From Bacteroidota bacterium (GTDB lineage Bacteria; Bacteroidota; Bacteroidia; Chitinophagales; Chitinophagaceae): DNA of 33,360 nucleotides. A program made the translations under genes and the position numbers. The stretch is taken from the NCBI GenBank assembly GCA_029558715.1, contig JAKQEA010000026.1:1-33360 (forward strand), in the 5' to 3' direction. This document shows, piece by piece, positions 1 through 33,360 of this stretch (positions within the stretch are counted from its first letter, which is position 1; each line of letters starts with the position of its first letter). The notes beneath the pieces were generated by a model. It was given only the letters and a program-made list of their open reading frames with translations, was not told the origin of the DNA and searched no databases.

Positions 1-965
1 TTATTTGCCAGCACTACGGCGCTGGCACCGGCCCTTTCTAATTTAATTTCAGGAATGGGTAAGCCGAGAATAGTTCTGGCATGTAATTCAAATTCTGACA
101 AGTTTTGTGTTCCCGCCAGTGTCACCATGCCTGTATCATGCGGCCGCGGACTTAGCTCAGAAAAATATACTCCATTGTCTGTTAAGAAAAATTCCACTCC
201 CCATAAACCGGCACCGGTCAATGCTGTTGTTACTTTTTCTGCCATAGTACAGGCATCAGTATAATCGCTTTCGCTGATAGCTACCGGTTGCCAGCTTTCC
301 TGGTAATCTCCTCTTTCCTGTCTGTGTCCTATTGGCGGGCAAAAAAGCGTTGTTCCGTTCTTTTGTGTAACCGTGAGTAATGTTATCTCTGTATGAAAAG
401 AAATGAATTCTTCGATGATCACTTCCTTGATATCTCCTCTTGAATTGTTGATGGCATAGTCCCATACGGTTTGCTGGTCTTCGGTTTTCTTCAACACACT
501 TTGTCCTTTGCCGCTGGAAGACATTAATGGTTTAACGACACAGGGAAAACCAATATCATTGACGGCCTTCGTAAATTCTTCATAGGTGGTAGCATAAAAA
601 TATTTCGCTGTTCGTAGTCCCAGTTCTTTACTTGCCAGGTCCCTGATAAGTTTCCGGTTCATGGTAAAGTTGGCAGCTTTGGCGCTGGGCACTACCTGTA
701 TATTTTGCTTTTCATATTTATAGAACCTTTCTGTTCTGATGGCTTCAATTTCGGGTACTACCAGGTCAGGCTGATGTTTGGCTACTGCTAAATCTAACTG
801 CTCGCCATTAAGCATATCAATCACTTCAAAACCATCAGCTACCTGCATAGCCGGTGCACCGGCGTAACTGTCTACTGCTATTACAGTTTGTCCCAGTCTT
901 TTTAATGCTATTACCAGTTCTTTACCCAATTCACCGCTGCCGAGCAGGAGTATTTTTTTGTGCAT
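1..965 (-). CDS. purT: Formate-dependent phosphoribosylglycinamide formyltransferase 2 (PurT), 3' end outside window
   Basis: ATP-grasp enzyme that forms formyl-GAR from GAR, formate and ATP in purine synthesis, in the cytoplasm. I translated it by hand from the ATG at 965; the frame stays open to base 1, giving 321 residues. The protein begins [17 protein letters not shown], the usual PurT nucleotide-binding start, followed by [15 protein letters not shown]. Further along are [14 protein letters not shown] in the ATP-grasp loop, [10 protein letters not shown] and the signature [11 protein letters not shown]. PurT of E. coli is about 390 residues, so roughly 70 C-terminal residues are missing because of the window edge, not because of a mutation. 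It lies 33 bp downstream of the bestrophin gene on the same strand and may be co-transcribed. The TAA at bases 3-1 is out of frame. The family assignment is confident. Confidence 0.93.
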
Positions 966-980
966 GGCACAAAATAAAGA

Positions 981-1003
981 ATTAAAACAACAGCTGTTTT
1001 AAT
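981..1003. repeat. Perfect 9-bp inverted repeat between bestrophin and purT
   Basis: ATTAAAACA (981-989) and TGTTTTAAT (995-1003) form a perfect inverted repeat with a 5-base spacer. It overlaps the bestrophin stop codon and ends 16 bp before the purT start. It is AT-rich with no clear following T-run, so it is at best a weak terminator or processing site. Confidence 0.4.
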
Positions 1004-1934
1004 GCAGAAACCCTTTTTCGGGAAACATTTTGGGAGGAATTGTTTCTCCCAGCATTTCCATCAGGTCTCTTTCGATGGTATTACATATTGCAGTCATTGG
1101 CACATCGGTAATACGATTTTCAAAAGGATCTTCATTTACTTCACCCACTTTGCCCATCACGGCAAATACAAAGGAAATTAATATGCTCACAGGTATCATC
1201 AGCCATGGAATACCCATTTTGTTGAAATCGGCAACCAATGAAAAGGGCAAAACGATCATAAACACCAGCAGGAATAATTTGGTGAAGAAATGATACTGTC
1301 GTAGCAGGGGTGTATTGCGTATGCGTTCACATCCTCCCTGGAAATTATTGAAACCAGCCAGTGTTGGCTCAAGGCTTATATTATCAAATGGCCCCAGTAT
1401 TTCCGATTTTATTGCCTCTTTGATCCTTTTGCCCTGCATCAGTAAAAGATAATTGGCAGGGTTTTGCTTCCGGACCACCTCCAAAAATTCTTTTTCATTC
1501 AAAAGATGTTTGTATTCATCAAGATTGTTTTGCCCTCTTAATTGCAATCGCAGGGCATGTGCAAATGCAATTTGACGGAAAACCATTTCTTTTTTATATG
1601 CTGATGTCTCTTCAACAGAAGCCTTGCCCGTTTGTACAGCATTATCTGCATTGGCAATAACCTGGCGGGCAAAAATGCGGCTGTTATTGGTAATACCACC
1701 CCAGTGAGTACGGGCCTCCCACCAACGGCTGTAGGCATTATTGTTTCTGAATGCGAGAAAGATAGCCAGTGCGCTGCCTAAAATTGCCGCAACAGAAAAA
1801 GGAAGGCTTACTTTTTCTATTTGTCCGGTATGGTATAATAAGTAAACACCAACTGATAATAAAACTGAAACTGCCAGTTCTGTTTTCATGTATCGTGCAA
1901 CAGTCAGCGGATTGAAAACCTTTTTTGTTATCAT
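999..1934 (-). CDS. Bestrophin family ion channel
   Basis: Predicted inner-membrane anion or cation channel of the bacterial bestrophin (UPF0187) family, 311 residues, close to the usual 290-310. The family signature is clear: the stretch around residues 63-83 reads RNNNAYSRWWEARTHWGG, matching the conserved RxNxAYxRWWEgR block after the second membrane segment. Hydrophobic segments lie near residues 20-36, 42-62, 216-238 and 244-264. The C-terminal DPFENRITDVPMTAICNTIE matches the conserved NPFE...D.P cytoplasmic segment. It starts 12 bp after the NAD(P)-binding gene, so the two are very probably in one operon. The ion carried cannot be told from sequence; bacterial homologues such as KpBest are cation-selective. 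Confidence 0.92.
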   Translation of the reverse strand: MITKKVFNPLTVARYMKTELAVSVLLSVGVYLLYHTGQIEKVSLPFSVAAILGSALAIFLAFRNNNAYSRWWEARTHWGGITNNSRIFARQVIANADNAVQTGKASVEETSAYKKEMVFRQIAFAHALRLQLRGQNNLDEYKHLLNEKEFLEVVRKQNPANYLLLMQGKRIKEAIKSEILGPFDNISLEPTLAGFNNFQGGCERIRNTPLLRQYHFFTKLFLLVFMIVLPFSLVADFNKMGIPWLMIPVSILISFVFAVMGKVGEVNEDPFENRITDVPMTAICNTIERDLMEMLGETIPPKMFPEKGFLH

Positions 1935-1946
1935 ACTGTGATGGTG

Positions 1947-2564
1947 TTATCGTTTCAGGAGTTTAAAGCCAATTTCCCTTCCCAGTCCCTGCATCATCGC
2001 CAGGTTGATCCAGAAGAAAGCAAATTGTTCCATCAGGAAGAATTTATCATTGCCTCCTGCAATATAACATTCAGCAAAGCCGGCATCTTTTGCTAATTGT
2101 ATAGCCACTTCTTTTCCTTTTACACTATCGCCAGCTACAAACATATCAATAGCAGTATTGCCATAAACCGGGTTTAGCATGTTATTAAACCCGGTGGTGT
2201 TAAAGCATTTCACCACATCCTTTGTTTGTGTATTAGATACTATGGCATCAGTAGTATTCGTGAAGCCTGCAGGCCCTCTTCCCATCACCACATTCATAGC
2301 ATCAATGATGATCTTGCTGCTGGTATCTCCCAGTGATTGTGCCACTTCTGCAGCCACTATAGCCGGGGTGGCGATAAGAATCACATCAGCTTGCTGTACC
2401 GCTTCTTTTACCGGATGTACAGAAGTGTTGGGATTGCTTAGTAGTTCTGCTCCTTTAAAATTGGTTCTGTCATTTACGCCAAGAAAAATACGGTGGCCTT
2501 TCTGTGCCCATTTAGTGGCCAGTGTACCTCCGACATTGCCTGTTCCGATAATGGCGATATTCAT
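1947..2564 (-). CDS. NADPH-dependent F420 reductase-like NAD(P)-binding protein
   Basis: Rossmann-fold oxidoreductase-like protein of 205 residues. The N-terminus MNIAIIGTGNVGGTLATKW has the GxGxxG dinucleotide-binding motif, and the family pattern continues with ADVILIATPAIVAAEVAQ and IIIDAMNVV. This is the F420_oxidored / NADP oxidoreductase coenzyme F420-dependent fold. Bacteroidota are not known to make F420 in general, so the substrate is probably something else; this protein type is commonly annotated only as NAD(P)-binding. It starts 3 bp after the DJ-1-like gene and ends 12 bp before the bestrophin gene, which indicates one transcript. The physiological reaction is unknown. Confidence 0.85.
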   Translation of the reverse strand: MNIAIIGTGNVGGTLATKWAQKGHRIFLGVNDRTNFKGAELLSNPNTSVHPVKEAVQQADVILIATPAIVAAEVAQSLGDTSSKIIIDAMNVVMGRGPAGFTNTTDAIVSNTQTKDVVKCFNTTGFNNMLNPVYGNTAIDMFVAGDSVKGKEVAIQLAKDAGFAECYIAGGNDKFFLMEQFAFFWINLAMMQGLGREIGFKLLKR

Positions 2565-2567
2565 TTG

Positions 2568-3332
2568 TTATTTGTTTAATTGCTCAACAACCAGTTCAGC
2601 TGCAGCAGCGCCACTGTTTTGTTGCTGTCCTGTTATTAAATTTCCGTCCGCCATGGCATAAGAAGAAAAAGGGGCTGCCACTTTAAATGTTGTTCCGGAT
2701 ATTTTTCTGGCTTCTTCTTCAATCCTGTAGGGCTGAATTTTCATTCCCACTGCTTTATCAGCAAACTCCTCTTCTGCATCGGCAAAGCCTGTCCATGTTT
2801 TTCCTTTAACCAATAATTCACCATTAGATGTTTTAGCTTCCAGTAATAAAGTGGTAGAATGGCAAACAGCGGCACTGGGTTTACCGCTTTCATAAAAAGT
2901 AGCAAATAGTTTTTCCAGTTCTTTATTACCCCGGAAAGTGTACATCGGCCCCTGGCCCCCTACCAGGAAGATGGCTCTATAATCAGCCGGGTTCACCTCG
3001 GTGATTTTTTTTGTGTTTGCAAGCATATTATTGAACCATTGTTGCTGTATATAGCCTAATGAGATCACATCATGAGCTGAATAACCACTGGTATCTGTAG
3101 GATTGCTAAAACCATCCATTTCTATTTTACCTCCTTCGGTGGATACAAGCTCCACTTCATAACCTGCTTCCTGGAATACACGGAGCGGATGGGTTAGCTC
3201 TGCTGCCCAGAAGCCAATCGGCCATCCGGTTTGTTTCGACACAGCGGGACTGCTGGCTACCATCAAAATTTTTCCCTTGTACGCAGCACCATGAAAGTGT
3301 ACATACTGATTTACCTCCTTAACATTTGGCAT
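2568..3332 (-). CDS. DJ-1/PfpI family protein (type 1 glutamine amidotransferase-like)
   Basis: 254-residue protein of the DJ-1/PfpI superfamily, closest in layout to the Hsp31/HchA-like branch. The predicted nucleophile is the Cys of SAAVCHSTTLLLEA, on the nucleophile elbow, next to a His. An N-terminal GFWAAELTHPLRVF supplies the Glu that activates the Cys in this branch. GYEVELVSTEGGK and AIFLVGGQGPMYTF are further family blocks. Relatives act as glyoxalase III, deglycase or chaperone; the activity here is not determined. It is the first gene of a minus-strand operon (with the F420-reductase-like protein, the bestrophin and possibly purT) and is divergent from an HxlR regulator across 109 bp, which makes that regulator its probable controller. 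Confidence 0.88.
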   Translation of the reverse strand: MPNVKEVNQYVHFHGAAYKGKILMVASSPAVSKQTGWPIGFWAAELTHPLRVFQEAGYEVELVSTEGGKIEMDGFSNPTDTSGYSAHDVISLGYIQQQWFNNMLANTKKITEVNPADYRAIFLVGGQGPMYTFRGNKELEKLFATFYESGKPSAAVCHSTTLLLEAKTSNGELLVKGKTWTGFADAEEEFADKAVGMKIQPYRIEEEARKISGTTFKVAAPFSSYAMADGNLITGQQQNSGAAAAELVVEQLNK

Positions 3333-3441
3333 ATGATTGAATTTTTATGCTGTAAAGTTGTAACAGCACCACGGCACAACCTTGTTAAACACCAATTAGG
3401 CCGTAACGAACTTTTTGGTGCGTAAGCTGTATTTTTAATAT
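3333..3441. promoter_or_regulatory. Divergent promoter/operator region between the DJ-1-like operon and hxlR-type regulator
   Basis: 109-bp spacer with no gene. It contains an inverted pair CACCAA (3390-3395) / TTGGTG (3415-3420) and related GTAAC/GTAAG half-motifs near 3360, 3402 and 3422. TATTTTTA at 3430-3437, four bases before the regulator's ATG, resembles the Bacteroidota -7 box TAnnTTTG apart from the last base. HxlR proteins often bind in such divergent spacers; which of the repeats is the operator is a guess. Confidence 0.45.
3430..3437 (+). promoter_or_regulatory. Possible -7 box for the HxlR-type gene
   Basis: TATTTTTA ends four bases before the ATG at 3442 and differs from TAnnTTTG only in the last base. 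It is part of the pattern of boxes abutting start codons in this window. Confidence 0.3.
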
Positions 3442-3828
3442 ATGCCTGACGTCATAATCAAAAACAGACGGTTTTATAATCCTGTTGATTTTGTTTTCAA
3501 AAAACTCGGTGGCACCTGGAAAATCCCGGTGCTGTGGAGGCTGCGAAATAAAACAAGGCGATATACCGAGCTGCAGCAAGATATAGCACATATTAGTCAG
3601 AAAATGCTTACCCAAACCCTTAGAGAACTGGAGGCCGAAGGCTTTGTTTCCAAAAAGGTTTTTGCGGAAGTGCCGCCGAGAACAGAATACAGCTTAACAC
3701 CAAAAGGGGAAAAGGCCATGGAAGTAATTACCTATCTGCGTAACTACGGACTGCAACTGATGAAAGATGAAGGAATAGACTATGATGCAATGATAAAAGC
3801 TGAAAAGAAAAATACTGTAAAAAAATAA
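3442..3828 (+). CDS. HxlR family winged-helix transcriptional regulator, cysteine-free
   Basis: 128-residue DNA-binding regulator of the HxlR type. The core reads FVFKKLGGTWKIPVLWRLRN, then RRYTELQQDIAHISQKMLTQ, LRELEAEGFV and PPRTEYSLTPKGEKA, which are the canonical helix-turn-helix and wing blocks. Most HxlR proteins have a Cys before the Pro-Val at the start of helix 1; here that position is Asn (YNPVDF) and the protein has no cysteine at all. Redox sensing through thiols, as in YodB or HypR, is therefore excluded. It is divergent from the DJ-1-like operon and most probably regulates it. The signal is unknown. Confidence 0.9.
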   Translation: MPDVIIKNRRFYNPVDFVFKKLGGTWKIPVLWRLRNKTRRYTELQQDIAHISQKMLTQTLRELEAEGFVSKKVFAEVPPRTEYSLTPKGEKAMEVITYLRNYGLQLMKDEGIDYDAMIKAEKKNTVKK

Positions 3829-3992
3829 ACCCCGCTGAATATTTCTTTTTTCCCCTTATTTGTCTCCGACAAACCAGGTTCTTGTCCATATTCATATCAA
3901 CATATTTAAAAAATGGTGCTCCATACGTTCCGCAAGAAACGGGTTGTATACATCAGTGATGTTTACAATTTTTGTGTCGTAAATTTAAAAAG

Positions 3993-4823
3993 ATGACAGA
4001 CTACGAGAGAATTGAACGGGCTATACGATATCTGAAGGAGAACTTCACCCGCCAGCCCAGCCTTGACGAAGTGGCGAAACAGGTACATGTAAGTCCTTAC
4101 CATTTTCAGCGTATGTTCAAAGACTGGGCGGGGGTGAGTCCCAAAAAGTTTTTACAATACATTAGTATAGAACATGCGAAAAGTCTTCTTAAAAAAGATA
4201 TGCCTCTTAGTGATGTGAGTTTTGAAACGGGGCTTTCCGGTACCAGCCGGCTGCACGACCTGTTCATCAGTATTGAAGGGATGACACCGGGAGAATATAA
4301 AAATGGCGGGGAACAGTTACACATTAATTACAGTTATGCAGAATCCCCGTTCGGGAATATTATTGTTGCCTCAACCACAAAAGGCATTTGTCATTTAGCT
4401 TTTGCAGATGATGAAGTCATGGCATTGGGGGAATTAAAAAAACTTTTTCCCAATGCTTCCTTCCGGCAGGTGGTGGATACGATACAACAAAATGCCTTGT
4501 TCATATTTACACAGGACTGGAAAAATCTCTCTGCTATAAAATTGCACTTAAAAGGAACAGCATTTCAATTAAAGGTGTGGGAGACATTATTAAAAATACC
4601 GATGGGTGGCTTATCCACTTATGCTTCCATCGCTGCCGCTACCGGTAATAATAAAGCATCGAGAGCTGTTGGCTCCGCAATAGGAGACAACCCGGTAGCT
4701 TTCTTGATTCCTTGTCACCGTGTCATTAAGTCAACCGGTTCATTGGGTCATTATCACTGGGGCAGTAACCGGAAAACTGCAATCATTGGCTGGGAGTCTG
4801 CCAAAGTATTGGCAGAAAACTAA
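3993..4823 (+). CDS. AraC-type regulator / methylated-DNA-protein-cysteine methyltransferase fusion (Ada-like)
   Basis: 276-residue fusion. Residues about 1-100 are an AraC helix-turn-helix pair (PSLDEVAKQVHVSPYHFQRM ... MTPGEYKNGG). Residues about 105-276 are an O6-alkylguanine-DNA alkyltransferase with the alkyl-acceptor Cys in FLIPCHRVI and the following GxLGxYxWG-type block (GSLGHYHWG). It removes alkyl groups from guanine in DNA by irreversible transfer to its own Cys. Compared with E. coli Ada, the N-terminal four-Cys methylphosphotriester domain is missing, so activation by that route is not possible. The start was set at ATG 3993 because the upstream in-frame codon is a TTG with no homology. 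It precedes an alpha/beta hydrolase by 84 bp. Confidence 0.92.
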   Translation: MTDYERIERAIRYLKENFTRQPSLDEVAKQVHVSPYHFQRMFKDWAGVSPKKFLQYISIEHAKSLLKKDMPLSDVSFETGLSGTSRLHDLFISIEGMTPGEYKNGGEQLHINYSYAESPFGNIIVASTTKGICHLAFADDEVMALGELKKLFPNASFRQVVDTIQQNALFIFTQDWKNLSAIKLHLKGTAFQLKVWETLLKIPMGGLSTYASIAAATGNNKASRAVGSAIGDNPVAFLIPCHRVIKSTGSLGHYHWGSNRKTAIIGWESAKVLAEN

Positions 4824-4831
4824 CTCCGCAA

Positions 4832-4852
4832 GCCTGCCCGACGGAAGGCGGG
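4832..4852. repeat. GC-rich imperfect palindrome (possible short interspersed repeat or terminator)
   Basis: GCCTGCC (4832-4838) pairs with GGAAGGC (4843-4849) with one mismatch and the block ends in GGG. It is much richer in GC than its surroundings and lies 8 bp after the methyltransferase stop. A T-rich tract follows at about 4860-4890. It resembles the CCTGCC...GGCAGG palindromes scattered through Bacteroidota genomes (recalled, not searched). It could also act as a terminator. Confidence 0.45.
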
Positions 4853-4907
4853 TTCCGGGTTGTTCTCCGTTGTTCTTCTTTTCATTTTTACAATACAAAA
4901 AAACACA

Positions 4908-5630
4908 ATGAAGACCTTTATTCTCATTCATGGTTCCTGGCATAGTGCATGGAACTGGCACAAAGTGGTGCCGCTATTAGAAAAAGCAGGGCATAAAGCT
5001 GTTGCTGTTGATTTGCCGGGAATGGGCCGGGACAAAACACCCATCAGTGAAGTGAAAATGAAAACAACAGTAGAAAAGATCTGCCGACTCATTGACAGCA
5101 TCGAAAGCAAAGTGATATTAGTGGGTCACAGTAAAAACGGAATCATGATCTCGCAGGCAGCGGAATACCGGCCGCATAAAATCGAGAAGCTCATTTATCT
5201 TGCTGCTTACCTGGTACCAGATGGGAAAACACAACGGGAGTATTCGCTGCAGGATACAGGAGGAGTGCTTAAACCTTATGTTACGCCATACCCGGAGCTG
5301 AATGCACATACATTACAACCGGCCATCTATAAAGAAGGGCTTTACCATGACTGTGATGATTATATCACAGAACTGGCCAACGTTTTACTGAGTCATGAAC
5401 CTGTTGAATCCGGCATTACACCCCTTCAGCTCACAGAAGAAAATTTTGGTTCTGTTCCGCGGTATTATATTGAATGCACAGAAGACAAGGCAGTAACACC
5501 GTTCATTCAGCAGAAGATGTATGAAGAAACTCCCTGCAAAAAAGTTTATCGTATGGCAACCAGTCACTCTCCTTTTTTCAGCCAGCCGGAAAAGCTGACG
5601 GGTATATTTTGCGAGATTGCAGCTGAGTAA
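4908..5630 (+). CDS. Alpha/beta-fold hydrolase (methyl esterase / hydroxynitrile lyase-like branch)
   Basis: 240-residue cytoplasmic serine hydrolase. It opens MKTFILIHGSWHSAWNWHKV, with the oxyanion HG motif. The nucleophile is the Ser of LVGHSKNGIM, the acid is probably the Asp of ECTEDKAV and the base is the His of ATSHSPFFSQP. The short protein, the HGSWHSAWNW start and the SHSPFFSQP end fit the plant methyl-esterase/hydroxynitrile-lyase and pyrethroid-hydrolase-like branch. The substrate cannot be given. The ATG at 4908 was chosen because homology begins exactly there; an upstream in-frame TTG at 4860 would add an unsupported hydrophobic stretch. A bidirectional hairpin terminator follows the stop. 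Confidence 0.88.
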   Translation: MKTFILIHGSWHSAWNWHKVVPLLEKAGHKAVAVDLPGMGRDKTPISEVKMKTTVEKICRLIDSIESKVILVGHSKNGIMISQAAEYRPHKIEKLIYLAAYLVPDGKTQREYSLQDTGGVLKPYVTPYPELNAHTLQPAIYKEGLYHDCDDYITELANVLLSHEPVESGITPLQLTEENFGSVPRYYIECTEDKAVTPFIQQKMYEETPCKKVYRMATSHSPFFSQPEKLTGIFCEIAAE

Positions 5631-5667
5631 AAAAACCTCACAGGTTAATACAGCCTGTGAGGTTTTT
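5631..5667. terminator. Bidirectional rho-independent terminator
   Basis: AAAAACCTCACAGG (5631-5644) and CCTGTGAGGTTTTT (5654-5667) form a perfect 14-bp stem with a 9-base loop. It has an A-run on one side and a T-run on the other, between the convergent hydrolase and SnoaL-like genes. It can stop transcription from both directions. Confidence 0.93.
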
Positions 5668-5673
5668 CTCTTT

Positions 5674-6051
5674 TTAATAAAAGAATTGTTCTTTAACGAT
5701 CTTACCGTCCTTTACCTCATACACAGCAATTTCATCCATTTTCATCCGGCCCATTCCCTTCATCGTTACATCCATCCCCATGGCCAGGCTGAAATGATTG
5801 CCGGCCACGATAGGTTCGTTAGAATAACCCCCATGCATTTCTTCCACCATTTCTCCGAATTGTTTTCCCTTTTGACGGATAGCCTCTATTCCTTCTACTG
5901 TCTGCAAGCCCTGCGAATGAGCTGGTTCAATGCTTACTGCGTTGTCTGCATATAATTCATTCTGTATCTGGTCCCACTGGCCGGTTTGGGCCAGTTCATT
6001 AAACCGGTTGGCAACATCCTGTGTTGTCATGACTGCTTCTGCTGTTGACAT
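5674..6051 (-). CDS. SnoaL-like / NTF2-fold protein
   Basis: 125-residue protein with the size and pattern of the SnoaL-like (NTF2 superfamily) fold: ANRFNELAQTGQWDQIQNEL, then LYADNAVSIEP, a central GIEAIRQKGKQF and the C-terminal strands EIAVYEVKDGKIVKEQFFY. Such small cone-shaped proteins include isomerases, polyketide cyclases and many of unknown role. No catalytic residue set can be assigned. It is alone on its strand. An alternative start is the internal Met at residue 8. The function is unknown. Confidence 0.85.
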   Translation of the reverse strand: MSTAEAVMTTQDVANRFNELAQTGQWDQIQNELYADNAVSIEPAHSQGLQTVEGIEAIRQKGKQFGEMVEEMHGGYSNEPIVAGNHFSLAMGMDVTMKGMGRMKMDEIAVYEVKDGKIVKEQFFY

Positions 6052-6152
6052 AGTAATAGTTTTTAATGTTAAAAAATGGACAGAGAAGCTACACCCTTTT
6101 CGTCTTCTACTAAATTAAATAATTATAAAGCCGGAAATTTTGAGGATGAACT

Positions 6153-6160
6153 TATTTTTA
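6153..6160 (+). promoter_or_regulatory. Possible -7 box for the M23 lipoprotein gene
   Basis: TATTTTTA, five bases before the ATG at 6166, matches the Bacteroidota -7 consensus TAnnTTTG except for the final base. If used, the transcript would start at or next to the start codon. No clear -33 element was seen. Confidence 0.3.
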
Positions 6161-6165
6161 CCGGG

Positions 6166-6765
6166 ATGAAATATATACTGTTGTCCGCTGCATTATTTAT
6201 GGCCGGCTGCGCTGTCAGTAAGAATCCATTGCGCAAGCAGGTTAAGCTTTTACAAAAAGGAATTATTCAGGACGATACCAGTTATGTGTATGCCTTACCA
6301 TATGAAGAGGGAAAAACCTTCCGGGTGATACAGGGTTATTTCAGCCGGTTCACCCATAAAGAAAGGGCGGCACTGGATTTCAATATGAAACGGGGTACAA
6401 AAATAACCGCCGCAAGAGAAGGGGTGGTGATAAGAGTAAAAGAAGATGGCACACTCGGGGGATTAAAAAGAAAATATCGTTCCCATGGCAACAACATTAT
6501 CATCCAGCATCCGGACGGATCAAGAGCCGGTTACTGGCATGTACAACACAGTGGGGTCCTGGTAAATGTGGGTGACACTGTAAAGAAAGGACAGGTAATT
6601 GCCCTTAGTGGCAAAACCGGTTTTGCGATGACACCACATCTTCATTTTTTAGTCTGGCGTTCCGGCGGCGGGCAATGGCAACAGGTGCCAACAAGATTTC
6701 AGACATCGAAAGGGATAAAATATTTAAAGGGTTGGAAGAAATATCGCAATAGCAATCCTGAGTAG
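6166..6765 (+). CDS. M23 family metallopeptidase, lipoprotein
   Basis: 199-residue predicted LytM/M23 peptidase that would cut or bind peptidoglycan peptides. From ATG 6166 the protein has a lipoprotein signal, MKYILLSAALFMAGC, with lipidation Cys 15, so it is envelope-anchored. The M23 domain covers about residues 55-180. Visible zinc-site elements are THKERAALDF (His and Asp), a WHVQHSG segment and HLHFLVW near the end, the classical HxH. The segments GTKITAAREGVVI and GDTVKKGQVIALSGKTG are typical of the beta-sandwich. An in-frame upstream ATG at 6076 was rejected because it would bury the signal peptide. It is followed by the pnuC gene after a few bases. Confidence 0.9.
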   Translation: MKYILLSAALFMAGCAVSKNPLRKQVKLLQKGIIQDDTSYVYALPYEEGKTFRVIQGYFSRFTHKERAALDFNMKRGTKITAAREGVVIRVKEDGTLGGLKRKYRSHGNNIIIQHPDGSRAGYWHVQHSGVLVNVGDTVKKGQVIALSGKTGFAMTPHLHFLVWRSGGGQWQQVPTRFQTSKGIKYLKGWKKYRNSNPE

Positions 6766-6766
6766 C

Positions 6767-6774
6767 TATTTTTG
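6767..6774 (+). promoter_or_regulatory. Candidate -7 promoter box for pnuC and the kinase gene
   Basis: TATTTTTG is an exact match to TAnnTTTG and lies 1 bp after the M23 stop codon. Transcription from here would serve the pnuC/kinase pair. It overlaps the first possible (TTG) start of pnuC at 6772, which argues that translation begins further downstream if this promoter is real. Confidence 0.4.
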
Positions 6775-7416
6775 ATAAAATACATTTTGTCATTACAGGA
6801 AATATATCATCAGTTCATCGAAGGAATGATAAATACAGGTTGGCTGGAATATGTCGCTGTATTTGCCGGTATCGCCAGTGTGTGGTTCAGCCGCAAGGAA
6901 AATATATTGGTATACCCTGTTGGGCTGATCAATACCATCATCTATATGTATTTAAGCTTCAGGTTTCATTTGCCGGGTGAGGCCAGCGTAAATTTTTATT
7001 ATACAGTAATGAGTTTCTATGGGTGGTATTGCTGGCTGCAGAAAGATACCCGGCAGATAAACATCTTACAGATCAGTTATTCCAATAAACAAATGTGGCT
7101 GAACCAGGTCTTGTTTTTTTTATTCTTTTATTTCAGTATATATTTTTCATTAGTTTACCTGAAAGACAAATTTTTTGAAGGTGCTATTCCCTGGGCTGAT
7201 GCTTTTGCCTCCGCAACTGCGTTCACCGGTATGTGGCTGATGACAAGAAAAAAAGTGGAAAGCTGGTACTGGTGGATCGCCACGAACATTGCCTCCATTC
7301 CTTTGTATTTTGTAAAGGGACTGGTGTTTACGAGTGTATACTATTTAGTATTATTGGTAATGTCTGTTCTTGGATTAACTGAATGGAAAAAAAGAGCAAA
7401 ACAAAATCATGCTTAA
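6772..7416 (+). CDS. pnuC: PnuC-family nicotinamide riboside transporter
   Basis: Integral inner-membrane protein that takes up nicotinamide riboside by facilitated diffusion coupled to phosphorylation inside. About seven hydrophobic segments; conserved PnuC blocks are WLEYVAVFAGIASVWFSRKEN at the start, FYYTVMSFYGWYCWL in the middle, and WADAFASATAFTGMWLMTRK plus WYWWIATNIASIPLY near the end, with Trp/Asn residues lining the substrate channel. The start is uncertain: the frame opens at TTG 6772, another TTG lies at 6787, and the first ATG is 6826. The 5' part of the frame (EIYHQFIEG) looks family-like, which favours an upstream non-ATG start. The end overlaps the kinase-like gene by 8 bp. 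Confidence 0.92.
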   Translation: MIKYILSLQEIYHQFIEGMINTGWLEYVAVFAGIASVWFSRKENILVYPVGLINTIIYMYLSFRFHLPGEASVNFYYTVMSFYGWYCWLQKDTRQINILQISYSNKQMWLNQVLFFLFFYFSIYFSLVYLKDKFFEGAIPWADAFASATAFTGMWLMTRKKVESWYWWIATNIASIPLYFVKGLVFTSVYYLVLLVMSVLGLTEWKKRAKQNHA

Positions 7417-7966
7417 AAAAATCGTCGTTATCGGGCCCGAGGGCACCGGCAAAAGTACCTTGTGTGAACAGCTGGCGCAGCACTATGAAACCATGTGGTG
7501 CCCGGAGTTTGTCCGTGAATACCTGCTCACTAACGGCACTAGTTATGACTATGACGACCTCCTCACTATTGCAAAGGGGCAGCTGGCCATGGAAGATGAA
7601 TACACCGCCACCCTTGAAAGGAATTCATTACCCTTGCTGGAAAACGGCGGCCATCTTCCCTTATTCATCGATACAGATATGTATGTTATGAAAGTATGGT
7701 GTGAGTTTGCGTTTAATAACTGTCATCGTTTTATTCTTGAACAAATCGGCGAAAGAAAATATGATCTCTACCTTCTCTGTAATACCGATCTGCCATGGGT
7801 GCAGGATGAACTACGGGAATATCCGGATCTGCATACACGAAAAAAACTTTACCATATTTATAAAGACATCCTGGTAAACCAGCCGGTGCCATGGGTGGAT
7901 ATCCGAGGAGAAGATGAAGAACGATTAGCAAAAGCTATTGTTTCCGTTGATAAGTTACTACGCTGA
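7409..7966 (+). CDS. NadR-like nicotinamide riboside kinase (AAA-type ATPase)
   Basis: 185-residue P-loop protein resembling the C-terminal kinase domain of NadR. It starts MLKKIVVIGPEGTGKST with a Walker A motif, followed by WCPEFVREYL, FIDTDMYVMKVWCEF and YDLYLLCNTDLPW, blocks shared with NadR-type ribosylnicotinamide kinases. It would phosphorylate nicotinamide riboside to NMN as it enters through PnuC. The 8-bp overlap with pnuC and the shared pathway support this strongly. It lacks the helix-turn-helix and adenylyltransferase domains of full NadR, so NMN must be adenylated by another enzyme. Confidence 0.88.
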   Translation: MLKKIVVIGPEGTGKSTLCEQLAQHYETMWCPEFVREYLLTNGTSYDYDDLLTIAKGQLAMEDEYTATLERNSLPLLENGGHLPLFIDTDMYVMKVWCEFAFNNCHRFILEQIGERKYDLYLLCNTDLPWVQDELREYPDLHTRKKLYHIYKDILVNQPVPWVDIRGEDEERLAKAIVSVDKLLR

Positions 7967-7973
7967 TTGTATT

Positions 7974-7981
7974 TACTTTTG
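7974..7981 (+). promoter_or_regulatory. Candidate -7 promoter box for GT39-type gene
   Basis: TACTTTTG matches TAnnTTTG exactly and ends seven bases before the ATG at 7989, implying a very short or absent leader. A TTG at 7947-7949 could be part of a -33 element, though the spacing is slightly long. It also helps set the start at 7989. Confidence 0.5.
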
Positions 7982-7988
7982 CTTACGG

Positions 7989-9656
7989 ATGCAGCAACTC
8001 ATTCATACAAAACACAGGTTACTTTTCTACAGCTTGTGGTTGCTATTAGGTCTTGTTCAATCGGGCCTCACAGAACTCCTGGATGACGAAGCTTATTACT
8101 GGGTATATGGCCAATACCTTGACTGGGGTTACTTTGATCACCCACCGATGATCGGGTTGCTGGTGAAAGCAGGGTATTCCATTTTTCCAAATGAACTGGG
8201 TGTACGTTTTTTTCCATTACTGCTGAATATTTTTTCTCTCGTTATCATTGAAAAATTGATTGATAAAAAAAATCCTTTTTTGTTTTATGCTATTGTACTT
8301 TCCATTGCCGTATTACAGGTTTCGGGTTTCGCAGCTGTTCCTGACATTCCGTTAATATTCTTTACCGCATTATTTTTTTGGCTTTATAAAAGGTTCACCG
8401 GCAATTATTCATTGCTGAACACTTTTTTACTCGGCCTTTCTGTTGCTCTTTTACTTTATAGTAAATATCATGCGGTACTGATCGTACTTTTTACATTGCT
8501 TTCCAATATCAAACTTTTTACAAAGTACCAGACCTACCTGGCGGGTAGTATTGCGTTATTGCTGTTTGTCCCGCACCTTTGGTGGCAGTATCAGCATAAC
8601 TGGGTTAGCTTTCGTTATCATTTATTTGAAAGTAATGTAAATTCTTACAGGCTATCATTCACATTGGATTATATCATTGGCCAGCTTTTACTACCGGGGC
8701 CTGTTGCCGGGTTCATCCTGTTACCGGCTGCCGTTTTATACAAAACAAAAAATGATACAGAAAAGGCATTACGTTTCACCATGATCGGCATCTATGTATT
8801 TTTCTTTGTGAGTTCTTTTCGTGGAAAAGTAGAAGCTAACTGGACCTCCCCGGTCATGGTACCATTAATAGTGCTTGCCTCCCGGTTTCTTTACGAAAAA
8901 ATACAATGGCAAAAAACGCTTTATAAACTGCTGCCTGTAACACTTTCACTTGTAGTTTTTGCAAGAATTGTAATGATAGCAGATCTTCTTCCATTTAAAG
9001 TAATCAAAGATCGCTACCATGCATGGAAAGAATGGCCCCGGCAAATGAAAGAAAAAACGGAAGGCCTGCCAATTGTATTCAGCAACTCGTACCAGCGGGC
9101 CTCCAAGTATTGGTTCTATTCGGGACAACCGGCTTACTCACTTAATTCATACCGGGAGAAAAAAAATAATTACAATTTCTGGCCTATTGAGGATTCTTTG
9201 CTTGGAAAGAAAGTTTATTACCTGGATAAGTATGACTTATACCTCTTCAATGATTCATTAAAAACCGGCATCGGCTGGATAGGTTATAAATATGATTCAT
9301 CTTTCATTTCATTTGCTAAAGTGAAAATAGACGTCAGTCAAAAAAAAGTGAATATCCGGGAAGGAGATGAATTTACCCTGGATTGTTCATTTGCTATTCC
9401 CGGGTATTATAGCAATTTCATCAGGAAATCTGCGAACCTGCATGATACCATAAGAATCGGCGTTTACCAGTCCGGCAAATGGAAAAAAGATATTTATACA
9501 ATTTTATCGCTGAAAGAAATGGTTGAACGGAAAAAAGTAACTGTCATTATTAACCCGGGCCTGGTAAAAGGGAATTATTTTCTGCGTTTTGCAATTAACA
9601 GCGGCTATCGTAATGCTACACATAACAGTGATAAGATAAAACTTATCGTTAATTAG
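7989..9656 (+). CDS. Glycosyltransferase family 39-type membrane protein (ArnT/PMT-like)
   Basis: 555-residue polytopic inner-membrane glycosyltransferase using a polyprenyl-phosphate sugar donor. The first periplasmic loop holds the catalytic acidic motif in LLDDEAYYWVYGQYLDWG, followed by YFDHPPMIGLLVKAGY, typical of the PMT_2 branch. About ten membrane segments occupy residues 15-350, and a soluble C-terminal region of about 200 residues follows, with the strand-rich end expected of a periplasmic domain. The acceptor (lipid A, glycan or protein) cannot be told. The start ATG 7989 was chosen over an upstream TTG at 7938. The last 8 bp overlap the convergent mtgA gene, so no terminator separates them. 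Confidence 0.9.
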   Translation: MQQLIHTKHRLLFYSLWLLLGLVQSGLTELLDDEAYYWVYGQYLDWGYFDHPPMIGLLVKAGYSIFPNELGVRFFPLLLNIFSLVIIEKLIDKKNPFLFYAIVLSIAVLQVSGFAAVPDIPLIFFTALFFWLYKRFTGNYSLLNTFLLGLSVALLLYSKYHAVLIVLFTLLSNIKLFTKYQTYLAGSIALLLFVPHLWWQYQHNWVSFRYHLFESNVNSYRLSFTLDYIIGQLLLPGPVAGFILLPAAVLYKTKNDTEKALRFTMIGIYVFFFVSSFRGKVEANWTSPVMVPLIVLASRFLYEKIQWQKTLYKLLPVTLSLVVFARIVMIADLLPFKVIKDRYHAWKEWPRQMKEKTEGLPIVFSNSYQRASKYWFYSGQPAYSLNSYREKKNNYNFWPIEDSLLGKKVYYLDKYDLYLFNDSLKTGIGWIGYKYDSSFISFAKVKIDVSQKKVNIREGDEFTLDCSFAIPGYYSNFIRKSANLHDTIRIGVYQSGKWKKDIYTILSLKEMVERKKVTVIINPGLVKGNYFLRFAINSGYRNATHNSDKIKLIVN

Positions 9657-10407
9657 TTTTTTTCTTTTCAGCAGGAATACCTGTACCTATAACTTTTTGA
9701 ATATCCGGGTCAGTTTGCAGGTTATTCATTTGCCCCACTATCACTCTTGACCGGTAGCCAACATAAGCAGATGGAGGCTTTACTTTATACCTTTTGGGGC
9801 TTGGCAAACAGGCAGCTATCATCGCGGCCTCTTGTCTTGTTAAACTCTTTGCCGGTTTGTCAAAATATTCCCTGGCAGCTGCCTCAATACCAAAGACTCC
9901 ATCACCAGTTTCTATCACATTCAGGTATACTTCCAATATTCTTTTTTTACTCCAGAAGGTTTCTATCATAAAAGTAAAATACGTTTCCAATCCTTTTCGT
10001 ATCCAGCTTCTTCCCTGCCAGAGAAAAACATTTTTGGCTACCTGTTGGCTGATAGTACTGGCGCCGCGGATGCGGCCGGGTTTTTTCTCGTTGTACTTCA
10101 TGGCTTTTTTAATACTCTTCCAGTCGAACCCGCTATGATCAGGAAACAGCTGATCCTCCGAGGCGATCACCGCCAGTTTTGCATTAGAGGACATATTACT
10201 ACTGCTGATATAATCTCTTTTTAAGCCATGCCCGCTTACCCAGCTTACCAGTTGTGTCATTGTAATGGGAGGGTTTACCCAGCGCAGCAGTATGATATAC
10301 AGGAATTGTATTACAAAAAGCCAGAGAAAAATTCTTTTTCCCCACTTCCAGCACTTACTTAAAAAACCTTTTATTCCCTTTTTACTATTATTTGTTCCAG
10401 TCGCCAT
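9649..10407 (-). CDS. mtgA: Monofunctional biosynthetic peptidoglycan transglycosylase
   Basis: 252-residue GT51 enzyme that polymerises lipid II into glycan strands in the periplasm. One N-terminal membrane anchor lies near residues 25-45. The GT51 motifs are present in order: AVIASEDQLFPDHSGFDW (first catalytic Glu), RGASTISQQVAKNVFLW, LEVYLNVIETGDGVFGIEAA (second Glu) and EAAMIAACLPSPKRY. There is no penicillin-binding transpeptidase domain, which fits MtgA. The gene starts 20 bp inside the end of the LysE-family gene, so the two are translationally linked. Confidence 0.95.
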   Translation of the reverse strand: MATGTNNSKKGIKGFLSKCWKWGKRIFLWLFVIQFLYIILLRWVNPPITMTQLVSWVSGHGLKRDYISSSNMSSNAKLAVIASEDQLFPDHSGFDWKSIKKAMKYNEKKPGRIRGASTISQQVAKNVFLWQGRSWIRKGLETYFTFMIETFWSKKRILEVYLNVIETGDGVFGIEAAAREYFDKPAKSLTRQEAAMIAACLPSPKRYKVKPPSAYVGYRSRVIVGQMNNLQTDPDIQKVIGTGIPAEKKKTN

Positions 10408-11023
10408 AGAAAATTAGTCCCCCAATTAAAACAAGCCCAAAAATAATAAGTATGATACCACTGATACGATTGAGGATATGAATATTGTGTGGCGTAAGCT
10501 TGTTCCTGATCTTGCCTGCTAAAAAAACCTTGAGCAGGTCTGCCAGCAGCACTACAGCAAGGGCTGATGTATAAATAACAATCTTATGCTTATTGGAAAA
10601 ATTTATCAGGGAGGTTGATATTGTTATCCAGAAGATGATCACTCCCGGGTTCATCAGGTTCATAAAATAACCTGACAGGGATATCTTCAGCAGATCTCTT
10701 TTCCGCTGTTTAAATACCAGTTGCCCTGCTTCATTCACTTTTACTTTTTTGAAATAGAGGAAAAAAATACCCATCAATATCAGCAGGATACTCCCGGCAA
10801 TACCGATCTGCATCTCATATAACTGCAAACTGCGAAAAAGTTCAGTAAAAACATTTGCCACCAGCACTAATGTAATATCGCTGGCAGATACACCAAATGC
10901 AAAAGCCATCCCGCCATTATGCCCGTTATTCAGGCTTTGCTTGATAACTGAAAATAAGATCGGTCCTACTGCTATACTCAGTAAAAAACCAATAGTTATT
11001 CCTTTTAACAACGCTTCTGCCAT
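10388..11023 (-). CDS. LysE family amino-acid exporter
   Basis: 211-residue inner-membrane protein with about six hydrophobic segments. The opening GFLLSIAVGPILFSVIKQSLNNG and the AFGVSASDITLVL segment are typical of the LysE/RhtB translocator family, as is YFMNLMNPGVIIFWI. The family exports amino acids or related small molecules; the substrate is unknown. It overlaps mtgA by 20 bp. Directly upstream lies the terminator of the GH3-family gene, so its promoter must lie within the 48-bp spacer or in the end of that gene unless read-through supplies it. Confidence 0.9.
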   Translation of the reverse strand: MAEALLKGITIGFLLSIAVGPILFSVIKQSLNNGHNGGMAFAFGVSASDITLVLVANVFTELFRSLQLYEMQIGIAGSILLILMGIFFLYFKKVKVNEAGQLVFKQRKRDLLKISLSGYFMNLMNPGVIIFWITISTSLINFSNKHKIVIYTSALAVVLLADLLKVFLAGKIRNKLTPHNIHILNRISGIILIIFGLVLIGGLIFYGDWNK

Positions 11024-11034
11024 AGCAATAAATA

Positions 11035-11066
11035 AAAACCCCTTTGTGATTTTAAAAAGGGGTTTT
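11035..11066 (-). terminator. Rho-independent terminator of the GH3-family gene
   Basis: AAAACCCCTTT (11035-11045) and AAAGGGGTTTT (11056-11066) form a perfect 11-bp stem 5 bp after the GH3-family stop. On the minus strand it is followed by an AT-rich stretch. The A/T-rich stem edges may allow activity in either direction. Confidence 0.85.
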
Positions 11067-11071
11067 GTCTT

Positions 11072-12604
11072 TTATATTTTTCCTGATTGTAAGAACCGTT
11101 CCCATTCTTCCAGCATTTTTCCTTTCATCACCCGGGGAAATTTATGCTGGCTGCCAAGCTTTCCTTTCAGCTCCATAAATTTCATGAATTGTTCTTCTGG
11201 TAATACTTCCAGGAAGACCTCTTTGAGGGCACTGTCTCTCTCGGTAGCATAATCATCATTCAGTATGCGCAGGTTCTCATCTATTCTGTTTCGTAATTTT
11301 TCCGGATCTGCACTATCGTTGGTTCCTACATACCACCGGTGTGCAAAAAAGTTTTCGTAAGGAAATCCGACTACCGTGTATTCCGGAATGCTGATATTAA
11401 ATTCTTCGCTCACCAATTCTATTGCTTTATTCATATTGTCAACACTCAGGTGTTCACCGGTTAGGCTAAGGAAATGTTTTGTTCGGCCGGTAATACACAC
11501 TTCGCTTTTCTCCAGGTCAACAAACTTTATTGTATCCCCAATCAGGTATCGCCAGGATCCGGCATTGGTACTCATAAGGAGTGCATATTCTTTTCCTTCT
11601 TCCACTTCATGGATCATCCTGACATCGGGGTTAGCAACAATCTTTCCGTCATGATCAAAATTCTTATCATCAAAAGGTACAAATTCAAAAAAGATATTAT
11701 TATTCAGGATGAGCTGCATACCCCGGGCATGTTCTCTTGTTTTATAACCAATAAACCCTTCACTGGACAAATAATTTTCTATATAAACGATTGGTTTGCC
11801 CAATAATTTCTCAAATCCTTTTTTGTATGGTTCAAAAGCTACTCCTCCATGTACAAAGAAGCTGAAGTTGGGCCAGATATCATGGATGTTATTTACTTTA
11901 TAATGTTCTATTACCATTTCCATGCACATCTGGCACCAGGCCGGCACACCAACGATATAGCCGATATCCCATTCTTTTGCATGCTCAACTATTTCATGCA
12001 GCTTCTGGTTCCAGTCGCTCATGGCAGCGATACGGCCACCTGGTTTATAAAAAGTCTGAAACCAGAAAGGCCTTTTTTTGGCCAGTATACCACTAAGATC
12101 TCCCGCATACCAGCCGGCTTTCCCTTTTTTCAGGTCAGTAGCTCCCCCTAGCATTAAAAAGCCCTTGGTCATCGCTCTTTTGTTAGCATCCTCATAACGA
12201 ATGAGGCTGAGAAGCTGGCGTAAGTAATTAATAGTATTGCTGCGCAACAGGTCTTTTGTAACAGGGATGTATTTACTGGCCGCCTCAGAGGTACCGGAAC
12301 TTAATGCGTAATATTTAATTTTTCCGGGCCAGGTTACATCCGGCACCCCATCCAGTGTTTTCTTCCACCACTCTTCATAAATCTTATTGTAATCATGCAC
12401 CGGCACCAGTTCCTGAAATTTTTTACCGGGATGTTTACTTAATAAAGCTTCATCAAAATGGTAGTGTTGGCCAAATTCGGTGAACCGGGCTTTTTTCAGC
12501 AACTTTTTCAGCACCCGCAATTGCTGTCTTCGCGGATCATTCGGCGGAATCCGTAATGCCGCTGCAATTGCTTTAGGTAGTTTTATATCGATGATAGTAG
12601 CCAT
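11072..12604 (-). CDS. GH3 auxin-responsive-promoter family protein (acyl-adenylating enzyme fold)
   Basis: 510-residue protein of the GH3 family, the ANL-superfamily branch known in plants for joining amino acids to jasmonate or auxin. The ATP/AMP-binding motifs are visible: YALSSGTSEAASKYIPVTK (motif 1), VYIENYLSSEGFIGYKTRE, and YLIGDTIKFVDLEKSEVCITGRTKHF (motif 3). The bacterial homologues are common in Bacteroidota and have no established reaction; an acyl-acid amido synthetase activity is an inference from the fold. It lies 85 bp downstream of the large glycosyltransferase gene on the same strand, and ends with its own terminator. Confidence 0.9.
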   Translation of the reverse strand: MATIIDIKLPKAIAAALRIPPNDPRRQQLRVLKKLLKKARFTEFGQHYHFDEALLSKHPGKKFQELVPVHDYNKIYEEWWKKTLDGVPDVTWPGKIKYYALSSGTSEAASKYIPVTKDLLRSNTINYLRQLLSLIRYEDANKRAMTKGFLMLGGATDLKKGKAGWYAGDLSGILAKKRPFWFQTFYKPGGRIAAMSDWNQKLHEIVEHAKEWDIGYIVGVPAWCQMCMEMVIEHYKVNNIHDIWPNFSFFVHGGVAFEPYKKGFEKLLGKPIVYIENYLSSEGFIGYKTREHARGMQLILNNNIFFEFVPFDDKNFDHDGKIVANPDVRMIHEVEEGKEYALLMSTNAGSWRYLIGDTIKFVDLEKSEVCITGRTKHFLSLTGEHLSVDNMNKAIELVSEEFNISIPEYTVVGFPYENFFAHRWYVGTNDSADPEKLRNRIDENLRILNDDYATERDSALKEVFLEVLPEEQFMKFMELKGKLGSQHKFPRVMKGKMLEEWERFLQSGKI

Positions 12605-12689
12605 TCGTTGCTAAGAGGTTAGGATTAAAGTTACGTAATGTAAATATTGAAACAGCTGCGAATATAAGGCATGATAAAGTTCCGGTATT

Positions 12690-14636
12690 TCATCCGCCAA
12701 GTCTCCGGTAACTATACCATAATAATTTTAAATCAGCAGACGGCTCATAGTCCCTGGCATACCAGTAGTCGATCATGTGCTGGCTTTCTTGTGAAAGCTG
12801 TTGCCCGGCAGCGACAGGCACTCCATTACAGGCAATAACCGCCGGAAGAAGAGGGGGCAGGCTTTTATCTTTTGATGCATACCCGATCCATGTCTTTTGA
12901 GCAAGAAGAACCATAAAACAATTTGCCAAAAAATTAAATGGCTTTTTTATCAGCAATAACTGAACAGGAAAACTAATGACCCCCAATATAGAAACACTTA
13001 CATCAATCAGTCTTTTCAGCCTCCTGTTATAGGGATCAGCCAGTTTATAACCGTTTTCTTTGGAAACAGACTCACCGGAGCTGTCTTTTGAATCGCTGCC
13101 CACAATGCTGCCACTGTTAACGGTATGTATTTTTGCAACGGTACCGGCAGGCAACTGCTGAATATTTTCGATAATGTCAGCAAAAGATAATGTGCCCCTG
13201 CAAAAGATAATTTCTCTGAATGGTAATATATGTGACAGCTCCCGCAGTTTAGTACGGCTTCCTATTGCTGTTGGGTCGTTCTCCTGCGGCGCCACTCTTC
13301 CCAGAACCCGCTGATGAAGGCCCGCCTCCTTTAACAGTTGAACTACCTGTTCATATTCAACGGGAGTACCCGTTATTACTGTAGTGGCTTTTTCTTCTTT
13401 GTGTTTATCGCTGTTCACCACATTGCTTTGTATCAGCATCCACCGTAACAGGCTGATAAGAATAAATGCCAGCATGGCGCCAAACAATACTATCGCCCTG
13501 GAGAATCGGTAGTGCTCCGGCAACAATGAATAGGCTGCCAGTAAAACAATGGTAGCGATGGCAGATGATCGTATCAGCTCTCCCCATTTATACCATTTAT
13601 CATACAATCCTGCGTAGTAAGCGGTAATAAGATAAAAGACCGTATAGGCCGGAATGGCGATCCATAAGAGCCAGCTCTCATACTCAATATCAGTACGTAC
13701 ATATTGGCTCCACAAATTTTTGATGAGCCAGAAAGAGAGTAGTATCAATCCGGCGTCTATCAGTGGCAGCCCGATTCGCCTGATGAAATTTCCTACTGCT
13801 GTTAATGCTGCCCTGAACCAGATAGCAATATGAATTAACAGGTTAAAAATACCAGCCCTGCTTCCCCCGTAATGCTTACGTACAAACACACTCATGGCAT
13901 TATAAAACATCCGCACATAATTCATGCTGCCCTTCCTGGTACTTTCTCCTTTGAAATGAATAATACTGCAATCTGCAAAATAGTAATTCTTGTATCCGGC
14001 TTTTTGTATGCGGTAACTCAGGTCAATATCTTCGCCATACATAAAAAATGTCTCATCAAAGCTTCCTATTTTTTCCAGTATTTCTTTTTTTACCATCATA
14101 AAAGCACCTGCCAGTACATCCACTTCGTGATTTTTATTTTCAGCTAAGTGACCGAGGTGATACGTAGAAAATGTTTTTGAACGGGGAAATAATTTCGCCA
14201 GGCCAAACAGCTTATACAAGGATGTTAACGGAGATGGAAATGCCCTTTTTGATTCTTTCAGGAAACGGCCACTTCCATCCAGCATTTTTACACCCAGGGC
14301 GCCGGCCTGAGTATGTTGCTCAAAAAAAGAGATACATTTCTTAAAACAATCTTCCGGAACAATGGTGTCGGGGTTAAGAAACAAAATATAATTACCCGAA
14401 CTTGCCTTTAGTCCCTCATTACAGGCTTTGGCAAAACCAAGGTTCTCGGTGTTTGCAATAAATTTTACTGTTGGAAATTTCGGTAACAGGTAGTGTATGC
14501 TGTTATCCGATGAATTGTTATCAACCACGATCACTTCTGTCGCCATACCTTCGGCAGCCTTGAGTACTGAATGAAGGCACTGCTCCAGGAAGTGCTTTAC
14601 ATTAAAGTTGACTATGATTACCGAGAGCTGCAACAT
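12690..14636 (-). CDS. Glycosyltransferase family 2 protein fused to membrane and degenerate sugar-phosphotransferase-like C-terminal region
   Basis: 648-residue protein. Residues 1 to about 265 form a GT-A glycosyltransferase of the rhamnosyltransferase type: LSVIIVNFNVKHFLEQCL, EVIVVDNNSSDNS, ENLGFAKACNEGL, the NPD metal motif in FLNPDTIVPEDCF and FFMYGEDIDLSYRI. Residues about 285-395 hold roughly four membrane segments. Residues about 410-510 look like a Rossmann/CoA-binding-type domain, as in WbaP/WcaJ-type initiating transferases. The final 110 residues contain YNRRLKRLIDVSVSILGV, one hydrophobic segment, and end in YEPSADLKLLWYSYRRLGG, resembling the ends of bacterial sugar transferases, but the catalytic Asp-Glu core between is not recognisable. 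Role: probably cell-surface polysaccharide synthesis. The first domain is certain, the rest less so. Confidence 0.85.
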   Translation of the reverse strand: MLQLSVIIVNFNVKHFLEQCLHSVLKAAEGMATEVIVVDNNSSDNSIHYLLPKFPTVKFIANTENLGFAKACNEGLKASSGNYILFLNPDTIVPEDCFKKCISFFEQHTQAGALGVKMLDGSGRFLKESKRAFPSPLTSLYKLFGLAKLFPRSKTFSTYHLGHLAENKNHEVDVLAGAFMMVKKEILEKIGSFDETFFMYGEDIDLSYRIQKAGYKNYYFADCSIIHFKGESTRKGSMNYVRMFYNAMSVFVRKHYGGSRAGIFNLLIHIAIWFRAALTAVGNFIRRIGLPLIDAGLILLSFWLIKNLWSQYVRTDIEYESWLLWIAIPAYTVFYLITAYYAGLYDKWYKWGELIRSSAIATIVLLAAYSLLPEHYRFSRAIVLFGAMLAFILISLLRWMLIQSNVVNSDKHKEEKATTVITGTPVEYEQVVQLLKEAGLHQRVLGRVAPQENDPTAIGSRTKLRELSHILPFREIIFCRGTLSFADIIENIQQLPAGTVAKIHTVNSGSIVGSDSKDSSGESVSKENGYKLADPYNRRLKRLIDVSVSILGVISFPVQLLLIKKPFNFLANCFMVLLAQKTWIGYASKDKSLPPLLPAVIACNGVPVAAGQQLSQESQHMIDYWYARDYEPSADLKLLWYSYRRLGG

Positions 14637-14730
14637 ACCGGTGTATAAGCCACGAAGTACGAAGTTTTTATGATCAGTTCAAAATGATAACCGCTGGTGA
14701 AATCTTTAAAAAAGCTTTGTGATCAGTGGT

Positions 14731-14738
14731 TATCTTTG
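14731..14738 (+). promoter_or_regulatory. Candidate -7 promoter box for the inositol-monophosphatase-family gene
   Basis: TATCTTTG is an exact TAnnTTTG match, three bases before the ATG at 14742. Transcription would begin at about the A of the start codon, implying a leaderless mRNA. It lies in the 105-bp divergent spacer to the glycosyltransferase gene, which also contains a tandem ACGAAGT pair (14652-14665). Confidence 0.55.
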
Positions 14739-14741
14739 CCC

Positions 14742-15521
14742 ATGCTTAAACCCACTCTCATAGAAGCTGCAAAAGCTGGAGCTGCAGAGATAGTCCGTTT
14801 CTTTAACAGTGATTTCAAAATAAGTAATAAAGAAGGGGTAAACAACCTGGTAACAGAAGCCGACCATGCTTCTGAAAAAGCTATTCTGTCTGTCATTAAG
14901 TACCGTTTCCCCGAACACCAGGTACTGGCAGAAGAATCAGGGGAAATGATACAGGATTCCGCCTATAAATGGATCATAGATCCGATTGATGGCACGGTGA
15001 ACTTTGCTCACGGTATCCCGTTAAATTGTGTTTCTATAGGCATAGAACATAACGGTGAAATGGTGATGGGTGCCGTTTATAATCCGCATCTGAATGAGTT
15101 TTATTTTGCAGAAAGGGGAAAAGGCGCTACACTAAATGACAAACCGATTCGTGTAAGCGAAGAAACACAGGCCGTCAAAGCCTGTTTGGTTACCGGCTTT
15201 CCTTATACTTATATTAATATGCCTAATGGGCCGCTGGAAATTTTTGAACGCTTTATCCGGAAAGGAGTGCCGGTAAGGCGGTTAGGGTCGGCTGCAATTG
15301 ATCTTTGCTGGGTGGCCGCCGGACGATTTGATGGATTTTATGAACATAAATTAGAAGCCTGGGATAGTGCCGCCGGTTATTTAATAGTAGAAGAAGCCGG
15401 GGGAAAAGTAACGGACTTTACAGGTAGCAAATTTTCTGTGTATCAACACCGCCTTCTTGCAACTAATGGAAAGATTCACGATGAAATGCTGGCCGTAATC
15501 AATAACAAGAAAGAACTGTAG
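14742..15521 (+). CDS. Inositol monophosphatase family protein
   Basis: 259-residue phosphatase of the IMPase superfamily. Metal-binding motifs are in order: the Glu of LAEESGEM, WIIDPIDGTVNFAHG (DPIDGT) and AWDSAAGYLIVEEAGG (WDxAAG). It hydrolyses sugar or inositol phosphates with Mg ions; relatives also act on NADP or PAP, and the bacterial substrate cannot be read from sequence. The frame extends upstream to a GTG at 14697, but family homology begins at the ATG at 14742, which also has a promoter box directly before it. Its stop is 4 bp before the inverted repeat that frames the next gene. Confidence 0.93.
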   Translation: MLKPTLIEAAKAGAAEIVRFFNSDFKISNKEGVNNLVTEADHASEKAILSVIKYRFPEHQVLAEESGEMIQDSAYKWIIDPIDGTVNFAHGIPLNCVSIGIEHNGEMVMGAVYNPHLNEFYFAERGKGATLNDKPIRVSEETQAVKACLVTGFPYTYINMPNGPLEIFERFIRKGVPVRRLGSAAIDLCWVAAGRFDGFYEHKLEAWDSAAGYLIVEEAGGKVTDFTGSKFSVYQHRLLATNGKIHDEMLAVINNKKEL

Positions 15522-15525
15522 ATAT

Positions 15526-15550
15526 GTATGGTGTTAGATGTAAGATGTAC
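15526..15550 (+). repeat. Left inverted repeat of the four-helix-bundle cassette
   Basis: 25-bp element matching the reverse complement of 15929-15953 at 21 of 25 positions. It is built of GATGTA-like units (GTTAGATGTAAGATGTAC at 15533-15550). It begins 4 bp after the phosphatase stop codon and ends 25 bp before the start of the four-helix-bundle gene. Confidence 0.8.
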
Positions 15551-15575
15551 GTATTTACTAAAATCTGATCTATTT

Positions 15576-15920
15576 ATGGACGCTGAAGAAATGAAACGAC
15601 GGACAAAAGAGTTTTCTATTAATATAGCCAGGCTTACTCAAAAGCTGCCTGATAACCAAATAAACAAGCCCTACAAAGCCCAGATCATACGGTCTTCAAG
15701 CTCAGTTGGTGCCAATTACAGGGCCTCCCGCAGAGCCAAATCTAAGCCCGACTTCATAAATAAATTAAAGATTGTGGAAGAAGAACTGGACGAAAGCCTT
15801 TTTTTTCTTGAATTACTTTTAGAGTTTAACAGGCCGTTTGAAACAGAAATTAACCATCTCTATAATGAGGGGGAAACCTTACTTAAAATCATCGTAGCAT
15901 CAATAGTATCTTCGAGGTAA
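15576..15920 (+). CDS. Four-helix-bundle protein (23S rRNA intervening-sequence-type, TIGR02436/S23 family)
   Basis: 114-residue protein of the four-helix-bundle family first seen in intervening sequences of 23S rRNA genes and related in fold to the Avd protein of diversity-generating retroelements. Family blocks: AEEMKRRTKEFSINIARL, IRSSSSVGANYRASRRAKS, FINKLKIVEEELDESLFFLE and a C-terminal EGETLLKIIVASI. The conserved basic SRRAKS segment suggests nucleic-acid contact. The ATG at 15576 was chosen; the in-frame upstream ATG at 15528 lies inside the flanking repeat. The gene sits between inverted repeats, inserted between an unrelated phosphatase and thiL, with no reverse transcriptase nearby. 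The function is unknown. Confidence 0.88.
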   Translation: MDAEEMKRRTKEFSINIARLTQKLPDNQINKPYKAQIIRSSSSVGANYRASRRAKSKPDFINKLKIVEEELDESLFFLELLLEFNRPFETEINHLYNEGETLLKIIVASIVSSR

Positions 15921-15928
15921 AGACTATT

Positions 15929-15953
15929 GTACATCGTACAGCTAACATCGTAC
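15929..15953 (-). repeat. Right inverted repeat of the four-helix-bundle cassette
   Basis: 25-bp partner of the element at 15526-15550 (21 of 25 identical in reverse complement). It contains GTACATCGTACAGCTAAC. It starts 8 bp after the four-helix-bundle stop and its outer three bases are part of the TACTTTTA box before thiL. Confidence 0.8.
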
Positions 15954-15958
15954 TTTTA
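15951..15958 (+). promoter_or_regulatory. Possible -7 box for thiL, overlapping the repeat end
   Basis: TACTTTTA differs from TAnnTTTG only in the last base and ends three bases before the thiL ATG at 15962. Its first three bases are the outer end of the inverted repeat, so the repeat may have contributed to the promoter. Confidence 0.3.
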
Positions 15959-15961
15959 ATT

Positions 15962-16993
15962 ATGAGTAATGAACGAACAGAAATAGCGGCAATGGGTGAG
16001 TTTGGACTGATTGAACATCTCACCAAAAATATTGAACTGCAAAATGCCTCCTCCATATTGGGAGTGGGTGATGATGCAGCAGTGATCGATCATTTTGGTA
16101 AACAGACGGTGGTCACGACTGACATGCTGGTGGAGGGGGTTCATTTTGACCTGATGTACACCCCGTTGAAACACCTGGGTTATAAAAGTGTGATCGTTAA
16201 CCTGAGTGATATATATGCGATGAATGCAATCCCGACACAGATCATTCTCAGTATTGGTTTCAGCAACCGTTTCAGCCTGGAGGCGCTGAATGAGTTTTAT
16301 GAAGGAGTATATGCAGCCTGTGATAAGTATGGAGTGGACCTCGTTGGCGGCGATACCACTTCTTCTCAAAAAGGATTTATTATTTCAGTCACCGCCATCG
16401 GCGAAGTGCCCCCTGATAAATTTGTAAAAAGAAGTACAGCTCAAAAGGGTGATCTGCTTTGTGTGAGCGGAGACCTTGGCGCCGCTTATGTCGGGTTATT
16501 GTTTTTAGAAAGAGAAAAGAAAATATTTATGGAAAGTCCGGGTGTGCAACCCGACCTGGAAGGAGAGTCGTATGTAATCGGAAGATTGCTGAAGCCCGAA
16601 GCGAGAAAAGATATTGTGGAATTTTTTGCCAGCCAGGAAATCACTCCCACTTCTATGATGGATATCAGCGACGGGCTGAGTTCTGAAATATTACATATCT
16701 GTAAGGAAAGCAACCTTGGCTGTGTACTATATGAAGACAAGATCCCTGTATCGGAAGAAATGAAAAAAGCTGCTTTTAAGTTTGAAATAGATCCAACAGC
16801 CTGTGCATTAAGCGGCGGCGAGGATTATGAATTATTATTCACTATTTCCCAGTCAGATTATGATAAATTAGTGCTGAATGAGCAGATCAGCTTGGTGGGC
16901 TATATGACAGAGCCGGAACAGGGAGCACATATTATTACCAAAGGGGGAAGCAAACATGTCATCACAGCACAGGGCTGGAACCATTTAAAGTAA
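15962..16993 (+). CDS. thiL: Thiamine-monophosphate kinase
   Basis: 343-residue kinase that converts thiamine monophosphate to thiamine diphosphate, the active cofactor, in the cytoplasm. Typical ThiL (AIR-synthetase-like fold) elements: LGVGDDAAVIDHFGKQTVVT (metal-binding Asp pair), TTDMLVEGVHFDL, LGYKSVIVNLSDIYAMNA, VDLVGGDTTSSQKG, DISDGLSSEILHIC and ALSGGEDYELLFTI. The length is normal. It follows the four-helix-bundle cassette and precedes an S41 protease gene by 21 bp, with which it may be co-transcribed. Confidence 0.95.
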   Translation: MSNERTEIAAMGEFGLIEHLTKNIELQNASSILGVGDDAAVIDHFGKQTVVTTDMLVEGVHFDLMYTPLKHLGYKSVIVNLSDIYAMNAIPTQIILSIGFSNRFSLEALNEFYEGVYAACDKYGVDLVGGDTTSSQKGFIISVTAIGEVPPDKFVKRSTAQKGDLLCVSGDLGAAYVGLLFLEREKKIFMESPGVQPDLEGESYVIGRLLKPEARKDIVEFFASQEITPTSMMDISDGLSSEILHICKESNLGCVLYEDKIPVSEEMKKAAFKFEIDPTACALSGGEDYELLFTISQSDYDKLVLNEQISLVGYMTEPEQGAHIITKGGSKHVITAQGWNHLK

Positions 16994-17014
16994 AGAACAG
17001 AGATAAACAGGAAT

Positions 17015-18526
17015 ATGCGGAGAATATTGATTTTGTTTTTTTTCTTGCTGGTGCTTGCGGGCTGCGGTGTAAGCAAGTCGTCTTTTTCTCCTGCCAAAAA
17101 ATATTCACCTCAACAATTAGAACGGGATTATTCTCTTTACCAGGATATACTTGAACAGTATCATCCCAGCCTTTACTGGTATACCAGTAAAGACAGCCTG
17201 GATTATTATTTTAATATTGGCCGACGGCAATTAAACGACTCTATGACAGAACCTGAGTTCAGAAAACTGCTGAGTTTTGTAACAGCAAAGATCAATTGTG
17301 GTCACACATCGATACGCAGTTCCAGGGCCTGGCTAAAATATTATGATACCGCCCGCCTGGGAAAAATGTTTCCTCTTAGTATGAAAATATGGAATGATAC
17401 CATGCTGGTAACCGCTAACCTGAACCGCAAGGACAGTATCCTGAAAAGAGGAACAATGATCACTAAAATAAATGGCAAAGATGTGCCGGCCCTGGCCGAT
17501 ACTTTTTTTCAATATATCTCAACGGATGGCTACAATCGCACCCATAAGTATCAATCTCTCAGTAACCGTGGATATTTTGGTTCATTGTATACGTTACTTT
17601 ATGGTCCTTCTGAAAAATATGACATAGACTATATAGACAGTACCGGGCAATTAAAATCAATCACCATTCCTGTTTATAATCCGAATGCAGATTCGGCGGG
17701 CAGAATGATGGTTCGGCCACCGGCAAGGATACCACAACCTTCTAAAAGAGAAAGAAGAAGGCAGCAGATAAGCACTATCCGTTTACTGAGAATCGACACG
17801 GCTAATCACTCCGCCATGATGACACTGTCCACCTTCGGCCGTGGTTATGGGTTAAAAAAATTCTTTCGCCAGTCATTCAAGGCACTGCAAAAAAATAATA
17901 TCACCCATTTTATTGTTGATGTTCGTGGTAACGGGGGCGGAAGTGTCAATAATTCCACGCTGATAACGAAGTATATTGCCCACCAGCCTTTTAAAATAAG
18001 TGATTCTCTGTTTGCTGTTCGAAAAAAAGGTGCATACCAGCAGTATATTCAAAACCATTTCTGGAATAAACTCTTCATTACATTTTTCACCCGTAAAAAG
18101 AAAGATGGTCATTATCATTTTGGCTATTTTGAAAGGCATTACTTCAAGCCAAAAAAGAAAAACCACTATGATGGTAAAACATATATTGTTACCGGCGGAA
18201 ATTCATTTTCTGCCACCACTTTATTTACCGGCGCATTGGTAAAGCAGGATAATGTTATAGTAGTAGGTGAAGAAACCGGTGGCGGAGCTTATGGTAATTC
18301 TGCCTGGCTGATACCAGATGTAAAGCTGCCGGAAACCGGTGTACGGTTCAGGCTGCCCTTATTCAGGCTGGTAATTGATAAAACAGTTCCCAAAAACGGC
18401 AGAGGTGTTCAGCCGGAAATAACATCTTTCCCCAGCATCGAAGCGATTCGCCGTAATGCTGATTTCAAAATCGAAACAGTAATGGAGCTGATAAAAAGAG
18501 ATAAAGAGACGGGTAAAACAAATTGA
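17015..18526 (+). CDS. S41 family peptidase, lipoprotein
   Basis: 503-residue predicted serine protease of the C-terminal-processing (S41) family. The N-terminus MRRILILFFFLLVLAGCG is a lipoprotein signal with the lipidation Cys at residue 17, placing it on an envelope membrane. A PDZ-like segment containing TMITKINGKDVPAL lies near residues 145-165. The catalytic domain shows FIVDVRGNGGGSVNN, the nucleophile region VTGGNSFSATTLFTGAL and GEETGGGAYGNSAWLIP. The end, GRGVQPEI, is also typical. The substrate is unknown. It follows thiL by 21 bp and ends 3 bp before the convergent omega-amidase gene. AGGA before the ATG fits a ribosome-binding site. Confidence 0.93.
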   Translation: MRRILILFFFLLVLAGCGVSKSSFSPAKKYSPQQLERDYSLYQDILEQYHPSLYWYTSKDSLDYYFNIGRRQLNDSMTEPEFRKLLSFVTAKINCGHTSIRSSRAWLKYYDTARLGKMFPLSMKIWNDTMLVTANLNRKDSILKRGTMITKINGKDVPALADTFFQYISTDGYNRTHKYQSLSNRGYFGSLYTLLYGPSEKYDIDYIDSTGQLKSITIPVYNPNADSAGRMMVRPPARIPQPSKRERRRQQISTIRLLRIDTANHSAMMTLSTFGRGYGLKKFFRQSFKALQKNNITHFIVDVRGNGGGSVNNSTLITKYIAHQPFKISDSLFAVRKKGAYQQYIQNHFWNKLFITFFTRKKKDGHYHFGYFERHYFKPKKKNHYDGKTYIVTGGNSFSATTLFTGALVKQDNVIVVGEETGGGAYGNSAWLIPDVKLPETGVRFRLPLFRLVIDKTVPKNGRGVQPEITSFPSIEAIRRNADFKIETVMELIKRDKETGKTN

Positions 18527-18529
18527 TGC

Positions 18530-19363
18530 TTATTCTTCCTCATTTAAAATCCTGAATCCATCTGCATCTTTTAAAAAAGGGAGTTTCTCCCTTATTGTAA
18601 TAAGATTTGTTTTGTCTAATGTAATCGTAAAAATATCTTCCTCGTCACTTTTTGTATACAATACTTCCCCCAGCGGATCAATGATCATACTGTCGCCGCT
18701 GTGATAGATGTTATTTCCATCATTGCCTACCCGGTTCACGCCAACTACATAACATTGGTTTTCTATCGCTCTTGCCTGCAATAATGTTTTCCAGGCATGG
18801 CTTCTTTTCTCGGGCCAGTTGGCCACATATATCAGTACATCGTATTCGGCCCCGATTACAGCGTTTTTCTCCTCCCCTTTCAGGGGAGGTTGGGAGGGGG
18901 CCTGTCTTGCCCAAACAGGAAAGCGCAGGTCATAACAAACCTGCAGGTTTATTTTCCATCCCTTTACAGACGCAATTAATCTCTTTGTCCCTGCCGTATA
19001 ATGATTGTCTTCGCCGGCAAAAGCAAAACGGTGACGTTTATCATAGACACCATGCTGGCCTGTTGGCAACATCCAGATCAGCCGGTTATAGTAATGCCCG
19101 GTTTCCTTTATAATAATACTGCCCGTAAGAATTATTTTTTTTTCTGCTGCGATTCTTTTCATCCATTGTACCGTTTCGCCATCCATCGTTTCAGCCAGTT
19201 GCTCCGGCTTCATGCTAAAACCGGTACTGAACATTTCAGGTAATACAATAACCTCCGTTTTTTCTTTTATACTACTGATCTTTTCTTCCAGCATCTGCAG
19301 GTTAGCGATCTTATCCTCCCAATGAAGCCGGGTTTGTATAGTGGTTATGATTAATCCTGACAT
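18530..19363 (-). CDS. Omega-amidase / nitrilase-superfamily hydrolase (YafV-like) with in-frame repeat insertion
   Basis: 277-residue amidohydrolase. The Glu-Lys-Cys triad is visible: Glu in VIVLPEMFSTGFSM, Lys in YDKRHRFAFAGED, Cys in LQVCYDLRFPVWARQ. This pattern matches the omega-amidase branch, which hydrolyses alpha-ketoglutaramate and ketosuccinamate and acts in metabolite repair. After ARQ, residues about 155-171 (APSQPPLKGEEKNAV...) are not expected from the family and coincide with a GC-rich palindromic repeat in the DNA; the family pattern resumes at EYDVLIYVANWPEKR. The frame is kept, so the protein may still work. The ATG at 19363 was chosen; 25 codons upstream in the same frame read through the terminator of the next operon and are rejected. 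TACTTTTA on the minus strand (19390-19383) is a possible promoter box. Confidence 0.9.
   Translation of the reverse strand: MSGLIITTIQTRLHWEDKIANLQMLEEKISSIKEKTEVIVLPEMFSTGFSMKPEQLAETMDGETVQWMKRIAAEKKIILTGSIIIKETGHYYNRLIWMLPTGQHGVYDKRHRFAFAGEDNHYTAGTKRLIASVKGWKINLQVCYDLRFPVWARQAPSQPPLKGEEKNAVIGAEYDVLIYVANWPEKRSHAWKTLLQARAIENQCYVVGVNRVGNDGNNIYHSGDSMIIDPLGEVLYTKSDEEDIFTITLDKTNLITIREKLPFLKDADGFRILNEEE
18871..18889. repeat. GC-rich palindromic repeat inside the omega-amidase gene
   Basis: CCTCCCCT (18871-18878) and AGGGGAGG (18882-18889) are perfect inverted arms around TTC. The G-rich run continues to about 18901 (TTGGGAGGGGG). The composition is sharply different from the host gene. It resembles the GGGGAGGTTGGGAGGGG-type short repeats scattered in Bacteroidota genomes (recalled, not searched). 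Confidence 0.7.
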
Positions 19364-19403
19364 ATTCTGATCAATAGTCTTGTAAAAGTACTTGTATTCA
19401 AAT

Positions 19404-19435
19404 AAAAAAGCGGCAGTCCTGGACAAGACCGCCGC
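19404..19435 (-). terminator. Rho-independent terminator of the porP-family operon
   Basis: GCGGCAGTC (19410-19418) pairs with GACCGCCGC (19427-19435), nine pairs including one G-U, with an 8-base loop. On the minus strand the stem is followed by a run of six T (19409-19404) and more AT-rich sequence. It lies 25 bp after the porP-family stop. Confidence 0.9.
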
Positions 19436-19460
19436 CAACCATTAACCATCTGCTTTTAAA

Positions 19461-20357
19461 CTATTTAAAAATGTTATAGCGGAGCAATACCTCATGGGCG
19501 TTGGATCCGGCATCGAATACACTGATCGGTGTTTTGTAAATGTCAAAAGAATAACCAAGTGTAAATTTCTTGTTCAGGTTCACACCAGCTGAAAGTATGA
19601 AGCTTTGCTTGGCTCTTAATGCAAGACCCCACCAGAACACTTCGCTATGCTCTACTCTTACACCCCCCTGGAATTCCAGTGGTGCATTGGGCAGGTAGAT
19701 AAACAAAAAGTTGGGGGTGATTGATGTAGCATCATCCACATTCCATTTGTAAGAACCATGGAAATAATAGTGACGGTACAAGCGGGCCTCTTCTGATGTC
19801 GAAAGATTACCGGAATAGAAATCAAGTTTAGATTGGATAAGCTGTGATACAGAAGCACCCAATTGTAATTTCTTATCAGTATAAGAAATACCAAAGCCTG
19901 CATCAAATTTGAAACGGTTATCGCTGGTACCCAGCGCCGGATCAGATCCTAATGTCTCGGACAGTTTGGCCCTGTCCAGGGAATATTGCTGACCTCTTGC
20001 TTCAATACCTAATGAGAATTTACCGCCGTTTGCCGTTGGAATATGTTTGGCAAACTGTAAAGCAATACCAGTCCTGGAAGTGGGTCCCGTTTTATCATTG
20101 TACAAATAACCACCCAGGCCGATCTTTTGCTCAGGTAATTCAAAAGAACCAAATAATGTAGCCGTCTTCGGGCTGCCGCTGATACCACTCCACTGGCTTC
20201 TGTAAGTAGCGCCAACCATTCCCTTCTGGTACACACCGGCGGTTGAAGGATTATGCATCACTCCCTGCATATCATACATGGAAGATGTTTGCAACTGCTG
20301 TGCATTAACCGTTGTAACAACTCCGGCAACTAATGCTAATATTATAATGCGTTTCAT
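19461..20357 (-). CDS. PorP/SprF family type IX secretion system outer-membrane protein
   Basis: 298-residue outer-membrane beta-barrel-type protein. A signal peptide occupies about residues 1-19 (MKRIIILALVAGVVTTVNAQ). Family features are the MYDMQGVMHNPSTAGVYQKG segment after the signal, VGATYRSQWSGISGSPKT, repeated amphipathic strands such as KIGLGGYLYND, and the end VLLRYNIFK. SprF of Flavobacterium johnsoniae is needed for export of SprB; PorP/SprF proteins commonly sit beside the type-B cargo they serve. Here it is 21 bp downstream of the 1125-residue cargo, so the pairing is well supported. A terminator follows the gene. Confidence 0.93.
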   Translation of the reverse strand: MKRIIILALVAGVVTTVNAQQLQTSSMYDMQGVMHNPSTAGVYQKGMVGATYRSQWSGISGSPKTATLFGSFELPEQKIGLGGYLYNDKTGPTSRTGIALQFAKHIPTANGGKFSLGIEARGQQYSLDRAKLSETLGSDPALGTSDNRFKFDAGFGISYTDKKLQLGASVSQLIQSKLDFYSGNLSTSEEARLYRHYYFHGSYKWNVDDATSITPNFLFIYLPNAPLEFQGGVRVEHSEVFWWGLALRAKQSFILSAGVNLNKKFTLGYSFDIYKTPISVFDAGSNAHEVLLRYNIFK

Positions 20358-20378
20358 GTTTGTATTAAATTTTTTGAA

Positions 20379-23300
20379 TTATCTCAAAATTGTTACGTCG
20401 CCTTTCAGGGTAATGGATGCACCGTTGATCAGGCGGTAGGTAATCGCATAGTAATACGTACCATCTGCTACAGGCTTGCCTTTATAAGTACCATCCCATT
20501 TGTTCTGGTAGTTATCATCCTTGAATACGATATTACCATAGCGGTTGAACACAGTAGCAAATACTTGTTTTGTACAGGAGCCGCCATTGTTGGTAACGAT
20601 CCATACATCATTTTGTCCGTCACCGTTTGGTGTAAAGGCATTCATTACTTTCAGGCAGTAAGGAATTACGTTCACTACCATATTGTCGGTTGATGTACAA
20701 TTATTGTTATCTCTTACCGTAAGTGTATATATAGTGGTAGTGTTTGGTTTAGCTACCGGTGTATAGGTATTGGCCCCTGTTAATGTACTGTTTGGTGTCC
20801 ATGCAATAGAAGCAGGGGTCGTAGTACCGCTTCCTTCCAGTATTACTTCATCGCCATCTACGATTGTTTTATCAGGACCTGCGTTGATCACAGGGTTTGG
20901 TTTGATACCAATATTTATTGTTTTGTTTCGTACACAACCATTCAGCGTAGCAGTAACCGTGTAAGCAGCATTTGAGTTGACTGTTGCAACAGGATTGCTG
21001 ATGTTGGCAGCAGACAAACCTCCGGAAGGAGACCATGCATACGTTGCGCCTGTTCCGTTTGTTGATGCCAGCATCTGTACAGGTGCGCCGGCACAAACCA
21101 GTGTATCATTATTGGTGGTCAGTGCCAGGTTATCGTTGAATCCAATATTGATTGTTTTGGTAATAATACCACAGAAAGCATCCTTTACAACAATGGTTTG
21201 GGGCCCCTGTGTCAGTCCCGTGAAAGAGTTAGAAGATTGGAATGCACCGCCATTGATACTATACGTATATGGAGCAATACCGCCTGTTGTGTTCACCGTG
21301 ATGCTTCCCCCGGTTGGGTTTGTACAGGAAGCGTTCGTTACCGTTTCAGTAGTATTAACATTTACATTGGCAGGATTGCCATATTCCATAATATGTCCTG
21401 CTACGTTAGGTAACGTAAATCCTGATACAAATACTTTCCTGTTTTCAAATGTAATTACGGGAGGTACTGTTTTCGGAGAAAAGGCCAGTGTGTTGAACAA
21501 ACTGTTGGTGGGTGCTATATCATGTGTCCAGGATGCACCGCCGTTAGTTGTTTTAAACAACACACCACCGGGAGAAATTACATAGCCATTGTTAACATCG
21601 TGAAACAGTACGGCATTAAGGTTACCTCCGCCAAAAGCAGTGATGTTGCTGGTAATATCCTGCCAGGTAGCACCGCCGTCAGTTGTTTTAAATACAACTT
21701 TCCTGGGGAAACCGTTACCGGTTAAGAATACCACATTTTCATTCAGGGCAAACATATCCGTATAAGTGATCTGAGGAGTAACTCCGGGTGTTGGTAACGG
21801 GAGCTTGTTCCATGTAACACCGCCATCCGTTGTTTTCCATATAGTATCTCTTGATCCAGCTACATAACCTATGAGGTTGGTAGGGAATTCAATAAATCGA
21901 AGGTTTTGAAAAGTAGATCCGGTATGAAACCCGTTGAAGGTGGTCCAGGTGGCACCGCCATTGGTTGATCTGAAAACTTTAGGTGATCTTGATGCTGACG
22001 GAACAGAAAAACCGCTGTATCCTACTACCCACACACTATCGTTTCCAATAGTTGCCACATCCCACATTTGTTCATTGCTGTTGGCGAAAACAGGATCTAA
22101 AGTTGGGTTGGCCGGCGGAACAGCATTTATATCATCCGATTTGTAAATAGTTCCTACACTGGTAGCGAAATAAGCCTTAGCCGGGTTATTCGGCACATAA
22201 GCATGAGAATTAATAGAAATATTCAGAGCTGTAAAATCTGATCTTGTTCTGTCGAACCAGGTGGTGCCGCCATCGTTTGTTACAGCGATGGAGGAGCCGC
22301 CGGAGGCCATCCCGTTATTACAATCAGCAAATTCAATTTTACCATAAGCACCTGCTACCTGCAGTTTGTAATTGGTCTGCCAGGGTGAGCCTGCAGATGA
22401 ATCTGCCACCACACCATTAGTACCCAATGTCAGGAATTTACCATTAGGGGCAATATCCAATGCCCATGTGCCAAATGCACTGTAATTCTGTCCCTGTGGC
22501 AAACTATTTACCTGAATCCAGTTTCTACCCGTGTCAACAGAGGTCCAGAAACGTCCAAAGTTTCCGGTAGCATACAAAGTACCGTTGTCGGCCTTTTTTA
22601 TATGATAGGGATTAGAAGCCAGCAATACCTGGGGATTGGGAATGGGGGGGCCGGCTTGCGGGCCCTGCGTAGGCGGGAAAGGAAAATTCATGATCTCGTA
22701 CCGTCCGCCTTCATTCAACCCGGTAGCCAGGTTGGATGTGCTGTCGTTCCGGCCGGTATGAATCCTGATCACACAGTTGTTGTTAAATGACATGATCAGT
22801 AATAAAGAATCATTAATGATATTAATCGCCCGGTATTGCTGGGGTACCGGCGAGATCTGGGCGCCGTTGTAGGAAGCGGTACAGGTGACGGTGTTGGTAT
22901 TGATACCTGAATACCCCAGTCTTTCCTTACTTATTGAATAGTCCGTAAGAACGCCGTTCGAATATTTCCAGACAAGCGCTGCGTTATGGGCGCTGGTTGT
23001 CAGGTTACCCGTAGAGGGTAAACAGGTGGAAGAGTTGGCATTGGAGCTGACCCTGGGAAACAGTGATGAGCCGCCACCGGTGATATAGCCAGTCGTGGGG
23101 CTTGAAAATTCTATCCGCCAGATTTCCTTTCCTTTAGCGGTTACATCCCATATCTGAGAGGGGATATTAGGGTTGTTGATATAACCTACCCTTGTTTTTC
23201 CGCCTATCGGGGCATTCAGTGAATCCCAACTTGCACCGCCGTTATGGGTGAAATACAGTTTAGGGATAGAGTCGATGGAATTCCACTGTCCGGCGATATA

Positions 23301-23756
23301 GCCTGTATTTTCATTTACAAACCAGACGGTATTGATATTCCTTCCCGTACTGTAAAATGGAGTTTGCAACAGGTTCCAGCTTACGCCGCCATCTGTACTT
23401 TTTGCCATACAGCCTAATGAACCAACGGCGTAAGCAACATCTGCTGACACAAAATGAACATCGGAAAGAGAGGGCTTCCGCCATACACCTGCCGTGTTTG
23501 CAAAAGTGAATGGTCCGTAGGTCCAGTTATTTCCGCCATCTGTTGTTCTTGCTATGCCGCCTTCGGAACCTACGGCAAGGGCAATATTGTTATCCAAAAA
23601 ATCAACATCAAAAGGAGTAAACCCGAATTGCCTTGGATTGCTGAACCTCCAGTTGGTGGTGTTATAATTACTCTGACCAATGGCCAGCAGGGAAGAAAAG
23701 AAAAACAAAATTACCAGCAGGTAATGATATGCTTTTCCGTTGCAGCGCTTCTTCAT
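20379..23756 (-). CDS. T9SS type-B cargo: Ycf48/BNR-type repeats, SprB repeat and gliding-motility (CHU_C) C-terminal domain
   Basis: 1125-residue secreted surface protein. The signal peptide is about residues 1-27 (...FFFSSLLAIGQ). Residues about 30-770 hold many short TTDGGxxW / TNGGxxW blocks spaced through the chain, as in Ycf48/BNR-type beta-propellers. A SprB repeat lies at about 798-870 (NASCTNPTGGSITVNTTGG, PYTYSINGGAF). Two Ig/PKD-like segments follow (CAGAPVQMLAS; INAGPDKTIVDGDEV). The last 90 residues are the type-B sorting domain, beginning MNAFTPNGDGQNDVWIV and ending SITLKGDVTILR. It is exported through the T9SS, probably with the PorP/SprF protein encoded 21 bp downstream. An adhesin or gliding-related role is an inference from SprB; no ligand is known. 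Confidence 0.92.
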   Translation of the reverse strand: MKKRCNGKAYHYLLVILFFFSSLLAIGQSNYNTTNWRFSNPRQFGFTPFDVDFLDNNIALAVGSEGGIARTTDGGNNWTYGPFTFANTAGVWRKPSLSDVHFVSADVAYAVGSLGCMAKSTDGGVSWNLLQTPFYSTGRNINTVWFVNENTGYIAGQWNSIDSIPKLYFTHNGGASWDSLNAPIGGKTRVGYINNPNIPSQIWDVTAKGKEIWRIEFSSPTTGYITGGGSSLFPRVSSNANSSTCLPSTGNLTTSAHNAALVWKYSNGVLTDYSISKERLGYSGINTNTVTCTASYNGAQISPVPQQYRAINIINDSLLLIMSFNNNCVIRIHTGRNDSTSNLATGLNEGGRYEIMNFPFPPTQGPQAGPPIPNPQVLLASNPYHIKKADNGTLYATGNFGRFWTSVDTGRNWIQVNSLPQGQNYSAFGTWALDIAPNGKFLTLGTNGVVADSSAGSPWQTNYKLQVAGAYGKIEFADCNNGMASGGSSIAVTNDGGTTWFDRTRSDFTALNISINSHAYVPNNPAKAYFATSVGTIYKSDDINAVPPANPTLDPVFANSNEQMWDVATIGNDSVWVVGYSGFSVPSASRSPKVFRSTNGGATWTTFNGFHTGSTFQNLRFIEFPTNLIGYVAGSRDTIWKTTDGGVTWNKLPLPTPGVTPQITYTDMFALNENVVFLTGNGFPRKVVFKTTDGGATWQDITSNITAFGGGNLNAVLFHDVNNGYVISPGGVLFKTTNGGASWTHDIAPTNSLFNTLAFSPKTVPPVITFENRKVFVSGFTLPNVAGHIMEYGNPANVNVNTTETVTNASCTNPTGGSITVNTTGGIAPYTYSINGGAFQSSNSFTGLTQGPQTIVVKDAFCGIITKTINIGFNDNLALTTNNDTLVCAGAPVQMLASTNGTGATYAWSPSGGLSAANISNPVATVNSNAAYTVTATLNGCVRNKTINIGIKPNPVINAGPDKTIVDGDEVILEGSGTTTPASIAWTPNSTLTGANTYTPVAKPNTTTIYTLTVRDNNNCTSTDNMVVNVIPYCLKVMNAFTPNGDGQNDVWIVTNNGGSCTKQVFATVFNRYGNIVFKDDNYQNKWDGTYKGKPVADGTYYYAITYRLINGASITLKGDVTILR

Positions 23757-23824
23757 TTTGGTTGTTTTTTAAAAGTGGAAGTTGAAATGAGCAGCAAGGT
23801 TAGCCCAAGTCATGGGTAGTGCTT

Positions 23825-23840
23825 GTAGAATTAATTCTAC
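23825..23840. promoter_or_regulatory. 16-bp perfect palindrome, candidate operator (copy 1)
   Basis: GTAGAATTAATTCTAC is a perfect palindrome in the 116-bp spacer between the divergent cargo genes, 32 bp before the ATG at 23873 and 68 bp before the start of the minus-strand operon. Nearly the same sequence, TAGAATAAATTCTAC, occurs just upstream of the response regulator at 30285. It may be bound by that regulator. Confidence 0.6.
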
Positions 23841-23872
23841 CATTTTCAATTGATAATTGTCTCAATATTGAC

Positions 23873-26800
23873 ATGGGAAAAATGATGCGAAAACCACTGA
23901 AACATACATGGCTGCTGATTCTGCTTCTGACTGCCTTAGTAGCTGGCGCTCAGGATAAATCAAATCGTGGTAAAGAGTTTTGGCTAGGATATGGATACTG
24001 CTGGAATTTTACATCAGAACCACCGCTTAACACCCAGGAGCTGGTGCTTTATTTAAGTGCTGATGCACCAGCAACCGTTACCGTATCAATATCAAATACC
24101 GGATGGAGTCAAACAGTTAGTATCCCCGCCAATACTGTGAATGCGAGCATTTTAATTCCCAAAACCGGAGCAGATGATGCCCGCATTTTCAACGAAGGAT
24201 TGCATAACAAAGCGGTCCACATTGTGAGTGATACTCCTATTGTAGTCTATGCTCACACTTATAATGGTATGATTTCGGCGGCCACCATGCTCATGCCGGT
24301 TGAAACGTACGGCTATAAGTATTACTCTTTAAATTATTCACAAGCCCAATCTGGCTCTAGCCCTCCGAACCCGCCAATTACCACTACACAAAACGGCCCG
24401 GACTGGTATTCCTGGTTTTATGTGATTGCCTCAGAAGACAATACAAGATTAGAAATTACACCTTCTGACAGCACCCGAAACGGTTGGTTGCCTAATCAGA
24501 CATATACAGTGAATCTGAATAAAGGAGAGATCTATAATGTAATGGGTAAGCTTGGGACTGGTAATCAAACCTGGGCTGCAAGTAAAGACATGACAGGAAG
24601 TAAAGTTGTTTCTATACCCGGTAATGACGGAAACTGCCATCCTGTAGCTTTATTTTCCGGAAGCAGCGGAATCAGGTTGTGTAAAAATGATGGTGGGGAA
24701 ACAATGCAACAGCAGGTTTTTCCTTTGCAGGCATGGGGTACCCGTTACCTCACTTATCATATGCTTAATAACACATCCACAGATATTAATGACCCGTTTA
24801 AAAATTTTTATCGGATTGCAGTGGCAGATCCTGCTACCGTAGTCAGAAGAAACGGAGTGCCTTTGACTGGATTGATCAATAATTTCTATTATGAAATACT
24901 GGATAGTACGGGGGGCGATTTTATAGAAGCTGATAAGCCGGTTCTGGTGGCACAGTATACACCGGGCGGGAATCGTTGTTATATGGCCAGCAGTTTTGCT
25001 TATGGCGACCCGGAAATGTTTTATCTCAGCCCGATGGAGCAGGGAAAAAAAGATGTGTTATTCTATGCTACCCGAAACAGGAATATTGACTACAATTATT
25101 TGAATATTATTGTACCAACAGCCGGCCTGGGTTCTTTACAATTAGACGGAGCACCCTTTCTTCCTGCTAATACAAGGGTTCATCCTAATAATCCGGCATA
25201 CACCGTGGCCGTTGCCAGGATACCTGGTGCTGCAGCACAACACAGGGTTACCTGTGACTCTTCCTTTACCGGTACATTATATGGCCTTGGTTTTTTTGAA
25301 AGCTATGGCTACAATATTGGTACAAACATCAACAACCTGAATTACTACAGCTCCATAAAAAACAGTCTTAATACTACCAATACAACCGATACATTTACCT
25401 GCCCCAAATCGCCGGTGCGTTTATTTGTAAAGATCGGGCACCCGGCTACTTCCATTCACTGGAAGCTGAGCCAGGTGACAGGCATCACCCCGAATGCTGA
25501 TTCTATCATCACAAACCCGGTACCGGTTCAAACAGAAAGTATCAATGGAAGAACCTATTATACTTATACCCTGCAACAGGACTTTACCTTTGCTAACCCC
25601 GGCACTTATTATATACCTGTTTCATACACCGCAACGGTTATCGAAAATTGCAGCCAGACAGAAAATGCACAGGTAAAAGTGGTAGTGAAGCCGGGGCCTA
25701 AAGCAGACTTTACTTTCCCTGCACCGGCTTGTTTACTCGATAGTATACGTTTTACCGGCGCTGCTATTCCCGGCACATTCAACCTGGTAAATTACAACTG
25801 GACATTTGACGATAACAGCACAGCCAGTACTATCAACACTGTTAAGCTATTTACTGCAGCGGGTAATCAGAATGTACGTTACAGGGTGATAGCCGACAAC
25901 GGTTGTGTAGGCGATACTACCAAAACCGTTACCATCCTTGACAGCCCTGTTGCTGCTTTTACCGTAAATGCAACTATCTGCCAACGGGATTCTGTAAGAA
26001 TAGTAGATGCTTCTGCTATACCATCCGGTACTATTGCCAGTTGGCAATGGAATTTTGGTGATGGCAATACCAGTACCAGAACAACAAATACTCCTTTCTA
26101 TCACCAATACACCACTCCGGGCAATTATACTATTTCACTCATTACCGTTGCTGCCAGCGGTTGTAAAAGCGATACTGCTTTTATGCCGGTAACCGTATTG
26201 CCAAAACCATTGGCAACATTTAGTACAGGAGGTAATGTTTGTCTCGGTGATTCGGTACGATTTATTGATGCCTCCACTTCCACAGCCGGCGCCATCACCA
26301 GCTGGCAATGGAATTTCGGCGACGGCAACAGCAGTACACTCACTACTAACAACCCGTTTTATCATACTTATACCGCTGCGGGAAATTACCCGGTGACGCT
26401 GATCGTTTCAGCGATTAATGGTTGCAGCAGTGATACCTTCAGGCTTACGGTGAATATAAGCAGTAAGCCTGCCGCTACTTTTACTTATAATGGAAAACCA
26501 TGTATTGATAGTTTGCTGACATTTTCTTCTTCGGTACCCACAGGCGGTGCTAATCCTCCCGCCTGGCATTGGAACTTTGGCGACGGCCAAACCTTTAATT
26601 CTGCTACTGCCAATACCGCTTCTCATTCTTACGCTGCATCTCTTACCAATATCACCGTAAAACATTGGATAAGTTATAGTGCCGGATGCAGCAGCGATAC
26701 CGCTTTTGCCACTATTCCGTTAATCAATGCAAACCCGGTAGCCTCCTTTACTGTTACCGGAGATACCCTTTGTGAAAGAAAACCAATCACCCTTACATCA

Positions 26801-27487
26801 ACTGTAACAGGAGTAAGTAACTGGAACTGGACACTGGGTAATGGCAGCAGCACTGCTGCTCCGCCTTTTACTCATTCGTATAATACGGCCAATACTTATA
26901 CTATCAGCCTGGTGGTAAGCACTGCTGCAGGATGCGGATCGTTACCTGCCACACAAACAATAACGATTAACCCAACCCCTGCGATCAATGCAGGACCCGA
27001 TAAGTTTATCCGGCTGGGCTCTTCCACTACATTAGATGCGACTATCAATAACCCGGCTGATTATAATTTCCTGTGGACACCTTCCCAATACCTGAGTGCC
27101 ACAAACATCCTGAACCCGGTATCTACTCCTGATAATTTAATTACATATACGATACAGGCAATTGATAAGTTGAATAATTGTATAGCCACAGACCAGGTAG
27201 TAGTCACTCCTGTATCAGATATTTTTATTCCCAATGCTTTTACTCCAAACGGAGATGGTAAAAATGATAAATGGGTAATTCCCGGGCTTGCCTTATATCC
27301 TGAAGCAAGGGTATCTGTATTCAACAGGGCCGGTCAGCTTATCTATGATACAAAAAGCTACACCAGTAATCCATGGAATGGTACTTACAAAGGTATTGTT
27401 CAGCCAAACGAAGTATATGTTTACCTGGTACAGCTGAATGACGAAAGAAAACAAATCTTCAAAGGAACAGTTACGATCATCCGGTAA
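23873..27487 (+). CDS. Large T9SS type-B surface protein: IgGFc-binding-type N-domain, five PKD domains, CHU_C domain (paralogue 1)
   Basis: 1204-residue secreted protein. The signal peptide ends about residue 27 (LLLTALVAGAQ). Residues about 28-510 match the IgGFc-binding-protein N-terminal type domain of Bacteroidota: RGKEFWLGYGY, SDTPIVVYAHTYN, AATMLMPVETYGYKYYSL, FVKIGHP further on. PKD domains begin at about 611, 692, 780, 866 and 956, several with the WNFGDG core. An Ig-like segment starts near 1037 (INAGPDKFIRLG) and the type-B sorting domain near 1116 (FIPNAFTPNGDGKNDKW ... FKGTVTIIR). The start at ATG 23873 (or ATG 23882) fits the signal peptide; the longer frame from 23819 does not. 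Likely a surface adhesin; despite the family name, antibody binding is not implied. Confidence 0.9.
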   Translation: MGKMMRKPLKHTWLLILLLTALVAGAQDKSNRGKEFWLGYGYCWNFTSEPPLNTQELVLYLSADAPATVTVSISNTGWSQTVSIPANTVNASILIPKTGADDARIFNEGLHNKAVHIVSDTPIVVYAHTYNGMISAATMLMPVETYGYKYYSLNYSQAQSGSSPPNPPITTTQNGPDWYSWFYVIASEDNTRLEITPSDSTRNGWLPNQTYTVNLNKGEIYNVMGKLGTGNQTWAASKDMTGSKVVSIPGNDGNCHPVALFSGSSGIRLCKNDGGETMQQQVFPLQAWGTRYLTYHMLNNTSTDINDPFKNFYRIAVADPATVVRRNGVPLTGLINNFYYEILDSTGGDFIEADKPVLVAQYTPGGNRCYMASSFAYGDPEMFYLSPMEQGKKDVLFYATRNRNIDYNYLNIIVPTAGLGSLQLDGAPFLPANTRVHPNNPAYTVAVARIPGAAAQHRVTCDSSFTGTLYGLGFFESYGYNIGTNINNLNYYSSIKNSLNTTNTTDTFTCPKSPVRLFVKIGHPATSIHWKLSQVTGITPNADSIITNPVPVQTESINGRTYYTYTLQQDFTFANPGTYYIPVSYTATVIENCSQTENAQVKVVVKPGPKADFTFPAPACLLDSIRFTGAAIPGTFNLVNYNWTFDDNSTASTINTVKLFTAAGNQNVRYRVIADNGCVGDTTKTVTILDSPVAAFTVNATICQRDSVRIVDASAIPSGTIASWQWNFGDGNTSTRTTNTPFYHQYTTPGNYTISLITVAASGCKSDTAFMPVTVLPKPLATFSTGGNVCLGDSVRFIDASTSTAGAITSWQWNFGDGNSSTLTTNNPFYHTYTAAGNYPVTLIVSAINGCSSDTFRLTVNISSKPAATFTYNGKPCIDSLLTFSSSVPTGGANPPAWHWNFGDGQTFNSATANTASHSYAASLTNITVKHWISYSAGCSSDTAFATIPLINANPVASFTVTGDTLCERKPITLTSTVTGVSNWNWTLGNGSSTAAPPFTHSYNTANTYTISLVVSTAAGCGSLPATQTITINPTPAINAGPDKFIRLGSSTTLDATINNPADYNFLWTPSQYLSATNILNPVSTPDNLITYTIQAIDKLNNCIATDQVVVTPVSDIFIPNAFTPNGDGKNDKWVIPGLALYPEARVSVFNRAGQLIYDTKSYTSNPWNGTYKGIVQPNEVYVYLVQLNDERKQIFKGTVTIIR
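25700..26980 (+). repeat. Tandem PKD-domain coding repeats
   Basis: Five repeat units of about 80-90 codons. Units 2 and 3 are closest: both encode SWQWNFGDGN followed by PFYHxYT and GNYxxxLI, at about 26040 and 26300. Unit 4 has HWNFGDGQ near 26570. The downstream paralogue retains only counterparts of units 1 and 5. Confidence 0.8.
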
Positions 27488-27519
27488 TCAGTAACTGCTA
27501 TTACCAGATTATTTAAAGA

Positions 27520-30279
27520 ATGCCCTTTTCAAACAGATACTATTTTTTGCTATGCCTGACAATGTGTTTATATTTTCATCTGCCGGCACAGTATAAATCA
27601 AACAAGGGAAAAGAGTTCTGGCTGGGATATGGACACAATGTTTTATTTACACAGGCTTCTCCGCCCAACAGCCAGGCACATGTGTTATACCTGAGTGCAG
27701 AGCAGGCGGCTTCTGTAACCGTTTCAATAAACGGAACCAGCTGGAGCCAAACAGTGAACATTCCCGCTAACACAGTTGATTTTTCTATTATTATCCCCAA
27801 GACCGGCCCCGAAGATGCAAGACTTACCGGGGAAGGTTTATTTACCAAAGGCATTCATATAGTAAGTGACGTACCGATCGTTGTTTATTCACATCAATAT
27901 AACCTTGTTTCATCTGCCGCCACGATGCTGATGCCGGTAGAAACATATGGTTATACTTATTACTCCCTGAATTTTACACAAGTCTCCAACAGCCCGGAAA
28001 GTTATTCCTGGTTTTATGTAGTAGCAGCAGAAAACAGTACGAGAATACTTATCACTCCTTCGGATTCAACCGAAGGAGGATGGTTGCCTGGTCAAACGTA
28101 TACTATTAATTTAAACAAGGGTGAGATCTATAATGTATTCGGAAAGAGAACCGGAACATATACCGGAAAGGATATGAGCGGCAGCAAGATTGTTTCTGTA
28201 GCAGGAGCTGATGCTAACTGTCACCCGGTAGCTGTTTTCTCCGGCAGCAGCCGGATCGTTATCTGCAATGGAAACGGAGGGGAAGTGATGCAGCAACAGA
28301 TCTTTCCTGCCAATGCATGGGGTACCCGGTACCTGACCTATCGCACTTTCAATAATCCTGTCATAAACATTAGTGATCCTTTTTTAAATTATTACCGGGT
28401 GGCAGTGAGAGATCCCGCCACTATTGTAAGAAGAAACGGGGTACCACTAACGGGGCTGATCAATAATTTCTATTATGAATTTATCAGTACTTCCGGCGAT
28501 TATATTGAAGCCGACCAACCGGTCCTGGTGGCACAATATACTGTCTCCACCAATGAGTGTACCGGTACAGCACCAAATCCATACGGTGATCCCGAAATGA
28601 TCTACCTGAGCCCGATAGAACAAGGAGTGAAAAGCGCTGTATTCTACAGCACCCGCAACCAGGCCATTGATATGAACTTCATCAATGTGATCATTCCCCA
28701 AACAGGCCTGGCTTCTTTACGCATCGACGGAACTCCTGTTACTGCAGCAGAATACATTACTCATCCAGCCAACAATAACTATGCAGTAGTGGTCAGGCGG
28801 TTTTTTGGCGCAGCTGGACAACACAGTGTAAGCAGTGATTCCACTTTTATTGCTTCGGTATACGGAGTGGGTATATTTGAAAGTTATGGTTATAACATGG
28901 GCACTTTTGTTAACAACCTGAATGCTTACAGCAGTATCCGTAACACAATGAACAGCACTAATCAGACAGATACCTTCACCTGTCCCAAAACTCCATTTCG
29001 TATAAGTGTACAACTGGCTTACCGGGCCAGTTCCGTTCACTGGAAACTGAGCCAGGCAGCTGGTTTAAATCCTGGTACTGATTCTATCATTACCAATCCC
29101 GCACCCGTTGATTCATCTTTCATCAACGGAAGAAAATATTATACCTATACCCTGCAACAGGATTTCACTTTTGCTGCGGCAGGTATATATTATATACCGG
29201 TTACTTATACAGCGCCTGATATTGATGCCTGCGATCAAACAGAAACCACGACTATAAAAGTAGTGGTGAAGCCGGGACCCAAAGCGGATTTTACTTTTAA
29301 TGACCCCGCCTGCCAGGCTGATAATATTCTTTTTACCGGCACTTCTGTTGCAGGAAGTTTTAACATCATTAATTACCACTGGCTTTTTGATGATAACAGT
29401 ACCGCCAATACCATCAATACAACAAAACTATTTGCGGCAACAGGTAATCAAACGGTTCGTTACCGTATATATGCCGACAACGGCTGTATTGGTGATACTG
29501 CTAAAACAATAATGATCAACGCAACACCAGTTGCTTCATTTTCTGTCGGCGGAGCACCTTTTTGTACAGGTAAACCTGTTACAATTTTATCCGCTGCTAC
29601 CGGTATAAGCAACTGGAACTGGGACCTGGGAAATACTACCAGCACTGCCGTTCCTTCGTTTACTCATTTGTATAATACGGCCGGCAGTTACACAATTACA
29701 CTTACTACAGCAAACGCTGCGGGTTGTAGTTCTGTTCCTGCTACCCAAACAATCACTATCAACACCACCCCGGTAGTAAATGCAGGAACAGATACTGCCA
29801 TACGGGCGGGCAATTCTGTTACGCTGAATGCCAGTATTTCTCCTGCCGGTAATTATACTTACACCTGGTCTCCTTCTCTATACCTCAATGCGGCTTCGGT
29901 ATTAAACCCGGTTTCCACACCCGGCGAAACAACAAAGTATACCTTACTGGCTGTTGACAACCTGGGCAATTGTGCCGCAAGTGATGAAGTAATTATTACA
30001 GTTGTGTCAGCGCTTTACATTCCCAACGCCTTTACGCCTAATAAAGATGGTAAGAACGATAAATGGGTGATCCCGGGCCTTGCTTTATATCCTGAAGCAA
30101 GAGTATTGGTATTCAACAGGGCCGGGCAACTGGTTTATGATACAAAAGGATACAGCAGCAACCCCTGGGATGGAACATTCAGGGGTATTGTTCAGTCCAA
30201 TGATGTATATGTTTATCTCGTACACCTGAATGATGATCAAAAACAGGTGTTGAAAGGAACTGTTACGATAATCAGGTAG
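27520..30279 (+). CDS. T9SS type-B surface protein: IgGFc-binding-type N-domain, two PKD domains, CHU_C domain (paralogue 2)
   Basis: 919-residue paralogue of the preceding protein, 32 bp downstream and surely co-transcribed with it. The signal peptide ends about residue 24 (CLYFHLPAQ). The N-domain repeats the same blocks: KGKEFWLGYGH, SDVPIVVYSHQYN, AATMLMPVETYGYTYYSL. It keeps a first PKD-like unit at about 588 (ADFTFNDPAC) and a last one at about 670 (WNWDLGNTTS), an Ig-like segment at about 752 and the type-B domain from about 832 (YIPNAFTPNKDGKNDKW). The three middle PKD units of paralogue 1 are absent, which accounts for the length difference. The C-terminal 90 residues are very similar to those of paralogue 1, but the DNA has diverged at many codon positions, so the duplication is not recent. 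Confidence 0.9.
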   Translation: MPFSNRYYFLLCLTMCLYFHLPAQYKSNKGKEFWLGYGHNVLFTQASPPNSQAHVLYLSAEQAASVTVSINGTSWSQTVNIPANTVDFSIIIPKTGPEDARLTGEGLFTKGIHIVSDVPIVVYSHQYNLVSSAATMLMPVETYGYTYYSLNFTQVSNSPESYSWFYVVAAENSTRILITPSDSTEGGWLPGQTYTINLNKGEIYNVFGKRTGTYTGKDMSGSKIVSVAGADANCHPVAVFSGSSRIVICNGNGGEVMQQQIFPANAWGTRYLTYRTFNNPVINISDPFLNYYRVAVRDPATIVRRNGVPLTGLINNFYYEFISTSGDYIEADQPVLVAQYTVSTNECTGTAPNPYGDPEMIYLSPIEQGVKSAVFYSTRNQAIDMNFINVIIPQTGLASLRIDGTPVTAAEYITHPANNNYAVVVRRFFGAAGQHSVSSDSTFIASVYGVGIFESYGYNMGTFVNNLNAYSSIRNTMNSTNQTDTFTCPKTPFRISVQLAYRASSVHWKLSQAAGLNPGTDSIITNPAPVDSSFINGRKYYTYTLQQDFTFAAAGIYYIPVTYTAPDIDACDQTETTTIKVVVKPGPKADFTFNDPACQADNILFTGTSVAGSFNIINYHWLFDDNSTANTINTTKLFAATGNQTVRYRIYADNGCIGDTAKTIMINATPVASFSVGGAPFCTGKPVTILSAATGISNWNWDLGNTTSTAVPSFTHLYNTAGSYTITLTTANAAGCSSVPATQTITINTTPVVNAGTDTAIRAGNSVTLNASISPAGNYTYTWSPSLYLNAASVLNPVSTPGETTKYTLLAVDNLGNCAASDEVIITVVSALYIPNAFTPNKDGKNDKWVIPGLALYPEARVLVFNRAGQLVYDTKGYSSNPWDGTFRGIVQSNDVYVYLVHLNDDQKQVLKGTVTIIR

Positions 30280-30284
30280 GCCAA

Positions 30285-30299
30285 TAGAATAAATTCTAC
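30285..30299. promoter_or_regulatory. Candidate operator palindrome (copy 2) upstream of the response regulator
   Basis: TAGAATAAATTCTAC has perfect 6-bp arms, TAGAAT and ATTCTA, around AA. It matches 14 of 15 bases of the palindrome at 23826-23840. It lies 5 bp after the stop of paralogue 2 and 18 bp before the response-regulator ATG, a position suited to autoregulation. Confidence 0.6.
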
Positions 30300-30317
30300 A
30301 AAAAGCAGTAAGAAAAC

Positions 30318-30977
30318 ATGGAAATTAGTACATTAAATACCAGCATTCAGACCGAAATCCTGAAAAAAATGCCGCCAAAAATTCTAATAGCAGACGATCA
30401 CAGTATGATTCGAAAGGGTCTGAAACTTAATATCAAGCTTTCGCTGGGATATACCGATATCGAAGAAGTGGGCACCTGCAACGACCTGATGAAGGAATTG
30501 GTAAAGAAAAAATATAGTCATCTTATCCTGGATATAATCCTTTCCGATGGGAGTACTCTTGAGGTGATCCCTAACATAAGAAGGGTATATCCCGACCTGA
30601 ATATTTTAGTTTTTTCTATGCAGCCCGCCGAGATATATGGTGAAGCCCTGAAACAATACGGTATCAATTATTATTTATCTAAGTCTGCTGGCGATGATGA
30701 AATGATGCTGGTGCTGCAGAAATTTTTGCTCAACGAGGCCCCGGTAAGAAGAAATGATATTCATCATCATGACAATCCGTTTAAAACGCTGGCGCCAAGA
30801 GAGCTTGAAATATTACATTATGTATTGAAAGGAATTGGAACTAAGGAAATATCTGAGACCCTGAACCTGAAGATGAACACCGTATCTACCATCAAGACCC
30901 GTATCTATGAAAAAACAAATGCGGGAAATATAAAGGAACTGATAGAACTGGCCACGCTGTACAATGTAAATTATTAA
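30318..30977 (+). CDS. NarL/LuxR-family response regulator
   Basis: 219-residue two-component response regulator. The receiver domain has the acidic pair in ILIADDHSM, the phospho-acceptor Asp in HLILDIILSDG, the Ser of LVFSMQ and the Lys of YYLSKSA. The C-terminal LuxR-type helix-turn-helix begins LAPRELEILHYVLKG and includes TKEISETLNLKMNTVSTIKT. It acts as a DNA-binding transcription factor after phosphorylation, probably by the sensor kinase encoded 34 bp downstream. The start may be 30318 or the Met at 30369 (MPPKILIADDH). A palindrome directly upstream, shared with the promoter region of the surface-protein genes, suggests that it controls itself and them. Confidence 0.92.
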   Translation: MEISTLNTSIQTEILKKMPPKILIADDHSMIRKGLKLNIKLSLGYTDIEEVGTCNDLMKELVKKKYSHLILDIILSDGSTLEVIPNIRRVYPDLNILVFSMQPAEIYGEALKQYGINYYLSKSAGDDEMMLVLQKFLLNEAPVRRNDIHHHDNPFKTLAPRELEILHYVLKGIGTKEISETLNLKMNTVSTIKTRIYEKTNAGNIKELIELATLYNVNY

Positions 30978-31011
30978 GCGGGATGCTGTAACTTGTTATG
31001 GCAAACTACTT

Positions 31012-33360
31012 ATGCAAAGGTTCCTGATTTTTCAATACCTCCTCCTTATTCTCGTGGGTCCGGTCGTTGCCCAGACCGTCGGAAATTCACACCTGCGGCA
31101 ATATACCACAGACAATGGTTTGCCTTCAAACGGGATCAAGGGTTTGCAGTGGGATGAACAAACAGGTTTTTTGTGGATTGCCACCGAAGCCGGTATTGTG
31201 CGGTTCAATGGCGTTGACTTCCGTTCTTACACGAAGGAAAATACTCCTTCCATTTCTTCTGAAAGAATGCTTTTCATGGTTCGTAACATTACCGGCAATA
31301 TTTACATATCGGATATGCCCGGTAATATTTTTTCCATTGAGCAAAACAAACCCGTACTATGGAAAAAAGGAACGGCTTCTGTGAATCCGTATTATGCTAA
31401 CTACTTTTTACTCGCTGTATCGGATACTTTTTTTCAACAACATAACAATATCGTCAACACCCGTTTTTCCGCTGTTACAGATAAGATCATTGCCCTGGGT
31501 GATACTTCCTGCCTGGTTCTAAGTATGGGAATTCTATTTTATCACTCTCTCAGTTTAAAATTTCCGGTCCCCCTTCCTTTTGAGAAAAACAGTTTCAAAT
31601 CAATTTTTAAAATTGAAGGACAGTGCTTTCTTGTCAACAAGAAGAATGAGGCTTTTCTTTTAAATACAACCAACTTTTCAATGTCTCCTGTTCCTGTTAT
31701 TAAAGACAGGGGTAGTTCAGAGATTTTTACTCCTGGCAATAATCCGATATTCTGGGAACCGGGAATGAATGACCCGGTTTTAATTGAGAAAGAAAAGGCC
31801 TGGTTATTTACGTATAAGGATAATAAAATAATTGCCACTTTGGCATTTACGGGAATTCCATCGGATGCACTTATCAGGACAATACAATACAGTAAAAAAA
31901 ATAAAACGCTTTTTATCGGAACGGACTCAAAAGGATTGATAGTTCTTAACCAAACTGCAGTAACCACCAAAAAAAGGACCAGCGCCGACTCAAAGAACCG
32001 GAATTCTTATTATTCACAAATTGAACTTCCGAACGGAAATGTGTTAACCAATGAAGGAGATATTATTGGCGACCAGTCCCCGCTAACAACCCCTTTACCT
32101 GTAAAAGGAAAATTTTCCTATTATGTTTCCGGCACTGGTGACAGTTTGATTTGGTACAGCCAGTTCAATCCCTCTGTTGGCGGTCTTTGCATACACCAGT
32201 ACAATAAAATATCCGGCCAGACAAAGGTATTTGGCAAACTGAGGTCCGACTATGTAGTGGCTGCTTCCGGTTCACAGTATTATTTAGCCAATAGTGTGGG
32301 GGTAGGTATCCTGGAGAATGATACTATCAGGGTTCTTCACAAGTACAGCGGAAAGAATATTGGAAACATCACTTTTGATATCAAAGAAATAGAGCCGGGT
32401 GTACTGGTTATTGCCACCTGCAATGGATTATTCAGGTTTCACACCAGTACTTCACGGCTGGATACTCTTTTCAGTAAGGAAAATATTTGTGTGCGGAGTA
32501 TCTGGAAGTACAAGGACTATGTTTTCTTCGGTACGTATGGATCCGGGTTTTATATCTACAGGAACGGGCAGATAAAATCAATGCCGCTGGACAAGAATAA
32601 GTATTTACTGTATGCACATTGTTTTGTACCCGACGATAATGGTTATTGCTGGATCAGCACCAACCACGGATTATTTAAATCAAGCCTTGCAGAACTTATT
32701 AATGTCTTTGAAAATAAAGCAACCTATACCTATTATCATTATTTCGGAAAAAAAGACGGGATGGAAATGACCGAGCTGAACGGTGGCTGTACTCCCTGTG
32801 CACTGCGTTTAAAAAACAATACGATCTCTTTTCCGTCTATGGATGGTTTACTATGGGTAAAACCGGAAGAGGCTCTTCCGGTGCTGCCGGAAGGAAATAT
32901 TTTTATTGATGAGGTCCTGATTGATGATGAAATAAAAGATCCTGAATCCCTCTCCCAAAAAAGCCTTCCTTTCAAAACGGGTGAAATAATTATACGGCTG
33001 GCTTTTTCTGCCTGGTGTAATAAAGAGAATATTTACCTCGAATACCAGTTGAACGATACGGTTAACTGGAAACCCATCAACTCCGGAACTGAATCAGAAA
33101 TCCGGTTTAATAACCTTCCTTCCGGACGCTACACACTGCGGATAAGAAAACTAAATGGGTTCGGTTTCAGCAATTACACTTATAAAACAATCAATTTCTC
33201 CATCACCACCCCCTGGCATCAGCAATGGTGGTTCTTTGTGCTCAGCTCATTGATTGTACTGGGATTGCTATCCCTGTATTTCCGATTCAGAACAAGACAA
33301 TATGAAATACGGCAGCGGAAATTGGAAAAGCAGGTGGCAGAAAAAACAAGAGAACTGCAA
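31012..33360 (+). CDS. Two-component-propeller sensor kinase, 3' end outside window
   Basis: Hand-translated from ATG 31012; 783 codons are open to the window end. The signal peptide is about residues 1-21 (LLLILVGPVVAQ). The periplasmic sensor has propeller-type blades: LRQYTTDNGLPSNGIKG, then GFLWIATEAGIVRFNG, and later GYCWISTNHGLFKS. A Y_Y_Y-type beta domain lies near residues 665-735 (LEYQLNDTVNWKPI, LPSGRYTLRIRKLNG). A membrane segment at about 739-758 (WWFFVLSSLIVLGLLSLYF) is followed by the start of a coiled coil (KLEKQVAEKTREL), the usual lead into a kinase domain. The kinase itself is not in the window, so its class (HisKA_3 or LytS type) cannot be determined. It is probably the partner of the adjacent response regulator. 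Confidence 0.88.
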   Translation, partial: MQRFLIFQYLLLILVGPVVAQTVGNSHLRQYTTDNGLPSNGIKGLQWDEQTGFLWIATEAGIVRFNGVDFRSYTKENTPSISSERMLFMVRNITGNIYISDMPGNIFSIEQNKPVLWKKGTASVNPYYANYFLLAVSDTFFQQHNNIVNTRFSAVTDKIIALGDTSCLVLSMGILFYHSLSLKFPVPLPFEKNSFKSIFKIEGQCFLVNKKNEAFLLNTTNFSMSPVPVIKDRGSSEIFTPGNNPIFWEPGMNDPVLIEKEKAWLFTYKDNKIIATLAFTGIPSDALIRTIQYSKKNKTLFIGTDSKGLIVLNQTAVTTKKRTSADSKNRNSYYSQIELPNGNVLTNEGDIIGDQSPLTTPLPVKGKFSYYVSGTGDSLIWYSQFNPSVGGLCIHQYNKISGQTKVFGKLRSDYVVAASGSQYYLANSVGVGILENDTIRVLHKYSGKNIGNITFDIKEIEPGVLVIATCNGLFRFHTSTSRLDTLFSKENICVRSIWKYKDYVFFGTYGSGFYIYRNGQIKSMPLDKNKYLLYAHCFVPDDNGYCWISTNHGLFKSSLAELINVFENKATYTYYHYFGKKDGMEMTELNGGCTPCALRLKNNTISFPSMDGLLWVKPEEALPVLPEGNIFIDEVLIDDEIKDPESLSQKSLPFKTGEIIIRLAFSAWCNKENIYLEYQLNDTVNWKPINSGTESEIRFNNLPSGRYTLRIRKLNGFGFSNYTYKTINFSITTPWHQQWWFFVLSSLIVLGLLSLYFRFRTRQYEIRQRKLEKQVAEKTRELQ

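Follow-up and report, generated by a model that had tools for sequence, protein, structure and literature searches.

How Bacteroidota choose type IX cargo for display is, to our knowledge, largely an open question. FimR of Porphyromonas gingivalis is a LuxR-type regulator. The consulted excerpt of the report on FimS/FimR describes a Bacteroidota two-component system that directly activates a surface-structure gene, mfa1 (PMC1974823). The locus described here also carries a two-component system, with CHU_C cargo in place of fimbriae, and it has a palindrome of a kind that the same excerpt does not mention for FimS/FimR. PorX/PorY shares with the present locus a two-component control tied to type IX secretion; going by the title of the source, PorX is not a direct regulator of the secretion genes (PMC5005315), whereas the cargo genes of the present locus carry a probable operator for a regulator with a GerE domain. 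The RcsB/RcsAB box, as excerpted from its source, likewise involves a GerE-type response regulator, and its TTAGGAA/TCTAAGA half-sites share purine-rich AGA/GGAA letters with TAGAAT, although the half-site letters and spacing differ and no RcsA-like auxiliary regulator was seen here (PMC5829831).

A further parallel is with NarL of Escherichia coli, whose 7-2-7 sites, in the part of the source consulted, are inverted heptamers 2 bp apart bound by a GerE-domain dimer, with sites at -40 to -49 (napF) and -38 to -47 (yeaR) serving as upstream activating sites (PMC4549865). The sequence GTAGAAT-TA-ATTCTAC follows the same 7-2-7 plan, is near-invariant in 26 loci, and has a predicted upstream position comparable to the -40 to -49 found at some NarL promoters. 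However, its heptamer is GTAGAAT, compared with TACCCCT in an engineered NarL site from the same excerpt (PMC4549865), and a single site faces two promoters here. By this analogy the palindrome appears to work like a NarL site without being one.

The window, the whole 33,360-nucleotide stretch analysed, is contig JAKQEA010000026.1 of a Chitinophagaceae genome (GCA_029558715.1), and contains the following features.

19461-20357, minus strand: PorP/SprF gene behind the divergent CHU_C gene.
20379-23756, minus strand: gene for the divergent CHU_C protein with YCF48-like and SprB repeats.
23795-23802, minus strand: -7-like box TAACCTTG, putative promoter element of the minus-strand operon, 23 nt from the core of operator 1.
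23823-23842, no strand: candidate operator 1, with core TAGAATTAATTCTA at 23826-23839, 7-2-7-like 16-mer GTAGAATTAATTCTAC at 23825-23840, and a conserved TTG on the left.
23863-23870, plus strand: -7-like box CAATATTG, putative promoter element of the plus-strand operon, 23 nt from the core of operator 1.
23882-27487, plus strand: surface protein 1 gene (IgGFc_binding, PKD, CHU_C).
27520-30279, plus strand: surface protein 2 gene, a paralog of surface protein 1 (IgGFc_binding/PKD/CHU_C).
30285-30299, no strand: candidate operator 2, 15-mer TAGAATAAATTCTAC with core TAGAATAAATTCTA at 30285-30298, before the regulator gene.
30321-30328, plus strand: -7-like box GAAATTAG, 22 nt from operator 2.
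30369-30977, plus strand: NarL/LuxR-type response regulator gene (Response_reg and GerE), predicted start moved from 30318.
31012-33360, plus strand: sensor kinase gene (Reg_prop, weak Y_Y_Y), cut by the contig end.

Both domains of the regulator score over the curated cut-off (Response_reg, 1e-15; GerE, 1.7e-13), and the relatives with solved structures that come nearest to it in sequence include VraR, DesR, EvgA, NarL and RcsB. Residues D9, D10, D55, S83 and K105, which we take to be the acidic pair, phospho-acceptor Asp, Ser/Thr and Lys of the receiver family, are invariant across an alignment of 34 regulators, one of which is truncated by a locus end. The kinase gene starts 34 nt downstream of the regulator gene, and a complete sensor ortholog at L099 (1022 aa) has a C-terminal HATPase_c domain and a Y_Y_Y match below the curated cut-off; gene position and this HATPase_c domain together point to a partner histidine kinase. 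At one distant locus, L129, only a short HATPase_c frame was seen near the regulator.

The initial annotation had placed near-identical palindromes at the two ends of the surface-protein block, and both lie where it put them, the two 15-mers being one base apart. It had also foreseen two objections to an operator, the first of which was that the palindrome might be common throughout the genome. This does not hold, as only two exact matches to TAGAATNNATTCTA occur in the 4,022,691 bases (235 contigs) of the window's own genome, both in the block, and the reversed-pattern control gave none in the same 4.02 Mb. A wider regulon within this genome was considered and rejected: there are no further exact sites, and the extended 20-mer TTGTAGAATTAATTCTACAA, at up to three mismatches, found operator 1 only (its reversed control also gave one match). 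With no further exact sites, there is no evidence of control over the other CHU_C or PorP/SprF genes of this genome, and fetched flanking DNA of 15 other regulator matches in it (12 with both domains, three with the receiver only) held no site within two mismatches. A full-text literature search for the core TAGAATTAATTCTA, outside whose coverage most subscription journals fall, returned no paper, and among the papers listed by keyword searches, including IgGFc with type IX secretion, none was seen to deal with this palindrome/regulator system.

Taken within the window alone the case for the palindrome is modest: when up to two mismatches are allowed, shuffles predict 2.09 matches and the window has three, including the two exact ones. 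Its strength comes from the relatives, through conservation and control half-sites. We searched 42 congeneric genomes, the window's own included. The regulator is present at 56% identity or more in 15 of them, and surface protein 1 at 58% or more in the same 15; a 34%-identity match in G009 was judged paralogous, and that genome is not among the 15. Across the 42 genomes there are 30 exact copies of the pattern, of which 18 fall in the block, compared with eight copies of the reversed control. An exact in-block site is present in 13 of the 15 regulator genomes, and G063 has one with a single mismatch; the G060 contig starts within the surface gene and thus does not reach operator 1.

For a wider set, contigs were scanned by short peptide patterns. 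This non-exhaustive scan gave 31 named loci, all titled metagenome-assembled genomes, which together with the window, G060 and G064 make 34 regulator loci. The second objection, that the palindrome might lack conservation at orthologous loci, fails: operator 1 is kept in all 26 loci with a visible divergent region (window included), 20 of them exact and six with one mismatch, and the mean major-base fraction of the palindrome in the aligned regions is 0.98. Two of the 26 were seen via a second contig of the same genome (L102 via L058, L118 via L065), and the count leaves out L098, L105, L107, L108 and L126, whose contigs begin past the site.

Specificity for the half-site was assessed in 36 sequence pieces (515,970 bases, of which 30,691 are non-coding when frames of at least 120 aa are taken as coding). 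The real half-site at up to one mismatch gave 45 matches, 39 of them non-coding and spread over 27 pieces, with 27 non-coding matches exact; the 59 other permutations of its letters gave a mean of 0.20 and a maximum of one non-coding match, none exact. The loci are kin, so these counts are neither independent nor to be read as probabilities. A chance resemblance, which would suit the three window matches set against 2.09 expected, can be considered ruled out by the conservation at 26 of 26 testable loci and by the 59 permuted half-sites, and we give it practically no weight.

The pattern of mismatches bears on whether the palindrome acts as RNA, in a hairpin or terminator-like element. Palindromes can fold, and for site 1 the folding of the RNA is somewhat stronger than in shuffled versions (z -1.71), of which 9 in 200 do as well, whereas site 2 shows no such advantage over its shuffles (z 0.31). 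In each of the six one-mismatch copies of operator 1 the change is in one half only, with no matching change in the other half to compensate, and the predicted position of the site is upstream of both starts. We regard an RNA element as highly improbable.

Within the genus the block and the regulator always co-occur, and only three loci of the wider set, L127, L128 and L129, separate them. At these loci (regulator identity 58-62%; the L128 locus is short, 6.6 kb) no surface-block gene was found beside the regulator, and the palindrome is upstream of the regulator in all three, once exact and twice with one mismatch. At L101 another PKD/CHU_C protein stands in place of the IgGFc-type gene, and the operator is kept with one mismatch. 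Because the site persists without the block at the first three loci and with swapped cargo at L101, it appears to track the regulator gene rather than the cargo, with the regulator as its constant companion. This linkage, the GerE domain and the 7-2-7 geometry together make the regulator the best candidate for the protein that binds the palindrome.

The binder could instead be another transcription factor encoded elsewhere, the regulator being merely one of its targets, and a few exact sites do occur in genomes without the regulator. Twelve of the 30 exact genus matches are outside the block, eight of them in six genomes lacking the regulator and four in regulator genomes; four of the 12 are inside predicted frames. 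A factor with further targets would, however, be expected to leave more sites than the two exact ones in the window's own genome, loci that lack the block still have the site next to the regulator, and the 7-2-7 geometry, on the excerpted account of NarL, suits a GerE dimer (PMC4549865). We consider a factor of this kind improbable, and the regulator remains our preferred binder.

Several palindromes away from the block are recorded here as observations in their own right. G030 has no regulator at E 1e-25, yet carries an exact palindrome 262 nt before a gene for a Por_Secre_tail protein (L055:4001) and another at L057:1352, where a peptidase M36 protein gene follows after 164 nt. Two-mismatch look-alikes upstream of a 29% regulator match in G030 and a 41% match in G036 were not counted. 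In G022 and G003, both without the regulator, an exact palindrome occupies the corresponding position, immediately ahead of a 242-aa frame that the two genomes share (L060:4001 and L061:4001), and is conserved there for some other reason. L127, with palindromes at 325, 6159 and 8103, has two further one-mismatch copies, one about 75 nt before a porin O/P gene, and these extra copies may be other targets. An exact palindrome in G028 (L050:4001) is 166 nt before the start of a different PorP/SprF-like gene. It was tried as a wider target and dropped because, among 30 loci fetched for that gene family, a palindrome with up to one mismatch occurs only at G028's own and is absent at the other 29.

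The divergent region has a fixed anatomy. When the 26 regions are aligned on the palindrome, two boxes that face outward emerge. The minus-side pattern.A...TTG begins at a distance of exactly 23 nt from the core in all 26 loci (TA...TTG in 25), and on the plus side.A...TTG does so in 23 of 26, with GAATATTG in 20; in the other three the plus box is not at 23 nt. None of the other box spacings tested exceeds four loci. Across the 26 regions the boxes have mean major-base fractions of 0.86 and 0.91, and the spacers, in which no -33 element was seen, have 0.54 and 0.49.

A class II activator site is centred near -41.5 relative to the start site. In the parts of the sources consulted, the Bacteroidota -7 consensus is TAnnTTTG (PMC7366714) and in Flavobacterium psychrophilum this box extends from -12 to -5 (PMC9723704). 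If the boxes here occupy -12 to -5, the spacing would place the core at -49 to -36 on both sides, with its centre at -42.5, so that the predicted position of operator 1 would be activator-like for both divergent promoters. On the same assumption for the plus box (window 23863-23882), the mRNA of surface protein 1 would have a leader of only about 7 nt and be near leaderless.

The same operator and regulator could also act by repression, the dimer at about -49 to -36 obstructing RNA polymerase at the two divergent promoters as well as at the gene for the regulator itself. A palindrome beside promoters fits either sign of control, and its position taken alone is compatible with repression. Yet the site is upstream of the -7-like boxes rather than over them, the spacers are poorly conserved and show no -33 element, and the NarL 7-2-7 sites at napF and yeaR, in similar positions, belong to NarL-activated promoters in the excerpted report (PMC4549865). 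We therefore think repression unlikely and favour activation.

The second site is less constant. A palindrome with at most one mismatch is present within 150 nt before the regulator at 16 of the 34 loci (L127, L128 and L129 included), which places a site at the regulator's own gene as expected of autoregulation. Two more loci, L101 and L108, have a two-mismatch palindrome before the regulator, L114 has a two-mismatch look-alike inside the preceding gene that was not counted, and at 15 of the 34 there is nothing within two mismatches (L105 shows only 74 nt upstream of the regulator). Operator 2 is thus optional, not general. At several loci without it the regulator is within a few dozen bases of the last surface gene, and in such loci the regulator could be read from operator 1.

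The arms flanking the two surface genes (17 nt, 94% alike) are near-identical palindromes, as might be expected of recombination sites in an invertible surface-protein cassette. The block, however, has one orientation at all mapped loci with both sites, as judged from assemblies only, many loci have one site only, and inversion would not require a fixed spacing to promoter-like boxes. Such an origin strikes us as very remote, and we continue to read the second palindrome as an operator copy.

A box like GAAATTAG is 22 nt from the palindrome in 13 of 13 block loci with operator 2, and a similar box is 23 nt after the palindrome in L129; in L127 and L128 the same box pattern was not found after it. 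The initial annotation had put operator 2 at 18 bp before the regulator start. Its palindrome coordinates stand, and the distance, counted from the ATG at 30318, is probably wrong. An ATG matching 30318 is missing in four of these 13 loci (L107, L115, L117 and L122) while the adjoining box stays, and for this reason the regulator most likely starts at ATG 30369, leaving a 70-nt gap from core to start with the -7-like box in between. The 30318-type ATG is likewise missing in L108, with its two-mismatch site. Against this stands L125, where an MEIG start is kept although no operator 2 can be recognised, an observation equally compatible with the upstream ATG.

We propose, with reasonable confidence, that the palindrome is the dedicated operator of the 30369-30977 regulator, activating both divergent operons, with a second copy at the regulator's own gene. 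The NarL/LuxR-type regulator would be phosphorylated by the product of the adjoining downstream kinase gene, and its dimer would bind GTAGAAT-N2-ATTCTAC. At operator 1 a single dimer would sit equidistant (centre about -42.5 from the predicted start sites) from the two divergent -7-like boxes, and would most likely activate both the minus-strand CHU_C-PorP/SprF operon and the plus-strand operon of IgGFc-type surface proteins, regulator and kinase. Operator 2, which repeats the arrangement of a palindrome followed after 22 nt by a -7-like box, would serve as the regulator's own promoter in about half of the relatives. The suggestion of the initial annotation that one regulator acts on the surface-protein operons and on its own gene is supported in this comparison by operator 1 at 26 of 26 loci and by the palindrome at all three blockless loci.

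On comparative grounds the palindrome is thus well supported as a new case of an already known type of system, in which a NarL/LuxR-type regulator has an autoregulatory operator, here at genes for type IX secretion cargo. We lean, by a small measure, towards a broader reading in which the locus is a portable surface-display cassette: a two-component system with a near-invariant operator that would act as a mirror-symmetric double activator site, one dimer driving two divergent type IX cargo operons, with cargo that could be swapped while operator and regulator stay. The analysis names a regulator, a probable 16-bp operator, two putative mirror-placed promoters and a probable corrected start codon. 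With these, the control of type IX cargo gains a concrete candidate operator that can be tested with one protein and a short DNA fragment.
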